A DNA stretch of 64,000 bases from Methylococcales bacterium. Lineage in GTDB: Bacteria > Pseudomonadota > Gammaproteobacteria > Methylococcales > Methylomonadaceae. Of the stretch, positions 1 through 64,000 are shown one piece after another; the first letter of the stretch is position 1, and every line of letters starts with the position of its first letter. A model generated the notes under the pieces. It worked only from the letters and a program-made list of their open reading frames with translations, did no database searches and had not been told where the DNA came from. The translations under genes and the position numbers were made by a program. The stretch is taken from NCBI GenBank assembly GCA_030949405.1, contig JAUZSN010000002.1:372001-436000 (forward strand). Direction: 5' to 3'.

Positions 1-1
1 T

Positions 2-745
2 CCTGTATTAGGCTTTGCATGGGATGGCGTTGGTTTAGGGGCAGACAAGACACTTTGGGGGGGCGAATGTTTAGGGATCAATGATAACGGCTTTCAACGG
101 ATTGCCCACTTTAAAACCTTTCCTTTAGTCGGCGGCGATAAAGCTGCAAATGAACCCCGCCGAGCTGCATTGGGAATACTGTATAGTCTTTACGGCGATG
201 CTTTATTTAGTCAAACATTTGAATGGCTCTCTATTTTTTCAACCCAAGAATTAAAACTCTTACGCCAAAGCTTGAATAAGCAACTAAATACCCCTCAAAC
301 CTCCAGTGTAGGACGACTCTTTGATGCGGTTTCTTCTCTATTAGACGTATGTCATTTCAACCAATTTGAAGGACAGGCTGCCATATTATTAGAACAATTG
401 GCAGCCCGTTCTAAAACAAGCCGATGTTATCCATTTATATTGCAACAGAGCGAGCCTATTATCATTGATTGGCATCCCTTAATTTTGGGCATTATTGCAG
501 ATAAAGGCCAAGTAAGTCGGGCTGATATTGCGGCTAAATTTCACAACACCCTAGCTGAAATAAGTTTAGCAATAGTAAAGCCTTTGTCATATCAAACGAT
601 TGTTTTAAATGGCGGTTGCTTTCAAAATGCCTTACTAACCGAATCGTGTATCACAAAATTAGAAAACGAAAAGTTTTGTGTTTATACCGCTCAAAAAATT
701 CCGCCTAACGATGGTGGCTTGGCATTAGGGCAGTTATTTATTTAA
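2..745 (+). CDS. hypF: Carbamoyltransferase HypF, C-terminal part (truncated by window edge)
   Basis: The open frame runs in from the window edge, so the apparent first ATG at 170 is not the start. HypF makes the cyanide ligands of the NiFe-hydrogenase active site by transferring a carbamoyl group to HypE; this is known of the family. Visible here is the last ~247 residues, the Kae1-like carbamoyltransferase domain, recognised by GVGLGADKTLWGGE near the left edge, LVGGDKAANEPRRAALG after it, and the C-terminal VLNGGCFQNALLTE and PPNDGGLALGQ motifs. The frame is intact to its TAA. An IS66-like element begins 81 bp downstream, so any following hyp genes are displaced. The presence of hypF implies a NiFe hydrogenase in the genome, not seen in this window. 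Confidence 0.93.
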   Translation, partial: PVLGFAWDGVGLGADKTLWGGECLGINDNGFQRIAHFKTFPLVGGDKAANEPRRAALGILYSLYGDALFSQTFEWLSIFSTQELKLLRQSLNKQLNTPQTSSVGRLFDAVSSLLDVCHFNQFEGQAAILLEQLAARSKTSRCYPFILQQSEPIIIDWHPLILGIIADKGQVSRADIAAKFHNTLAEISLAIVKPLSYQTIVLNGGCFQNALLTESCITKLENEKFCVYTAQKIPPNDGGLALGQLFI

Positions 746-826
746 ATTTTATACTTAAATTCACATCTTGTTAAAGCGATTTACCGAGACCCACATAAAA
801 ACTATTCTTTAACATAAGGTTTACTT

Positions 827-2659
827 GTATCTACTTTAAATTTCAGGGTAAAACAAATATCAGACCTGCAAACTTTGCGCTTTTTGAGCGATAAGATTCG
901 CCATAGACGGCATTTTGAATTCACCACTAACTCGGTCATAAACATAATCATAAAAACTCACGGCTAGTTTTTTAGCCGTTTCAGCAAGACTCATAAAACT
1001 GTCTTTGATTTTCGTGCCTTTCTCATTTCGAGTCTGGAAGCTTATGTCTCGCGCACGCGCTTGTCTTCTTGCGCCAAGTTCGGCTGCATTGTTATGGAGT
1101 GGTAATTGTGGAAGCTCCAAAACTCGCAATAATTCAGTCTTTTTCGCCAGTGTTTTGGCGATGCGATCATTGAGGTCTTCATAATCGCTTGTGGTTGCAA
1201 ACAATTCATCAAATCGCGTTAACAACCATGCCTTTTTATCGGGGCAGGGATTTTTTTGATAGTTAAGCAACTCCTTATAATACTCCCAATAGAGCCCTCG
1301 AAAATCGGCTAATGCTTGCTGATGTATTTCCAGAATTGGACGGAGTTTTTTGTAGTGGCGAGCATCGTGAACCCAGCATAACCCCAAATGTTCCGTCAGT
1401 AATTTGAATTGCGGCGCATCGTCTGCAAGCAAGGTTTCAATAACAGGAAAATCCGTTTGTTGCTGATAATAGGCAATGGCGCAAGCTTCGGTGACATGCG
1501 TTGCCTGTCTTACGCCTAAGGTATTTAAGATCGCTAAGTGCAACTTAAATTGCGCTTCATTCATCACTGTATTGACAGGTATTTGAGCATCAACTTTTGC
1601 CCGTGCTTTATCAGCTAACTTGAACTCGTCAAGCAAGGATTGAGCCTGTTGATTGTAGATATAATGGCGTGGCGCATAATCGGTCAGCACGTCCAGAACC
1701 GATAAACGGTTTTTGTGTTTGGTGGTGAAATAAGCGGTAAACAAGTCATTGCAGACCACCTGACAATAGTGGTTATCACCGTTGACTCGCGCACTGGTAT
1801 CATCAATCTGTCCATAATCACTGTTGAGAATGCCGCTGCGATAAAGTTCGCTTTTTTCCTGATGCGCCCAGTCATAACCGCCTGTCCATTGCTGAGAAAC
1901 ATAAGTCGGCGAGACCACAATGCCAATATTTTCAAAAAAACCGACCATGGGTTTTTCGGTCACGCCCATCATCTTAAGTATGGGAATCAAGCTACGAATT
2001 CCAATACCAAATTCGCCCTGACCTCGAACGCCTTCAGGCAATTGGGCGCGGTAATACTTATTTTCAGAAGGTGAATAAAAAATCTCACGGAGATACTTAA
2101 TATTATTGGTTTTGATGACAATGTCTTGAATCACCACTTCCGCAAAGCCTTTAGATACTAAGTCGCTAGGCAAGCCAGTTTTGTCGAGTAGGCATTTTAG
2201 CGTTTGGTCGATTTTAACTCGTGGGATCTTGGGTTTACGGCGGCGTTTTTTCTTATCCGAGTCCGTATTTTCAGTGTCGTTATTAGTTTCTTTTTGCGCG
2301 TCAACTTGTGCTTTTTACGTTCGTCTTCGGATGAAATATCATCACCCTTATTATTTTTATTGGGTTTGATATCAGGCTTTCCCTGCTCACCTTTCAAGCG
2401 ATTAACCTCGTCACGAAGTTGCTGTAATTCAGTTTCTAAAGACAATTTATCACTGGCTAAGCGTTCAATAAGATTGAATATTTTTTTGACAATATCCTGC
2501 GCTTCGCTACTTTCCATTTGAGCGATTGCTTGATAAATGGCGTTAGTTTCAGCCTGTAGGTCGTGGATATTCAAAGTATGTAACTATTCGTTCTTTTATG
2601 ATATGTTGTCAAATCTATTTTAGAAATTTTATCTTTACCCTGAGATTTAAAGTAGATAC
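827..2659 (-). mobile_element. IS66-like insertion sequence, copy 1 (transposase frameshifted)
   Basis: A 1833-bp element bounded by inverted ends GTATCTACTTTAAATTTCAG (left) and GTATCTACTTTAAATCTCAG (right, reverse strand). Its body is nearly identical to the intact copy at 14585..16418 in the opposite orientation. No convincing target-site duplication is seen next to the ends (GTTTACTT versus GTATTTAT), suggesting recombination after insertion or an unusual target. The family assignment rests on the transposase, not on a database search. Confidence 0.85.
860..2574 (-). pseudogene. IS66-like transposase, frameshifted
   Basis: Same single-ORF transposase as the intact 571-residue copy at 14670, but split into a 125-residue N-terminal piece (2197..2574, TTG start) and a 437-residue C-terminal piece (860..2173). 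The lesion is one missing base in a T run at 2312-2316 (T5 here, six in the other two copies), within the Lys-rich linker. The catalytic DDE-type region lies intact in the C-terminal piece: first Asp in QIDDTSARVNGDNHYCQVV, second in LLADDAPQFKLL, Glu in LHNNAAELGARRQ. The transposase is presumably inactive unless ribosomes slip in the run. Confidence 0.85.
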
Positions 2660-3419
2660 GTATTTATTTTAGGAAAAATTTATATTTCAGCGGCCTATTC
2701 GGTTATTTTTCTTGTGAATACAGGTACAGAAAGTATTGCTTAGTCGCTTAGGTTTTTATGAAAAACTCGTGAGTGTTAAGGGGGATAGATTTCTGTCGCA
2801 TAGAAATCTCTAAAATATAAATAAATCAAACACAGATTCTCTTGAGCTCTTTAAATAAATATTAGAAATCATAATCAAAAAATTTACGATGGAAATATTG
2901 ATTTAGAGGTTTAGTTTGATGTTGTTAATGTAGATTATGATTGTTTACTAGAGAGATTGAATTGGAATAATGGGCTATCAACTTAAGACGGAACAAGTTG
3001 AGGTTAAGCCTTGCGCCGTAGTGTTCCACCTTAAGTTAGTAGCCTTTTTTTGTGTTGTCTATACCAATCGCGGAAAGGTTCGCTGCATTATTAGTTTATG
3101 AAAAACAAATAAACGGGAGTTAAAATACTATGGATAAAATTTTATTGAACTATGTTGAAAATAATCAATAAACTAAGTGGCTTGTAGATTTTAAAAAGAT
3201 AGGGTTTCGTAAGGGTCAACCCAGCTTAGGAATAAGGGGTTATTAGATCATTAGATAGACTGAAGCGTCATTTTTTAGCGGCTTATTTATAGAGTTTCGA
3301 TGTTGATGTGGAATGTAGCGAGTAACTCACAAAATACGTAAGTATTGAGCTATTTTTTTAATGCAGTCTATTTGGCAACATTACGTTTATAACTCAACAC
3401 AAACGAATTAATTTTAAAT
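2660..3419. other. 760-bp gene-poor stretch
   Basis: No open frame worth calling on either strand. It holds one short inverted-repeat element (2973..3044) and otherwise AT-rich sequence. A 22-codon open stretch around 2750-2813 reads LGFYEKLVSVKGDRFLSH before a stop and resembles the tail of an acetyltransferase, but it is too short to support. The region sits between two insertion sequences and is probably debris of a lost gene. Confidence 0.4.
2973..3044. repeat. Short inverted-repeat element, diverged MITE-like copy
   Basis: 72 bp starting GGCTATCAACTTAAGACGGA and ending in its near-perfect reverse complement (TCCACCTTAAGTTAGTAGCC). The termini match those of the two near-identical ~112-bp elements at 5732..5844 and 20795..20905, but the interior differs. 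It can fold into a long hairpin. It has no coding capacity, so mobilisation would need a transposase in trans. Confidence 0.65.
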
Positions 3420-3812
3420 TTATTTCTTTATAAATTGATAAATATCGCCAAATCTAGCTTTCAATATCATAATTTTATCTTCTTTTTTGACCAAAGTGAA
3501 TTTATCAAATTTTCCTGCTCTGCCTAAAATAGAAATTTTTAATTTACCCGCTTCAATTTCATAATTTACAGGTGATTGGTCATAATAACCCCCTTCTCGA
3601 GCAATATGTGTAATGGTAACTTTACCATCATTTTTGAAGATCCATGTATCTTCCCGTTTTACTGTTTTTTCTGCGTCCTCAGATTTTTTAGTGTATTCCA
3701 AAGCCCATGAACCCTGAATATTTTGATTGGTTAGTGATGTACTTTCGGCAGAGACATGACCGCTGATAAGTAAAGCACTTGATAAAATTGCAGCTACAGT
3801 TATTTTTTTCAT
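3420..3812 (-). CDS. Small secreted protein, lipocalin-like fold predicted, unknown function
   Basis: 130 residues with a clear Sec signal peptide (MKKITVAAILSSALLISGHVSA) and a mature part of ~107 residues rich in beta-strand pattern: IQGSWALEY near the start, then WIFKNDGKVTIT, YEIEAGKLKI and a C-terminal KIMILKARFG stretch. This arrangement (G-x-W start, alternating strands, K-D-G turn) resembles small lipocalin-like or META-like periplasmic proteins, which is inference from pattern only. A second protein of the same design lies at 9917..10312. The gene stands alone between two insertion sequences; no partner or operon is visible. Confidence 0.7.
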   Translation of the reverse strand: MKKITVAAILSSALLISGHVSAESTSLTNQNIQGSWALEYTKKSEDAEKTVKREDTWIFKNDGKVTITHIAREGGYYDQSPVNYEIEAGKLKISILGRAGKFDKFTLVKKEDKIMILKARFGDIYQFIKK

Positions 3813-3844
3813 TTTGTTTATTTAATTAATATTAAGATAACATT

Positions 3845-4961
3845 AGACTTGTTCTTCTAAATAAAATATATTAAAATCAATTGCTTATATATACTTGATA
3901 ACATTCACAATCAGTTGATACAGCCTAATAAATAAACTTTAAATTAAATTATTAAAAATAATAAATAAGCTTTATAATAAATTTCTATAAAAAATAAAAA
4001 TCAAAGTATAACATGAAAATAAAAGAAATTTTACCAAGAATTTATGATGATAGACAGTTAAGAGCTTTAACAGGATTAAAAACAGAACATTTTATTTTAC
4101 TATTATCTCTATTTGAAAAGACCCTTATTGAAGATCAAAAAGAAAAACATGAAAATAAAGAAAGAAAATACGGTAGTGGTTTAGATAGCACATTAAAAAC
4201 ACCCGCAGACAAATTATTATTTATATTAAATTATATGAAGTGCTATTCTACTTTCGATCACTTAGGGTTTTCTTTTAATATGAATAAATCATGCGCCCAT
4301 ACTCATGTATACAAATTATTTCCAATTTTAATAAAGACGTTAGATATATTTAATGTTTTACCTGCAACAAGTTTTTCAACCCCTGAAGAAATGCAGCAGG
4401 CTTTTGGCGGAGTTCAAACATTGATAATAGATGCTACAGAGCGTGCTGTACAACGCCCTAGTGACTATGAAGAACAAAATGAATTTTACAGTGGTAAAAA
4501 AACAGCATACAATTAAAAATACCACTATAGCTTCTTTAGGTCATTTAATTTTATATATTGGGGTTAGTTTTCCAGGTAAAAATCATGATTATGGAATGTT
4601 TAAAAAGAATTTAATCCAGAATTAAATTGGTTTAGTAATTTTAATATATTTATTGATTTAGGTTATTTGGGGTTTAATAATGAATATAAAACTAATTCGG
4701 TAAATATTCCTCATAAAAAACCAAATAAATCTAAGCATAATCCAAACCCAACATTAACAGAAAATCAAAAAAAAGAAAACAAAGAGATGAGTCGTGAAAG
4801 AGTCATTGTTGAGCATGTAATCGGTGGAATGAAAAGATATAGATGCCTAGTTGACAAGTTTAGAAATAAAAAAGAAGGTGTAAAAGATTTATTTTCTTTT
4901 TTAGCGGCTATCCTATGGAATTTTAACATGATATATTAACTTCTTCTTAAAGAACAAGTCT
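3845..4961 (+). mobile_element. IS5-like insertion sequence, copy A (transposase degraded)
   Basis: A 1117-bp element with ends AGACTTGTTCTT and AAGAACAAGTCT, flanked on both sides by ATT, which fits a 3-bp target duplication. A second copy lies at 48563..49681 with over 99% apparent identity, flanked by AAT on both sides. The very AT-rich body differs in base use from neighbouring genes, a sign of foreign origin. Confidence 0.85.
4013..4939 (+). pseudogene. IS5-family-like (DDE_Tnp_4 type) transposase, frameshifted
   Basis: Three overlapping pieces make one ~300-residue transposase. The N-terminal 167 residues carry an HTH-like region (ADKLLFILNYMKCYSTFDHLGFSFNM) and the first catalytic Asp (LIIDATE). 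The middle piece reads KQHTIKNTTIASLGHLILYIG, and the last carries LGYLGFNNEYK and the catalytic Glu in RVIVEHVIGGMKRYR. Frame is lost at an A7 run (4496-4502; nine A would restore YSGKKKQHTIK) and at an A5 run near 4600. Copy B lost frame at the first run too, so the run may be a natural slip site or an assembly weakness. Confidence 0.8.
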
Positions 4962-5243
4962 ATTATATAACACCTGTTCTTTAAAGCTTACCTAAACTTA
5001 CTCACATAAGTTGAGTGTTGTGTTTTATCCCGTTTCTAGCTTTACTTAGTAAGCTAAGCCAGAACTTGAAAGACAATAAGCTAACCCCGTAGAACCGATG
5101 GTTTAAAAGCACGAAAGACAAGAAACATTTATATTAAAATATAGCGTTCAACCCCTTTATTTGTTATGCTTTCAACCAATTATATCGAGTTATAAATGAA
5201 AATTACAGAACCGTTTATAGCGCATTACCCTTAAGGCAATATC

Positions 5244-5522
5244 ATGAAATTATTAATACGAAACCTTGCACGTACTACGACAGAAAACGTACTTAGAGAC
5301 ATTTTTGAAGCGTATGGCACCGTACAATCCTGCTCTTTAGTTATGGACAAAGACACGAGGCAATCTAAATGTTTTGGTTTTATCGAAATGCCTAAAGTGG
5401 GTGAAGCAAAAGCGGCGATAAAAAATATTAACAATAAAGAACTTGAGGGAAGCAAAATTCGTGTGAAAAAAGCAGAACCTGTTTCCAACAAAAATACGGC
5501 TAAAATAAAAGACGATGCGTGA
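5244..5522 (+). CDS. RRM-domain RNA-binding protein (cold-inducible Rbp type)
   Basis: 92 residues, essentially one RNA-recognition motif. RNP2 is KLLIRNLA at residues 2-9 and RNP1 is KCFGFIEM near residue 48, followed by a charged tail ([18 protein letters not shown]). Bacterial single-RRM proteins of this length bind single-stranded RNA and are often cold-induced; that role is family knowledge. The stop overlaps the next gene by 8 bp (GATGCGTGA), so the two are translationally coupled. The 280 bp upstream have no gene and could hold the long 5' leader usual for such genes, but no clear motif was recognised. Confidence 0.85.
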
Positions 5523-5745
5523 TAAGTCTGTTCAAGACCCACTGCACGGCGTGACATTAAAAACCATTGTTACCCAGCTCATGGAGGAATATGGCTGGGA
5601 AGAATTGGCTAATCGTATTAATATTAAATGTTTTTCCAATAATCCCAGTATTAATTCGAGTCTTAAGTTTTTACGCAAAACTCCGTGGGCTCGGCAAAAA
5701 GTTGAGGAGCTTTATTTACATAATAAATGGGGGCTACCAACTTAA
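5515..5745 (+). CDS. VF530-type DUF2132 DNA-binding-like protein
   Basis: 76 residues. The core [61 protein letters not shown] is the hallmark of the VF530 / DUF2132 family, a small alpha-helical protein proposed to bind DNA. The reading frame overlaps the RRM gene upstream, so both are made from one message. Its last residues (GLPT and the stop) are supplied by the left end of the MITE-like repeat at 5732, so the native C-terminus was slightly altered, beyond the conserved core. Function in the cell is unknown. Confidence 0.82.
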
Positions 5746-5844
5746 GACGGGACATCCAGTAAAATCAACTACTGCACGATTGTTGATTTTCCTCACTTTG
5801 TAAATATTGGGGATTTAAAACTGTCCCGCCTTAAGTTGGTAGCC
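5732..5844. repeat. MITE-like palindromic element, 113 bp
   Basis: Begins GGCTACCAACTTAAGACGGG and ends with the near reverse complement CCCGCCTTAAGTTGGTAGCC. The copy at 20795..20905 is the same sequence in inverted orientation with only a 2-base length difference near one end. A shorter diverged relative lies at 2973..3044. No ORF is inside. It supplies the stop codon of the DUF2132 gene and may act as a transcription terminator for that operon. Confidence 0.8.
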
Positions 5845-5890
5845 GTTATAACCCATAGCCCTCATTTATTCTAAAAAACCTTCCCCTTCG

Positions 5891-6451
5891 ATGAAAAACA
5901 TAACTAATAACAATCGCTTTGAATTAACCGAACGCTGCAATAATGATAAAAAAAAATGGAAAATCGTTCACCCTTGGGATGGACGGTTCATCCCCTTGTC
6001 ATCCGAAGAACTGTTCAAAGAAGCTAAAAAATTAGTCAAACTCTTAGACACATCAAATGCTGATTATATTGTCGGCTTTGCAGAAGGCGGGTTAATTCCA
6101 GCCTTTGCGGTTTCAATGGTTTGTGACCTCCCTTTAATTGGCTCTTATCGCGTAAGATGTAAACGCGAACATGAAATGACCTTCACGGAACCTCATTCTG
6201 AACGCCCCAACCATTTCATCTACGGTTTGAAACCTAATGATCGTATTATTATTATTGAAGATGAAATTACAACAGGAAATACGTTGATTAACGCAATGGA
6301 ATGTTTCCAACAGCATGGGGTTGACGTGGTGGATATAGGGACTTTTATTTTAGTTGAAACACCCGAGTCTAAATTGCCTCAAGTAAAAACGAATTGGGAT
6401 CGTGAGGTTAAATATTTATATTCTTTAGAGGAAGCCTCATTGCCGCATTAA
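5891..6451 (+). CDS. Phosphoribosyltransferase-like protein
   Basis: 186 residues of type I phosphoribosyltransferase fold. The PRPP-binding loop is visible as DRIIIIEDEITTGNTL around residues 115-130 and the family's early loop as YIVGFAEGGLIPAFAVS near residue 60. These enzymes join or remove bases on PRPP; the base here cannot be named. It is closest in pattern to adenine/orotate-type PRTases and to PRT domains in stand-alone regulatory proteins. The hood region RVRCKREHEMTFTEPHSERPNHFIYG is distinctive. It starts 46 bp after the MITE-like repeat and its 3' end overlaps convergent queG by 15 bp. Confidence 0.75.
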   Translation: MKNITNNNRFELTERCNNDKKKWKIVHPWDGRFIPLSSEELFKEAKKLVKLLDTSNADYIVGFAEGGLIPAFAVSMVCDLPLIGSYRVRCKREHEMTFTEPHSERPNHFIYGLKPNDRIIIIEDEITTGNTLINAMECFQQHGVDVVDIGTFILVETPESKLPQVKTNWDREVKYLYSLEEASLPH

Positions 6452-7492
6452 AGCCCATTGCACATGTTCGCTCACTAATTCAGAATGATGTTGTTTCTCT
6501 AACAAGGCCGCTTTAGTTATCATCGACGGTTTAGCATTGCCTAACGCAACCGCAATATTACGCAACCAATGTTGATAGCCAATACGCCGAATCGCCGAGC
6601 CTTCCATTTTTTTTAAAAATTCGGTTTCGCTCCAGCTAAACGCCTCAACGAGTTGCAAACTATTTAGATTATGACGGGGATTAAAATCGGCTTCTGAGGA
6701 TAATTTTGCAAAACGATTCCAAGGACAAATAAGCTGACAATCATCACACCCATAAATACGATTACCGATTAAAGGGCGTAATTTTTCAGGAATAGATCCC
6801 TTTAATTCAATGGTTAAATAAGAAACACAACGCCGTGCATCCACTTGATAAGGCGCAATAATGGCTTGAGTCGGACAAATATCAAGACAGGCAACACAAT
6901 GACCACAATGTGAACTGACTTTGCTATCAACAGGTAACGGTAAGTCGGTATAGATTTCACCTAAAAAAAACCATGAACCTGCTTGACGGTTAATTAAATT
7001 AGAATGCTTTCCAATCCAACCGAGGCCTGCTTTTTCCGCAATGGCCTTTTCTAAGACAGGCGCACTGTCAACAAAGGCACGATAACCAAAAGGGCCTATT
7101 TTCGCCTCTATTTGAGTGGCTAATTTTTGTAAACGCTGGCGTAACAATTTATGATAATCGCGTCCTAACGCATAGCGTGAAATAAAGGCCGTTAGCGGTT
7201 GGTTTAAGTGATGCTGTATCATTTTTGGGTTTTCAGGTAAATAATCCATCCGTACCGAAATAATCCGCTGGGTTCCTGATTCCAATAAGGCAGGGCGACT
7301 CCGCTTTAAGCCGTGTTTACTCATATAACCCATTTCACCCTGAAACTCGTTGGCCAACCATTGCTGCAAATGCTTTTCAGCCGTTGATAAATCTATATCG
7401 CTAATCCCTATTTGCTGAAATCCTAAAGCATGTCCCCATTGTTTAATTAATAAGGTCAGCGACTCAAATTCGTCTGTAGTTTCAATCATCAT
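6437..7492 (-). CDS. queG: Epoxyqueuosine reductase QueG
   Basis: Converts epoxyqueuosine to queuosine in tRNA wobble position 34, using cobalamin and two 4Fe-4S clusters (family knowledge). The ferredoxin-like motifs are visible: CGHCVACLDICP and the second CGCDDCQLICPWN-like cluster (YGCDDCQLICPWN), followed by the HEAT-like C-terminus QHWLRNIAVALGN. YALGRDYHKLLRQRL and the FVDSAPVLEKAIAEKAGLGWIGKHSNLI segment are classic for QueG. An upstream ATG at 7531 adds 13 unlikely residues; the ATG at 7492 (or 7489) gives the usual length of ~350. Convergent with the PRT gene. Confidence 0.92.
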   Translation of the reverse strand: MMIETTDEFESLTLLIKQWGHALGFQQIGISDIDLSTAEKHLQQWLANEFQGEMGYMSKHGLKRSRPALLESGTQRIISVRMDYLPENPKMIQHHLNQPLTAFISRYALGRDYHKLLRQRLQKLATQIEAKIGPFGYRAFVDSAPVLEKAIAEKAGLGWIGKHSNLINRQAGSWFFLGEIYTDLPLPVDSKVSSHCGHCVACLDICPTQAIIAPYQVDARRCVSYLTIELKGSIPEKLRPLIGNRIYGCDDCQLICPWNRFAKLSSEADFNPRHNLNSLQLVEAFSWSETEFLKKMEGSAIRRIGYQHWLRNIAVALGNAKPSMITKAALLEKQHHSELVSEHVQWALMRQ

Positions 7493-7589
7493 AAAGTGCC
7501 GCCGTAAGCTAATAAATACCGCTAATAACAATAAACAATGTCATAATAAAGCAAGTAATGTTATAAAAATAAAAGGAAGAAATAAAATC

Positions 7590-8150
7590 ATGGCCACTCA
7601 AGACCAAACTAAACTAAAAGATGCGGGTATTCAGCAACTTAGTATTAATTATAATACAGCCGAAGATAGGTTGTTATTTAAAATTGGACTCTCTAATGAT
7701 TGTGAACTTAATGCGTGGCTAACACGTCGTATTGCCCAATCATTAGCGACATTACTCAATAAAACCTCATTAAAAAATACAACGATGGATCATAAATTAC
7801 CCACTAATAAAAGTTTGCAATTAGAGTCACAGATTACACCCGAACTGTCTAAAAATACGCTCAGTAAAAATTTAGATTTTGCAACCAAATATCAACCTAG
7901 AAAACCCATTTATAGTGAGCAAGTTTTTTTAATTAATCGGTGTGACCTTTTAAATTATAATCAAGACTCAATGGCTTTAGAGTTAACCTGCACCAATAAA
8001 CAAAGCATAAAACTTGCCTTAAACGAAGAATTACTTATGGCTTTAACCAATATGTTACAAATCGCTGCTCGTCAAGCAAACTGGGATATTGTCATAGCCG
8101 ATTCTTTTTTTATGCAAAATCCTGCAAATACAAGTCATTTATTACATTAA
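7590..8150 (+). CDS. Conserved hypothetical protein, 186 residues
   Basis: Not recognised by name. The N-terminal stretch IQQLSINYNTAEDRLLFKIGLSNDCELNAWLTRRIAQSLATLL looks like a conserved beta-strand plus helix module of small gammaproteobacterial cytosolic proteins. A linker of low complexity follows (residues ~65-110, many Lys/Ser/Thr/Asn), and then a second strand-rich part (LELTCTNKQSIKLALNEELLMALTNMLQIAARQANWDI). No signal peptide or membrane segment. A purine-rich AAAGGAAG ribosome site precedes the start. It is followed after 25 bp by the SPFH-SHOCT gene in the same direction, suggesting one transcript. Confidence 0.7.
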   Translation: MATQDQTKLKDAGIQQLSINYNTAEDRLLFKIGLSNDCELNAWLTRRIAQSLATLLNKTSLKNTTMDHKLPTNKSLQLESQITPELSKNTLSKNLDFATKYQPRKPIYSEQVFLINRCDLLNYNQDSMALELTCTNKQSIKLALNEELLMALTNMLQIAARQANWDIVIADSFFMQNPANTSHLLH

Positions 8151-8175
8151 GTTATTTTTATAAACAAGGATTTTT

Positions 8176-9186
8176 ATGGACCCTTTTAATAGCACTAAAC
8201 AACAAATTCGTTCTGTTATTGAATGGAAAAACCCACATCCTGAGAGTCTTTTTAGCCAATGGACTGATCGGGGCGATGAAATTAAAAAGGCCACCAAACT
8301 CATTATTAGTTCGGGACAAGGCTGTATTTTTGTTTATAAAGGAAACGTAAAAGCGGTGATGACTCAACCGTGTCATGTTGACTTACAACAAGATAACCTC
8401 TCCTTTTGGACAACGATTAATCACTTTATGCAATTTTTTGAAAGTGAGCATGACGTGGGCCTTTATTTTTTTAAAACCAGTACGCTATTAAATCAAAAAT
8501 GGGGAACAACATCTGTAATTAACTATAAAGATCCTCAGTATAAAATTCCTATTGGATTACATGCTTTTGGAAATTATAGCTACCGCATTACAGATCCTAA
8601 TAATTTTTTTACGTACATTATCGGGATACACAGTGATTTTTTTACCGATGATTTTAAAGCAATGATAGCCTCACGAATCATTTATCCTATTTCAAATTTT
8701 TTGGCGGAAAGTCGTTTTAGTTATACGGATATTGATGCCAATCATACTGAAATTGCCAAAGAATTAAGTCATAAACTCATTGAGACTTTTGCAAAATTAG
8801 GCTTTAAAATAACGGATTTTTATATTGAAGGAACCAGTTTTGATGATAAAACGTTAAAGCAAATTAATCGTATTGCGGAGATAGCCGAAGAAGCTCACGC
8901 GGCAGAATTGGTAAGCTTAGATTATGCAAGCATTTTACAGTTAGAAGATCTTCGTGATGCGGCGCGTAATGAAACGGGGTTGGCTGGAATGGGGGTAGGT
9001 TTAGGGGCAGATATTGGTTTAGGTGAATCGGTCGCCCAGAAATTTCATTCTCAACAATACTATACAACGCCTGTTCTGGATGATTCTATGATAAAACTTG
9101 AAAAATTAAAAAAAATGGTGACCGCCGAATTAATTACCGAAGATGAATATAAAGCTAAAAAACAGCAAATTTTAGAAGACTTTTAA
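8176..9186 (+). CDS. SPFH-domain protein with C-terminal SHOCT tail
   Basis: 336 residues. The central part (about 40-235: GQGCIFVYKGNVKAVM, then IGLHAFGNYSYRITDP, and DIDANHTEIAKELSHKLIETFAKLGFKITDFYIEG) matches the virion-core/YdjI-type branch of the SPFH (band 7) superfamily, which forms cytosolic or membrane-associated oligomers. A Gly-rich linker (GLAGMGVGLGADIGLGE) leads to a C-terminal SHOCT motif (IKLEKLKKMVTAELITEDEYKAKKQQILEDF), a short oligomerisation module. No TM segment is present. The zinc-ribbon often found in this branch is absent. The function is unknown; membrane-stress or phage-like scaffold roles are suggested for relatives. Confidence 0.8.
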   Translation: MDPFNSTKQQIRSVIEWKNPHPESLFSQWTDRGDEIKKATKLIISSGQGCIFVYKGNVKAVMTQPCHVDLQQDNLSFWTTINHFMQFFESEHDVGLYFFKTSTLLNQKWGTTSVINYKDPQYKIPIGLHAFGNYSYRITDPNNFFTYIIGIHSDFFTDDFKAMIASRIIYPISNFLAESRFSYTDIDANHTEIAKELSHKLIETFAKLGFKITDFYIEGTSFDDKTLKQINRIAEIAEEAHAAELVSLDYASILQLEDLRDAARNETGLAGMGVGLGADIGLGESVAQKFHSQQYYTTPVLDDSMIKLEKLKKMVTAELITEDEYKAKKQQILEDF

Positions 9187-9223
9187 GCAGGAGAAAGGAT
9201 GTAAATTAAGGACTATTTACCGC

Positions 9224-9787
9224 TTATAGACATCTCAACGCATCGGGCAAAAAAAACTCACTCACTAATAAAGGCTGTTGCTGAATGGCATAAACCGTTC
9301 GTCGTCCGTAAATAACAGGCTCAAGCGTCAATTGCTGTTGTAATGCCTCACTCCAAAGTTTAGTTTTTATACAGCAAATATTCATATCTAAACGCTCTAA
9401 ATGAGGATAAGAAAAAATAACCTCGCCTAATGGACGCGTCCCTAAATGGGATAAATTACGTTTAGCTATTTGAATCGTACGTTTAGGTAAAATAGTTCGC
9501 GCTAAAATTAAAGGTTTATCATCGGCATAAAGCAAGACTTCTCGAATCAAACTGTAACGCGGATAGCGTAAATGTAAGTGTTGCGCTTCACTTAAAAAAG
9601 GCGTTTTCCATTGATGAAATAAAATTTTCACTTTCACCGCATCACCATAAAAACAGCGGAGTCGTTGGGTGAGTGAGTGAGCTTCATAGGCCCAAGATTG
9701 TACCTTTAAGGGTAATTGTTGACGTATCTGTGAATGATTGGGTTTCCAGTTGGGTTCATCGTTAAATAGAAAACTGTTTGTTCGCAA
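9224..9787 (-). CDS. ubiC: Chorismate lyase UbiC
   Basis: Splits chorismate into 4-hydroxybenzoate and pyruvate, the first step of ubiquinone synthesis (family knowledge). The 187-residue protein has the usual length and motifs: SLIREVLLYADDKPLILARTILP, LGTRPLGEVIF and the C-terminal GRRTVYAIQQQPLLVSEFFLPD. The catalytic Arg and Glu of the family correspond to R in LIREV and E in VSEFF. Convergent with the SPFH gene. ubiA, usually next to it, is not here. A terminator of the preceding secreted-protein gene lies just upstream. Confidence 0.92.
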   Translation of the reverse strand: MRTNSFLFNDEPNWKPNHSQIRQQLPLKVQSWAYEAHSLTQRLRCFYGDAVKVKILFHQWKTPFLSEAQHLHLRYPRYSLIREVLLYADDKPLILARTILPKRTIQIAKRNLSHLGTRPLGEVIFSYPHLERLDMNICCIKTKLWSEALQQQLTLEPVIYGRRTVYAIQQQPLLVSEFFLPDALRCL

Positions 9788-9810
9788 AATTAAATCTCAG
9801 CTTAATCAAT

Positions 9811-9871
9811 AAAAATTTCCCCGCCAACTTTAGATAGGTCATCGCTTGATAACGATGATTTAAAGGGGAAA
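9811..9871 (-). terminator. Rho-independent terminator after the secreted-protein gene
   Basis: On the minus strand, TTTCCCC (9871..9865) pairs with GGGGAAA (9822..9816) around an inner hairpin CATCG/CGATG, and is followed by a T5 run. It lies between the stop of the 9917..10312 gene and the start of ubiC, both on the minus strand. Confidence 0.6.
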
Positions 9872-9916
9872 ACCAGCTTCCACAAAATTTAAGTGAAAGC
9901 TGACCAGAATGGAAGT

Positions 9917-10312
9917 CTATTCTCTTTCTAAAAAGAAAAACAAATATTTACATTTTAAAACCATGCTGTTTTTTTCTTGCTGAACAACCCGACATGTTTC
10001 ATATTTTTCACGTCCTGGTGTGCTTTGCTTTTTAATAACGCCCTCTTCCACGCTGTATTTAAGTTTAATTGACATTTTACCTGTTCTGGAACGGGTATCT
10101 GTTGCAGATGTCAATATGGTTCCATCCTTTTTAAAATTCCAACGAATATTCACCTTTTTCTTTTCTTTATGCAGTGCGGGTGATTCGTAGTTTAACTTCC
10201 ATTTTCCAAGGATAGACGAATTGTCTTCAAGTTTAATATCCTCTGCGGCTTGAGCAAAAGACGCGCTCATTAACAAGGCCAGTAAAGGCAATAATATTTT
10301 AGATTTTTTCAT
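9917..10312 (-). CDS. Small secreted protein, paralogue-like to 3420..3812
   Basis: 131 residues with a Sec signal peptide (MKKSKILLPLLALLMSASFAQA). The mature part repeats the plan of the protein at 3420..3812: ILGKWKLNY, WNFKKDGTILTS, LKYSVEEGVIK, then MVLKCKYLFFF at the end. The spacing of G-x-W, the K-D-G turn and the last strand matches, so the two probably share a small lipocalin-like barrel (inference). It has two Cys (TCRVV and LKCKY) that the other lacks. Monocistronic between tmRNA and ubiC. Confidence 0.68.
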   Translation of the reverse strand: MKKSKILLPLLALLMSASFAQAAEDIKLEDNSSILGKWKLNYESPALHKEKKKVNIRWNFKKDGTILTSATDTRSRTGKMSIKLKYSVEEGVIKKQSTPGREKYETCRVVQQEKNSMVLKCKYLFFFLERE

Positions 10313-10499
10313 AATTTCAATCCTTCATTTAATTTATGAGAGTACACCAACCAGATTATAGCAATTAATCGCATTTTATGAATTTAAAAGTGGGGGTTAA
10401 AATGGATTGTTGATAAAATTTAACGTAATCCACCGCGTATTTTTATTTTTCAATAGCGGTTATGGGTTAATTGGAGTATACTCTAAAGGTTCCATTTAA

Positions 10500-10874
10500 G
10501 GGGGCGACTTGGCTTCGACGCGGGTAGCAAAACCTTGAGTGCATGTCAAGCACAGTACCGCTTGTAAAACCTACTGAAATTAAGTATTCGCAAATGACGA
10601 AAACTACTCAATGGCTTTAGCAGCTTAAACACTGCTTCCATTCCTTTGGCCGTATGTGCTTATGCGTGCGGGTTCTCACGAACATCCAGAGGTCATCTAC
10701 ATAAGATCGCGGCAAGGCTTAGTTCGGAGCTGGAAGCGTTAAATCCAATCGAAATCGCTGATTATTTTCTTGGCTCGTCGGGTAACAATCAGTTAAATCA
10801 AAGCGCGAGATAAACATGTAGAGCTTATGGCAGAGTGCTTGCGGACGCGGGTTCAATTCCCGCCGCCTCCACCA
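10500..10874 (+). ncRNA. ssrA: Transfer-messenger RNA (tmRNA)
   Basis: Rescues stalled ribosomes by trans-translation. The 5' end GGGGGCGACTTGGCTTCGACG pairs its first seven bases with CGCCTCC before the 3' ACCA, forming the tRNA-like acceptor. The T arm GCGGGTTCAATTCCCGC is intact just before it. The tag reading frame is 10590..10628, GCA through TAA, encoding ANDENYSMALAA, close to the gammaproteobacterial standard. Length 375 nt is normal. The CCA is encoded. ssrA 3' ends are common integration sites; the small HTH gene just downstream may be a leftover of such an element. Confidence 0.97.
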
Positions 10875-10880
10875 ATTAAC

Positions 10881-10916
10881 CAATTGATTTAAAAGGATTT
10901 AATCAATTTTGGTTTT
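10881..10916 (+). terminator. Likely ssrA terminator
   Basis: AATTGATT (10882..10889) pairs with AATCAATT (10901..10908), followed by TTGGTTTT. It lies 7 bp after the tmRNA CCA end. Confidence 0.5.
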
Positions 10917-11165
10917 AAAAATGGCTGTGAATGTGGCTGTTTTTGGCAGACTTCGTATAAAAATAGTCATCCACAACCTCTTTTCGTTATTTTTAAGCCA
11001 TATTTCACTTGGCTTTCTTTGCATTATCAGGGCTATTTCTATCCTAATTCGCCTAGTTCCCTGCCCTTTAATTGCTTCATAAACCAATTGCCTTGAAACT
11101 TTGTTATTTTTGGCAAAAGTGGTAATTTTTATATGTTTTTTATATAAGCTAGTGTATTCATACAT
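10899..11165 (-). CDS. Small HTH-like DNA-binding protein (possible integrated-element relic)
   Basis: 88 residues. Residues ~12-50 (IKITTFAKNNKVSRQLVYEAIKGQGTRRIRIEIALIMQRKPSEIW) fit a compact helix-turn-helix of the Ner/phage-repressor type, with 'VSRQLVYEAIKG' as recognition helix. The last ~30 residues look unrelated and run into the tmRNA terminator, so the native C-terminus may have been lost. Position immediately downstream of ssrA, convergent to it, is typical of genes left by elements that integrate in the tmRNA 3' end. No integrase or second att copy was found within the window. Confidence 0.45.
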   Translation of the reverse strand: MYEYTSLYKKHIKITTFAKNNKVSRQLVYEAIKGQGTRRIRIEIALIMQRKPSEIWLKNNEKRLWMTIFIRSLPKTATFTAIFKTKID

Positions 11166-11264
11166 TTATCCAATGCCCCGTTCTTTTACACGTTCGTTTG
11201 TATAGGCATTAAGTTTGTTTGCCCCCGCCATAAACTTCCATAATAAATAATCCACAAAAATATC

Positions 11265-12261
11265 ATGATGAGAAGCGTGGTTGGCCGCCTAATTTGTCCT
11301 GGTGATGGTTATCATGTCCATAAACCAGTTAACCCAGATGATTTCAAAAAAATCGATGATATTAGTAAAGCGGCAACAGACCTTCCCCCACCTTTAAACA
11401 GGGATAGTTCGCAAACGGTAGAAATAAAGCTGACGGCAACAGAAGTTATTTCTGATGTCGCCCCACTGATACCTTTTCATTACTGGACTTTTCATAACAC
11501 GGTTCCCGGTCCTTTTTTAAGAGTTCGTGTTGGCGATACGATTAAATTAACCCTGCATAATGATAAAACCAGTACTCATAATCACTCCATTGATTTACAT
11601 GCCGTAACAGGTTCGGGCGGGGGTGCGCCATTGACTGAGGTTGAACCTGGGGAGACTAAGACCATGCAGTTTAAGGCACTTAATCCCGGTCTTTTTATTT
11701 ATCACTGCGCCTCTGGAAATGCGCCCATGCATATTGCAATGGGAATGTATGGGATGATATTGGTTGAGCCAGAAGCTGGGCTTTCTCCTGTGGATAAGGA
11801 ATTTTATATTATGCAAGGGGAGCTATATACCAAAGGCATGTTAGGGCAACGAGGTTACCAAGATTTTGATAGTAAGAAAATGCTGAATGAACAACCTGAA
11901 TATATCTTTTTTAATGGCCGTCCTTGGTTGAAAAAGGTGAATTGACTGCGAAAGTGGGTGAACGAATTCGTTTATTTATGGGGAATGGTGGGGTGAGTAA
12001 AATATCTTCTTTTCATTGGATTGGGGAAATTTTTGATTCTGTTTACCCAGAAGCATCTACATCAAAACCGTTGGAAAATGTTCAAACCACATTAGTTCCT
12101 GTCGGAGGAGCGACAATGGTTGAGTTGCAATTAGATGTTCCAGGAAACTATGAAACTATATTCTTGTTGACCATGCTTTAAGTCGTGTCGATAGAGGGGC
12201 TTGGGGTATTTTGAATGTTACGGGTAAAAAAGATAACGCTATTTATTCACAAGTGAAATAA
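11265..12261 (+). pseudogene. nirK: Copper-containing nitrite reductase NirK, decayed
   Basis: NirK reduces nitrite to NO in the periplasm. Cupredoxin motifs are clear: TEVISDVAPLIPFHYWTFHNTVPGPFLRVRVGD, the type-2 copper His-rich NHSIDLHAVTG, and FIYHCASGNAPMHIAMGMYG with the type-1 ligands. Two frameshifts break it. After FFNGRPW (~11925) the frame shifts and resumes as VEKGELTAKVGERIRLFMGNGG. Near 12147 an exact 8-bp tandem duplication (GAAACTAT twice) shifts it again before ILVDHALSRVDRGAWGILNVTGKK. The N-terminus lacks a signal peptide, so the 5' end is also lost or altered. No nor gene is adjacent. Confidence 0.85.
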
Positions 12262-12288
12262 ACAATCGATTTGTAACAACATAAAAAA

Positions 12289-12390
12289 TAAGGTTAGCGT
12301 TTTAAATTATGGGAAGGTTCGACCTTCAAGTTCTGCTTGACGAGCAAGCAGGGCTTGTTGGAATGAAAAAAATTATCCCACCTAACCTTA
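12289..12390. other. Structured inverted-repeat element between convergent genes
   Basis: Nested pairing visible by eye: outer stem TAAGGTTAG (12289..12297) with CTAACCTTA (12382..12390); inner TGGGA (12310..12314) with TCCCA (12376..12380); hairpin AAGGT-TCG-ACCTT (12314..12326); hairpin CTGCTTG-ACGAG-CAAGCAG (12333..12351). It sits between the nirK relic and the FAD oxidoreductase, which point at each other. It could be a bidirectional terminator, a small RNA or a folded repeat element. Confidence 0.45.
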
Positions 12391-12480
12391 GTCCCCTTAT
12401 TTTAAGAGTTTATCTTTAAATTTAATGACCATGAGGCACCGCAGTGTGTTTCGACCTTTTTTATTTGAATGACTCTAAAC

Positions 12481-13593
12481 TTAGAGGTGTTCATTAAACC
12501 GCGTAATAGCAAAGGCATCAACCGGCAAATCACTCTTTCCATCAAGAATAAGCTGTGCCATGATTTTCCCAATAATCGGCGATAATTGAAAGCCATGTGC
12601 CGAAAAACCAAACGCATGATAAATCCCTTCTTCGGTACTTGACGCACTAATAATCGGTAAATTATCAGGCATAAATCCTTCAAGCCCTGCCCATGCCCGT
12701 ACAATTCGCACTTTTTCTAATTGTGGAAATAAGGCCATTACGGTTTTCGCACTTTCGGATAATTTATTCCAATCCATTTCAGTGCTTTGTTTTTGAAAAT
12801 TAAGTTTCGCTAAATGCACACCTCCAATAACCAGCGTTCCATTTTGCATTTGTTTAAACGAAAGTTTTCGACTCGCCGCACCGACAACAGGATTAATAAA
12901 AGCAGGTAAACGTTCGGTCACCATCATCATTGGTGTTTGTGGTGTCAATGGCACCGCTTCCCCTAATGAGGCGGCAAATTGATTCGCCCATGCCCCCGCG
13001 CAATTAATAATAACAGGGGCTTCAAATTCACCTTTTTGACTACGAACCCGCCAAATCCCATTAAATTTATCAAGCCGATAGACTTCATTATCGGTTGAGT
13101 AATGGACTCCTAATGATTCTGCTTTATGACGAAAGGCGGTTAACGCATGATAAGGACGGGCGTAACCATCTTCACGACAAACAAGTGCGCCCACGCAATG
13201 AGGTGATAGGGCGGGAACATAGTCATAAAGTTCATCTTTGGAAATCATTTCCTCATGCTGATAGCCTAATGAAGCCACTAAAGCCTGTCGTTGTTGTAAT
13301 TTTTTTAAATCGGCATCATTTTCAGCAACGCGTATTTGACCGGGAAAACAGGTATCACAATCAGAATCAACCAGTTCTTCAATATTACGCCATAGTTTTG
13401 CTGCTTCCACGGTTAACGGAATTTCAGCGACATCCCGATTAAGTTGACGTAAGCCGCCCGCATTAACGCCCGATGCGTGGCGACCTGAACTTTCTTTTTC
13501 GATAACAATAACCCGTGTCCCTCGCAATGCGAGTTGCAACGCAATAGATGACCCGATTAAGCCCCCGCCTATAATTAATACATCGGTATTCAT
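12481..13593 (-). CDS. FAD-dependent amino-acid/opine-type oxidoreductase, DAO family (subunit B-like)
   Basis: 370 residues with the N-terminal dinucleotide fold (VLIIGGGLIGSSIALQLALRGTRVIVIEKE) and DAO-family features: HASGVNAGGLRQLNRDV around residue 40, INCAGAWANQFAASLG near 200 and the FAD-closing HAFGFSAHGFQLSPIIGK near 330. It resembles the beta subunit of opine/hydroxyproline/glycine oxidoreductases (OoxB, HcnC). The ATG overlaps the stop of the upstream subunit A gene by 4 bp, so the two are coupled. The substrate cannot be told from sequence. Its partner has lost its N-terminal half, so the complex is probably non-functional. Confidence 0.85.
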   Translation of the reverse strand: MNTDVLIIGGGLIGSSIALQLALRGTRVIVIEKESSGRHASGVNAGGLRQLNRDVAEIPLTVEAAKLWRNIEELVDSDCDTCFPGQIRVAENDADLKKLQQRQALVASLGYQHEEMISKDELYDYVPALSPHCVGALVCREDGYARPYHALTAFRHKAESLGVHYSTDNEVYRLDKFNGIWRVRSQKGEFEAPVIINCAGAWANQFAASLGEAVPLTPQTPMMMVTERLPAFINPVVGAASRKLSFKQMQNGTLVIGGVHLAKLNFQKQSTEMDWNKLSESAKTVMALFPQLEKVRIVRAWAGLEGFMPDNLPIISASSTEEGIYHAFGFSAHGFQLSPIIGKIMAQLILDGKSDLPVDAFAITRFNEHL

Positions 13594-14462
13594 AGCGTTT
13601 CCTTTGACTGTAATTCGGCTAATTGCCCTAATGTAATCGGTGTAATCGGTGGCCTTCCACGATAATTCCCCGCATCGTGTATCGACTTTCCTGTTTCAGC
13701 GGCAACAATATGGGTAACGGCATTGGCACATTGCCGCCCTTGGCATGGCCCCATACCACAACGGGTAATAAATTTAACTTGATTGCTTTCTTCATGGCCT
13801 TCACGAATTGCTTGACGAATATCACCTGCGGTAATTTCTTCACAACGACACACCAGCGTATCATTATCAGCGACTAATAAATCATCTGAAATAGCAAACC
13901 AAGCTTCTAAAAAAGGTCGAATACTCCGTTCTCGTTTTTTCGCTTTTATTGCGCTAACGCTTAATTTATTTCGTTGGGATTTATCTATTTTACCTAACGC
14001 ATAAACAGCGTGTAGAGCTGAAATTCGACCTGCATATTCAGCCGCCTTTGCACCATTAATTCCCCCGCCATCGCCTGCGATTAAAATGCCATCAAGCCCC
14101 GTATTACCCCATTGATCTTGTTTAGGTCGCCAACACTGTTGACTTTTATCCCAACGATGTTCACAGCCAACGCCTTGTGTTAACGAAACATGAGGAATAA
14201 CCCCAAAATGAGTTAATAATAAATCCGTGGTTAAGGTTTTAAGTTGACCTTTATGTTTAAATTGAATCGCGTTAATTTTATCCTGATCGCCTAACGCCTT
14301 TAATTCACTGACTCCCTCTAAAATAGGAATGCCTGCCCGTTTCAATTCCTGTTGAAAAACCAGACCTTTTATTAAATACTGATAAGCTAATAAAGCCCGA
14401 GGTAATTTAGGAAGCGCAGTGATATGGTTCGTGAGCGTACTCATATCCAGTAAGGCTTTTAT
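13590..14462 (-). pseudogene. OoxA/HcnB-like FAD/2Fe-2S oxidoreductase subunit A, N-terminal half lost
   Basis: The surviving ~290 codons match the C-terminal ~60% of the family: KALGDQDKINAIQFKH, the FAD motif GLDGILIAGDGGGINGAKAAEYAG, and the BFD-like 2Fe-2S cluster LVCRCEEITAGDIRQAI with CGMGPCQGRQC. The expected N-terminal GxGxxG fold is missing. The frame is open upstream of the ATG at 14444 (codons reading KALLD) until it hits the IS66-like end at 14463, so the gene was cut by that insertion and the 5' half is not on the far side of the element. It is coupled to the subunit B gene. Confidence 0.85.
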
Positions 14463-14584
14463 GTATCTACTTTAAATTTCAGGGTAAAACAAATATCAGA
14501 CCTGCAAACTTTGCGCTTTTTGAGCGATAAGATTCGCCATAGACGGCATTTTGAATTCACCACTAACTCGGTCATAAACATAAT
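14463..14584 (-). repeat. 122-bp end fragment of an IS66-like element
   Basis: Starts with the same terminal sequence GTATCTACTTTAAATTTCAG as 827 and is identical to the first 122 bases of copy 1, then stops abruptly at CATAAT where the intact copy begins. It is the right end of an earlier, oppositely oriented copy into which the later element jumped, followed by loss of the rest. Confidence 0.85.
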
Positions 14585-16418
14585 GTATCTACTTTAAATC
14601 TCAGGGTAAAGATAAAATTTCTAAAATAGATTTGACAACATATCATAAAAGAACGAACATTTACATACTTTGAATATCCACGACCGACAGGCTGAAACTA
14701 ACGCCATTTATCAAGCAATCGCTCAAATGGAAAGTAGCGAAGCGCAGGATATTGTCAAAAAAATATTCAATCTTATTGAACGCTTAGCCAGTGATAAATT
14801 GTCTTTAGAAACTGAATTACAGCAACTTCGTGACGAGGTTAATCGCTTGAAAGGTGAGCAGGGAAAGCCTGATATCAAACCCAATAAAAATAATAAGGGT
14901 GATGATATTTCATCCGAAGACGAACGTAAAAAAGCACAAGTTGACGCGCAAAAAGAAACTAATAACGACACTGAAAATACGGACTCGGATAAGAAAAAAC
15001 GCCGCCGTAAACCCAAGATCCCACGAGTTAAAATCGACCAAACGCTAAAATGCCTACTCGACAAAACTGGCTTGCCTAGCGACTTAGTATCTAAAGGCTT
15101 TGCGGAAGTGGTGATTCAAGACATTGTCATCAAAACCAATAATATTAAGTATCTCCGTGAGATTTTTTATTCACCTTCTGAAAATAAGTATTACCGCGCC
15201 CAATTGCCTGAAGGCGTTCGAGGTCAGGGCGAATTTGGTATTGGAATTCGTAGCTTGATTCCCATGCTTAAGATGATGGGCGTGACCGAAAAACCCATGG
15301 TCGGTTTTTTTGAAAATATTGGCATTGTGGTCTCGCCGACTTATGTTTCTCAGCAATGGACAGGCGGTTATGACTGGGCGCATCAGGAAAAAAGCGAACT
15401 TTATCGCAGCGGTATTCTCAACAGTGATTACGGGCAGATTGATGATACCAGTGCGCGAGTCAACGGTGATAACCACTATTGTCAGGTGGTCTGCAACGAC
15501 TTGTTTACCGCTTATTTCACCACCAAACACAAAAACCGTTTATCGGTTCTGGACGTGCTGACCGATTATGCGCCACGCCATTATATCTACAATCAACAGG
15601 CTCAATCCTTGCTTGACGAGTTCAAGTTAGCTGATAAAGCACGGGCAAAAGTTGATGCTCAAATACCTGTCAATACAGTGATGAATGAAGCGCAATTTAA
15701 GTTGCACTTAGCGATCTTAAATACCTTAGGCGTAAGACAGGCAACGCATGTCACCGAAGCTTGCGCCATTGCCTATTATCAGCAACAAACGGATTTTCCT
15801 GTTATTGAAACCTTGCTTGCAGACGATGCGCCGCAATTCAAATTACTGACGGAACATTTGGGGTTATGCTGGATTCACGATGCTCGCCACTACAAAAAAC
15901 TCCGTCCAATTCTGGAAATACATCAGCAAGCATTAGCCGATTTTCGAGGGCTCTATTGGGAGTATTATAAGGAGTTGCTTAACTATCAAAAAAATCCCTG
16001 CCCCGATAAAAAGGCATGGTTGTTAACGCGATTTGATGAATTGTTTGCAACCACAAGCGATTATGAAGACCTCAATGACCGCATCGCCAAAACACTGGCG
16101 AAAAAGACCGAATTATTGCGAGTTTTGGAACTTCCGAAATTACCATTACATAACAATGCAGCCGAACTCGGCGCAAGAAGACAAGCGCGTGCGCGAGACA
16201 TAAGCTTCCAGACTCGAAATGAGAAAGGCACGAAAATCAAAGACAGTTTTATGAGTCTTGCTGAAACGGCTAAAAAACTAGCCGTGAGTTTTTATGATTA
16301 TGTTTATGACCGAGTTAGTGGTGAATTCAAAATGCCGTCTATGGCGAATCTTATCGCTCAAAAAGCGCAAAGTTTGCAGGTCTGATATTTGTTTTACCCT
16401 GAAATTTAAAGTAGATAC
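14585..16418 (+). mobile_element. IS66-like insertion sequence, copy 2 (intact)
   Basis: 1834 bp, from GTATCTACTTTAAATCTCAG to the inverted TTTAAAGTAGATAC end at 16418. It is complete with an uninterrupted transposase and is therefore the likely source of the frameshifted (827..2659) and deleted (19215..20307) copies. It sits directly against a fragment of another copy on its left and 12 bp from the 3' end of a group II intron on its right. Confidence 0.88.
14670..16385 (+). CDS. IS66-like DDE transposase, intact
   Basis: 571 residues from a TTG start (14670). Residues ~30-65 form a coiled coil (IERLASDKLSLETELQQLRDEVNRLKGE), then a charged low-complexity linker (to ~110), a PRVKIDQTLKCLLD segment, and the catalytic core. 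Likely DDE residues: D in QIDDTSARVNGDNHY (~258), D in LLADDAPQFKLLTEH (~390) and E in LHNNAAELGARRQARARD (~510). The plan (coiled coil, linker, zinc-less DNA-binding part, core, HNNAAE block) resembles IS66 TnpC, but there are no accompanying TnpA/TnpB genes. Family is assigned by pattern. Confidence 0.85.
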   Translation: MNIHDRQAETNAIYQAIAQMESSEAQDIVKKIFNLIERLASDKLSLETELQQLRDEVNRLKGEQGKPDIKPNKNNKGDDISSEDERKKAQVDAQKETNNDTENTDSDKKKRRRKPKIPRVKIDQTLKCLLDKTGLPSDLVSKGFAEVVIQDIVIKTNNIKYLREIFYSPSENKYYRAQLPEGVRGQGEFGIGIRSLIPMLKMMGVTEKPMVGFFENIGIVVSPTYVSQQWTGGYDWAHQEKSELYRSGILNSDYGQIDDTSARVNGDNHYCQVVCNDLFTAYFTTKHKNRLSVLDVLTDYAPRHYIYNQQAQSLLDEFKLADKARAKVDAQIPVNTVMNEAQFKLHLAILNTLGVRQATHVTEACAIAYYQQQTDFPVIETLLADDAPQFKLLTEHLGLCWIHDARHYKKLRPILEIHQQALADFRGLYWEYYKELLNYQKNPCPDKKAWLLTRFDELFATTSDYEDLNDRIAKTLAKKTELLRVLELPKLPLHNNAAELGARRQARARDISFQTRNEKGTKIKDSFMSLAETAKKLAVSFYDYVYDRVSGEFKMPSMANLIAQKAQSLQV

Positions 16419-16429
16419 CTAAAAGCGTC

Positions 16430-18304
16430 AATCGGGTCGGGGTAACGGGATTGCGCCCGTTACCTCTCCCACACCACCGTACATGCGGTTTTCCGCATAC
16501 GGCGGTTGAATCCAGCAACCTAAGTTACTGCAAGATCCGAGGGCGCAAATAACCCATAACGTCTTAAAGTGGAATTGCTTAATACTCTGTGCAAAGCATG
16601 ACTTTTTGCTATCCGCCATGCACCGCGTGAACTGCCCGCGATTTTCTGCACTCTAGGCGTTGCACCTAGGCGGCGTAAAGCATTCAGTCTGCCTTTCTTT
16701 TTATGCCAGCGTAACCAGAAACATTTTCGCATGTGGCGGCGTGTCCAGCCTTGCAACCTTTTGATATTCCAAAGATTTTCAGCCAGTTTAAAATAATTCC
16801 ACCAGCCAATGCTGTATTGTCTCCATTGCTTCACCAGTTGTTTACTGGTTCGACTTTGCTGTGCATCCCAAAGTTGGCGCACTTTTCCTTTGTATCTTTC
16901 GATACTCTTAGGTGAGATTTCTATTTCGGCGTTTTCGTTAATCCGAAAGCCTAAATATTGTCCGTTCCAAGGTCGTCCTGTTCCACTTTTATCTTGATTG
17001 ACACTGAGTTTTAGGTGCTTTTCTATCCATTGAGTGAGACTTTCCAAGACGCGTTTCGCGCTTCTTTCGCTACCGACATAAATACTCACATCGTCCGCAT
17101 AACGGCAAAAACTCAACCCGCGCGTTTCCAGTTCTTTGTCCAGTGGGTCTAAATAAATATTCGCTAACAGAGGACTAAGCGGACTGCCTTGCGGCACGCC
17201 CTTGCTTCGTCGCTCTACATTGCCATTCAGCATGATGCCTGTTTTCAGGTATTTTCTAATAATAGCCAAAACTTCTGGCTCATCAACTTTCTGACTCATT
17301 TGATGCAGTAAAATATCGTGATTTACTTCATCGAAAAATTTGCTAATGTCTATATCGATCACCCAAGTTTTACCTTGTTTGACAAAGGCTTGCGCTTGTT
17401 TCACCGCATCATGCGTACTCCGAAACGGTCGATAACCGTAACTTGAGTCACTAAAACCGCTATCAAAAATCGTGGTTAATTCTTGCTGTATCGCTTGCTG
17501 AATCACACGGTCTTGCACCGTAGGAATCCCCAACAGCCGTTCGCCCCCATTTGGTTTTGGAATCATCACGCCCAAAACAGGACTTGGAACATACGTTCCC
17601 TCGATTAACTTTTCTTCGATTTGCGTTCCATATTGCTCCCAATGCTGCACAGTCTCAAGAATGCTCTTCCTGTCAATTCCTGCCGCGCCTTTATTGCGTT
17701 TAACCGCCTCAAAAGCGATGCCAAAACTTAACCAATTGAACATTCTCGCCATCAAACACTTGTTCGTCATTTTCTTTCTCCTTTTTCACCGATTATCTTC
17801 GCTTGCACCCCATGGAATTTATTTCTCAAAGAATCCACTTTGATACTGAATTTCCCACCAGTTAGGTAGTTTATTGCACGCAACAACGCCTGCCTGTTTC
17901 AAAGTACTGCTCGCTTCCGATTCGCCTCGTTTGGATTAATGAACTAGATTCTTCAGCCCTTCGCTCCACCGCCATTACAGCGGCTTCGACACTACTATGG
18001 CATCTGCTGACTTCTTCGATATTCTCATATCAAAGACCTCCCTAGGTAATTGCTAAAACTTTCCGCCCGCGCCGCCAAGCTTTACTTGATGTGTCTTTCG
18101 GTAACAGTTGGATTTTGTGTTTAACAGCACACTTATCGCCCACACCCTGCCTCACTGCTTGTTCGTGTTCCTACGGTCGTGCATTTGCTACGCGCTGCTT
18201 TCAGGCTGACCTCACGGTTTCCCCCTTGCGTTTCGCTACGGTTGTCGTTACATTCCCCGACTACCTCTTTACAGGTAGCAAGTTTTAGCCCATGCTAGGC
18301 ACAC
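16430..18304 (-). mobile_element. Group II intron, complete, with encoded RT
   Basis: Read on the minus strand, the 5' end is GTGTGCC at 18304 (consensus GUGYG). About 530 nt of structured RNA precede the ORF, and the 3' end is near 16430. Domain V is visible as CCGCCGTATGCGG-AAAA-CCGCATGTACGGTGG (16506..16475 region), followed by a domain VI hairpin AGGTAACGGG-CGCAAT-CCCGTTACC and a terminal CCGAT. Length ~1875 nt is normal. The 5' exon ends in a hairpin (GCTTTTGCGTCAGCAAAAGG), the kind of target used by class C introns that enter terminators or attC sites. Confidence 0.82.
16520..17770 (-). CDS. ltrA: Group II intron reverse transcriptase/maturase
   Basis: 416 residues encoded in intron domain IV. 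Reverse transcriptase domains run from ~15 to 290: NKGAAGIDRKSI, the RT block GVMIPKPNGGERLLGIPTVQDRVIQQAI, VIDIDISKFFDEVNHD, GVPQGSPLSPLLANIYLD, and the catalytic YADD at residues 224-227. The maturase X domain follows (LVKQWRQYSIGWWNYFKLAENL, then WTRRHMRKCFWLRWHKKKGRLNALRRLG). There is no C-terminal HNH endonuclease. An endonuclease-free protein of this size fits class C/D-type introns. The frame is intact, so the intron may still be able to move. Confidence 0.92.
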   Translation of the reverse strand: MTNKCLMARMFNWLSFGIAFEAVKRNKGAAGIDRKSILETVQHWEQYGTQIEEKLIEGTYVPSPVLGVMIPKPNGGERLLGIPTVQDRVIQQAIQQELTTIFDSGFSDSSYGYRPFRSTHDAVKQAQAFVKQGKTWVIDIDISKFFDEVNHDILLHQMSQKVDEPEVLAIIRKYLKTGIMLNGNVERRSKGVPQGSPLSPLLANIYLDPLDKELETRGLSFCRYADDVSIYVGSERSAKRVLESLTQWIEKHLKLSVNQDKSGTGRPWNGQYLGFRINENAEIEISPKSIERYKGKVRQLWDAQQSRTSKQLVKQWRQYSIGWWNYFKLAENLWNIKRLQGWTRRHMRKCFWLRWHKKKGRLNALRRLGATPRVQKIAGSSRGAWRIAKSHALHRVLSNSTLRRYGLFAPSDLAVT

Positions 18305-18365
18305 TGCCTTTTGCTGACGCAAAAGCCCTGCCACTTTTAGCTGCGCGCTGATTTTGGCGTTATGT
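18305..18365 (+). other. Half of an attC-like recombination site (integron cassette), interrupted by the intron
   Basis: Immediately 5' to the DUF1439 gene the sequence holds CTTTTGCTGACGCAAAAG (a hairpin at the intron boundary) and then CTTTTAG, GCGCGCTGATTTTGGC and GTTATGT (18359..18365), which resembles the L'-R' arm of an attC site (R' consensus GTTRRRY, 6 of 7 bases). On the far side of the intron CTAAAAGCGTCA (16419..16430) complements CTTTTAG and TGACGC here. The remaining left arm was removed by the IS66-like insertion. Orientation of intron opposite to the cassette gene is as described for attC-targeting class C introns. Confidence 0.42.
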
Positions 18366-18378
18366 TCAAGTGGAAAAT

Positions 18379-18933
18379 ATGAAAAAAATAGCGTTAGTTA
18401 CAATTATCGTATTTATTGCTCTGTTAGCAGGTTCTTATTACTATTTTTCTGGCAAAGAATACGTCGTTAGGCTTTCTGAGTCCGACATGCAGAGTAAACT
18501 TGAGGCAAAACTACCGCTAACGAAAACCTATTTGTTTATCATTCAAGTAACACTTAAAAATCCTAGAGTTCATCTTGAAAATGGTTCTAGCAGAGTGGAT
18601 GCAGGATTAGATGTAGTATTTAATATCAATATCAACAAAAGTTCTAAGTCTCTTGCCGGTATACTAGATGTATCTGGGAAAGTTGTCTATTTAGCTGAGA
18701 AGGGTCAATTTTTTCTTACAGAACCGATTGTTGAGCATTTAACTATTCAGGGTATTCCTCCTAAATATACAGATAAGACCAATAAAGCCCTTACAAAAGC
18801 TTTAGCTGCATATTATAAAAACCATCCTATTTACACTTTGCGTGTAACTGATACAAAACAAGTACTAGCAAAAATGGTACTTAAGAATGTGAGTATTGAG
18901 AATCAAGAATTGGTGGTTATACTTGGAATTTAA
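18379..18933 (+). CDS. DUF1439 (YceB-like) membrane-anchored protein
   Basis: 184 residues from the ATG at 18379 (a GTG at 18370 is also possible). One N-terminal hydrophobic segment (IALVTIIVFIALLAGSYYYFSG) with no lipobox Cys acts as signal anchor, then a beta-rich domain (VVRLSESDMQSKLEAKLPLTKTYLFIIQVTLKNPRVHLENGSSRVDAGLDVVFNINI) typical of DUF1439/YceB, a lipid-binding-like fold. Members of this family are common passengers in Vibrio and Alteromonas integrons (family knowledge). Here it stands alone, 13 bp after an attC-like R' site and directly followed by a group II intron stump, so it is probably a stranded integron cassette. Confidence 0.78.
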   Translation: MKKIALVTIIVFIALLAGSYYYFSGKEYVVRLSESDMQSKLEAKLPLTKTYLFIIQVTLKNPRVHLENGSSRVDAGLDVVFNININKSSKSLAGILDVSGKVVYLAEKGQFFLTEPIVEHLTIQGIPPKYTDKTNKALTKALAAYYKNHPIYTLRVTDTKQVLAKMVLKNVSIENQELVVILGI

Positions 18934-18939
18934 ACATAA

Positions 18940-19214
18940 GTCGAGTAGCCGCCCCACCTCGCGGCGGGGAAGCCCTCTAAGAACCGTGCGTGCGACTTTC
19001 ACCGCACACGGCTCAAGCCTTACTAAGCCCCGTTATCCAGAGCCAGCCGTTAAATGTGCCGATACAAAATTCGTATCTGCATCGAGGTTCATCAAGTAAT
19101 GGACTTGACGATGACAGTTAGGATGTAGCATTACAAGATTGCTCAAAGCATCGCCACCACCGTCACACCGTCTTATAATATGGTGTACATGAATGCTGGT
19201 TTCACCCTGAAAAC
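18940..19214 (-). mobile_element. 3' end of a second group II intron (truncated)
   Basis: Canonical domain V on the minus strand: GAGCCGTGTGCGG-TGAAAG-TCGCACGCACGGTTC (19015..18979 region), then domain VI (CCCCGCCGCGAGGTGGGG) and a terminal CTACTCGAC ending at 18940, seven bases from the stop codon of the DUF1439 gene. The intron is cut at 19214 by an IS66-like element, so its 5' part is gone. The insertion point reads AAACATAA, resembling the start of an attC R'' arm. Confidence 0.82.
19033..19214 (-). pseudogene. ltrA: HNH endonuclease tail of a group II intron protein
   Basis: 60 codons of the C-terminus survive: IHVHHIIRRCDGGGDALSNLVMLHPNCHRQVH is a textbook HNH zinc-endonuclease motif of group II intron proteins, followed by YLMNLDADTNF and a stop just upstream of domain V. 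The reverse transcriptase and maturase parts have been removed by the IS66-like insertion at 19215. The endonuclease distinguishes this intron from the endonuclease-free one at 16430..18304, so they are different lineages. Confidence 0.8.
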
Positions 19215-20307
19215 GTATCTACTTTAAATTTCAGGGTAAAACAAATATCAGACCTGCAAACTTTGCGCTTTTTGAGCGATAAGATTCGCCATAGACGGCA
19301 TTTTGAATTCACCACTAACTCGGTCATAAACATAATCATAAAAACTCACGGCTAGTTTTTTAGCCGTTTCAGCAAGACTCATAAAACTGTCTTTGATTTT
19401 CGTGCCTTTCTCATTTCGAGTCTGGAAGCTTATGTCTCGCGCACGCGCTTGTCTTCTTGATTCATCACTGTATTGACAGGTATTTGAGCATCAACTTTTA
19501 CCCGCGCTTTATCAGCTAACTTGAACTCGTCAAGCAAGGATTGAGCTTGTTGATTGTAGATATAATGGCGTGGCGCATAATCGGTCAGCACGTCCAGAAC
19601 CGATAAACGGTCTTTGTTTTTAGGGGTGAAATAAGCGGTAAACAAGTCATTGCAGACCACCTGACAATAGTGGTTATCACCGTTGACTCGCGCACTGGTA
19701 TCATCAATATGACCGTATCACTGTTGAGAATACCGCTGCGATAAAGCTCGCTTTTTTCCTGAGACTTAAGCATGGGAATTAAGCTACGAAAAAGCCTTTA
19801 GATACTAAGTCGCTAGGCAAGCCAGTTTTGTCGAGTAGGCATTTTAGCGTTTGGTCGATTTTAACTCGTGGGATCTTGGGTTTACGGCGGCGTTTTTTCT
19901 TATCCGAGTCCGTATTTTCAGTGTCGTTATTAGTTTCTTTTTGCGCGTCAACTTGTGCTTTTTTACGTTCGTCTTCGGATGAAATATCATCACCCTTATT
20001 ATTTTTATTGGGTTTGATATCAGGCTTTCCCTGCTCACCTTTCAAGCGATTAACCTCGTCACGAAGTTGCTGTAATTCAGTTTCTAAAGACAATTTATCA
20101 CTGGCTAAGCGTTCAATAAGATTGAATATTTTTTTGACAATATCCTGCGCTTCGCTACTTTCCATTTGAGCGATTGCTTGATAAATGGCGTTAGTTTCAG
20201 CCTGTAGGTCGTGGATATTCAAAGTATGTAACTGTTCGTTCTTTTATGATATGTTGTCAAATCTATTTTAGAAATTTTATCTTTACCCTGAGATTTAAAG
20301 TAGATAC
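19215..20307 (-). mobile_element. IS66-like element, copy 3: internal-deletion derivative with both ends
   Basis: 1093 bp, with both terminal inverted repeats intact but ~740 bp of the interior missing in at least three places (junctions near 19459, 19720 and 19765-19790). The remaining parts match the 1834-bp intact element. With intact ends it could be moved in trans by the intact transposase, as small IS derivatives do. It cuts a group II intron on one side and a radical-SAM-like gene remnant on the other. Confidence 0.85.
19430..20222 (-). pseudogene. IS66-like transposase remnant
   Basis: Two residual open pieces: a 147-residue N-terminus (19779..20222) ending in SDLVSKGFFVA and a 76-residue middle piece (19430..19660) with VVCNDLFTAYF-like text and the IYNQQAQSLLDEFKLAD stretch. 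The first catalytic Asp region is disrupted (the QIDDTS block is altered) and most of the core, including the second Asp, is deleted. Non-functional. Confidence 0.82.
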
Positions 20308-20659
20308 AATATATTGATGCTAATTGGCAACTTTATGATTCTAAAACCTATTTAGATCGTATTTTTCGTCATTGTATGATGGTAACTATTATTAATAATG
20401 GATCCATTAAAAAACTGAGTTGGCGGGAGTTTATATTTCGCCTTAAGAAACTTGATAAGCCTATTTTAGGTTTAGTTTTACATGTTTTTTGGCAGCAGGG
20501 TGTGATTTTAAAAACACGCACTCTTTTTTGGAACTATTTTTTAAATTAATGATTAAAAAACCTAACGTTATTATTCCTTTTTTACTTAACTGTGATTTTT
20601 TTGAAGATTTAGATGAACATCGTTGTCATATTAAAAAGCAAATGCAACCTTTTACTTAA
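20308..20659 (+). pseudogene. C-terminal remnant of a B12-binding radical SAM-like protein
   Basis: Starting at the IS66-like boundary, a frame reads YIDANWQLYDSKTYLDRIFRH and on to KLDKPILGLVLHVFWQQGVILKTRTLFW, where a stop occurs. The overlapping frame continues as FKLMIKKPNVIIPFLLNC and DLDEHRCHIKKQMQ. This tail resembles that of B12-dependent radical SAM proteins with a DUF4070 C-terminus, some of which act in hopanoid methylation and related pathways. The identification is from memory of the pattern and only moderately sure. It is 5'-truncated by the IS and frameshifted near 20545. Confidence 0.45.
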
Positions 20660-20998
20660 CCGTGCCGTTGAATTTAAAATTTTATGCTTTACTTGTTAAC
20701 CCCCCACGCTCTTGATTACTCGGTTTTAAAGATTTATTTTTGACTCTATTTATTCAGGTTTATTTTTAGCGTTTACTGAAGTAACCCATTTAGGCTACCA
20801 ACTTAAGGCGGGACAGTTTTAAATCCCCAATATTTACAAAGTGAGGAAAATCAACAATCGTGCAGTAGTTGATTTTACTGGATGTCCCGTCTTAAGTTGG
20901 TAGCCTTGAAAAGTCATTGGGGATAAGAAGAGGGCAGGATAATTAAAGTTAGTCGATTTTGGACTGGGAAGCCCAAAATCTATCACGAAACAGTATTT
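20660..20998. other. Intergenic stretch with one MITE-like repeat and one hairpin
   Basis: No gene is visible. It holds the 111-bp palindromic repeat (20795..20905) and a hairpin GATTTTGG/CCAAAATC (20955..20980) just after the sufD stop, which may help end the suf transcript although it lacks a strong U run. Confidence 0.5.
20795..20905. repeat. MITE-like palindromic element, 111 bp, second copy
   Basis: Reverse complement of the element at 5732..5844, differing by two A residues near one end. Termini GGCTACCAACTTAAGGCGGG and CCCGTCTTAAGTTGGTAGCC. The near identity of two copies 15 kb apart implies recent spread. Confidence 0.8.
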
Positions 20999-22294
20999 TT
21001 ATTTTATAGTGGGCATAACGTGTATTAATTGCTCACCTAAAAACGTTTTTAAAGGTTGAAAAGGAATTTTTTCTACCATTTCATTTGCAAAAGCGAGCGT
21101 TAAAACAGTCTTCGCCGTTTCAATATCAAGCCCGCGTGATTGCAAATAAAAAATAGATTTTTCATCTAATTGCCCAATCGTTACCCCATGCGCACATTTG
21201 ACATCATCGGCATAAATTTCTAATTGCGGTTTAGTGTCAATTTCAGCTTCATTCGATAATAATAAATTACGATTATTCATCTCTGAATCGGTTTTTTGAG
21301 CATCCTCAATCACCACAACACGCCCTTGAAAAACGCCGCGAGCGCGATTATCTAAAATTCCTTTATAAAATTCACGACTAATTCCTTCAGGTTTTAGGTG
21401 ATTAATCCGCGTGTGATTATCAATATGTTGCCGTTTTACTCCTAAATATAAACCGTTTAACAAACATTCAGAGGCCGTTTCCAAATCAGTATGCAGGTCA
21501 TTTCGAGCTAATAAACTTCCAAATGCAAAATTATGATGCTGAAAACGACTACGGGGCTGTTGTTTAATATAATTCCCCCCAAAATGATAGGCTTTATTGG
21601 CTTCTATTTGTACTTTATAAAGGGTTAAATCCGCATTTTCACCGATAAAAATTTCATTAACAGCCGTGGTTAAGTAAGTATCACACCCTATAAAGGTCTC
21701 AATAACCTGTGCTTCGGCATCATCATTTAAAACAATAATATTACGTGTCGTAGCCAAACAGTTCGCCGTGAAAACAAAATTTATGATTTGTATGGGTTTG
21801 CTTAGCTGATGTTTTGAGGGAATATTTAAATAAAATCCATCTATAAACCAAGCGGTATTAAAGGCGATAAAATTATGTTCTTCAGTATTAACCGCTTGCC
21901 CTAAATAAGGAGCCAATGTTTCAGGATTTGTTTTTAAACGCTCGGCAATACTGTCTAATTCAACCCCGTGATCTAGGCCCTCTAATTGCGAATGCTCTGA
22001 GGAAAAGTGACCATCAATCAACACCACTTGCCACGTATTATCAAGCGCGTGGGTTTTTAATAAGGTCTCACTAATAGCATCGCTGGGGGCGGCAGGTTTA
22101 AAGGATTTTTTTTCTAAAGCCGAAAGATTAGTATAACGCCATTCTTCTTCATGCGTTTTGGGAAAGCCTGTTTCTGAAAATCGAGCAAACGCGTCACTGC
22201 GTAATGAATTTAACCACGTAACGGATTTGCCTGATAAATTCTGAGCAGCCTCTGAATAATCATCACTGTAATGGGTTGCAAGTTCTGTACTCAT
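20999..22294 (-). CDS. sufD: Fe-S cluster assembly protein SufD
   Basis: 431 residues from the ATG at 22294, which overlaps the sufC stop (TAATG). SufD pairs with SufB and SufC as the scaffold on which Fe-S clusters are built. Family features: FPKTHEEEWRYTNLSALEKKSF near the start, the beta-helix middle (AEAQVIETFIG, SRFQHHNFAFGSLLARNDLHTDLE) and the C-terminal ADDVKCAHGVTIGQLDEKSIFYLQSRGLD, holding the conserved Cys-Ala-His. An upstream ATG giving nine extra residues is unlikely. The last 3' gene of the cluster; no sufS or sufE follows. Confidence 0.95.
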   Translation of the reverse strand: MSTELATHYSDDYSEAAQNLSGKSVTWLNSLRSDAFARFSETGFPKTHEEEWRYTNLSALEKKSFKPAAPSDAISETLLKTHALDNTWQVVLIDGHFSSEHSQLEGLDHGVELDSIAERLKTNPETLAPYLGQAVNTEEHNFIAFNTAWFIDGFYLNIPSKHQLSKPIQIINFVFTANCLATTRNIIVLNDDAEAQVIETFIGCDTYLTTAVNEIFIGENADLTLYKVQIEANKAYHFGGNYIKQQPRSRFQHHNFAFGSLLARNDLHTDLETASECLLNGLYLGVKRQHIDNHTRINHLKPEGISREFYKGILDNRARGVFQGRVVVIEDAQKTDSEMNNRNLLLSNEAEIDTKPQLEIYADDVKCAHGVTIGQLDEKSIFYLQSRGLDIETAKTVLTLAFANEMVEKIPFQPLKTFLGEQLIHVMPTIK

Positions 22295-23046
22295 TAAACT
22301 ATCGCCTGCTGATCTAACCAACTATAGCCTTTTTCTTCTAATTCTAAGGCCAATTCCGCCCCGCCCGATTTAACAATCTGTCCATCGGCTAAAACATGGA
22401 CAAAATCAGGTTTAATATAATCTAATAAACGTTGATAATGGGTAATCATGACAAAGGCTCGGTTTTCTGAGCGCAGTGAGTTAACGCCATCGGCAACAAT
22501 TTTTAAGGCATCAATATCTAAGCCTGAATCGGTTTCATCTAAAATACACAGTTTGGGTTCCATGACGGCCATTTGTAAAATTTCATTCCGCTTTTTTTCA
22601 CCGCCTGAAAAACCTTCATTAACCGCCCGATAAAGAAATTTTTCATCCATGTCTAAGAGGCGAATTTTTTCTTTAACCCACGTTAAAAAATCCATTGCAT
22701 CAATTTCATCTTGGCCCTTATGTTTGCGCACTGCATTTAAGGCCGCTTTCAATAAATAAATATTACTGACCCCAGGAATTTCAATGGGGTACTGAAAGGC
22801 TAAAAATACGCCTTCCCGCGCTCTCATTTCAGGGGCTAAATCTAATAAATCTTTATTTTCATACGTAACCGAACCTTTTGTAATGGTATAACCGTCTTTA
22901 CCTGAAAGAATGTGCGACAAGGTACTTTTACCTGCGCCATTAGGCCCCATAATGGCATGAACCTCGCCTGCTTTGACCTCTAAATTAAGACCTTTGAGAA
23001 TTTCTTTATCGCCAACATTGACGGTTAAATTTTTAATACTGAGCAT
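22294..23046 (-). CDS. sufC: Fe-S cluster assembly ATPase SufC
   Basis: 250 residues from ATG 23046 (MLSIKNLTVNVG); a longer frame to 23124 is not needed. ABC-type ATPase of the SufBCD complex: Walker A GPNGAGKST, Q-loop FLAFQYPIEIPGVSN, signature FSGGEKKRNEI, Walker B LCILDETDSGLD and the H-loop MITHYQRLLDYI are all intact. sufD follows with a 3-bp overlap. sufB would be expected directly upstream but is not in the 270 bp before the GAF-protein gene, so the suf cluster is incomplete here. Confidence 0.95.
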   Translation of the reverse strand: MLSIKNLTVNVGDKEILKGLNLEVKAGEVHAIMGPNGAGKSTLSHILSGKDGYTITKGSVTYENKDLLDLAPEMRAREGVFLAFQYPIEIPGVSNIYLLKAALNAVRKHKGQDEIDAMDFLTWVKEKIRLLDMDEKFLYRAVNEGFSGGEKKRNEILQMAVMEPKLCILDETDSGLDIDALKIVADGVNSLRSENRAFVMITHYQRLLDYIKPDFVHVLADGQIVKSGGAELALELEEKGYSWLDQQAIV

Positions 23047-23312
23047 GAAGTTTCCAATTTTTTGTAACCAGTGTTTAGGTTTTAATACCTTATAAACCCT
23101 AGTTTTCATAGGCTTAATAGCCATACGATGTGAGAGTAAACCCCTAATTATTACACAGTTCGTAAAAAAAAACTCCTTTACTTTATTTGGTTTAGAGCGG
23201 GGTTTAATTTAATGAATTAAAATTAGGGTTTAATTTTTTTAAAGGGCAATTACCCGATAAAAATTCAAACAAAAATTATCCGATGTTTTTTACTCATACT
23301 CACTTTACAGCG

Positions 23313-23954
23313 TTAATCCACATCAATCTGCTCTTGGTACTTTTTTTCACTAGAATTTAAAATAAGAGAACTGTATTGATATTGTAATTTTGAACCTATT
23401 TGTTGCTTGATGGCCGCTAAAAAATCATCTTTTCCCCTGATGGGTTTAGAGCTAATGCTTTTGAAAAATTGGAACAACGTGGTGAGAATTGACACCCCAA
23501 TGGTGTCATTCTCATGATTGTTAAGTGGAACCGAAAGAAAGGAAGTCGAGTGATAATTATTTAATGAATCAAATTTTTTCGGGCCTGAAAAATCAAATAA
23601 ATCACTTTTAGCGTAAACATCGGCAACATTTACCGTCGTTTTTTTATGATAAGAATAACTTACAATGTTAGCTAGGTTAGGCGAACCGTCTTTATTATAC
23701 AAAGGGATAGGAGGAATATTAATTACATTTCCATGCTTTCCGCCTAACCTAATATTCAGTGAATCCGAATGAACTATTTCCACTTTAATACTATTTTCTT
23801 GTATCCTGTATAGCGTTGCACCATCTGTATTAGCAATAGATCTCGCACCTTCTAAAATCAATTCTAGTAATTGATCCGTTGTCATCTTTGACGAAAGTGC
23901 AATACCAATTTCTATAAGCTTTTCAAGTTGTTTGATGATACGATAATCAGACAT
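23313..23954 (-). CDS. Stand-alone GAF-domain protein
   Basis: 213 residues. Residues ~10-160 form a GAF domain: LEKLIEIGIALSSKMTTDQLLELILEGARSIANTDGATLYRI, then VNVADVYAKSDLFDFSGPKKFDSLNNYHSTSFLSVPLNNHENDTIGVSI. This type normally precedes an HD-GYP, GGDEF or kinase output domain; here the sequence ends ~50 residues later with no output domain. The end of the GAF (after GVSILTTLFQFFKS) departs from the usual 'vLqLiNa' pattern, suggesting a rearranged or frameshifted 3' end. It may bind a small ligand; the role is unknown. Confidence 0.65.
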   Translation of the reverse strand: MSDYRIIKQLEKLIEIGIALSSKMTTDQLLELILEGARSIANTDGATLYRIQENSIKVEIVHSDSLNIRLGGKHGNVINIPPIPLYNKDGSPNLANIVSYSYHKKTTVNVADVYAKSDLFDFSGPKKFDSLNNYHSTSFLSVPLNNHENDTIGVSILTTLFQFFKSISSKPIRGKDDFLAAIKQQIGSKLQYQYSSLILNSSEKKYQEQIDVD

Positions 23955-24142
23955 TGAAACAAGGGGGTTTTTGTGATGAAGAAGGCAAATTGTAACGATT
24001 CACTTCACGATATAAAAGAAAAATTTATACTACCTTGCTTAAATAATATTTTTTAAAAAATAGTGTCAATTTATGGCGACACCTTATGACCCCTTAATTA
24101 TTTATTACAACGTAAAAAATAGGACTATAAACAGGATTCCTT

Positions 24143-24331
24143 GTGAAAGATGACCCAGAAACACGCATAAATTTAATGTCTATGCTAGAAGACCTTGAAA
24201 AAAATCTAGATGATGTCTTTGAAGAAGAAAAGCTTTTTGAAAATCGAGTGGCTAAAAAGCATCTTGAAATCGAGAAAGCGTTACTGAGCGATGTCCGTTT
24301 TAACCTTAAAACTAAAAAAGACAACTCTTAA
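24143..24331 (+). CDS. Small acidic coiled-coil protein, unknown
   Basis: 62 residues from a GTG start. Highly charged and almost entirely helical (INLMSMLEDLEKNLDDVFEEEKLFENRVAKKHLEIEKALLSDV), with heptad-like Leu spacing. It precedes the MscS-like gene by 36 bp in the same direction, so it may be its partner or simply an unannotated small protein. The opposite-strand frame in the same place is a shadow. No homology recognised. Confidence 0.45.
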   Translation: MKDDPETRINLMSMLEDLEKNLDDVFEEEKLFENRVAKKHLEIEKALLSDVRFNLKTKKDNS

Positions 24332-24367
24332 AGTGATGTCTTTATCTATCGTCAATTAAACGCAACA

Positions 24368-25409
24368 ATGGATATAAAAAATTTAGAAGATTTAGTTTTA
24401 ACCGATTTAGATATATTTGTTTTTTCGATCAATTTACTCATTTTTTTGGGTTCACGTCGTATTATCCTTCTTTTTGATTCAAATAATGATGAAGGGACTT
24501 CAAGTACAAAGCTTTGGGCCTTAAGGGTTATTAACCTCATTTTATTCGGCTTATATTTTATTGCTTTTTTTGATGCCGAATACACCCGACAAATATCACT
24601 CACAGGATTAACTTTTTTAATTGGTTTTATTTTAACGCAACTATTACTCTTGTTTATAGTGCATAAATTTGGACGAATTAAAGAAATTGATGATAAAAAA
24701 TATCATGCTGAAACCTATCAGTCAGAAATATTTAGTTTGTTAGTTGTTTTTCTTGCCCTCTTTATTTCGATATTAATTAATATTCATATCTGGAATATGA
24801 CCAGTTGGTTACAAGCAACGAGTGTTTTAGGGGGCATTATTATTTTTGATTTACTCAACAAAAGAAGTCTGGGCCGCCGATAATATTAGTGGGCTAATGT
24901 TGCTTTATAATGGCGATGTTGAACCAGGCAGTGTGGTTAGAATTACTGAGCTTGATTTATTAGCCATTGTTATTCAAACAACGTTAAGCCAGACATCCTT
25001 TCGTGATTTAGCAACCCGCCATAAGGTGTTATTACCCAATTCAAGATTACGCAACTCTAAAATAGAAGTCCTCACGCAATGTTCAAATGCTGGATTACGA
25101 CAATATGTTGATTTTAAAATTGCTTATGGTTTTGAAAGTACGCGCATTGAACAGTTTTTAATTCAAGTTTGGCATAATGCCTGTGAAGTAGAAACCGCCA
25201 TTAATAGTGATCGACCTGCAAGTATTAAATTAATGGAAACAGGGGATTATGCGGTTAGGTGGCGTTTAGTGTATATCTTAAAAAACGTTCATAAACTAAT
25301 TGATGCCCAGTGTATGATTAACCGTGCTGCGTATGATTTGTCGTTAATTGAAAAGATTGGTTTAGACACCCCTTTACAACATAAAGTGAATTTAAACAAA
25401 AAGAAGTGA
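24368..25409 (+). pseudogene. MscS-family mechanosensitive channel-like protein, frameshifted
   Basis: Two pieces. 24368..24883 has four predicted membrane segments (VFSINLLIFLG, VINLILFGLYFIAFF, LTGLTFLIGFILTQLLLLFIV, EIFSLLVVFLALFISILINIHI). 24846..25409 carries the MscS beta domain: STKEVWAADNISGLMLLYNGDVEPGSVVRITELDLLAIVIQTTLSQTSFRDLATRHKVLLPNSRL. The change of frame falls at TTACTCAACAAAAGAAG (~24860), where removal of one base would give LLTKEVWAADN, the usual family text. The channel would release solutes under osmotic shock. It is either an inactive gene or a sequence error; the rest is well preserved. Confidence 0.78.
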
Positions 25410-25596
25410 AGGCTTTTACTCGGATCTTTATTAAGAACAGACTAAAAGCCTCCCTGCCTTTGTGTTTAGTTTTACGTTGATAACGTGTTTTATCTTTAAA
25501 AACCTGCGCTTTATTAAAATGATGGGCATATTTTGCAACGGGATTTTTTACGACGGGTAAGCTCAAATCCTGTTTCTTTTTACGATTTTTTTTCAT
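25318..25596 (-). CDS. Small basic protein (DUF7230-like)
   Basis: The first ~50 residues (MKKNRKKKQDLSLPVVKNPVAKYAHHFNKAQVFKDKTRYQRKTKHKGREAF) match the plan of a small, very basic conserved protein of gammaproteobacteria (KNPVAKF, HFNKAQVF-DKT-Y-RKTKHKG). The following ~40 residues run through an inverted repeat and overlap the 3' end of the MscS-like gene, so the native C-terminus is probably shorter or altered. Possibly a nucleoid- or ribosome-associated protein; the function is not known. Confidence 0.6.
   Translation of the reverse strand: MKKNRKKKQDLSLPVVKNPVAKYAHHFNKAQVFKDKTRYQRKTKHKGREAFSLFLIKIRVKAFTSFCLNSLYVVKGCLNQSFQLTTNHTQHG
25410..25451. terminator. Inverted repeat, possible bidirectional terminator
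   Basis: AGGCTTTTA (25410..25418) pairs with TAAAAGCCT (25443..25451) at the end of the MscS-like gene. It lies inside the 3' half of the convergent small basic gene. Confidence 0.4.
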
Positions 25597-25637
25597 CCTC
25601 TTCTCCTAATTAAATTACCTTTCCATTGTAAAGCGTT

Positions 25638-26576
25638 ATGACCTTAAAAGTACATTTTTTACCTGTTGTCGTTGCCGTTATTAAAGATAAACAAGGGCGT
25701 GTTTTAATTGCCAAACGTGCCGATGAGGCTCATCAAGGCGGATTATGGGAGTTTCCAGGGGGTAAGATTGAAGCGGGTGAAACGGTTGTAACCGCGCTTA
25801 AACGTGAATTATCCGAAGAACTAGGGATTAATTTAAAGACCGCTAACCCTTTAATTAAAATTAAACATCACTATGCTGATTTATCCGTTATTCTTGATGT
25901 TTGGGAAATTAATGATTTTTCAGGAACTGCGTATGGTAAAGAAGGTCAGCAGGTAAAATGGGTTTCTTTGGATACTTTATCTCAATATGATTTTCCGGCG
26001 GCGAATAAGGCCATTATAACGGCGGCAAAATTACCCCATTGTTATGCTATTTTAGATGACAGTGATCGAATGCCTTTATTACCTAAATTGGATAAAATAC
26101 TGTCTAATGGGGTTAAGTTGATTCAAATGCGTTTGAAAATCTCGACTGAAAAAGAAATTGAGCAGTTTTTGAATAAAGCGAGGCCTTTATGTCAGCAATA
26201 TCAAGCAGAGATACTGATTAATTCTGCGGTGGTTAATGAGAAGGCTATTGAACGTCAGGGTTTACATTTAACCAGTACAGATTTAATGGCATTAAAAAGT
26301 CGTCCTAATAATTCAGGTTGGCTTGCAGCTTCGTGTCATAACCGTTTACAGTTACAGCAGGCTGAGAAGATTGGCGTTGATTTTGTGGTTCTCGCGCCTA
26401 TTTTACCGACACCCACGCATCCTGATACGCAAGCTTTAGGGTGGGATGTGGCTTTAAAGCTTGTTGAAGATGTTTCTATTCCTGTATTTGCTTTAGGTGG
26501 GGTGAGTTTTGATGATCTACACGTGGCTCAAGAAAAAGGAATGCACGGAATAGCGGGTATTAGAGCTTTTTTATAA
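25638..26576 (+). CDS. mutT: MutT Nudix hydrolase fused to thiamine-phosphate-synthase-like domain
   Basis: 312 residues in two domains. Residues 1-130: Nudix hydrolase with the full box GGLWEFPGGKIEAGETVVTALKRELSEELGIN, which removes 8-oxo-dGTP to avoid mutations. Residues ~135-312: ThiE-like TIM barrel (LLPKLDKILSNGVKLIQMRLK, ASCHNRLQLQQAEKIGVDFVVLAPILPTPTHPDTQALGWD, VFALGGVSFDDLHVAQEKGMHGIAGIRAF). The fusion is common in gammaproteobacteria, and the second domain is thought not to make thiamine phosphate. It is intact and usually lies beside secA/argJ, which are not in this window. Confidence 0.92.
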   Translation: MTLKVHFLPVVVAVIKDKQGRVLIAKRADEAHQGGLWEFPGGKIEAGETVVTALKRELSEELGINLKTANPLIKIKHHYADLSVILDVWEINDFSGTAYGKEGQQVKWVSLDTLSQYDFPAANKAIITAAKLPHCYAILDDSDRMPLLPKLDKILSNGVKLIQMRLKISTEKEIEQFLNKARPLCQQYQAEILINSAVVNEKAIERQGLHLTSTDLMALKSRPNNSGWLAASCHNRLQLQQAEKIGVDFVVLAPILPTPTHPDTQALGWDVALKLVEDVSIPVFALGGVSFDDLHVAQEKGMHGIAGIRAFL

Positions 26577-26623
26577 GATTTTAAGGTATCAAGATAATGA
26601 TGAGTAATGTAACCGAACCTGAA

Positions 26624-26670
26624 TGTCAAGACCCGCTTCTTGTCGGTATATAATCATACGGTTCCTGACA
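26624..26670. repeat. 47-bp solo IS481-end-like sequence
   Basis: On the minus strand it begins TGTCAGGAACCGTATGATTA and continues to GAAGCGGGTCTTGACA. Its first ~43 bases repeat, with one difference, the left end of the IS481 element at 29139..29181, in inverted orientation. Its last bases (CTTGACA) match the tip of that element's right end. It provides the stop codon of the type IIG-like gene. Confidence 0.7.
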
Positions 26671-27319
26671 TACCACTCAATTCAATAAGACTACTATGAA
26701 ACTCAGTAACCCTTTCAAAAATAGACTTTCCAGTATCGTTTATTTTTGCTGAAGGGCTAGTTATATCTAACCGAACTAATCGTGATTTAATTGCCATTCG
26801 CCCATAAAAAAAACGCCAACGTTGAGAATTTATTTGGGAGGCAAACCAAACTAAATCATTAAAACTCATTTTATACTTTGGAATCAGCACCCTTACAGCA
26901 CTTCCACCGTTCCCACGAGCCATAAATGGCCATGGCTGTACATATGCTTGCCCAAAAGCTGTAACTGTTATAGCCCCTGATGGGAATATCTCATTCTCTT
27001 CAGCCTCTACCAGCCTAATTATACTATTTGTTAAATCCCCGCTTGAAATATATGGAGTAATCCCTTCAATATAATTCTTCTCTCCACTAGACTTACCATT
27101 TAGAACATCGAAAAATTTAGAAACCGCTAAAGTTTTACCTAAAGGATAATCCGTTAAATCGCCCCACCCCCCCCCCCCGAAATCACCAAGCACAACATCA
27201 ACTAGATCAGGTATAGCAGTAACTGCACGATATATAGAAAACCTTACATTATCCTCATGTTTTTTTATAATTTTTTTTCTGTTTCTATTGGTTGAGAAAG
27301 CCACTGCTGCGGACTCCAC
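26654..27319 (-). CDS. Target-recognition (HsdS-like) part of the type IIG-like RM protein, 3'-truncated
   Basis: This frame continues the methylase gene after a shift at an A8 tract. Residues from IIKKHEDNVRFSIYRAV onward are the natural continuation; the first ~15 residues are an overlap shadow. It contains one target-recognition-domain-like unit (YPLGKTLAVSKFFDVLNGKSSGEKNYIEGITPYISSGDLTNSIIRLV, then FMARGNGGSAVRVLIPK and SQRWRFFYGRMA). The segment DFGGGGWGD is encoded by a G12 run at 27178..27167. The last residues SGMSGTV and the stop come from the IS481-end-like repeat, so the true C-terminus is missing. The domain sets which DNA sequence is recognised. Confidence 0.75.
   Translation of the reverse strand: MESAAVAFSTNRNRKKIIKKHEDNVRFSIYRAVTAIPDLVDVVLGDFGGGGWGDLTDYPLGKTLAVSKFFDVLNGKSSGEKNYIEGITPYISSGDLTNSIIRLVEAEENEIFPSGAITVTAFGQAYVQPWPFMARGNGGSAVRVLIPKYKMSFNDLVWFASQINSQRWRFFYGRMAIKSRLVRLDITSPSAKINDTGKSIFERVTEFHSSLIELSGMSGTV
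27167..27178 (-). repeat. G12 homopolymer tract in the RM gene
   Basis: Twelve consecutive C on the plus strand (G12 in the coding sense), preceded on the coding strand by GATTTC and followed by TGGGGC. Currently in frame within DFGGGGWGD. Such a tract is the classic substrate of slipped-strand phase variation. Confidence 0.8.
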
Positions 27320-28974
27320 TCATTACCTTCTAAAATTAACTTCGATATTATACTTATTGAATTGTCATTTTCTACTGCATTTCCTAGCATCACAGATTTA
27401 AAGGCTTCTTCTGTAACAGGAAGTTGAGAACCACTTATTTCAACTCTTCTTCCTTTTAATTTTTCATAACCATCATTATCTATTCTCGACATCAAAACGT
27501 TATCATCCATCCTTTGTGGGATATGTGCCTTTGCTATTAAAATTGAAGTGGGGGCAGCTGTGGGATAAAACAAATCCTCAGGTAAGCTGATCATAGCTAG
27601 TACAGTGTGATTACGCGTAAACTCTCTACGCCAACTTTTGTTATCATCATCAGCGAAAATCCCAGCTTTAACTACTACTGCAATTAACCCTTCTGGAACA
27701 AGAGCATTCATAGACGCATCAATAAAGTCACGTTCAGGTTCACCATCTTGAGAAAAAGGCGGATTTAGAAATGCTTTTTGAAAACTATCTTGAACTGCAT
27801 TTTTTGAACTCTGCTCTAAACAGCTTTTATTTTCAATATGACTTTTACCATCCCCTCTAAAAAACATATTTAACGTAGCTAATGCCCATATAGTCGGGTT
27901 TGTATCAAACCCATAAAGATCTCTTTTTACTTTTTGTATTGCTCGGGGGCCATGAGCACCTGACATCATTTTATCAAATGCAGCAACTAAAAACCCTCCT
28001 GTTCCACAAGTTATATCTATTACTTTATCCGTTGATTTTGCATCAATGAGTTCTACACAAAAACGTGTGATGTGCCTTGGCGTAAATACAATACCTAATG
28101 CATTATTATCATATCCATACCGCAGAAATGCCTCATAAAATAAACCTAAAAAATCTGTATCTGTTTGAAGTACAGATTTAATATTCAAGCTTTTTAGTAA
28201 ATGAACAACCTTCGCAATTTGCGGACTCAAACGATCATAGTCAGCACCTAGTAATTTTAAACTTTCTTCCAGTCTAGGTTTCTTTTCTTCAGATAAATCA
28301 ACTGATTCATCTATGGCTTCTTTAATTAAACTGTTAATACTCACAAGTGAAGCACCTTCAGATATATTTATTTCACCTTGATACATAGCTAAAGAAATAG
28401 CTCCAATTACCTTAGGTCGTAAAGGAGCTTCTACTCGTGCAGCTCTAAGAATTTTACTCAACTCTATTGCTGCATCTATAAACTCTGAAACACCAGGAAC
28501 ATCAACTTCAGTTGTTGCATCATTTGCAGCCAAAGCTACTTCAATTTCTCTTCTCGTGGGAATTGTTGTTATTTCGTAACCACGAGATAATAATGGCTTC
28601 CACTCACCATCCTTTAGGTATTTTACTTCTACAGCAAAACCATGATTCTCTTCACCAGCAGCCCCAACGGCAAATTTAACACTATAAGAAGAGTTTTTGT
28701 TAATAGTATTTGCATACTCAACAGCCTCATCAATAGCTTGCTGTATTTTATCGGAAGTGTTTTTAGCTTCAATTACAACTGTGGGGATCCCAGACTTTAC
28801 CAAAACAAAATCAGGTCTTTCAAGCTTAAGTCCAATATCAGGAAAATAATCTATAATTTCCTGCTCTTCAAGTATTTCTCCACCTTGACTTGGATGCCCT
28901 AATTTCCACCCTCGTTTTTGTGCTTGTGACCTTAAATAATACCTAGCACGGCTTTCTGCTCTCTTTTTACTCAT
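27265..28974 (-). CDS. Type IIG-like restriction-modification protein: nuclease-like N-terminus and N6-adenine methylase
   Basis: 569 residues. Residues ~25-140 resemble the HsdR-type PD-(D/E)xK nuclease: ILEEQEIIDYFPDIGLKLERPDFVLVKSGIPTVVIEAKN has the P-D and E-A-K pair. Residues ~285-530 are a gamma-class adenine methylase: GIVFTPRHITRFCVELI, motif I DKVIDITCGTGGFLVAAFD, motif IV AFLNPPFS, and the following ISLPEDLFYPTAAPTSILIA. The frame stops at TEKKL because of an A8 tract (27278..27271); a one-base change would join it to the downstream specificity domain for a single ~770-residue enzyme. No hsdR or hsdM genes adjoin. Confidence 0.82.
   Translation of the reverse strand: MSKKRAESRARYYLRSQAQKRGWKLGHPSQGGEILEEQEIIDYFPDIGLKLERPDFVLVKSGIPTVVIEAKNTSDKIQQAIDEAVEYANTINKNSSYSVKFAVGAAGEENHGFAVEVKYLKDGEWKPLLSRGYEITTIPTRREIEVALAANDATTEVDVPGVSEFIDAAIELSKILRAARVEAPLRPKVIGAISLAMYQGEINISEGASLVSINSLIKEAIDESVDLSEEKKPRLEESLKLLGADYDRLSPQIAKVVHLLKSLNIKSVLQTDTDFLGLFYEAFLRYGYDNNALGIVFTPRHITRFCVELIDAKSTDKVIDITCGTGGFLVAAFDKMMSGAHGPRAIQKVKRDLYGFDTNPTIWALATLNMFFRGDGKSHIENKSCLEQSSKNAVQDSFQKAFLNPPFSQDGEPERDFIDASMNALVPEGLIAVVVKAGIFADDDNKSWRREFTRNHTVLAMISLPEDLFYPTAAPTSILIAKAHIPQRMDDNVLMSRIDNDGYEKLKGRRVEISGSQLPVTEEAFKSVMLGNAVENDNSISIISKLILEGNEWSPQQWLSQPIETEKKL
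27271..27278 (-). repeat. A8 tract at the frameshift of the RM gene
   Basis: Eight A on the coding strand within CAGAAAAAAAATTATAAAAA. In the present length the methylase frame ends four codons later; the other frame runs on into the specificity domain. A further T7 run lies at 27260..27266. Confidence 0.75.
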
Positions 28975-29041
28975 TATTTACCTTACTAAAAAACATCAAA
29001 TCTCTCAGAACATTATATTATATGTGTCTATGATGATCAAA

Positions 29042-29127
29042 ACCTAACGCCAAGCTCACCGGCAAAATAAAGTGTAGTGAGGAACAAGCGGAGCTTTATT
29101 TTGTCCGAGTGTAGCGCCTTGTTATGT
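29042..29127 (-). other. attC-like imperfect palindrome upstream of the RM gene
   Basis: On the minus strand it begins ACATAACAAGGCGC (R''-like) and ends GAGCTTGGCGTTAGGT, where GTTAGGT fits the R' consensus GTTRRRY. The arms pair as CGGACAAAATAAAG with CTTTATTTTGCCG around a central spacer, and the two arms contain unpaired bases as attC sites do. The RM start codon follows after 67 bp in the same orientation, as a cassette gene follows the attC of the preceding cassette. No integron integrase is in the window. Confidence 0.55.
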
Positions 29128-29138
29128 GCTTTTTGATA

Positions 29139-30222
29139 TGTCAGGAACCGTGTGATTATATACCGACAAGAAGCGGGTCTTTATTCCAAGCAAAAAGCAT
29201 AATGTCGGAAGTTCTCAACGCTATTAAAAATTAACCAAATCCTATGGCTTATCAACTACATTCTGAAGCACGCACAACACCCAAGATTCGAGCTGAAATT
29301 CAGGCCTCAACACTTGGTCTGACAAAGTTAGCTAAAAAATACAATATCACCAAAGCAACCGCTTTAAAATGGCGTGGACGCGATGAGGTTGAAGATCGTT
29401 CGCATCGTCCACACAAACTTAATACCACCTTGAACGAGGCTCAGGAAGATATTGTCGTTGAGCTGCGCCGCTTTTTACTGTTACCGATTGATGATTTGTT
29501 AGTTGTTACCCGCGAGTTTATTAACCTCGATGTTTCTCGCTCTGGATTAGGACGCTGCTTAACCCGTCATGGCGTGGGTAATATCAGGGCTTTAAGAGCC
29601 GAACAGAACCCAAGTGAAGAGAAAACAGTCTCCAAAAAAGCGTTTAAAAATTACGCGCCTGGCTTTATTCATATCGACATCAAATATTTACCCAAAATGC
29701 CTGACGAAGCCCATCATCGTTATTTATTTGTCGCCATTGATAGAGCCACACGTTGGGTTTACTTTCGTATTTATGCTGACCAAACCCAAGTCAGTAGCGT
29801 TGATTTCCTACGGCGGGTAACTGAAGCTTGCCCCGTTCACATTAATAAAATATTGACGGATAATGGTACTCAATTTACTGATCGCTTTACCAGCAAGGAA
29901 AAGCAAGCTACAGGCAATCATGCGTTTGATAAGGCTTGTACCGAACACGCAATTGAACATCGACTCATTCCGCCACGCCACCCACAAACTAACGGCATGG
30001 TGGAACGATTTAATGGACGCATCAGCGAACTAAATAAACAAACCCACTTCACCAGTGCGGCTGAACTTGAAGCTACTTTATATGCCTATTTGAAAGTTTA
30101 CAACCACCAAATTCCGCAACGTGCCTTAAACCATCAAACACCAATACAGGCATTAATGGAATGGCAAAAAACAACCCCCGATATTTTTACTAAAACCGTA
30201 CATAATCATACGGGTCTTGACA
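29139..30222 (+). mobile_element. IS481-family insertion sequence
   Basis: 1084 bp with terminal inverted repeats TGTCAGGAACCGTGTGATTA (left) and TGTCAAGACCCGTATGATTA (right, minus strand), 17 of 20 bases alike. One intact transposase fills it. No target duplication is obvious at its borders. An inverted copy of its left end lies 2.5 kb away at 26624. Confidence 0.85.
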
Positions 30223-30227
30223 AATAA
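29244..30227 (+). CDS. IS481-family transposase
   Basis: 327 residues. N-terminal HTH (LTKLAKKYNITKATALKWRGRDEVEDRSHRPHKL), then an rve-type DDE core: first Asp in GFIHIDIKYLPKM, second in INKILTDNGTQFTDRF, Glu in HPQTNGMVERFNGRISEL, and the C-terminal YNHQIPQRALNHQTPIQAL. This is the IS481/IS3-like integrase fold. The frame is intact. Its stop codon falls 5 bp beyond the right inverted repeat, so the final residues DK come from element end and flanking DNA. Confidence 0.93.
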   Translation: MAYQLHSEARTTPKIRAEIQASTLGLTKLAKKYNITKATALKWRGRDEVEDRSHRPHKLNTTLNEAQEDIVVELRRFLLLPIDDLLVVTREFINLDVSRSGLGRCLTRHGVGNIRALRAEQNPSEEKTVSKKAFKNYAPGFIHIDIKYLPKMPDEAHHRYLFVAIDRATRWVYFRIYADQTQVSSVDFLRRVTEACPVHINKILTDNGTQFTDRFTSKEKQATGNHAFDKACTEHAIEHRLIPPRHPQTNGMVERFNGRISELNKQTHFTSAAELEATLYAYLKVYNHQIPQRALNHQTPIQALMEWQKTTPDIFTKTVHNHTGLDK

Positions 30228-30251
30228 CCAACCAACGGACTCTGATATTAA

Positions 30252-30362
30252 CAGGTAAAATCAAGCTGGCTGACCCTCTTGATTGTTTTATTGAGTTTAT
30301 TGGTGTTTCCTGTTATTTATAGCTTTGTTTTACAACAACAAGAAAATCGGTTGCAAAATTAA
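30252..30362 (+). pseudogene. Short C-terminal remnant, possibly RND transporter
   Basis: An open stretch of 36 codons reads WLTLLIVLLSLLVFPVIYSFVLQQQENRLQN and stops 6 bp before the merA stop on the other strand. The 'LL-V-P-IY' pattern is that of the last membrane helix of heavy-metal RND pumps such as CzcA/CusA, so it may be the tail of a second copy whose body was removed when the IS481 element arrived. The evidence is slight. Confidence 0.35.
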
Positions 30363-30367
30363 CCCTA

Positions 30368-32340
<1,973 letters not shown>

Positions 32341-32356
32341 TATAATTCTCCAATTG

Positions 32357-32725
32357 TTATCCCATCAACCAAGGCGCATACCAAGGAAAAGCCAGCAATG
32401 ATACTATCACTATTGACACAATCCAAAAAATTAAGCGTTGGTTACGCAAAACTTTAGGATTGACACACATAGCCCCCTCTTCACAATTTTCTTCGGAGAG
32501 GTATAATTTCATAAAAGCCACCCAAATTAACAATAAAGTGAGTGCAAATAAAAAGGGTCTAATTGCTGTCATTGAGGTTAATGTACTCATCCACGCGCCA
32601 CCAATCCCTAAAGACAATAACAATAAAGGTAGAACACAACAGGCCGATGCACCAATAGCAGCGAGTACCGCACCTGTTCCCAGCCAAGACAGGCTTTTAT
32701 CGGGTTTTTCTTCTTCATTAGTCAT
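32357..32725 (-). CDS. merT: Mercuric transport protein MerT
   Basis: 122 residues, three membrane segments. The first has the transport Cys pair (GASACCVLPLLLLSLGIGGAWM). A cytoplasmic loop has a second Cys pair (SEENCEEGAMCVNPKVLRNQRLIFW) where MerT hands Hg(II) to MerA. First structural gene after the merT promoter; 16 bp separate it from merP. Confidence 0.93.
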   Translation of the reverse strand: MTNEEEKPDKSLSWLGTGAVLAAIGASACCVLPLLLLSLGIGGAWMSTLTSMTAIRPFLFALTLLLIWVAFMKLYLSEENCEEGAMCVNPKVLRNQRLIFWIVSIVIVSLLAFPWYAPWLMG

Positions 32726-32756
32726 AATAAATCTCTGTTAGTTTAAGTTATCTAAA

Positions 32757-32788
32757 AGTATAAACTCTGTACTATACTACAGAGTCAA
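32757..32788 (-). promoter_or_regulatory. MerR-type operator/promoter of merTPA, overlapping the merR 3' end
   Basis: Minus strand: -35 TTGACT (32788..32783), a dyad ACTCTGTA-GTATA-GTACAGAGT, and -10 TATACT or TTATAC (32762..32757) with a 19-20 bp spacer, the over-long spacing characteristic of MerR-controlled promoters. The -35 and half of the dyad lie within the last codons of merR (stop at 32772). Confidence 0.85.
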
Positions 32789-33209
32789 GAGGTTTTTTTA
32801 ATGCCTGAATTAAGGGACAATTATTAATTTCATCAGTTTCAGGACACTGATCAATAAAGTTTTCTAAGGTTGTTTTAATTTGTCGTAAATCATCTAACTT
32901 GGCTTTAACAATCGTTAATTTTTGTTCCGCCAATAATTTAGCTTCTGAACAATGCGCGCCATCATCTAATTTTAAGAGTGCTTGTATTTCTGTCAGTGTA
33001 AAACCTAAACATTTAGCTTGTTTAATAAATAATAGTTTCGATAAGGTTTCGTCAGAATAAGTGCGATAACCAGAACTGGGTTTATCGGGGATTGAGATTA
33101 AGCCACGTTGTTGATAAAAGCGGATGGTTTCAATATTGATATTCGCTTTTTTGGCTAATTTTCCGATAGTCAATTTGATTGCTTTGATTTGCATTATAAA
33201 TTGAGCCAT
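32772..33209 (-). CDS. merR: Mercury-responsive regulator MerR
   Basis: 145 residues from ATG 33209, overlapping the CDF stop; ATG 33194 is an alternative. N-terminal winged HTH (LTIGKLAKKANINIETIRFYQQRGLI), dimer helix, and the three Hg-ligand Cys: DDGAHCSEAKLLAEQ, NFIDQCPET and INNCPLIQAL. It holds merTPA off and untwists the promoter when Hg(II) binds. In Tn21/Tn501 merR is divergent; here it lies upstream of merT on the same strand, and the merT operator is partly inside its 3' end. Confidence 0.93.
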   Translation of the reverse strand: MAQFIMQIKAIKLTIGKLAKKANINIETIRFYQQRGLISIPDKPSSGYRTYSDETLSKLLFIKQAKCLGFTLTEIQALLKLDDGAHCSEAKLLAEQKLTIVKAKLDDLRQIKTTLENFIDQCPETDEINNCPLIQALKKPLDSVV

Positions 33210-34126
33210 TAACTACATTTAGGATCATGTAACATCGCATTTTCAGCCTGTTTTTCAAGCTGAATTGTTGCATGTTCAATATGATAATGCGCGTGCAAAT
33301 CGTGTTGGATTTTTTGTAAAAAATCATTGCTAATCTGCTCATCTGTTACCACTAAATGAACAGATAGAGCTGTTTCTGTGGTACTTAAAGCCCAAACGTG
33401 TAAATCGTGTAAATTCACTACTGAGGGCAAGCTGGAAAAATAGACTTTTATTTTAGAAATAGCTATATTTTCAGGAACAGCATCAATGGCAAGATTGAAG
33501 GAATCTTTTAATAAACTCATCGTACTAATAAGAATAACAATAGCTACCAAAATACTGATTGCTGGATCAATAATCATCAAATCTGTTTTCATAATCACCA
33601 GTCCAGAAATAACCACGCCAAGTGATATAACTGCATCGGCAACCATGTGTAAAAAAGCTCCTTTAATATTCAAATCCTCTTTTTGCCCTTGTACAAATAA
33701 CCAAGCGGTAACAGAATTAATAATCACCCCGATGCCTGCAACAATAATAATAACAAGACTATCGACCTCATGAGGTTCATTAAATCGCCCGATAGCTTCC
33801 CAAACAATGCCGCCTAATGTCATCAGTAATAAAATCGCGCTGATATTAGAGGCGATAATAGTGATTTTTCGATAGCCATAGGTTCTTTTTTCAGAGGCAG
33901 ATTTTTTAGATAATAGACTTGCTCCCCATGCTAAAATCAAACTAAAAACATCGCTTAAATTATGTCCAGCATCAGCTAATAAGGCCAAAGAAGAAGATGA
34001 AAGTCCATAAGCGACTTCAATACCCACAAAAACACTGTTAAGCATGATACCCAAGGCAAATGCTTTATTGTAATTTTGTACGCCGTGATGATGGTGGTGA
34101 TGGTGATCTGACATGTTAATTTTCAA
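33209..34126 (-). CDS. czcD: Cation diffusion facilitator (CzcD/ZitB-type zinc/cobalt/cadmium exporter)
   Basis: 305 residues. His-rich N-terminus (DHHHHHHHG), six membrane segments, the metal site in TM2 (LALLADAGHNLSDVFSLI) and in TM5 (FLHMVADAVISLGVVISG), and a C-terminal cytosolic domain (VNLHDLHVWALSTTETALSVHLVV, HIEHATIQLE). It exports divalent metals in exchange for protons. The gene overlaps both its neighbours (merR downstream by 1 bp, a second CDF upstream by 11 bp), so it is expressed with them. Confidence 0.92.
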   Translation of the reverse strand: MKINMSDHHHHHHHGVQNYNKAFALGIMLNSVFVGIEVAYGLSSSSLALLADAGHNLSDVFSLILAWGASLLSKKSASEKRTYGYRKITIIASNISAILLLMTLGGIVWEAIGRFNEPHEVDSLVIIIVAGIGVIINSVTAWLFVQGQKEDLNIKGAFLHMVADAVISLGVVISGLVIMKTDLMIIDPAISILVAIVILISTMSLLKDSFNLAIDAVPENIAISKIKVYFSSLPSVVNLHDLHVWALSTTETALSVHLVVTDEQISNDFLQKIQHDLHAHYHIEHATIQLEKQAENAMLHDPKCS

Positions 34127-34739
34127 CTGACGATTTATTTAGGGATGTTTTTTCATGGTATGCATCTTTTATAATATGAATGCCCCCATAAATAACCAGT
34201 ATTGCAATGGCAACGCCAACAATTAGGTCAGGAAAACGTGAATCAAGCAGATAAACTAATAAACCACTGATGATAATCCCTATGTTTGCAATCACATCAT
34301 TTTTAGAAAATACCCAGCTTGCCCGCATATGCACCTCGCCTGATTTATGCTTGGCAATCAGACGAAGACAAATAACATTAGCTACTAAGGCAATCATGCC
34401 TACGTAAATCATTAATAAAGATTCTGGCTCACTGCCCAATAATAAGCGGCGGGTAATATCAACTAAGACAAATAGACCCAATAGGATCTGAAACATACCA
34501 CTTATTTTTGCCGCGTTTATTTTGACTAACGCCTCTTTTCCCACGGCATATAAACCAATGGCATACACAACCGCATCAGCAAACATATCCAGTGAATCTG
34601 CAATTAATGCGGTGGACTCACTAAGAAGCCCAAGGGTTAATTCAACAACAAACATTAGGCTATTAATACATAGCAGAATAATTAACACCCGACTTTCCGC
34701 TTTATTTTTTACCTCTAAATGACAACTACAATCTGACAT
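34116..34739 (-). CDS. Cation diffusion facilitator-like transporter, short form
   Basis: 207 residues with a Cys/His-bearing N-terminus (SDCSCHLEVK) and six membrane segments but no C-terminal cytosolic domain. The TM2-type metal motif is LIADSLDMFADAVVYAIGLYA, and TM5 has ASWVFSKNDVIANIGIIISGLLVYLL, where the usual His/Asp are replaced by N-D. It resembles the short CDF-like proteins found next to mer and czc genes. It may pass metal to the full CDF downstream, or be a distinct Co/Ni/Zn carrier. Confidence 0.8.
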   Translation of the reverse strand: MSDCSCHLEVKNKAESRVLIILLCINSLMFVVELTLGLLSESTALIADSLDMFADAVVYAIGLYAVGKEALVKINAAKISGMFQILLGLFVLVDITRRLLLGSEPESLLMIYVGMIALVANVICLRLIAKHKSGEVHMRASWVFSKNDVIANIGIIISGLLVYLLDSRFPDLIVGVAIAILVIYGGIHIIKDAYHEKTSLNKSSVEN

Positions 34740-34770
34740 GATATTTACTCTTTATTAAATTTAATTCAGT

Positions 34771-34800
34771 AAAAACATCCTGCGCCAACAGGATGTTTTC
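34771..34800 (-). terminator. Terminator after czcCBA
   Basis: Perfect stem AAAACATCCTG/CAGGATGTTTT with loop CGCCAA (plus strand), ending in a T5 run on the minus strand. It lies between the czcA stop and the CDF-like start. Confidence 0.8.
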
Positions 34801-34803
34801 AAT

Positions 34804-37800
34804 TTAAGACTTAACCGCAAACCATTTATATAAGGCGGGAATCACTAATAACGTGAGTAAGGTTGAAGTGACTAATCCCCCAATAACCACGGTTGCTAAG
34901 GGTTTTTGAACTTCTGAGCCTGTTCCTGATGCCAATAATAAGGGAATTAACCCTAATGCGGTAGTTACCGCTGTCATTAAAACAGGACGCATTCTTAAAC
35001 ACGCGCCTTTAATAGAGGCTTCATCAATCGGCATCCCATCACGTACTAATTGATTTAAATAGGTCAATAACACCATGCCATTTTCTAAGGCAATACCGAA
35101 TAAAGCAATAAATCCAACCGAAGCAGGCACTGAAAGATTCTGCCCGCTAATCCATAAAGCAATCACGCCCCCAACTAACGCTAAAGGAATATTCAGTAAA
35201 ATCAAGCCTGCATTTTTAAGCGAATTAAAGCTACTATAAAGTAACAATGAAATGATTAATAAAGTCACAGGAATCACAATAGCCAAGCGTTTATTGGCTT
35301 CTTGTTGTAACCGAAACTGCCCACCCCACGTCGTAAAATAACCTGGAGGCAGTTTGATTTTGCTATTAATCGCTTGTTGAGCTTCTTCCACAAAAGAAAC
35401 AATATCACGATCAATCACATTTGCTTGAATACTAATAAAGCGTTGATTATTTTCACGGGTAATTTGCCGAGGCCCAATAATTTCTTTCACCGTGGCGACT
35501 TGTCCTAAAGGCACTTTAATGCCATTTTCCCCTGTAATTAATAGATTACGAATCACTTCAGGGGTGTTTCTATCTTGCTCTCGATAGCGTAATAAAATCT
35601 CAAAACGACGAATGCCTTCAAAAACTTGCCCTGCATTAACCCCGCCTATCGCACTACTTACAACGTCTTGAACATCCGAAATATTAAGCCCATAACGTGC
35701 AATCGCATGACGATCGGGAATAATCACTAATTGGGGTGTGCCTGATACTTGGTCAACTTGCACGTCTGCCGCGCCTTTCACTTGCTTAATCACGCTGGCA
35801 ATTTCATCGGCTTTGGTTTTAAGTTGGGTTAAATCATCGCCAAATAATTTGACTGCTAACTCAGCACGAACGCCTTCTAATAACTCATCTACGGTCATTT
35901 CAATGGGTTGAGTTAAATTAGCCGTAATCCCTGGTAACTTTGCGACCACTTGACGAATTTCTTGCTCAATAAAGGCTTGATTATTCGGTTTTCGCCATTC
36001 GTCTTTCGGTTTTAAGATGACATACATTTCTGCTGAATTAATAGGGTCTGCATGCGCGCCAACTTCCCCACGACCAATTCGGCTAGTCACTTCAATAATT
36101 TCAGGGATTTTTAATAAACGCCGTTCAACAATTAAGGTATTGCGCTTACTTTCATTAATGGAAATAGACGGCGGCATGGTTAAGCGCACTACAATCGTAC
36201 CTTCTTGTAATTTTGGGGTAAATTCAGAGCCTAAAAAAGGAAAAATAACCATACCTACGATTAATAACCCAACGGACATAATGACGGCAACCGAACGGTG
36301 TTGAATAAAATATTTCACCACAGGACGATACGGTGTTAACAGCGCGTTAAGAATACGTTCATCCAAGCCTATTTTATCTTGATCTTCCACCGATTTACGA
36401 CGCATTAACACATCCGATAACACGGGGGCTAAAAACAGTGCGTAAATTAATGAGCCTAACATCGCTAAGGCAACCGTATAAGCAAGTGGTCTAAAGGTTT
36501 TTCCTTCTACACCTTCTAAGGTAAATAAGGGTAAAAAGACAATAATAATAATCGCAATCGCAAATAAAATCGGTTGTCCAACTTCACGACACGCGCGACT
36601 GACAACTGAAAAGTGAGATTCGCTGCGATCGGATTCACGTAATAAACGATCAACATTTTCAACCATCACAATCGTTCCATCGACCATCATCCCAATCGCA
36701 ATCGCAAGTCCGCCTAAGGACATCAGGTTGGCGGATAAATTAAACAAGCCCATCGCAATAAAGGCAAACATCACTGAAAAGGGAATAGATAAAGCGACCA
36801 CTAAACTAGGACGAAATCCACCCATAAAGATAAGTAAGACCAGTGCGACTAAAATAATTCCCTGTATCAAAGCGTTATTAACCGTGTTGACGGCTGATTC
36901 AACAATATCTTTTTGTTGATAATAAGGCACAATACTCACCCCTTCAGGCAAGGTTTTATTAATTTCCTTGATTTTATTTTCAACCCGTTCAATCACCGTT
37001 GAAGCATTTGTGCCGTAGAGTTTAATTGCCATCCCTGCAACCACTTCACCTTGACCATTATGAGTTTGCAATCCTCGTCGTAACGCACCGCCTATTTTAA
37101 TTTCCGCGACCTCACTTAAATAAACCGCGCGTCCATCGACTGTTTTAACCACAATATTATTCAAGTCAGCAATGTTAGTGGCTAATCCCACTGAGCGGAT
37201 AATAAACTGTTCACTGTTTTTTTCTAAATATTGCGCGCCTACATTCAGATTATTGGCTTTAATTCGTGCCAAAATCTCATTTAAAGTCAGTTGATAACGC
37301 AATAGCGCGTCAGGTTGTACTATCACCTGAAATTGTTTTTCAAAACCGCCAATACCGAGTACTTCGGTCACCCCGCGTACCGTTTGTAAATTGAATTTAA
37401 CAATCCAATCCTGCATGGTGCGTAAATCTTCTAATGAATAACTATCGGTGGTATCGTTTAAATAATAAAATAGAATTAATCCCATCCCTGTTGAAATAGG
37501 TCCCATTGAAGGCTCACCAAAACTTGCAGGGATTTGATTTCTAGCTTCTTGCAAGCGTTCACCGACTAATTGTCGTGCAAAATAAATATCGACTTCATCC
37601 TTAAAATAAATATTGACTACTGATAAGCCAAAATTAGAGACAGAGCGAATTTTTTCGATACTGGGTAAGCCTGTCATTGCTGCTTCAACAGGATAAGTAA
37701 CATACATTTCAATTTCTTCGGGGGCAAGCCCTTCGGTAATCGTGAATACTTGGACTAAATTAGGTGAAACATCAGGAAACGCATCAACAGGGAGTTGTTG

Positions 37801-37893
37801 ATAACTGCGATACCCTGCAACCACAACCAGCACTGCAAGCACTAGCATTAATAGCCGACTTCGCAGGGATAAATTAATTATTTGATTAATCAT
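34804..37893 (-). CDS. czcA: Heavy-metal RND efflux pump CzcA/CusA type
   Basis: 1029 residues, full length. Proton-driven trimeric pump of the inner membrane. Seen: N-terminal helix LLMLVLAVLVVVAGYRSYQQLPVDAFPDVSPNLVQVFT, the periplasmic porter, and TM4 with the HME-type GLAIAIGMMVDGTIVMVENVDRLL. C-terminally LFGIALENGMVLLTYLNQLVRDG and MTAVTTALGLIPLLLASGTGSEVQKPLATVVIGGLVTSTLLTLLVIPALY complete the family. The 'GMMVDG' motif points to divalent metals (Zn, Co, Cd) rather than the monovalent copper/silver group. Last gene of czcCBA; czcB ends 16 bp upstream. Confidence 0.93.
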   Translation of the reverse strand: MINQIINLSLRSRLLMLVLAVLVVVAGYRSYQQLPVDAFPDVSPNLVQVFTITEGLAPEEIEMYVTYPVEAAMTGLPSIEKIRSVSNFGLSVVNIYFKDEVDIYFARQLVGERLQEARNQIPASFGEPSMGPISTGMGLILFYYLNDTTDSYSLEDLRTMQDWIVKFNLQTVRGVTEVLGIGGFEKQFQVIVQPDALLRYQLTLNEILARIKANNLNVGAQYLEKNSEQFIIRSVGLATNIADLNNIVVKTVDGRAVYLSEVAEIKIGGALRRGLQTHNGQGEVVAGMAIKLYGTNASTVIERVENKIKEINKTLPEGVSIVPYYQQKDIVESAVNTVNNALIQGIILVALVLLIFMGGFRPSLVVALSIPFSVMFAFIAMGLFNLSANLMSLGGLAIAIGMMVDGTIVMVENVDRLLRESDRSESHFSVVSRACREVGQPILFAIAIIIIVFLPLFTLEGVEGKTFRPLAYTVALAMLGSLIYALFLAPVLSDVLMRRKSVEDQDKIGLDERILNALLTPYRPVVKYFIQHRSVAVIMSVGLLIVGMVIFPFLGSEFTPKLQEGTIVVRLTMPPSISINESKRNTLIVERRLLKIPEIIEVTSRIGRGEVGAHADPINSAEMYVILKPKDEWRKPNNQAFIEQEIRQVVAKLPGITANLTQPIEMTVDELLEGVRAELAVKLFGDDLTQLKTKADEIASVIKQVKGAADVQVDQVSGTPQLVIIPDRHAIARYGLNISDVQDVVSSAIGGVNAGQVFEGIRRFEILLRYREQDRNTPEVIRNLLITGENGIKVPLGQVATVKEIIGPRQITRENNQRFISIQANVIDRDIVSFVEEAQQAINSKIKLPPGYFTTWGGQFRLQQEANKRLAIVIPVTLLIISLLLYSSFNSLKNAGLILLNIPLALVGGVIALWISGQNLSVPASVGFIALFGIALENGMVLLTYLNQLVRDGMPIDEASIKGACLRMRPVLMTAVTTALGLIPLLLASGTGSEVQKPLATVVIGGLVTSTLLTLLVIPALYKWFAVKS

Positions 37894-37909
37894 GTCTTAT
37901 TCCTTGCCT

Positions 37910-39154
37910 TTAATGGCTGTGACCTTCACTAAATTCACCTTTTTGTGACTGTGCTTTCAACACAAATGAATTTTTACTGACATAAGTTTGCCCCATGCTT
38001 AAGCCCTCTAAAATTTCGACTTGTTGTGAATCTTTACGTCCAATTTTTACCGTTTGAGGTTCAAATTCACCGTCTGCATGTTGAACAAAAACCACGGTTT
38101 TCCCTTCGAGGGTTTGCAAGGCTGATTGCGGTACAATCGTGTTCACCTGTACCTTTTCAATGGTGACCTCAGCATTGACAAATAAACCGGGTCGCCAATA
38201 GCCTTTAGGATTATCAATGCTGACTCGTGCGGTGGCACTGCGGGTTGCTTCGTCTAAAATGGGGCTTAACCAATTAATCACCCCTTTTGCGATGATGGCT
38301 TTACCTTTTTCCTTAAAGCGACTGGTAATCCAAACCGTCTGTCCTGTGTAAATATCAGGTAAATCTTTTTGATAAACGGTTAAATTAACCCAAACTTTAG
38401 ATAAATCTGCCAGCGTAAAACTATTGGTATTGCCCTTAAAAATTTCACCTTGGGCTAAATGTTGTTTAATAATAATGCCATTTGCGGGCGCGTATAATTG
38501 ATACAAACCCCTATTTTTATCGGTTCTGGTTAAAATAGAGCGAATCGCTTGTTGATTTAAACCTAACACCAGTAAACGTTGCTTTTCAGCCTGATATTTT
38601 GCTGACATTTCAGCGTGTGCCTGTTGTGCCGCCAGATAATCACGTTTTGCGGTAATCTGTTGTTGATACAAACTCTGTTCACGCTTTAAAGTGGTGTTGG
38701 CTAAATTAAGTAAACTATTCGCAGTAATCAAACGAGCTTTAGCATTAGTTAAATCCTGACTACTAAGAGTGGCTAATAAGTCGCCTTTTTTAATCGAGTC
38801 CCCCAACTGTTTATAAACCTTACGCACAATGCCTGAGACTTGGGGGGATACATGATGTAACCGTTGAGGTTCAACAACGATTTCACCTCTTAGCTCCAAT
38901 GTTTTATGAATCATTCCTGATGAAACCTGAGCTAACTCAATTGAAAATTCCTTTAATTGAGCCTTTGAAAATTCAAGTTTACTTTCTTCATGCTCATCAT
39001 GACTTTCATGTCCGTCATCTTCATTATGCTCATCATGTCTTTTATCTTCATCATGTTTTTCATGTGTTGTTTCTGAATGATTATCTTCTATCGCAAAAAG
39101 ATAAGTGGGATTTAATAGACTCGCCATAAAAAGCGATAAAATTAAAAACTTCAT
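37910..39154 (-). CDS. czcB: RND efflux periplasmic adaptor CzcB
   Basis: 414 residues: signal peptide, then a striking His/Asp/Glu-rich metal-binding stretch (EDNHSETTHEKHDEDKRHDE and continuing), then barrel-sandwich, hairpin and beta-barrel of a membrane fusion protein (VSPQVSGIVRKVYKQLGDSIKKGDLLATLSS, VWVNLTVYQKDLPDIYTGQTVWI, VFVQHADGEFEPQTVKIGRKD). It connects CzcA to the outer-membrane channel. The His-rich N-terminus probably buffers periplasmic metal. Four bases separate it from czcC. Confidence 0.92.
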   Translation of the reverse strand: MKFLILSLFMASLLNPTYLFAIEDNHSETTHEKHDEDKRHDEHNEDDGHESHDEHEESKLEFSKAQLKEFSIELAQVSSGMIHKTLELRGEIVVEPQRLHHVSPQVSGIVRKVYKQLGDSIKKGDLLATLSSQDLTNAKARLITANSLLNLANTTLKREQSLYQQQITAKRDYLAAQQAHAEMSAKYQAEKQRLLVLGLNQQAIRSILTRTDKNRGLYQLYAPANGIIIKQHLAQGEIFKGNTNSFTLADLSKVWVNLTVYQKDLPDIYTGQTVWITSRFKEKGKAIIAKGVINWLSPILDEATRSATARVSIDNPKGYWRPGLFVNAEVTIEKVQVNTIVPQSALQTLEGKTVVFVQHADGEFEPQTVKIGRKDSQQVEILEGLSMGQTYVSKNSFVLKAQSQKGEFSEGHSH

Positions 39155-39158
39155 AAAA

Positions 39159-40493
39159 TTATTGCTCCGTTTTTTCAGCTAATGGGGTTAATGCACTGCC
39201 TGTTAGCCGCTCAATTTGAGCCACATTCAAGTGATAATCGGTTAATGCGCGTAAGTATTGGGTTTGCACACTAAATAATGTGCGTTGGGCATCTAATAAA
39301 TTAAGTAAATTGAATTTACCTAGTTGATAGCCTTTCTGAGCAATTTTATAAGCACTGTTAGCACTGGGTATCACTACTTCATCTAAGGTTTCGATTTCTT
39401 GATAAGCTATTTGTAATTGCTGGTAAGTAGTATTTAATGCGGTTTTAATGTTGAGTTGACGGCTACGCTGTTCATCTTCTGCTTGACTAACACGATATCG
39501 CGCTGCCGAAATATTACCTTGATTACGGTCAAATAAGGGTAAAGGAATAGAAATACCCGCTAACATTGCATATTCATTAGGAATTAAATTATTATTAATA
39601 CCTAAAGTAACCGTCACATCAGGGATTGCTTTTGATTGTTCCAGTTCCATCAAGGCATGACGTTGACTAATTTCATCCGTCCAACGCGCTAAATCAGGAT
39701 TTAATCTTAATTGTTCCCACAAATAACTGAGCGTCGGTAATTTTTTAATCGTATTCAAATCACCTATTACCGATTCAAAATGTGGCTGATAACTTCCCCA
39801 GGTTGCCGCTAGTGTATTACGCGCCATCGCCAATTTTTTCTCAGCACGCATTAATTTAATGCCTGTTGTCGATTGCATTACTTGCGCTTTTATTTTTTCA
39901 ACCGAAGCAACATTACCTGCTTCAAACAAAGCTGAAACCGTTGCAGTCATTTTATCGGCAACCTCCTGCATTTTTTTAGCTAATATTAATGACTCCTGAG
40001 CCGCCAATACCTGAATAAAGGCTTGAGCCACTTGAGTCAGAACATCCATGCGTTTAGTCTCATAATCCCAATTAGCCAGTTCTTGCGTTATTCCTGCCGC
40101 TTTAATTCTAGCCGCACGTTTACCGCCTAATTCAATCAACTGACTGAGTTCTAAACTCACCGCTTCACCATCAAATCCCTCATAAGCACTGTTTCCAAAG
40201 TTTGACGCACTGGCATTAAAGGTAGGATTAGGTCGTAAGCCTGCTTGTAATTGTAAGGCTTCTTGAATGCGAATTTCTTTAGAAAATACATCAAGATTAG
40301 GGTTTTGTAACAAAGCTAAACTTAATGCCTGAGATAAAACCAATACGCCTCTAGGTTCATCGGCATTTAGATGCGGTAAATTTGAAGTCACTGAGGTATT
40401 AGCAACAGCGTATTGTAAGAGTAAATAAAGTATCAGCCCTATGAATAAAGCGATACTTTTATTAGGGTAAAAAAAGTGTGATTGAAAATTCAT
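39159..40493 (-). CDS. czcC: Outer-membrane channel of the czc pump (TolC-like CzcC)
   Basis: 444 residues from ATG 40493, which has a good ribosome site (CAGGGAGATTTTATG); the longer frame to 40538 adds an implausible 15 residues. Signal peptide ALFIGLILYLLLQYAVA. Two OEP repeats with long helices: LVLSQALSLALLQNPNLDVFSKEIRIQEALQLQAGLRPNPTF and LALELEQ-type repeats; the second repeat ends VIPSANSAYKIAQKGYQLGKFNLLNLLDAQRTLFSVQTQYL. First gene of czcCBA. Confidence 0.9.
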   Translation of the reverse strand: MNFQSHFFYPNKSIALFIGLILYLLLQYAVANTSVTSNLPHLNADEPRGVLVLSQALSLALLQNPNLDVFSKEIRIQEALQLQAGLRPNPTFNASASNFGNSAYEGFDGEAVSLELSQLIELGGKRAARIKAAGITQELANWDYETKRMDVLTQVAQAFIQVLAAQESLILAKKMQEVADKMTATVSALFEAGNVASVEKIKAQVMQSTTGIKLMRAEKKLAMARNTLAATWGSYQPHFESVIGDLNTIKKLPTLSYLWEQLRLNPDLARWTDEISQRHALMELEQSKAIPDVTVTLGINNNLIPNEYAMLAGISIPLPLFDRNQGNISAARYRVSQAEDEQRSRQLNIKTALNTTYQQLQIAYQEIETLDEVVIPSANSAYKIAQKGYQLGKFNLLNLLDAQRTLFSVQTQYLRALTDYHLNVAQIERLTGSALTPLAEKTEQ

Positions 40494-40661
40494 AAAATCT
40501 CCCTGTTTACATAAACTTGGTCTTAAATAAAAGACCATTGGAGACTGAAAGCTTTGTTAGCTTAAATTCCAAGCACAAAAATCCTTGAAAAAAAAGCGGA
40601 ATCATTGACAGATAATAGCGATTTAAACATTAAAAACACACGATTGCTAAACACGCGAATT

Positions 40662-41087
40662 TTAAATTTTAGAGTGAATCCAAGCCTTACCGATGACAAA
40701 AAAGTCTTTCAGCCATAAAATTAAAAAATTTATGCGACAATCGGGGGGGCGGATTTTGGGAGGGATAACTCGAAAATGCCAAAAAGAGGCATAGGGGGAA
40801 AAAATATTTTTTTGAATAGGAATAAAGCTATTTAAAACAGAACTTGTTAATAAAGTCTGCCCTAAATGTCCACCATGATCATAACTACAGACGCTACGAC
40901 AATCTGAAAAATGTTGACTATCATCAGAGGTATTATTTTTTAAAACACTTTCTTGATGAACAGAGGATTGAATGGAAAAAATGGGGTGAGGTTGTTCAAG
41001 CATAGACCAATCATGAATATCAGTGACCATCCACGTTGATACCCAAAAAGTTGAAAATGCTAAAAAGTAAAACCCCAGTTGCTTCAT
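40662..41087 (-). CDS. Small periplasmic CzcI-like protein
   Basis: 141 residues. Hydrophobic N-terminus (MKQLGFYFLAFSTFWVSTWMV) acting as a signal peptide or anchor. The middle has SDCRSVCSYDHGGHLGQTLLT, a Cys/His motif like the C-D-H-G-G-H-x-G stretch of CzcI/DUF-type proteins that often open czc operons and modulate their expression. The C-terminal ~40 residues are less clear. A hexanucleotide repeat and a TATAAT box lie directly upstream. Confidence 0.6.
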   Translation of the reverse strand: MKQLGFYFLAFSTFWVSTWMVTDIHDWSMLEQPHPIFSIQSSVHQESVLKNNTSDDSQHFSDCRSVCSYDHGGHLGQTLLTSSVLNSFIPIQKNIFSPYASFWHFRVIPPKIRPPDCRINFLILWLKDFFVIGKAWIHSKI

Positions 41088-41100
41088 ATAACGATGCTTG

Positions 41101-41130
41101 TGAAATTGAAATTGAAATTGAAATTGAAAT
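41101..41130. repeat. Hexanucleotide microsatellite (TGAAAT)x5
   Basis: Five perfect tandem copies between 41101 and 41130. On the minus strand they lie between a TATAAT hexamer (41136..41131 region) and the start codon of the czcI-like gene, so they form its 5' leader. Confidence 0.85.
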
Positions 41131-41359
41131 TATAAAAAATTTATTAATTTATAATCCTACCCTATATTTAATGTTTTTCCTATATTTTTTTAAAAAAATA
41201 ATCCCCTATTTTAGTAACTGATGTTACGCAGTAGCTTGTTTTAAAATCTGAAACAAGGTGAAACAAGGAAACAAGGGGTCAGATACTGTCTTAAAAAGCA
41301 ACTCTATTTTACTTTTATTTATTAAAAATTAAGCTTATTTTGATTTACTCTTTAAAACC

Positions 41360-42333
41360 CTAGCTCTTAATTTGGTAATTTATATCAAATGGTTTTTCTG
41401 ACTTTAAGACACCATAGGACAAAATTAATAATTTTCTCATGACAGCGATTATCGCTACTTTTTTAGGCTTACCATTATTAACTAAACGCTCATAAACAAG
41501 CTTCAGCATTGGGTTGTATCGAATAGCGACAAGTGCTGGCATATAAAGCGATTTACGCAATCGTTTATGCCCAAGCTTAGATAAGGATGATTTATCAATG
41601 CTTGTACCTGACTGTATGATCTTAGGCGTTAATCCCGCATAACTGGCAATTTGTTTTGAACTTGAAAAGAAATTAATATCACCAATATACGCTAAAATAC
41701 TCCATGCAGTACGCTCACCAATACCGTTAATGCTTGTTAATAATTTGACTTGCTGACTGAGACATTCGTTTTTTTTAACAATGTCCGCAATGTGTTTTTT
41801 AACCCGATCAATTTCATTATTAATCGCTTTTTGTAATCGTTTGATAGAACGCGATGTCTGTTTATTTACACTAGCTTCTAAATGATTATTTTCTTGTGTT
41901 TTAGACTTTTCTAATTGGTCACAGCGAGTGACTAAGCGTTGTATTGCTTCATAGTCTTTGCCTTTAGGTTGGTATGATTTCTTTTTGTAATCACCTGTTG
42001 AAACAGCATATTCACAATATCTGGCAATAAGCTGAGCATCTGCTTTATCTGTTTTATTACGATTTAATTCCATCTTAAAAAAAGCATGAGTAACCATTGG
42101 ATTAACAACCATCACGTTTATTTTTTCTGGGATAAATATTCCGCTAAATGAAAGCTATAAACACCTGTTGCTTCGAGACAGGTATAAATCTTTTCGTTAC
42201 TTTTATTCACCCATAAAAGAAATGCTTCAAACCCTTTGGTGCTATTAGAAAACTGTTTGTGAAGAGTGCGTGAATTAAGATTATAAGCCGCATCAAAGGT
42301 AAGTTTAGAAATATCAATTCCAATAAAAATCAT
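41360..42333 (-). pseudogene. IS110-family transposase, frameshifted
   Basis: The N-terminal RuvC-like DEDD part (MIFIGIDISKLTFDAAYN, IYTCLEATGVYSFHLAEYLSQKK, 42118..42333) and the rest (41360..42115) would join as SQKKINVMVVNPMVTHAFFKMELNRNKTDKADAQLIARY if the A6 run at ~42121-42126 were A7. The second part has the coiled coil, the LLTSINGIGERTAWSILAYIGDINFFSSSKQIASYAGLTPKI block and the Tnp domain catalytic Ser region. Length would be ~324 residues, normal for IS110. The frameshift is at a homopolymer. Confidence 0.85.
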
Positions 42334-42605
42334 CGTATTATCCCCAGTTAAGTGTAAACTAAAGATTGGATAAAATAACGTCATGGCATTCTTGTAACTA
42401 TTCGTGCTCTTGCTTAGTTGCAGGCACAAGATACTGTTCGCATTTGAAGGCGTTATTAAAGAGAGGTAGGCACTAATCTGACCCACGATTTTTCTAATCA
42501 AGAGTACTTACAGTGTCTCTATCTCTCATCCAACCGTCATTGGATAGTGCCATTTATTTAACTAAATTAACACTGGAATCTAAGATACAAGCCAGCTTGC
42601 AAACC
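42334..42605 (-). other. Non-coding end of the IS110 element (candidate bridge RNA locus)
   Basis: About 270 bp upstream of the transposase with no ORF of its own. In IS110 elements this position encodes the bispecific bridge RNA that binds target and donor DNA (established for IS621). The expected loops were not worked out here. The motif GCCAGCTTG is repeated at its outer edge (42590 and 42611). Confidence 0.4.
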
Positions 42606-42611
42606 AAGGGG

Positions 42612-45600
42612 TCAGCCAGCTTGATATTCGGACTCATTGACCCATTCATCTATTCGTAAACGGGTTGAGCCTTGAAGATTAATTTTTACTGGCTCATTTT
42701 TTGTACTCACAAAATAACCGCGTTCCTGAGTAAAGCTTAAATCCGAAACGTGATCGTCAAAGCGTAATTTCACAAACTGATTACCTAACGCTTTAGGCTG
42801 ATAAAAACGCAAACTGTGTTCACCTTTTGGCAAATAAACCGTAAACGTTTGCCAGCCTTGTTGACGTTTTAAATGAATTTTTTGCGGCGGTTTTTCATCT
42901 ATCCTATAAAATAAATAAGCATCCACTTCAGGTAAAAAAGGGACATCATTTAAACGCGCTTCAATATGCAAACTAACACGTTTTAAATTTTGACTGAATA
43001 AAACTAAGCGTTGGTCGGAAAAAATCAGATGTTCATTGTTAGCAACATAAGGTAATAACGCTTTGCGTGTGCGAATAAACGGGCTTTCAGGCTGCCAACC
43101 TTCAATGTCTATAAAACGCAAACCTGCATTGGACTCCACAGATTCCACCGTTTGCCATTGCGTAAAGCGGGCGATGCGTTGCCACAAGGACTGTATTAAC
43201 GCGTCATTCAGATATAACACCCGTAATTTTTCAGCAGGTAATAATATTTTTTCAATACCTGCCGCATCCGCTTCAAATAAACGGACATAGTGCATCATCC
43301 GTAATTTCGCTTGTTTCAAATTCGATATTTTTTCCAAATTCAAAACCTCCGCTACGGTTAAAACTTTCGCGCTAATGGTCAAAGAATCCGAGGGCGTAAA
43401 CGGTAAGGTTTTAAGTTTTTTGGTAATGTCTTCATTTTTTGTTGAAAAACATTCCTTTTTATTGAGCGGTGTTTTTAACGGCGTGAACGGTATTTTTACC
43501 CGTTTTAAAGTCAATAAATGTTCAGCATTACGAATCGCTTGTTTTAATAAATGGAGAGGATGGCTACCTTTAGCAAGACTAGGAAAATTCGTCGCCCTAA
43601 AGGGATTAATTAACGCTAAATTTCCCTGTGTCAGCATAGGTAATTGCGGTAATTGCCAAAGTGCCCTAAAACTATACGGATTCAATCGCGGCAAAACCGT
43701 GAGCGGCATTTGCGCTTGTGATTCTTCCATCGTAATAGACAGTGTGGCTTGTTGTGAATAAATTGCTAACTCATGCCAACCTGCTCCCAATTGATATTCC
43801 AATTCGACTAACCCGCCGAGTTGCAACACCTTAACCGAAGTCAGCTCTAAACCTTGCGAGGGCGTATTATTGGTAAAGGGATATAATTGATGCTGTTCTA
43901 TCCGATTTTCACCTGCACGGTCTTTAATTTCAACCCAACCATCAACCGCAGAATCCAACACATTCGCAGGATGCAAGGGTCGAATTTTAAATTTTAAGGT
44001 GCGCCCACCCAATAAAGACAACTGTAATGGACGTTCAGCGGTAGCGCGAAAGCCTTTGCTATACACATCCCGTTCTGGACTGTAATAAGTATCCGCACCT
44101 GCATAATCCTTAAAATAATGATTAGCCGTTTGCCAATGCTTTTCACTCGGTTGCTGATTTTGCCACGTTAACCATTGTTGATAATATTCCGCCTCGTGCT
44201 TGCCACAACTTCGCGCCACCTTATCACGTAACTGCAACCCTTTTAATAAGGACTCCGACCACAGTGGTTTTTCTGTTTTCCACGTTGCTAACGCGCCTAC
44301 ATAATCGGCATCTGTTTGAAACTTTAAACCGTTCCAAAACGCTTGTTTTTTAAGCGGCACTGGTTCGATTAAGTGCTGATAACTTTGCCACCATTGCAAC
44401 TGATAAGCCGCTTTTAACAGGAGAGCTAAAGGCGGTTGTTCCATCAAGGTTAAACCTAATAACAAGCCGAAACGGTATTCCTTATTCTTTAATAATGTCT
44501 CTAATAAAAATTCTAAATTAGCACGGCTAGGTTGTTTTAAAACCTCACTCGCCGCTAACGATTGCAAGGCAAAATTATTGTGCTGTTGTTGGTATTTGAA
44601 ACGTAATTTTTCACTCGCTTTGTTAGCAAGCGGTTCATCCGCATAAAAGAATAAATACCGCCACAAAGTTTCCGCTAAATAGGATTCACCTAACAAATGC
44701 AATAAATTTGCTTGTTCAAATTGAGCGCGATGACGTTCTAAACCTTCGGTATGTTGGACGATTTTTGCCCACAACTCTAAAGACTCGACCCACTGATTTT
44801 GTGCTTGATTTTGTTTTGCCATCCTATAAAGTTGCGCCAAACGTTTTGCATTGGTGCGATGCGTATTTTTAGATTCAGGCAACGCCACCGCCGCTTTATA
44901 TAACCGCGCTTGGGCTTGAATTAATTGGACTAAAGGCAACCATTGATTTTTAAGTTGATTTTCAACCTCAAAAACTGCCTTCGGTTTTTCTAAAGGCGAT
45001 AATAAGTCGTGTTTAAATTGCGTTAATAACGCGGCAGGATTCGTTTCTTGTAATCGCGCTAAAAAACTTTGTTCAGAAAAAACAAAACTTTTTGCACTGC
45101 GATATTGCACCGCAATCGCCACAGGCTGGGTCGAACTTTCATCACGCCAAATTTTAATGCGCTTAATTTTTTTAGCTAATGATAATTCAACAGTCGCGCT
45201 ATCAATCAAAGCCCCTTCTTTAAAATGTTGTTCGATTAAACGATAAAATAAACGCCGTTTTTCTAAACTGGCACAGGGTTTAGATTTAAACCCTAAACGC
45301 GGTTGTAATCGTTCAAATTGTGAACACGACAATTCTTTTTTCTGCGGGGTAGGGTTTTTATTTTTATCAGGCGGTTCTTTTTTTATAAGGCTTAAATCAT
45401 CAAATAATAAATGCTGATAATCTTTCACCGCGACTTCAAAAAACGTCTGCACAAAATCATCTAAATGAATATTTTTCTCATCACAACGCACTTCTAACGC
45501 TTTCGGTTGTTGGTCATCAAATTGCACCCATAAGCTCTGCTTTGGTTCACAAAACGATTTATCCACCACCAGTCGTAATTCACTGGCGGTGGAACGAGGT

Positions 45601-46799
45601 GGCAAAAAATATTCATTCGCCTGTGACGCACCTTTATTCGATAACGGGGTAAAAATCGTTTTACCAATACGCTTTAAAACCGCTTGTAAATGTTGTGGGG
45701 CAAGCGTCGGATGATGTTGTGTCCGTTGATAAGGTAATAGACGTTTGGGGGTGAAATAGGCGAGGTATTGTGATGGCTCACTGTTTTTATGATTGGGTAA
45801 TAAATCTCGATAAAAGGTTCTAAAACCGCGTAATTGCTCCGATTCTCGCATTAACGGCGGATAATCAGGACGTTGTAACGCGGTTTGTTTTAATTGTTGA
45901 GTGGCGAACATTTCCGCCTCTTTCAGACTATTATCTTCTGCAAGTTGTTTGCTTTGTTGTGCTTTTAAAACCTGCGGTTGCGTGGGCAATAACCCGTGTT
46001 TGCGAATCTCTTCTACAGGTTGATGTGGCTCGTTTAAATTAGGAAATAAATAATCATGTTCGGTTTGGGTTAAAACTTGTAAATACAACGCTCTGTCCGC
46101 ACTGAATTCCAGTGTGTGTTCACCTGTAGGAATTTCTATATAAGTTTCTTCGGTGCGACTTAATACCGCTGTTTTAAAATTGATTTCCAACTCATAACTA
46201 CTATCAACACTGGTCGCTAAATTAACCGCGTGTTTTTCATTCTTATCTAAACGGTAATGAATTCGATAATCTTGGATTAAATCGTGGGCTTGTTTTTCAA
46301 ACTGTAAACGGTGACGTAAAACAATACGTTTAGCATCGCCAGTTAAGGTGATTTTTTGAGTTTTATTTTTCGGTAAACGCCAGTAGAGTTCAGGAATTTG
46401 ATAGGCTTCTGTGGATAATAATACCCAGTTTTTTGAAAAGGGAATTACATTTCGATACGGAGCAATTTCATCTAAAGAAACCGTACGCGAGACAAATAAA
46501 CCGAGTTTTAAAGCGTTGTTATTCACTTGAATATGAACCAACAAAGGTTTTGATGCTTGAGGGGATAAAACTAACGAATAACCATCGGTCGATTCATAAA
46601 GAGACTCTTCAAAGGCTAAACCTGTGCCATCCGATAAGGTGAGTTTAATATCTTCGGGATTTATTTTTTTATTCGGTGAATATAAACGCACACTTTGATA
46701 ACGAGGCAAACGAAAACTGACTTCTTGTTCGGGTTTTAAAGTCACTAAGTGCATTTTTAATACGTCGTCATACTCCGCTTTGACCCCATTGACGTGCAT
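42612..46799 (-). CDS. Giant secreted/periplasmic protein, unknown (main open part)
   Basis: 1395 residues and not recognised. It is open in the same frame upstream to 46955 except for a single TAA at 46835..46833, so 46799 is probably not the real start. The N-terminal third is beta-rich (FRLPRYQSVRLYSPNKKINPEDIKLTLSDGT, TGEHTLEFSADRALYLQV). Residues ~650-830 are helical and repeat-like, with TPR-like spacing (RLAQLYRMAKQNQAQNQWVESLELWAKIV, LLHLLGESYLAETLWRYLFFYADE). The C-terminal third is again beta-rich (FIDIEGWQPESPF, YLPKGEHSLRFYQPK). 'GEHSL/GEHTL' and 'LPKGNH'-like blocks recur and are shared with the neighbouring broken gene. Likely a periplasmic sugar- or polymer-binding scaffold (inference). 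Confidence 0.75.
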   Translation of the reverse strand: MHVNGVKAEYDDVLKMHLVTLKPEQEVSFRLPRYQSVRLYSPNKKINPEDIKLTLSDGTGLAFEESLYESTDGYSLVLSPQASKPLLVHIQVNNNALKLGLFVSRTVSLDEIAPYRNVIPFSKNWVLLSTEAYQIPELYWRLPKNKTQKITLTGDAKRIVLRHRLQFEKQAHDLIQDYRIHYRLDKNEKHAVNLATSVDSSYELEINFKTAVLSRTEETYIEIPTGEHTLEFSADRALYLQVLTQTEHDYLFPNLNEPHQPVEEIRKHGLLPTQPQVLKAQQSKQLAEDNSLKEAEMFATQQLKQTALQRPDYPPLMRESEQLRGFRTFYRDLLPNHKNSEPSQYLAYFTPKRLLPYQRTQHHPTLAPQHLQAVLKRIGKTIFTPLSNKGASQANEYFLPPRSTASELRLVVDKSFCEPKQSLWVQFDDQQPKALEVRCDEKNIHLDDFVQTFFEVAVKDYQHLLFDDLSLIKKEPPDKNKNPTPQKKELSCSQFERLQPRLGFKSKPCASLEKRRLFYRLIEQHFKEGALIDSATVELSLAKKIKRIKIWRDESSTQPVAIAVQYRSAKSFVFSEQSFLARLQETNPAALLTQFKHDLLSPLEKPKAVFEVENQLKNQWLPLVQLIQAQARLYKAAVALPESKNTHRTNAKRLAQLYRMAKQNQAQNQWVESLELWAKIVQHTEGLERHRAQFEQANLLHLLGESYLAETLWRYLFFYADEPLANKASEKLRFKYQQQHNNFALQSLAASEVLKQPSRANLEFLLETLLKNKEYRFGLLLGLTLMEQPPLALLLKAAYQLQWWQSYQHLIEPVPLKKQAFWNGLKFQTDADYVGALATWKTEKPLWSESLLKGLQLRDKVARSCGKHEAEYYQQWLTWQNQQPSEKHWQTANHYFKDYAGADTYYSPERDVYSKGFRATAERPLQLSLLGGRTLKFKIRPLHPANVLDSAVDGWVEIKDRAGENRIEQHQLYPFTNNTPSQGLELTSVKVLQLGGLVELEYQLGAGWHELAIYSQQATLSITMEESQAQMPLTVLPRLNPYSFRALWQLPQLPMLTQGNLALINPFRATNFPSLAKGSHPLHLLKQAIRNAEHLLTLKRVKIPFTPLKTPLNKKECFSTKNEDITKKLKTLPFTPSDSLTISAKVLTVAEVLNLEKISNLKQAKLRMMHYVRLFEADAAGIEKILLPAEKLRVLYLNDALIQSLWQRIARFTQWQTVESVESNAGLRFIDIEGWQPESPFIRTRKALLPYVANNEHLIFSDQRLVLFSQNLKRVSLHIEARLNDVPFLPEVDAYLFYRIDEKPPQKIHLKRQQGWQTFTVYLPKGEHSLRFYQPKALGNQFVKLRFDDHVSDLSFTQERGYFVSTKNEPVKINLQGSTRLRIDEWVNESEYQAG

Positions 46800-46832
46800 T
46801 GGAAAGCTACTGATATTGTCCCAACGTAACGC

Positions 46833-46955
46833 TTATTGATAGCTTTCTAATAAGCGTAATTGCATCGCGTCTATTTTTGCAAAAACCAACATCGGCATCA
46901 ATAAAAAACACAGGCTCAATAATTGCAATACAGACCGTAGTGGTTTTAATAACAT
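46833..46955 (-). pseudogene. Signal-peptide start of the giant protein, cut off by an in-frame TAA
   Basis: ATG at 46955, two bases after the stop of the upstream amidohydrolase-like gene. It reads a signal peptide LLKPLRSVLQLLSLCFLLMPMLVFA, then KIDAMQLRLLESYQ and a TAA at codon 41. The same frame goes on without other interruption as ALRWDNISSFPMHVNG into the giant ORF. This is best read as one gene with a CAA-to-TAA type nonsense change. Confidence 0.7.
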
Positions 46956-46956
46956 C

Positions 46957-47802
46957 TTATTCACCCTCAGCCAAACACACTAATAATTGTTGTCGCAAAT
47001 CAACGTGTTTTAACAACGTATCACGCAGTTTTTTATTCATTTCCAAGTGCAAAAATCCTTGATGCCCTAAACTTTGTAATAATTGTCCTTGGCTATTGGT
47101 TCTCGCGCCTAATTCAGTGACTTCATAAGGATACAAAGACACTTTAAATTCGGTGCGTGCTTTTAAACAGTCAGCGACTTTCTGCACCCATAAGGGGGGG
47201 AACTGATTCCCCGCACTGATAATCATATCGCTATTGCGACCCGCAGCCGTTTTGCGTTTCTTAGCGGAAAATCCATGTAATTGAATAATTCGTCCTTGTG
47301 GGTAATTTTCTGCAAAAACCTGTGTCACCGCTTGCCAATAGCTTTGATAATTATGCGCCATATCGACTTTTTTACGCGGTACGCTATTCCAAATCGCGGC
47401 TTTAAAACGGCCTTCTGAAAATAAAAGTCGCGCGATTTTTCCTGTGTGTAAATCACTTTTTGCATGGGGGGCTTGTAATAACCACGGTTTGGTTTTTTCC
47501 GAACGTAAAGCAATAAAACCACGCCCTTGTATTTTTTGCTCAGACAAAAATACAAAAGGGGGTTCAATAACAGATTTAAAGCCTAAACTCTGCCATAACT
47601 CGGTTTTTAACGGTGTTTGCAACGCTTGTTTAAAATGTATTTTAAATGGGGTTAATTGTTGGGTATCTGGGCTGACAAAATCCTGATTCGAAAACGCGTA
47701 TTTAAACTGTTTATCAATCATCTCTGCTTGTATTTGAGTTGTAAGCATAAGCATCACAATAAGCGAGAACCGTTTAGAGCGAGTATAAGGTTTACTTTTC
47801 AA
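46957..47802 (-). CDS. Secreted amidohydrolase-like protein (N-formylglutamate / poly-gamma-glutamate hydrolase-like fold)
   Basis: 281 residues from a TTG start overlapping the upstream gene's stop. Signal peptide FSLIVMLMLTTQIQA. Mature motifs: LLQAPHAKSDLHTGKIARLLF (H, D and H of a metal site), GRIIQLHGFSAKKR and GHQGFLHLEMNKKLRD (E followed by R), in the order of the N-formylglutamate amidohydrolase / gamma-PGA hydrolase fold. This would cleave an amide bond in the periplasm; substrate unknown. The same 'LQ-P...D...A-LF' block occurs twice in the 51382..53283 protein. The gene is intact and lies inside the large cluster. Confidence 0.6.
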   Translation of the reverse strand: MKSKPYTRSKRFSLIVMLMLTTQIQAEMIDKQFKYAFSNQDFVSPDTQQLTPFKIHFKQALQTPLKTELWQSLGFKSVIEPPFVFLSEQKIQGRGFIALRSEKTKPWLLQAPHAKSDLHTGKIARLLFSEGRFKAAIWNSVPRKKVDMAHNYQSYWQAVTQVFAENYPQGRIIQLHGFSAKKRKTAAGRNSDMIISAGNQFPPLWVQKVADCLKARTEFKVSLYPYEVTELGARTNSQGQLLQSLGHQGFLHLEMNKKLRDTLLKHVDLRQQLLVCLAEGE

Positions 47803-48562
47803 ACTGCACCTCCCGATAAAAACGTCTTAATTCATACTCACCTGCCACAATTTGTGCCAAACTTAAATAAGTATCTCCCATCTGCTCTGAACTAATTTCC
47901 ACTTGATACAAACCTACGGCTAAATCGTGATTAAACGGAATAAAAAACTTTCACCGGCACTTAATGATTTAGACGCATACAGTAAAATACTTTCTTCCCC
48001 TTCTATCGCCCGAATATCATAAAGCCGCTGTTTAAACGTCCATTTTTTAAACACCTTTTTATTAATCAATGTTTGAGGGTTGACGGCTTTAAGCGTCACT
48101 TTAATTTGTGAGCGTTTTTGTTCGCCCAAGGCTCGGTATAAACGCGCTGATAAAACCGCATCCTCACCCGTATGTTGATACATAAAACGTAAGCGTGGTT
48201 TTAACTTAAAAATACGGCGTTTTAAATATCGCCGCCCCGAACATTTAGGCGTATTATTTAATAACCAACGTCCATAATGAGCAGGGTTTAAATGAAGCTG
48301 ATGGTTTCCTTTCTTCAAGTTGGGTAAGGCTAATCGCGCTTGTTGTCCTGCCATTGGACTTTTTACAACCTGTTTTCCATCGACGGTCACCGAAAGATTA
48401 ACGCGCTTTTTATCAGGATTTAAAAACCATAAATCAGGCGAAAAATTTTGTAACTGATTCGGTGCTTGTAAATAAACTAGGGCGTTTTTAGTGGGCGATA
48501 ATTCACAATACACACTGCCTAAAGCCTCATCACGTAACGCTGGTTTATCGTAAAGACTTAAT
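47803..48562 (-). pseudogene. 3' part of a large envelope protein, frameshifted, cut by IS5-like copy B
   Basis: From the IS edge the frame reads LSLYDKPALRDEALGSVYCELSPTK and on through QARLALPNLKKGNHQLHLNPAHYGRWLL to SAGESFLFRLITI and a stop at 47920. In another frame, entered at a T6 run (~47944..47949), it continues PFNHDLAVGLYQVEISSEQMGDTYLSLAQIV to a stop at 47803, directly coupled to the next gene. So the native gene ended at ~47803 and carries both an IS and a frameshift. It is beta-rich, like the giant protein's ends ('KGNHQL'). Confidence 0.68.
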
Positions 48563-49681
48563 AGACTTGTTCTTCTAAATAAAATATATTAAAATCAATT
48601 GCTTATATATACTTGATAACACTCACAATCAGTTGATACAGCCTAATAAATAAACTTTAAATTAAATTATTAAAAATAATAAATAAGCTTTATAATAAAT
48701 TTCTATAAAAAATAAAAATCAAAGTATAACATGAAAATAAAAGAAATTTTACCAAGAATTTATGATGATAGACAGTTAAGAGCTTTAACAGGATTAAAAA
48801 CAGAACATTTTATTTTACTATTATCTCTATTTGAAAAGACCCTTATTGAAGATCAAAAAGAAAAACATGAAAATAAAGAAAGAAAATACGGTAGTGGTTT
48901 AGATAGCACATTAAAAACACCCGCAGACAAATTATTATTTATATTAAATTATATGAAGTGTTATTCTACTTTCGATCACTTAGGGTTTTCTTTTAATATG
49001 AATAAATCATGCGCCCATACTCATGTATACAAATTATTTCCAATTTTAATAAAGACGTTAGATATATTTAATGTTTTACCTGCAACAAGTTTTTCAACCC
49101 CTGAAGAAATGCAGCAGGCTTTTGGCGGAGTTCAAACATTGATAATAGATGCTACAGAGCTTGCTGTACAACGCCCTAGTGACTATGAAGAACAAAATTA
49201 ATTTTACAGTGGTAAAAAAAACAGCATACAATTAAAAATACCACTATAGCTTCTTTAGGTCATTTAATTTTATATATTGGGGTTAGTTTTCCAGGTAAAA
49301 ATCATGATTATGGAATGTTTAAAAAAGAATTTAATCCAGAATTAAATTGGTTTAGTAATTTTAATATATTTATTGATTTAGGTTATTTGGGGTTTAATAA
49401 TGAATATAAAACTAATTCGGTAAATATTCCTCATAAAAAACCAAATAAATCTAAGCATAATCCAAACCCAACATTAACTGAAAATCAAAAAAAAGAAAAC
49501 AAAGAGATGAGTCGTGAAAGAGTCATTGTTGAGCATGTAATCGGTGGAATGAAAAGATATAGATGCCTAGTTGACAAGTTTAGAAATAAAAAAGAAGGTG
49601 TAAAAGATTTATTTTCTTTTTTAGCGGCTATCCTATGGAATTTTAACATGATATATTAACTTCTTCTTAAAGAACAAGTCT
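48563..49681 (+). mobile_element. IS5-like insertion sequence, copy B
   Basis: 1119 bp with ends AGACTTGTTCTT and AAGAACAAGTCT, flanked by AAT on both sides (3-bp target duplication). It is inserted in the coding sequence of the large gene at 47803..51406, in the opposite direction to that gene. Almost identical to copy A at 3845..4961, so recently moved. Confidence 0.88.
48731..49659 (+). pseudogene. IS5-like transposase, interrupted
   Basis: Same protein as copy A. The first part (48731..49201) ends at an in-frame TAA where copy A has GAA (EEQN-E). The A8 run at 49214 (nine expected) also breaks the frame. The last part (49315..49659) carries KKEFNPELNWFSNFNIFIDLGYLGF and the catalytic VIVEHVIGGMKRYR. 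In this copy the KKEF run is A6 and in frame, unlike copy A. Confidence 0.8.
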
Positions 49682-50859
49682 AATAAATAATGGGCTTGAT
49701 ACGGTTTTTCAGGTAAAAATTCATTCCATAAGTAGTCATTCGCTAAAAGATCTTCTTTTTCTTCTGGTGGATGATATTGCCCGATGACCCATAATAATTG
49801 CTGCTGTTTAAAAAGCGGTTTTAGATCCATAGGCTGAATGGGAAACCAGCTCGGTTGTAATAATTGTTTGTCCAGACTCACATAGGAATCTTCTGGAATT
49901 TTATTGCGCTTAATCAAGCCTGATGGTTGAATATAAGCATTCACTAATGTATTTTTTTGCAGTGATTTAAAACGAACGGATTTAACGGCTTCAGGTAACA
50001 ACCAATAAAAACTTTCAGGGTCGCTAATGCGTTCAACATCGGTAATGGATTTTAAACGGTCATAAATTGAAGCAGGCTGGATTAGGTTAATTGAACCTCG
50101 GTTTAAAACGGTTTGTTGGGCATCTAGCCATTGATACTCTAAAACTGTTGATGCTTTCGTCAAAATCTCTGGGCTAAAAAATCGCCGTACATCAAAACGC
50201 ATCGGTGTGGCTAATCCGTTTAAATGTTCAATTTTAAAATCCATATTAACATTGGTAAAATAGCTTTTTATTCGTAAGGGTTCGGGGGTAATATCTTGCT
50301 GTATGCCATCGCCATTATCTAAAGTCACTTTGATAATAACCGCAGCCAGTGGACGAACGTCTAAGAGTCCACCTTTTAATGGATAGCTGGGAATATTATC
50401 GGCTTTCCAAATGCTCTTGTGTTGCCAGCGTTCTTCTCTGCCTCGTCCAAACCAGCGTAAATTCATCGGAATATTGTCAGGTAGGGGGGAGCCATCTAAC
50501 ATTTTAAATTCAAAACGAATTAAACCGCCTTGTTCTGGAATGGGAATCATCACAGGATGACTCGCATCCGCTTGTAACCCAGCTAATAAAACTGCGGGTT
50601 CAATTTTATCTTCGCTAATATCTTTTAGAATGTATAAAATTTTACTTTGGTATTCCTGCCCTTCAATACCGACAGGGCCTAAAGGCTGCCATTGATTTTT
50701 TAGTAAATTAATTTGTTCCGCTTCCGCTTCCGATAACATTTCAGCGGGAAAAACATTGCCTTTTGCTAAGGATTTTTGTTGTTCAGCGTTTAATCTACGC
50801 CATAAATTTCCAACTCGATGCGCAGATAATTTAACAGGGGGCGTAAGCTCGCATGACAA
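49682..50859 (-). CDS. Middle part of a large envelope protein (broken gene)
   Basis: Open from ~50859 down to the IS edge at 49682, ~390 residues belonging to the gene, after which the frame reads 17 residues of IS sequence. Not recognised. Strand-rich, with LRWFGRGREERWQHKSIWKADNIPSYPLKGG and MRFDVRRFFSPEILTKASTVLEYQWLDAQQTVLNRG. The nominal start (TTG 50859) lies within the end of the 50831..51406 frame; adding one C to the C5 run at ~50844 would join them as MRAYAPPVKLSAHRVGNLWRRL. Thus it is the continuation of the gene upstream and is followed, beyond the IS, by 47803..48562. Confidence 0.65.
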
Positions 50860-51406
50860 CCCCTTTTATATCGGCTTGACGATGATTTAAACGGATTCGA
50901 ATAAATCGTGCTTGTTCTAATCCCTGTAAACCGACCAAAATCATCCGTCCATCTAAAACAATAACTTTATCGCTCGCATAATGGTTTCCATAATAAAACT
51001 CGGTTGGACTTTTTTGATAGGCGGTTAAAGCGGCTCGTTGATGATAAATATGTTGATTTAAAACGGACTCATCCGCGGCTAAAATTTGATATTCCAAACT
51101 ATAAGACCAGCGTGTATCAGGCAAACTAGAGTCGATTTCATCTATATGGGCGTTGCTAATAATGCGAATTTTTGGACTGTTGTCAGGAATCGCGATGGTT
51201 ACCCATGTTTCTTCATCTAAAGGATAAACAATACTGGTTTTAATATTCGTCGCGCTTAAATCGTGTTTTGATTTTAATGCCTGTAAATGTTGCTGAGATT
51301 TATCCCAAAGTTGTGGCAAATACCAAGCGAATGCGAGCAATATCAGTATGATCAATAAAAAGGGACGAGTATAACGCCGCATTAGGGTTGCCCAACCTGT
51401 AACCAA
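50831..51406 (-). CDS. 5' part of a large membrane-anchored envelope protein
   Basis: 191 residues. One membrane segment near the N-terminus (PFLLIILILLAFAWYLPQLW) followed by a periplasmic, beta-rich part (TNIKTSIVYPLDEETWVTIAIPDNSPKIRIISNAHIDEIDSSL, RFIRIRLNHRQADIKGVVMRAYAPC). The end at PC is produced by the C5 run at ~50844; in the other frame the text continues for ~400 residues. The start overlaps the upstream gene by 25 bp (ATG at 51406, or a later one at 51385), so the genes are coupled. Function unknown. Confidence 0.68.
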   Translation of the reverse strand: MVTGWATLMRRYTRPFLLIILILLAFAWYLPQLWDKSQQHLQALKSKHDLSATNIKTSIVYPLDEETWVTIAIPDNSPKIRIISNAHIDEIDSSLPDTRWSYSLEYQILAADESVLNQHIYHQRAALTAYQKSPTEFYYGNHYASDKVIVLDGRMILVGLQGLEQARFIRIRLNHRQADIKGVVMRAYAPC

Positions 51407-53283
51407 AAATTACGCTGATTCACAAACTCTGCAAGCTGTGTGTTTAAGTCACGTGGCATTAATGATTTGATTTCTTGATTTCTAGGAAACAAATTTGCCA
51501 CCGCCATTAATTGTTGCTGATTATTATGTAATAACAAAAATGCTTGGCGACTGCTAATATCAATCAAGCGTGAAATGGTATAAGCTTGTGTTTCTGCTTG
51601 CTGTTTAATTGCTTGCAATTGCAAGATGTCATGACTGTTTGTATAGCGGGCAGTTAAGCCTTGTATATTGTTCAGTTTATTATCTGAACTTAATTTTTGT
51701 TGCTGTAAATAACTCAATAAATCGTCATTACGTGTTTGAATCCCTAACGCATTAAATTGGGCGGCTTGCCAAAAATTTTCATTTTGCTGACTGTAGTTAT
51801 TTCGTGCCTCAAGTGAAACCCATAATAAAGCAAAGCTTTTATGTTGCGTGGCATTTAAGTATTTTGCTTGCGCGTTATTGCCGACTTCATAACCTATACT
51901 TTCTTCCGAGCCATCGACCAGATGAATTTTTAAACTATCGCCTTCTAAAGTTTCCAGTAATTGTTTTTTTAACGTATTCAACGTACGGCGTTGTTCATAC
52001 CCTTGTTTAAACGCAATTAACACATCGGCATCAATAAACGCGTGTTCTATTTTATGGGAAAATGCACGGCTACTAATCATTAGTAACGGTTGTTCAGGGG
52101 CGGTACGTAACGCGACCTGATTCACCAAATTAAACAAACTCACGCTATTATCAGGATGAAGTAAATCCGAACTGCCATTCATATTTGCATAAGGATGCGT
52201 GGTTGCAACCATCAAAATTTGTGCTTGCAATCGCTCAAATAACGCGGTGGCATATTCAAAGCTATTCACATCAAACAAAGGTCTCGGAACTTGTAAGCCA
52301 TAGTTATCATGCGCGCCTAAACGAAACACATATAACCCCCAAAAGCGTTGCGAGGACTTTTCTTGCAAAATAAGATAGTGCCGTTGTGTTCCTTTATGAT
52401 GATAGCGAATTAACTGATAATTCATCACGGCGGCTGCTTTATTGATGACCTCTAAATCATCCTCTAAATTTTGCGTCCAGTGATTGCCCTTTAATTGATA
52501 TTGCTGCAATAATTGCATTAAGGGGGTTAATACTTTTTCATCTAAAAATAATAACTCACCTTGTTTAGGGGTTTGATATAAATCACTGCCCCGTGCGGCA
52601 ATATCATCTTTACGATTTAAAATCCAATCTTGTAAATAACCTTCAATACTCAAGGCTTGTTCTAAAATACTGACATGAAATTCTTTTAATAATAAGGGGC
52701 TAAATATTAAGCGTCTTACCGCCTGTTTATTTAACATTAACTCCGCAAAACCATAAGCACTGTCATCACGCTGCAAACTCACAAAAGGCGGTGTATTCCA
52801 CTCTATTTGCCATGTTTTAAGCGATTTTTTTATTAACGGTAGATTTAAATCCGTGGGAATTTTAGACGTAAACCATAAGGTTGATTCCAAACCTTTAGCT
52901 CTGATTTCGCCTTCTTGACGACGCTTTCCCGCCACTAACCGTGCCGTTTTATCGGTATACGTCCGAATTTGCAAACTATTATGCCGACTCATAATATGAT
53001 GAAAATAATGAAAAAAACTACGACGACTTTGCAAAGCATCCGCCGACAAATCGGCTTGCGCCTTTCTGTTGCTACCTGCAATTGCTAAGCTACGCGCATT
53101 TAAGGTTTTAAATAAATTCATGCCCGCATCAAACGCGCCTTCTTCATCTAAAGGGGCAGGAACTTCTAAGCCTAATTTAGATTTAGTTTGGGTATCTAAA
53201 ACATACACGCCCCAACCTTTCAGCGTGTCTTTTTCATGTAGATAAAAATAACGGTTTTCAATAAAACTCAATTGATAATCCAA
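51382..53283 (-). CDS. Tandem amidohydrolase-like repeat protein, in frame with the PgsC-like gene
   Basis: 633 residues. Two homologous units: residues ~1-115 (LSFIENRYFYLHEKDTLKGWGVYVLDTQTKSKLGLEVPAPLDEEGAFDAGMNLFKTLNARSLAIAGSNR) and ~290-410 (LIRYHHKGTQRHYLILQEKSSQRFWGLYVFRLGAHDNYGLQVPRPLFDVNSFEYATALFERLQAQILMVATTH). Each has the 'VP-P-D---A--LF' core of the secreted protein at 46957, but the metal His is missing, so they may bind rather than cut. No signal peptide. The only start is a TTG placed directly after the TAA of the PgsC-like frame, in the same frame, so this is probably the C-terminal half of one long protein. Confidence 0.65.
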   Translation of the reverse strand: MDYQLSFIENRYFYLHEKDTLKGWGVYVLDTQTKSKLGLEVPAPLDEEGAFDAGMNLFKTLNARSLAIAGSNRKAQADLSADALQSRRSFFHYFHHIMSRHNSLQIRTYTDKTARLVAGKRRQEGEIRAKGLESTLWFTSKIPTDLNLPLIKKSLKTWQIEWNTPPFVSLQRDDSAYGFAELMLNKQAVRRLIFSPLLLKEFHVSILEQALSIEGYLQDWILNRKDDIAARGSDLYQTPKQGELLFLDEKVLTPLMQLLQQYQLKGNHWTQNLEDDLEVINKAAAVMNYQLIRYHHKGTQRHYLILQEKSSQRFWGLYVFRLGAHDNYGLQVPRPLFDVNSFEYATALFERLQAQILMVATTHPYANMNGSSDLLHPDNSVSLFNLVNQVALRTAPEQPLLMISSRAFSHKIEHAFIDADVLIAFKQGYEQRRTLNTLKKQLLETLEGDSLKIHLVDGSEESIGYEVGNNAQAKYLNATQHKSFALLWVSLEARNNYSQQNENFWQAAQFNALGIQTRNDDLLSYLQQQKLSSDNKLNNIQGLTARYTNSHDILQLQAIKQQAETQAYTISRLIDISSRQAFLLLHNNQQQLMAVANLFPRNQEIKSLMPRDLNTQLAEFVNQRNFWLQVGQP

Positions 53284-54627
53284 TTACTGCAAATACAATC
53301 GTGCTTGTTGTAACTTATCAGCATCCGCGACTTTTAAATGCGCTTTAATCAATTTTAGAGCGTCTGAAAAGAGTTCTATTTCTTCCATCGTGGGCTTGAT
53401 AAAACTGTTTTGCACTTTGGTTTGATAAAACGAAAGTCGGGCTTGCTCTAATAGACTGTTTAAATCTTGCGACGAAACGCTCAAAGGCTCAGCGGCAACG
53501 GCTTCATTTAAAATTATATCTGAATCTTGAAAAAGCTTTGAAATAGGCAGTAAAGTCAACGAAAACCCAACAATTCCTGCAATCAGAACCGACGCGAAAG
53601 AGGTGCTTAATGTCGCACCTAATAAACGCGAAAAAATGGCTTTATCATGGATTTTAATCGCAATCAGCGTGGCTAATAAATAACCAAAGCCGTAAAAATC
53701 AGTAATTTTAACTTCGGGAAACCACGCTAATAAGGCATAACCTAAAGCAATTTTATAGGCAAAACTGACATTAAAAAATAACAGTAATTTAGGCCCGCCT
53801 TCAATGGTCATTTTGTTTAAAATTGGGGCTTTTAATAACAGCATCGCCATTACTAAAATCACAGTTGACTCAACTACTGTCGCGGCAATTTTTATGGGTT
53901 CATACCATTGCAATGCTAACAGTGAAGGAATTAAAATTCCGTTAAAATCCCAGCCATATAATAAGTTCATCCTTGAGGCTAAAAAAGCGGTGCAAATTAA
54001 AATAATATACGCTTTCGGACTAGAGACAATTGAAGTGGCGACGCCTTCATATAAATAACCAATATTACTTAGGCTAAAATTGGTAAATTCCATTAAGCCA
54101 TAACGCACAATTAATAGCGTCGAACCTAGGGTAACAATCAGCGGTACTAAGCCTCTAACAAACCCTGTTTTCCAAAATTGATTGGCAATTAAAGCAATAA
54201 TAATTAAGCCAAAGCTATGTAATTGATTATGGTAATCAAAATTAATGTCCCAATAAGCATTCAGCCACTGGCCTATTTCGGGTAATAAATAACCATCAAA
54301 AAACAGTCGAATGACAATACTGCACAGTACCAGCGCGAAAAAACGGTCGCGCCCAAAAAGATTTGACCATGCGGCATAACGGGATAAATATTCCGATAAA
54401 AACCAGACGATAAAATACGTAATGAAACCTTCTAATAAAACCACGCTCGCTGCCCACGGTTTTATTAAGAGTAACGGCACTAAATAACCTGGGACAACTA
54501 AGCCCGATAACACCCAGCCTAATCTTAAGTTAAAAAAGCACACCACAAACATACCCACCCAAACCGTGGTAATCACGGAACTCGATAAGCTGCCTTGTGG
54601 AAAAATGTGTAAAGGAAAAATATCCAC
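53284..54627 (-). CDS. Tandem PgsC/CapC-like polytopic membrane protein
   Basis: 447 residues with about eleven membrane segments. The first half closely follows PgsC/CapC of poly-gamma-glutamate synthesis: LGWVLSGLVVPGYLVPLLLIKPWAASVVLLEGFITYFIVWFLS, then FGRDRFFALVLCSIVIRLFFDGYLLP and ALIANQFWKTGFVRGLVPLIVTLGSTLLIV. The second half repeats the plan (NLLYGWDFNGILIPSLLALQWYEPIKIAATVVESTVILVMAMLLL), so this is a double-length PgsC. PgsC is the membrane partner of the PgsB ligase and PgsA. The C-terminal ~75 residues are soluble and helical and belong to the next repeat unit. Six bases after the response regulator. Confidence 0.78.
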   Translation of the reverse strand: MDIFPLHIFPQGSLSSSVITTVWVGMFVVCFFNLRLGWVLSGLVVPGYLVPLLLIKPWAASVVLLEGFITYFIVWFLSEYLSRYAAWSNLFGRDRFFALVLCSIVIRLFFDGYLLPEIGQWLNAYWDINFDYHNQLHSFGLIIIALIANQFWKTGFVRGLVPLIVTLGSTLLIVRYGLMEFTNFSLSNIGYLYEGVATSIVSSPKAYIILICTAFLASRMNLLYGWDFNGILIPSLLALQWYEPIKIAATVVESTVILVMAMLLLKAPILNKMTIEGGPKLLLFFNVSFAYKIALGYALLAWFPEVKITDFYGFGYLLATLIAIKIHDKAIFSRLLGATLSTSFASVLIAGIVGFSLTLLPISKLFQDSDIILNEAVAAEPLSVSSQDLNSLLEQARLSFYQTKVQNSFIKPTMEEIELFSDALKLIKAHLKVADADKLQQARLYLQ

Positions 54628-54633
54628 GCGTTT

Positions 54634-55005
54634 TTAGAGTAATAATTCTTTAATTTTTGCGATTAAATCAATGACTTTAACCGGCTTATAAAGTAATGCG
54701 GTTGCCCCTGCGGCTTTAACTTCTATTTCCGTACTTTCTGTTGCCATCCCCGTTTGTACTAATGTAGGAATATTTAAATGTTTCTCTTCACGCAGCCAAT
54801 GTAAAAACCCTAAACCATCTAATTCAGGCATCATTAAATCAACAATAATCAAATCAACGGATTGGTGTTTTAAAACGTCAATCGCTTCGTTACCTTGCAT
54901 GGCCAGCAAAACCTCATAACCACTTTGTGTTAATGCCATATTCATTAATTTTATGAAAAACTTATCATCATCAATAATTAAAATCCGCTTTTTTAATGGT
55001 GTCAT
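54634..55005 (-). CDS. Single-domain response regulator (CheY-like)
   Basis: 123 residues, receiver domain only. Acidic pair IIDDDKFF, phosphorylated Asp in DLIIVDLMMPELDGLG, then TLVQTGMATESTEIEVKAAGATALLYKPVKVIDLIAKI with the conserved Thr-site replaced by Gly-Met region and Lys in YKPVK. There is no output domain, so it acts by protein contact. The start overlaps the kinase gene by 35 bp, so the two are coupled. Confidence 0.88.
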   Translation of the reverse strand: MTPLKKRILIIDDDKFFIKLMNMALTQSGYEVLLAMQGNEAIDVLKHQSVDLIIVDLMMPELDGLGFLHWLREEKHLNIPTLVQTGMATESTEIEVKAAGATALLYKPVKVIDLIAKIKELLL

Positions 55006-57802
55006 TATTTAATCCGTTGGTTATTATGGTTAATTTAAACGACAAATATATCGTCGCTATGCCACTATTTTCGTTACATAAAAAACATCGTAGCGATAAC
55101 TCTATTGCAGAGCCTTCACCGACTTTACTTGATAGTTGCAAGTGACCGTCCCATTGCTTGACACAATGAATGACATGATTTAACTCGTCTATTCCGTCCT
55201 GATTAACGTCATTACTTGAAAAATTATTAACGTGTTTTAATTTATTATCAGAAAACCCAATCCCTGTATTTTTAAACCGTAAATAAAGTTTTGTCATTTT
55301 TTCTTCGAGTTCTAATGATAACTTCCCTGATTGATAAGTATCGTCTAGCATTTCGGTTAATAAAGTTGCTAATATATTTTCCAACTCTCTAGGTGAGGCA
55401 AACACTAAACTGAGTAATTTAGGCTCGAATAAAACAAATTTAATAGATTTTTCATCCATTAATTTTTTACATTGTTTAATCGCCTGCTTTAACGAAAACT
55501 TAACATCAATGGGATAACATTCTAAAGTAGAATCTAATAAAGCAGTCAGATTTTTATTCATTTGCTCACTAACAACATCTAAGGTTTTTAAGGTTTCATC
55601 CACTTTACCCTCAATACTTTCTAATGCAAATTCCTTGTCTTCAGGGGTCGTCTCTATGCTTTTTAAAAGACTTAACCCAAATGAAACCGACGCCATATCA
55701 TTATGCATTTGAAAATTAAAACGCTCGAACATGTGTTCTTTTAAGGTGGATATTTTTTTCATTTCGGTCACATCAACCAATTCACACAAAACCCCGACCA
55801 TCTGAAAAACATTCGCTTCGGCTGAAAAATTATTCACCGCGTGTGTTTGGTTAGTCTGCAAGGGTTTTATATGTAACATGTAACTGCTTTTTTCATCAAA
55901 ACAAGAAACCATCAGGGACATGGGCTTACGGTCAAAAATTATTTGTTGTAATAAATGCTGGGCTTTAGGCGTATCAAACTGAGTAATTTTAATTACAAAC
56001 TCCAACATACTCAAGTTATAAGGGGGAATATTAGCCTCAGCCCCTACATTCTCCATGCGTTTGTTCACCAATAAAACTCGCCCAAATAAATCATATAAAA
56101 TACTGCTCCCGACCACATTATTAAAGACTTCTTGTAACTCAGAGATGCGTCTATCCATTAATGTAATCGACTGGCTTATCATTTTATACGAGCTATCATT
56201 TGTGCCAATTCGTAAGTAACTTAATAGCTTATTACCCTCCGCCTGTGTATGTTTTTTCCACTCATTACGATAGTGTAAAATTTCACTAATTTGTTGAGTA
56301 TAAGCCGCAATTAAAAGGCTAAATTTACTATTGCCGTGCATTCGCGATTTATCAATGGTAAACGCCCAAAAACCTAAAACTTTACCTGCAAAAATCAACG
56401 GGACTAAATACTCAAGTTCATTACTGTCTATTTTTTTGAAATAGTTTTTTTCTAATAAAATAGCGCGGTTTTCATTAATCGCGGTGCTATAAGGGGCGCG
56501 TTCATAATCCCGACGGACTTCATCAATATCATAAATTTGACAATTAAACGCACTAATTTCTTTTAATCTATGTTCATCTTCGACTCGCTCTAAAAATATC
56601 AAACGCTTAAAGTCTAAGGTTTGATTTAACATATCAATCAATTGCTCCCATGGGGCTTCTGAATGATAAAAACTCACAGGGAAAACTTTTTCCTGTAATC
56701 GTAATGATAAATCAAACAACATATCGTCTAAAAAACGTTTTTCTTGCACGAGCTGATAACGCCACACCCATGCTAAGGTCAACCACTGTGCGAGTAATAA
56801 TTCGGTCAGCGGTAAGACGAAAAAAAACTGATGCCTCAACACCCAAGCCACACCAACATACACGACTGATAAAGAAACAGAGACCAGCCAAGACAAGCGA
56901 AAAGATAACCATTGAAAAACAAACAAACTCTTAATGGTAATGGCTACAATTAACAGCCATACGATTGCTTGGTGAACAGGCGTTAATGAACGCTTCGATA
57001 ATAAAGTGTCCAATGCAAACGCATGAAAAAAGACCGCAGGAATTAAACCTTCCGTTGAAGAAATCGGCGTATAGTATTCATTGATGGCTTCTAAATCATG
57101 CACCGCAATAAACACAGTACGACCTGCGACTAATTCAGAGACTAGCCCTGACTGTAAAACGCGTTCTATATCAATAATAGGTAACCGTTTTAACCCCCCA
57201 CTAAAATTAATCGCATATTGACCTTTAGGTAATAACTCATCTTGCTTTAATACCTGTTGGGCGGTGATTAATTCCATACTAGGAAAATCCCCATGTTGCA
57301 GTTTTATGCGATCCAGTTGATGACGGTAAACCCCTGATTCATGGGTTTTGTTTTGAATTAAACCTAAATTAAGAGTTAGCCCTGCGGTCGTTTGAGGTAA
57401 CGCTTGTAAAACCAGCTCATTTAAATGACTTCCTTTATGTTCAAAACGTCGAGCAAACACCACTTTATGGCTATTGGCGGCTAATTGATAAAATTCTTTA
57501 GAGGCTTGTTCAGGTAAAAAATTAAAGACCACTTGCAGCACATCCTCCGCCAACAAGTTTTTTAATAAGGGCAACCAAGTTTCATCGCCCTGTAAGCTGT
57601 AATCTTTATGCGCCTCTAGTACCACTATTTTTTTAGAGGTTGATTTACCAAAGGTGTAACGCATTAAAGTATCATTAAAAAAATAATTAACAGGTTTAAA
57701 TAACGAGAAAAAATTAGCCAACAACAAACAAGCGATAATCACTAAAGCAATAATAACGGCCTTGTATTTATTTTTTTCATTTTCAGTAGTTTTTAAGGAC
57801 AT
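54971..57802 (-). CDS. CHASE2-domain sensor histidine kinase (degenerate kinase core)
   Basis: 943 residues. TM1 (AVIIALVIIACLLLANFFSLF), extracytoplasmic CHASE2 domain (~45-270; HKDYSLQGDETWLPLLKNLLAEDVLQVVFNFLP, VFIAVHDLEAINEYYTP), and three further membrane helices (~275-350; VHQAIVWLLIVAITIKSLFVFQWL). Then a GAF-like part (~380-530), a PAS-like part (~570-690) and a kinase with H-box FQMHNDMASVSFGLSLLKS, the N-box region LENILATLLTEMLDD and G box TGIGFSD, GEGSAIELSL. The ATPase part is weakly conserved. It senses an unknown periplasmic signal and, by position, controls the response regulator and the envelope genes downstream. Confidence 0.82.
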   Translation of the reverse strand: MSLKTTENEKNKYKAVIIALVIIACLLLANFFSLFKPVNYFFNDTLMRYTFGKSTSKKIVVLEAHKDYSLQGDETWLPLLKNLLAEDVLQVVFNFLPEQASKEFYQLAANSHKVVFARRFEHKGSHLNELVLQALPQTTAGLTLNLGLIQNKTHESGVYRHQLDRIKLQHGDFPSMELITAQQVLKQDELLPKGQYAINFSGGLKRLPIIDIERVLQSGLVSELVAGRTVFIAVHDLEAINEYYTPISSTEGLIPAVFFHAFALDTLLSKRSLTPVHQAIVWLLIVAITIKSLFVFQWLSFRLSWLVSVSLSVVYVGVAWVLRHQFFFVLPLTELLLAQWLTLAWVWRYQLVQEKRFLDDMLFDLSLRLQEKVFPVSFYHSEAPWEQLIDMLNQTLDFKRLIFLERVEDEHRLKEISAFNCQIYDIDEVRRDYERAPYSTAINENRAILLEKNYFKKIDSNELEYLVPLIFAGKVLGFWAFTIDKSRMHGNSKFSLLIAAYTQQISEILHYRNEWKKHTQAEGNKLLSYLRIGTNDSSYKMISQSITLMDRRISELQEVFNNVVGSSILYDLFGRVLLVNKRMENVGAEANIPPYNLSMLEFVIKITQFDTPKAQHLLQQIIFDRKPMSLMVSCFDEKSSYMLHIKPLQTNQTHAVNNFSAEANVFQMVGVLCELVDVTEMKKISTLKEHMFERFNFQMHNDMASVSFGLSLLKSIETTPEDKEFALESIEGKVDETLKTLDVVSEQMNKNLTALLDSTLECYPIDVKFSLKQAIKQCKKLMDEKSIKFVLFEPKLLSLVFASPRELENILATLLTEMLDDTYQSGKLSLELEEKMTKLYLRFKNTGIGFSDNKLKHVNNFSSNDVNQDGIDELNHVIHCVKQWDGHLQLSSKVGEGSAIELSLRCFLCNENSGIATIYLSFKLTIITNGLNNDTIKKADFNY

Positions 57803-58119
57803 AGTTTAATGGACTCTTTTTTTAGCGTAACGGCATAATCTATTGATAATAAGTTACTTGAATTTACGTTATAAGTGCAATTCCAGTAATTATTCTGTTC
57901 TCTCTATTAGGAAAAAAATATGAGACATTATAGTTAGAAAGGCGGTCATTGGGCGCGTGGAATGTGGGAACCCTTCAGATCTATCGTATAATTTTATTTC
58001 TCATAACCGTTATTATTACAATTTTTTATTTTCAATTTATCTCACTAAAATAACTATACTCGCTTACGGGACTTAAGGTATTATTAGCAAGTTCTATTCA
58101 AATTAAAAGAGAAATAATC
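57803..58119. other. 317-bp intergenic region with the rubredoxin promoter area
   Basis: No gene. It separates the divergent kinase and rubredoxin genes, so it must carry both promoters. An AT-rich TATACT hexamer at ~58052 and AAAAGAGAAATAATC just before the rubredoxin ATG (58120) are plausible signals. No palindromic operator was recognised. Confidence 0.45.
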
Positions 58120-58290
58120 ATGACAGATTTTAAAAAATATAAGTGTAAAATATGTGGACATATCTATGATGAAGCATTAGGTGATCCTAGAAAAGGGATT
58201 AATCCAGGAACACTTTGGGCAGATCTACCAAGTGATTGGGAATGTTCAGAGTGTGGCGCGGGAAAAGCAATGTTTAGAGTAATGAATTAA
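58120..58290 (+). CDS. Rubredoxin
   Basis: 56 residues (MTDFKKYKCKICGHIYDEAL), complete. The two metal-binding knuckles CKICG and CSECG (WECSECGAGKAMF) hold one iron. Segment GDPRKGINPGTLWADLPSDW matches typical rubredoxins (usual 'PG..FEDLPDDW'). The last Cys pair is followed by A-G-K rather than the usual V-x-K. It is a small cytosolic electron carrier; methanotrophs and other aerobes use it for oxygen or radical defence. Monocistronic, facing truA. Confidence 0.9.
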   Translation: MTDFKKYKCKICGHIYDEALGDPRKGINPGTLWADLPSDWECSECGAGKAMFRVMN

Positions 58291-58314
58291 TATTTCGTTT
58301 ACTTTTAATGTAAA

Positions 58315-58367
58315 ACCCTTCATTTCTAAACTGTCTTTTTTGACATGGTAATTTAAAAATGAAGGGT
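58315..58367. terminator. Bidirectional inverted repeat between rubredoxin and truA
   Basis: ACCCTTCATTT (58315..58325) pairs with AAATGAAGGGT (58357..58367) around a 31-base loop. The two convergent genes end on either side. Confidence 0.5.
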
Positions 58368-58369
58368 GA

Positions 58370-59173
58370 TTAGTAAAACCGTTTGGCATCGTTGGGTAGT
58401 TTTTCAAATATCGGGTGCTTAACAATACCGTAACGTTCAGGATAATAAACCCCCGCTAAATATAAGCCATAGGGAGGGGCCGTAACGCCGCCTTGTTGAC
58501 GGTCTTTAACCTCCAGTAAGTGTTGAGTCCATTCAATGGGTTCTTTCCCCATACCAATCGCCATTAAGACCCCTGCAATATTCCTTACCATGTGATGTAA
58601 GAACGCATTGGCTGATAAATCAATAATGACCTGTTCCCCTTCTCGATAAACATCAATAAAGTGCATTAACCGTAAGGGACTTTTTGATTGACAACCTTGC
58701 GCTCTAAAGGATGAAAAATCATGATGCCCAAGCAAAGCATTCGCGGCTAACTGCATTTTTTCAGTCGCTAAAGGCTCATAACACCACGTAACTTGTTGGC
58801 GTGATAAGGCGGACTTCATTGGACGATTTAAAATGATATAGCGATAAAATCGGGCAATAGCACTGTAACGAGCATGAAAATCATCAATCGCATTTTTTGC
58901 CCAAATAATCCGAACATCCGCAGGTAAAAAACGATTTCCACCCATGACCCATGCGTGTAAATCACGGGGGGCATCACTCTCAAAATGAATTACTTGCTCT
59001 AACGCATGAACGCCTGAATCCGTACGCCCTGTACACGAAACTCGAATCATTTGGTTAGCGACTTTTGATAAGGCTTGTTCGACAACATGTTGTACCGTAC
59101 GGGTATCCACTTGCCATTGCCAGCCTTTAAAATGACTGCCATCGTATTCTATTCCTAAAACAATTCTTTTCAT
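58370..59173 (-). CDS. truA: tRNA pseudouridine synthase TruA
   Basis: 267 residues from ATG 59173 (MKRIVLGIEYDGSHFKGWQWQ); a longer frame to 59212 runs into nrdJb and is unlikely. Makes pseudouridine at positions 38-40 of tRNA anticodon stems. The catalytic Asp is in SCTGRTDSGVHALEQVIHF, and RFYRYIILNRP and FLHHMVRNIAGVLMAIGMG are the other conserved blocks. It normally follows fimV and precedes trpF; here it follows nrdJb. Confidence 0.95.
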   Translation of the reverse strand: MKRIVLGIEYDGSHFKGWQWQVDTRTVQHVVEQALSKVANQMIRVSCTGRTDSGVHALEQVIHFESDAPRDLHAWVMGGNRFLPADVRIIWAKNAIDDFHARYSAIARFYRYIILNRPMKSALSRQQVTWCYEPLATEKMQLAANALLGHHDFSSFRAQGCQSKSPLRLMHFIDVYREGEQVIIDLSANAFLHHMVRNIAGVLMAIGMGKEPIEWTQHLLEVKDRQQGGVTAPPYGLYLAGVYYPERYGIVKHPIFEKLPNDAKRFY

Positions 59174-59189
59174 TAGACAATCATCATGG

Positions 59190-59870
59190 CTAAGAACATT
59201 TACTATCGCCACAATTAAGGCAGGTCAGACACCCATCCATCATCACTAACGCTTTCGTTAAACATTTATTACATAATTCGGCCCGTTCAGGAAAGTCAGA
59301 CTCATCCTCTTGATTTCCAATGTCGTTACTTAAGGCTTCAAATTCTTTTCGTTTTTCGATTAAAAAAAGTTTACGCTGATCATCCATTTCTTCCACATTG
59401 AGCATTCCAATTTGCTTCATGTGTGATTCAATGGCGGCCCCAATTTCGGCAACTAATGAGGGCATGTAGACACCTCCAGGTTTAAAATACCCGCCTTTAG
59501 GATCAAAAACTGCTTTCAGTTCTTCCACCAAAAAACAAATATCGCCGCCTTTACGAAAACAAGCAGAAATAACCCGAGTTAGGGCAAGTACCCATTGAAA
59601 ATGCTCCATATTTTTAGAGTTAATAAAAACTTCATAAGGACGGCGTTCAATGTGATCGGTGCCTTCATTCAGTACAATATCATTAATGGTAATATAGAGC
59701 GCGTGTTCTGATTGCGGGGTCTTTATTTTGTAAGTTGACCCAATAAGCATTTCCGGACGTTCTGTTGCTTCGTGTAAAATATCAGGTTTGGATTTGACGG
59801 GTTCTTCTTTTTCCGCCTCATTATTCATCACTTTATAACCAATAATTTTTTTATCTATTTTTGTTGCCAT
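59190..59870 (-). CDS. nrdJ: Class II ribonucleotide reductase C-terminal subunit NrdJb
   Basis: 226 residues. Split-gene form of the B12-dependent ribonucleotide reductase C-terminus, as in Pseudomonas. The TSCPD domain is visible as RPYEVFINSKNMEHFQWVLALTRVISACFRKGGDICFLVEELKAVFDPKGGYFKPGGVYMPSLVAEIGAAIESHM. The C-terminal Cys-rich knuckle (CNKCLTKALVMMDGCLTCLNCGDSKC) is the redox-active tail that re-reduces the active site. nrdJa is not in the window; here NrdJb lies alone after petC and a terminator. It supplies dNTPs aerobically or anaerobically if B12 is present, in line with cobT at the other end. Confidence 0.9.
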   Translation of the reverse strand: MATKIDKKIIGYKVMNNEAEKEEPVKSKPDILHEATERPEMLIGSTYKIKTPQSEHALYITINDIVLNEGTDHIERRPYEVFINSKNMEHFQWVLALTRVISACFRKGGDICFLVEELKAVFDPKGGYFKPGGVYMPSLVAEIGAAIESHMKQIGMLNVEEMDDQRKLFLIEKRKEFEALSNDIGNQEDESDFPERAELCNKCLTKALVMMDGCLTCLNCGDSKCS

Positions 59871-59903
59871 ACTTTATCCTGTCGTGATTCTTAAATCATA
59901 AAA

Positions 59904-59934
59904 AAAGCGGATTTTTTAAGTCCGCTTTTATTTA
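59904..59934 (-). terminator. Rho-independent terminator after petC
   Basis: Stem AAAGCGGA/TCCGCTTT (59904..59911 and 59921..59928) and a U run on the minus strand. It separates the petABC transcript from nrdJb. Confidence 0.8.
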
Positions 59935-59996
59935 ATAAAAAATTTTAAATCCTAGGCTTTTGAAGGAGGGACTATGCCAGCCTTACGCGCTTAGGA

Positions 59997-60716
59997 TTAA
60001 TGTACATCTTTCCAATATTCACGTTTGAGTAAGTAACCAATAACAATAAACATGAAGAGAAAAAACAAAACGTATTTTCCCATACTTTGACGATCTAATT
60101 GCGTAGGCTCGCCGACATAAACAAGAAAATTAACCAAATCATTAACGAAAAGATCATAGTCTTTCGCCGATAAGGTGCCTTGTGTTTTCATCACCAACTT
60201 ATCAATTACTTCGCGGCCATCAACTGTTTTATAAACTGCTTTTTGTATTCCTTGTAATTTCCAAAGAACATTCGGCATTCCCGCATCTTCAAAGATGAGG
60301 TTATTTGTTCCGATAGCACGGCTATCATCCGCATAAAAGCCTTTTAAATAGCTATAAATCCAATCGGCACCCCGTGAACGCGCGATTAATGATAAATCAG
60401 GCGGTTGAGTCCCAAACCATTTGGCCGCATCATGTCCATTCATGGCACTGAGTAAAGGGTCATAAATCCCCGCATCAATCGGGGCTATATTGTCTAATAT
60501 TTTGTTTTCTTCTACCCCTAAATCCATTGCAATACGTTTGTAACGAATGTGTTTAGCCGAGTGACACCCTAGACAATAATCAACATAATGTTTTGCGCCA
60601 CGTTGCAACGATTTACTATCGGATACGTCAATATCAGCATCGTCTAATTCAACACCTGGACTTGCAAAAAGGTTAAAAGACAGTAGTAATGCGGTAATAA
60701 AGAGAATCTTTTTCAT
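59997..60716 (-). CDS. petC: Ubiquinol-cytochrome c reductase cytochrome c1
   Basis: 239 residues. Signal peptide FITALLLSFNLFA, haem-binding CLGCH (residues ~48-52), an axial-Met region, and a C-terminal anchor helix (YVLFFLFMFIVIGYLLKREYWKDVH). It receives electrons from the Rieske protein and passes them to a soluble cytochrome. Last gene of petABC, 2 bp after petB. RSRGADWIYSYLKGFY and GMPNVLWKLQGIQ are standard cytochrome c1 blocks. Confidence 0.95.
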   Translation of the reverse strand: MKKILFITALLLSFNLFASPGVELDDADIDVSDSKSLQRGAKHYVDYCLGCHSAKHIRYKRIAMDLGVEENKILDNIAPIDAGIYDPLLSAMNGHDAAKWFGTQPPDLSLIARSRGADWIYSYLKGFYADDSRAIGTNNLIFEDAGMPNVLWKLQGIQKAVYKTVDGREVIDKLVMKTQGTLSAKDYDLFVNDLVNFLVYVGEPTQLDRQSMGKYVLFFLFMFIVIGYLLKREYWKDVH

Positions 60717-60718
60717 AG

Positions 60719-62116
60719 TTAATCCAAACTGGCTTTTAGTTTTTTCAAAAATCGAATTAAGACGGAGCCTATTCCCGTAAGATTAGGTCTTAATTTGACA
60801 ACGGTATCACCATTTGCTGTTTTTATGGGTTTTCTAACCGTCATCTCATCAAAGGTTTCGATTATTGCAGGAATTCGATCTTCAATAGAGGGCTGTTCGA
60901 TTAAGCGTTCGGGAACTTCTTTTACTTTTTCCCAACGCGTATAAATCGGCATTAATAAGAAAAAGCCAAAATAAATGACGGTAAAGATACGAGTAACCAG
61001 AATGGCACCCGTGGTCGCAGGTTGTGTTCCTAAATACCCTAAAGCTAAAAAGCTAATCACAAATAAGAATAAAGCTTTTTTATAAATGCCACCCCGATAG
61101 CGAATTGACTTCACAGGGCTACGATCTAACCAAGGCAATAAACATAAAACAAAAACCGCCGCACCCATTGCAATAACCCCTGCAAATTTATCAGGGACTG
61201 CACGTAAAATAGCGTAATAAGGCGTGAAATACCAAACGGGCGCAATATGCTCCGGTGTTTTTAAAGGATCTGCGGGTATAAAATTATCATGTTCTAAGAA
61301 ATAACCGCCCATATCGGGGGTATAGAAAATAATCGCGGCGAAAAAGAATAAAAATACGCCCACGCCCACAAGATCTTTGACCGAATAATAAGGATGAAAA
61401 GGAATCCCATCAAAAGGAATCCCGTTTTTATCTTTATTTTTCTTTATTTCAATCCCATCGGGGTTATTAGAACCGACTTCATGTAGAGCAACAATATGTA
61501 AGAAAACGAGGAGCAAAATCACCAAAGGAACGGCAATCACATGAAACGCAAAAAAGCGATTCAAGGTCGCATCCGCAACAACAAAATCACCGCGTATCCA
61601 CAATGAAAGGTCATCGCCAATCACAGGAATGGCACTAAAGAGCGAGATAATCACTTGCGCACCCCAATATGACATTTGTCCCCAAGGCAGTAAATACCCT
61701 GTAAACGCTTCTGCCATGAGGGCGAAAAAGATTAGCATCCCGAAAATCCAAATGAGTTCACGGGGTTGTTTAAACGAGCCATACATGATGCCTCTAAACA
61801 TGTGCAAATAAACGACAATAAAAAAGGCAGAAGCCCCTGTCGAGTGCATATAGCGAATTAACCAACCCCACGGAACATCACGCATGATGTATTCAACCGA
61901 ATCAAACGCCAATTTAGCATCGGGCTTGTAATTCATCGTCAGAAAAATACCCGTAACAATTTGGTTAACGAGTACTAATAAGGCAAGTGAGCCAAAAAAA
62001 TACCAAAAATTGAAGTTTTTAGGCGCGTAATAATGCGCCATGTGTTGGTTCCAGACTTTGTCCATTGACAAACGATCTAAAACCCAATCACCGCAAGCTG
62101 TTATTTGTTTTTTCAT
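60719..62116 (-). CDS. petB: Ubiquinol-cytochrome c reductase cytochrome b
   Basis: 465 residues, eight to nine membrane helices. Haem-binding His pairs (RYMHSTGASAFFIVVYLHMFRG and FAFHVIAVPLVILLLVFLHIVALHE) and the Qo-site PEW-type motif as PVWYFTPYYAILRAVPDKF. The longer length versus the 400-residue norm is due to an extended C-terminal tail (VKEVPERLIEQ..., ending FLKKLKASLD), common in gammaproteobacteria. Overlaps petA by 4 bp. Confidence 0.95.
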   Translation of the reverse strand: MKKQITACGDWVLDRLSMDKVWNQHMAHYYAPKNFNFWYFFGSLALLVLVNQIVTGIFLTMNYKPDAKLAFDSVEYIMRDVPWGWLIRYMHSTGASAFFIVVYLHMFRGIMYGSFKQPRELIWIFGMLIFFALMAEAFTGYLLPWGQMSYWGAQVIISLFSAIPVIGDDLSLWIRGDFVVADATLNRFFAFHVIAVPLVILLLVFLHIVALHEVGSNNPDGIEIKKNKDKNGIPFDGIPFHPYYSVKDLVGVGVFLFFFAAIIFYTPDMGGYFLEHDNFIPADPLKTPEHIAPVWYFTPYYAILRAVPDKFAGVIAMGAAVFVLCLLPWLDRSPVKSIRYRGGIYKKALFLFVISFLALGYLGTQPATTGAILVTRIFTVIYFGFFLLMPIYTRWEKVKEVPERLIEQPSIEDRIPAIIETFDEMTVRKPIKTANGDTVVKLRPNLTGIGSVLIRFLKKLKASLD

Positions 62117-62721
62117 GCGTTTTCCTCCACAGTATCCTCGCCTATAATAATTTGAGTTTCTGTTATATAACGATAAGGGGGGATTTCAAGATTAGTCGGC
62201 GCAGGAACACCCCGATAGACACGCCCCGCCAAATCAAATTTAGAACCATGACACGGGCAGAAAAATCCACCTTCCCAGTCATCCCCTAAGTCAGGCGGTG
62301 CAATTTCAGGGCGAAACGTAGGTGAACACCCTAAATGCGTACATAAACCAACGGCAATAAAAATTTCAGGATTAATCGAGCGGACTGCATTTTTACTCAA
62401 CTCAGGTTGAATAGATTCATTTGACGAGGGGTCTTCTAATAACGAATCCATCCCTTCTAAAATTTTTAACATGCGTGGCGGTCGGTTGAGAATCCATACA
62501 GGTTTCCCGCGCCATGCAACTCGTAAAAGTTGCCCCGTTTCCAGTTTACTAATATCAACTTCGACGGGCGCACCCGCTGCCATGGCTTTACTGCTAGGCT
62601 GCATTTGCGATAAAAAGGGAACAGCCAAATAACCTGTCCCTACCGCGCCTACAACGGTTAAAGCCGAAGTTAAAAACTGGCGTTTTGACGTATCGACGCC
62701 TTCATTATTCATCTGCAACAC
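62113..62721 (-). CDS. petA: Ubiquinol-cytochrome c reductase Rieske iron-sulfur subunit
   Basis: 202 residues. Twin-arginine-like anchor (TSKRQFLTSALTVVGAVGTGYLAVPFL) and 2Fe-2S ligands CTHLGCSPTF and CPCHGSKFDLAGRV, the textbook Rieske boxes. First gene of the complex III operon; an AT-rich 180-bp intergenic region upstream must hold its promoter. Confidence 0.96.
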   Translation of the reverse strand: MLQMNNEGVDTSKRQFLTSALTVVGAVGTGYLAVPFLSQMQPSSKAMAAGAPVEVDISKLETGQLLRVAWRGKPVWILNRPPRMLKILEGMDSLLEDPSSNESIQPELSKNAVRSINPEIFIAVGLCTHLGCSPTFRPEIAPPDLGDDWEGGFFCPCHGSKFDLAGRVYRGVPAPTNLEIPPYRYITETQIIIGEDTVEENA

Positions 62722-62902
62722 TCCTAAATGTTAAGGGAATCTTCTAATTATTATAGCGATAAGGCTCAATGGTACCCTACCAACCTCGGTATTTGAAGGA
62801 GTTATTAGCAATTGGTCAGGTAAAAATAGTTTTTTTATGCAAAAATGATTCCATAAAGAGGCTAACGGGTAAGAATTAGACAAACGTTTCAATTATTTAA
62901 GA

Positions 62903-63316
62903 TTACTTTAAAGGTCGTCCCTTACCATCTTTATAAATATGGCCTGAAAAAATTAATACCGCCTCAATAAACCCCCACATGACACCGTAACCTTGGGTCG
63001 CTAGGGTTAAAATAATTTGCAGAACCCCAATCGTATAAAAACCTAAGTAAAAACGGTGCGCGCCAACCGCCCCTAATAAAAGCCCTAATAATGAAGCCAC
63101 CCAGCGTCTTTTAACAGGCCGATCATCCTTAACATAATCACCCACAAGCCCAATATCGCTTATTTCCCCCTCATTTTCAATAAAATCGACATCATCACCG
63201 ACCTTAAGAGGAACATTTGCACTCCAACTATCCAGATGGAATTCAAAAGATTTATCATCCGCTTTGATGATGCCTATTTGTTTGTCTTCATCGTAACTTT
63301 CTATGTGTCCGAGCAT
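62903..63316 (-). CDS. TM2-domain protein with cold-shock-like N-terminus
   Basis: 137 residues. Residues ~1-60 are a small OB-fold-like segment (MLGHIESYDEDKQIGIIKADDKSFEFHLDSWSANVPLKVGDDVDFIENEGEI), the pattern of a cold-shock domain (GYIE...GFI...F). Residues ~70-130 are a TM2 domain: WVASLLGLLLGAVGAHRFYLGFYTIGVLQIILTLATQGYGVMWGFIEAVLIFSG, two helices with the DRF/HRFYLG loop. The fusion of a nucleic-acid-binding fold to TM2 occurs in other bacteria, but no role is known. It lies between petA and cobT, all on the minus strand. Confidence 0.75.
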   Translation of the reverse strand: MLGHIESYDEDKQIGIIKADDKSFEFHLDSWSANVPLKVGDDVDFIENEGEISDIGLVGDYVKDDRPVKRRWVASLLGLLLGAVGAHRFYLGFYTIGVLQIILTLATQGYGVMWGFIEAVLIFSGHIYKDGKGRPLK

Positions 63317-63343
63317 TCTCGCCTCTTTAGATTATTTGCAACG

Positions 63344-64000
63344 TTATTTTTTTGTTATCTGTGCTTGTTTAAAAGTCGCCATTTCATTATGAAGTTTGCA
63401 CGCCATTTGTAGGATGGGAATGGCAACAATTGCACCACTTGCTTCGCCAAGCCGCATGGATAAATCCAATAACGGTTTAACATTTAATTCATCTAAAATA
63501 ACTTGATGGGCTTTTTCTTCTGAGACGTGCGCATAAAAAAACCATCGTCTGGCTTGTGGATTAATTTGAATAGCAACTAACGCGGCTACCGTCGCAATAA
63601 AACCATCAATCAGGACGGGAAGCTGATTTTGAGCGGCGTAAATATACGCACCGACTAAGGCCGCAATTTCAGAGCCGCCTAAATGTTGTAAAACCTCTAA
63701 AGGCGTTCCTAAATTTTTTTTATGCTTTATTAAGGCTTGTCGAATGATATTCGTTTTATGTTTTATCATCTCTTCTGATAAGCCAGTCCCCGCGCCCGTT
63801 AATAATTTTGGGGTTTGTTTTAATAAGGCACAGGCGATGGCCGTCGCACTGGTGGTATTACCAATGCCCATTTCGCCACCAATAAATAAATCAGATTTTT
63901 TTGAAAGCGCGCGTAAAACGGCATTTTTGCCTGCAATCAGCGCGTGATCAAGTTGATCGGGATTCATTGCGGGACGATTTAAAAAATTTGCAGTGCCTTG
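63344..64000 (-). CDS. cobT: Nicotinate-nucleotide-dimethylbenzimidazole phosphoribosyltransferase CobT, partial
   Basis: The frame continues upstream past 64000 (reading QGTANFLNRPAMNPDQL), so the ATG at 63967 is internal. CobT makes alpha-ribazole phosphate for the lower ligand of cobalamin. Family blocks: FIGGEMGIGNTTSATAIACALL, LTGAGTGLSEEMIKHK, EVLQHLGGSEIAALVGAYI, LIDGFIATVAALVAIQ and MRLGEASGAIVAIPIL. About 218 C-terminal residues are in the window. It is consistent with the B12 dependence of NrdJ, QueG and the radical-SAM remnant. Confidence 0.93.
   Translation of the reverse strand, partial: QGTANFLNRPAMNPDQLDHALIAGKNAVLRALSKKSDLFIGGEMGIGNTTSATAIACALLKQTPKLLTGAGTGLSEEMIKHKTNIIRQALIKHKKNLGTPLEVLQHLGGSEIAALVGAYIYAAQNQLPVLIDGFIATVAALVAIQINPQARRWFFYAHVSEEKAHQVILDELNVKPLLDLSMRLGEASGAIVAIPILQMACKLHNEMATFKQAQITKK

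What the first reader, a model, noticed from the sequence alone, without database searches (positions are those of the whole stretch)
26654..28974. Type IIG-like restriction-modification gene with G12 and A8 tracts: likely phase-variable
The specificity domain contains a G12 run, and the methylase-specificity junction has an A8 run that now puts the domains in different frames. Long G tracts are rare by chance and typical of contingency RM genes. A one-base slip at A8 would restore a ~770-residue nuclease-methylase-specificity protein. The stated frame loss could be an off-phase rather than decay.
Basis: partly seen in the sequence, partly recalled or inferred. Interest (0 to 1): 0.65.

Follow-up and report, generated by a model that had tools for sequence, protein, structure and literature searches.

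The report
Frame-broken fused restriction-modification gene
A bacterial defence gene that should make one enzyme able to cut, mark and recognise DNA is split by a small insertion at its domain hinge; it carries a run of twelve Gs that could be unstable, but nothing here shows that it is a true on/off switch.

Summary
In detail: on the minus strand, 28974..26654, a nuclease-methylase part (569 aa) and a specificity part lie in different frames, with A8 at 27271-27278 and G12 at 27167-27178. Ten intact relatives (765-770 aa, about 60-75% identical) from varied bacteria are single open frames. In all ten the hinge is 87 nt; here it is 89, so the lesion is a net +2, not a one-base A8 slip. None of the ten carries the G12; they have two or three other residues where this copy has four glycines. 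A8 runs are common. G12 is beyond chance, but of the genome's four G tracts of 12 or more the other three lie in accC, dnaJ and an oxidoreductase gene (itself frame-broken); accC and dnaJ are one codon longer there than their relatives. So G tracts do change length in this lineage, but a G tract does not by itself mark a contingency gene. The M frame stops between A8 and G12, so G12 cannot switch the gene back on. Catalytic motifs and conserved residues are otherwise intact: the break is recent, reversible, bypassed or an assembly error. Best reading: a laterally acquired, perhaps integron-cassette-borne fused R-M gene, recently inactivated. Phase variation is possible but unshown.

The parts
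27265..28974 (-). R-M part: N-terminal PD-(D/E)xK nuclease (HSDR_N-like) and N6-adenine methylase, 569 aa, ends at a premature stop just after A8
   Evidence: PD..ExK, methylase motif I and NPPF invariant in 11 of 11 rows
26654..27319 (-). specificity (half-S, single target-recognition domain) open frame, 221 codons from a GTG
27271..27278 (-). A8 run inside the hinge; the hinge is 89 nt here, 87 nt in 10 of 10 intact relatives
27167..27178 (-). G12 run = four Gly codons in the linker before the target-recognition domain; absent from 10 of 10 intact relatives
29045..29124 (-). attC-like imperfect hairpin (TAAC...GTTA core) about 70 nt upstream of the gene
   Evidence: suggestive only, control 33 of 699
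26624..26670 (-). 47-bp scar holding both tips of the neighbouring insertion sequence; supplies the gene's last codons and stop
29139..30222 (+). insertion sequence with an rve-type transposase (ORF 29244-30227), near-identical copies elsewhere in the genome

Best explanation
This is a laterally acquired gene for a single-chain restriction-modification enzyme (nuclease, adenine methylase and one half-specificity domain; Type IIG-like). In its intact form the specificity domain would bind a DNA motif, the methylase would mark it, and the N-terminal nuclease would cut unmarked DNA (inferred from the families). In this genome the gene was recently inactivated by a small net +2 nt change in the A-rich hinge between methylase and specificity domain (length difference shown by comparison; 'recently inactivated' inferred), so translation ends at residue 569 without a target-recognition domain. 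The G12 tract is a separate, in-frame expansion in the variable linker; it fits a tendency of G runs to grow in this lineage and does not control the gene in its present state. The gene perhaps arrived as an integron cassette, and an insertion sequence later touched its end.
For: 12 relatives were found by a peptide-pattern scan; 10 are intact single frames of 765-770 codons across the hinge, L059 and L063 are truncated. Hinge 87 nt in 10 of 10, 89 here; linker 26 residues in 9 of 10 (25 in L064), 27 here. Departures from residues invariant in the other ten rows: 7 of 223 in the R-M part (relatives 1-13) and 2 of 70 in the S part (relatives 0-5), so no decay beyond the break. In 60 related genomes, 5 of them congeners, the best match is 78 bits over the methylase region only, against 1266 for the gene itself: lateral arrival. 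accC has 5 Gly in 29 of 30 fetched loci and 6 only here (G14); dnaJ is one residue longer only here among 28 loci with the motif, of 30 fetched.
Against: No reads, strains, methylome or expression data. The conserved S frame after the break is also what an off-phase or bypassed gene would show. The attC calls rest on a home-made test with a background of 33 of 699; 5 of 22 flanks of relatives reach the same score (both of L055, both of L056, upstream of L061) and no intact integron integrase was found (3 pieces below cut-off). A DUF4347 gene in this genome loses its frame at a G9 run, and a second gene with a G12 run is frame-broken elsewhere in it, which leaves room for G-run switching in this genome.
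Confidence: 0.5

Rival explanations
1. Phase-variable gene caught off: replication slippage at the A-rich hinge (and at G12) reversibly breaks and joins the frames, giving cells with and without restriction.
For: G12 is long enough to be hypermutable (general knowledge). Two homopolymers in one Type IIG gene, the first encoding PPPP, are an established switch in Helicobacter pylori JHP1272 (PMC3936762, passages). G tracts in accC and dnaJ changed length in this lineage. A DUF4347 gene here is cut inside its domain at a G9 run. No other decay in the gene.
Against: Net +2 at the hinge, not one A. G12 and the hinge A8 are absent from 10 of 10 intact relatives. The M-frame stop lies upstream of G12, so G12 cannot reverse the break. 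mutS and mutL are present in unbroken frames. A/T runs of 8 or more are ordinary: 67 sit inside open frames of 200 or more codons in 444 kb.
Confidence: 0.22
2. The break is bypassed: ribosomal -1 shifting or transcriptional slippage on A8 makes some full-length enzyme, or the specificity part is translated on its own from the GTG at 27319 as a separate half-S subunit.
For: The S frame is the -1 frame relative to M, and A8 reads as A_AAA_AAA; an AGAAGG lies 6 nt before the GTG. Transcriptional slippage can restore broken bacterial genes (PMC1088944, abstract and passages, which also cite about a tenth full-length product from a run of eight As in a human gene). EcoKI M and S, native in different frames, also work fused (PMC3510504, abstract).
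Against: No stable fold follows A8 (187 of 200 shuffles fold at least as well). PMC1088944 finds selection against A/T runs most often from nine. The AGAAGG falls in codons for residues conserved in the family, and the 10 intact relatives are not split.
Confidence: 0.13
3. The frame break is an assembly or base-calling error at an A-rich stretch; the gene is intact, and G12 is then a live in-frame tract.
For: Repeats of 500 nt or more in this assembly differ by single bases mostly at A/T runs: 131 of 177 pairwise gap openings are in A/T runs of 5-8 (pairs not independent). A transporter and an oxidoreductase elsewhere are frame-broken at T7 and A7.
Against: In 444 kb, 13 possible breaks at A/T runs of 8 or more reduce to 9 gene boundaries, 3 copies of one repeated element and this gene, against 67 runs inside open frames of 200 or more codons. 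The difference here is +2; none of the 177 gaps in the repeats is of two bases. G runs in accC, dnaJ, anmK, cysG and an iron-sulphur protein gene are in frame.
Confidence: 0.15

Closest known systems
Helicobacter pylori Type IIG JHP1272 / HP1353-HP1354 (PMC3936762, passages)
   Same: single-chain nuclease-methylase-specificity enzyme with two homopolymers in the gene, one coding for a run of one amino acid (PPPP)
   Different: there frame repair and activity or specificity switching are shown; here there is one sequence only, the lesion is +2 and relatives lack the tracts; that paper likens its enzymes to TaqII or MmeI
Type IIB enzymes BcgI / BsaXI (RM chain plus S chain)
   Same: nuclease and N6 methylase in one chain; RM.BsaXI is among 11 solved sequences matched by relative L055 (1.7e-7; the best are Type I M proteins)
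   Different: S is a separate chain there; the relatives here are RM-S fusions with one half-S
EcoKI HsdM/HsdS junction (PMC3510504, abstract)
   Same: M and S in different frames at the same domain border
   Different: there the 1-nt overlap with translational coupling is native; here ten relatives are fused, so the frame change is derived
R-M genes carried as integron cassettes (PMC9892861 and PMC12444791, passages)
   Same: attC-like hairpins on both sides of relatives L055 and L056 and upstream of this gene
   Different: no intact integrase in the genome and no second site at this locus; a lone relic at most

Membership tests
Type IIG restriction-modification enzyme | nuclease, methylase and specificity in one chain | tested here: inconclusive
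   single frames in 10 of 10 intact relatives; Pfam on four of these finds HSDR_N and N6_Mtase in 4 of 4 and Methylase_S above cut-off in 1 of 4; the window copy itself is split
Type IIG restriction-modification enzyme | intact PD-(D/E)xK and N6-methylase motifs | tested here: met
   P54 D55 ... E69 K71, G324-G327 and N404 P405 P406 F407 invariant in 11 of 11 rows; motif meaning recalled
Type IIG restriction-modification enzyme | cuts at a fixed distance from its site, no translocase | not testable with these tools
   no helicase domain in the Pfam scans; activity needs a bench test
Phase-variable (contingency) R-M gene | hypermutable repeat that sets the reading frame | tested here: inconclusive
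   G12 present, but the frame is already lost upstream of it; the hinge lesion is +2
Phase-variable (contingency) R-M gene | repeat length varies among cells or strains | not testable with these tools
   no reads; no second copy of this allele in plasmids, phages, viral contigs or 60 related genomes
Phase-variable (contingency) R-M gene | repeat kept among relatives | tested here: not met
   no G run of 6 or more at that place and no A8 at the hinge in 10 of 10 intact relatives; L057 has A7 at the hinge. Close relatives (same species) were not available, and not every contingency repeat is conserved
Integron gene cassette | attC sites on both sides | tested here: inconclusive
   hairpin score reached on both sides of L055 and L056, upstream of L061, and upstream only in the window; 33 of 699 control stretches reach it
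Programmed -1 frameshift gene | slippery run with a downstream stimulator, conserved | tested here: not met
   A8 present, but no stable downstream fold and no frame change in 10 of 10 intact relatives

The most novel reading that the evidence does not exclude
G runs in this lineage slip unusually often even in essential genes (one-codon gains in accC and dnaJ), and this R-M gene has become a two-gate device: the hinge break splits it into an R-M chain and a half-S chain made at low level by slippage or re-initiation, while G12 sets whether the S chain is complete, so that restriction is tuned and not merely on or off.
Probability: 0.08. Interest if true: 0.65.

Novelty: new member of a known kind. 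Interest (0 to 1): 0.33.

Why it matters
As it stands it is a caution: a homopolymer in a broken R-M gene is weak evidence for phase variation until the rest of the genome and the gene's relatives are checked. More unusual is that the same genome carries G14 and G12 runs in accC and dnaJ with one added codon each, which makes G-run slippage measurable in a bacterium whose mutS and mutL look intact.

Tried and rejected
Search of viral contigs for relatives: 12 pattern matches, none a relative. Near-identical DNA in phages and plasmids: none; plasmid tblastn gave 1086 records, all under 60% identity, 6 covering 80% or more of the query. Rfam on the locus and on L055-L058: no match. Two earlier attempts at an attC scan used too strict a core and missed the sites I had seen by eye (one flank found, control 5 of 364; both downstream flanks of L055 and L056 and one of L057 at 12 or more pairs, control 11 of 170); one search used a looser core chosen after seeing those sites, so it is not an independent test. 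AlphaFold model of relative L055: mean pLDDT 64.6, pTM 0.49, too weak for a fold search; it only hints that the G12 position (about residue 600) is a loop. A DUF4347 repeat-protein gene (L166) that loses its frame at a G9 run looked like a second contingency gene, but it has at least one further frame change, so it may be a pseudogene. A paper search for phase variation with methanotroph gave 6 papers, none on it by title or shown abstract start; the organism was not identified here. That E. coli AccC and DnaJ have the shorter glycine runs was recalled; the comparison used is. Notebook entry 2 counts 8 boundaries and 4 element copies; one search corrected this to 9 and 3.

Full report
What is there. 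The window is C2:372001-436000 of a 2.98-Mb genome in 5 contigs. On the minus strand, 28974..27265 encodes 569 residues with an HSDR_N-type nuclease start (1.9e-7) and an N6 adenine methylase (PF02384, 2.4e-34), and 27319..26654 encodes a single Methylase_S-type domain in another frame. A8 is at 27271-27278 and G12 at 27167-27178; the first frame stops at 27267-27265, that is, between the two runs.

Chance. G12 is not a chance run: none in 100 dinucleotide shuffles of the window. From the fall-off of G/C run lengths in 444 kb (99 runs of 6 or more, about 0.23 per added base; counts, extrapolation by hand) I estimate about 0.1 run of 12 or more per genome; 4 are present. A8 is ordinary: 20 places in the window against 58 expected, and in 444 kb 67 A/T runs of 8 or more lie inside stop-to-stop open frames of 200 or more codons (one of them is in this gene's own S part).

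Relatives. One peptide-pattern scan of the species-genome collection gave 12 relatives at 61-76% identity in very different bacteria, among them records named Cycloclasticus, Parabeggiatoa, Azoarcus, Flavobacterium and Cloacimonadota. Ten are single frames of 765-770 codons across the hinge; L059 is cut off at the hinge and L063 at residue 463. The stretch from the conserved SPQQW to the conserved PxxAD motif is 87 nt in 10 of 10 and 89 in the window. Thus the frame change is derived and is a net +2. The linker that holds G12 is 26 residues in 9 of 10 relatives, 25 in L064 and 27 here; where the window has GGGG the others have two or three other residues. L057 has an A7 at the hinge, in frame.

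Decay. Beyond the break the copy looks sound. At columns invariant in the other ten rows it departs at 7 of 223 in the R-M part (relatives 1 to 13) and 2 of 70 in the S part (relatives 0 to 5). Nuclease and methylase motifs are invariant in 11 of 11 rows. The break is therefore recent, reversible, bypassed or artefactual.

G tracts in this genome. There are 16 G runs of 9 or more. The four of 12 or more are this gene, accC (G14), dnaJ (G12) and a flavin oxidoreductase gene (G12) that is itself frame-broken at an A7. Runs of 9-10 lie in frame in anmK, cysG and an iron-sulphur protein gene; close in front of dnaG; and elsewhere in or between genes. At one G9 the frame of a DUF4347 protein is lost inside the domain. 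None of 5 congeners has a run of 11 or more. For runs of 9, start positions number 33 here and 1 to 11 in the congeners, but three other members of the family have more (35, 47 and 206), so the genome is rich in G runs without being unique. In accC the glycine loop has 5 glycines in 29 of the 30 loci fetched from 41 genomes and 6 only here; in dnaJ the own copy is one residue longer at the G tract than the other 27 with the motif (30 loci looked at). So G runs have grown by whole codons where frame matters. mutS and mutL are present in unbroken frames. This supports slippage at G12 in principle, and at the same time weakens the tract as a specific sign of a contingency gene.

Sequence quality. 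A frame break at an A/T run of 8 or more is exceptional in single-copy DNA of the sample: of 13 candidates among 143 classified runs, 8 pairs were checked by Pfam (no pair shares a family; in two pairs only one half had a match), one (L083) reads as two different genes by eye, 3 are copies of one repeated element and one is this gene. Against this, repeats in the assembly differ by single bases mostly at A/T runs (131 of 177 pairwise gap openings), and a transporter (MFS_2 model positions 1-106 and 112-359 in two frames) and the oxidoreductase are broken at T7 and A7. An error is thus unlikely but not excluded.

Surroundings. A complete insertion sequence lies at 29139-30222, with two full copies and pieces of at least one more elsewhere. 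A 47-bp scar with both its tips (26624-26670) supplies the last codons of the gene; relatives end within a few residues of that point. Upstream, 29045-29124 folds as an attC-like hairpin (z -2.3), in what I recall as the orientation of an integron array. Of 22 flanks of relatives, 5 reach the same score (both of L055, both of L056, upstream of L061), as do 33 of 699 control stretches; this is suggestive only. No intact integron integrase was found. That R-M genes occur as integron cassettes is on record (PMC9892861 and PMC12444791, passages).

How it works. Inferred from the families: the half-S domain finds the site, the methylase marks adenine, and the N-terminal nuclease cuts unmarked DNA. 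In the present allele the nuclease-methylase chain lacks its recognition domain and is most likely inactive. G12 cannot change that, because translation has already stopped. If the hinge were in frame (another cell, a bypass or an assembly error), G12 would be a live, in-frame tract that could switch the S domain off.

Known parallels. H. pylori JHP1272 has two homopolymers in a Type IIG gene and is shown to switch (PMC3936762, passages). EcoKI M and S, native in different frames, also work fused (PMC3510504, abstract). A-run slippage that restores broken genes is described in PMC1088944 (abstract and passages). The searches for closer precedents were made, in an open-licence library only. Verdict: observation confirmed; interpretation partly supported; ordinary in kind, with the G-run growth in accC and dnaJ as the more interesting lead.

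Noticed in passing
L009:2934-2947 (accC) and L011:2979-2990 (dnaJ), own genome: G14 and G12 runs in housekeeping genes, each with one codon more than relatives (accC 6 Gly against 5 in 29 of 30 loci).
   Followed up: partly
L010:1321-4180, own genome: Two neighbouring genes, a flavin oxidoreductase with a G12 run and an MFS_2 transporter, are frame-broken at an A7 and a T7 run.
   Followed up: partly
L166:579-10633, own genome: A very large gene with a DUF4347 start and repeats whose frame is lost at a G9 run and changes again further on.
   Followed up: partly
L043, L052 and L054 around base 2000, own genome: G9-G10 runs sit just before likely start codons, among them that of dnaG, where a Shine-Dalgarno site would be.
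   Followed up: no
L042:502-3287, own genome: A second R-M system: a 612-aa chain with an N6 methylase and a separate 316-aa S gene with two Methylase_S stretches, BcgI-like in layout.
   Followed up: partly
window 3844-4970 and 48556-49690; L083, L085, L087, L090, L094: A 1.13-kb multi-copy element with an HTH_Tnp_4 domain; in the window copy at 48556 its coding region is split into 161- and 147-codon frames near an A8. Copies differ by single bases.
   Followed up: partly
L059:5690-5755: The Nitrospirae-bin relative is cut off at the same methylase/specificity hinge by other sequence.
   Followed up: no
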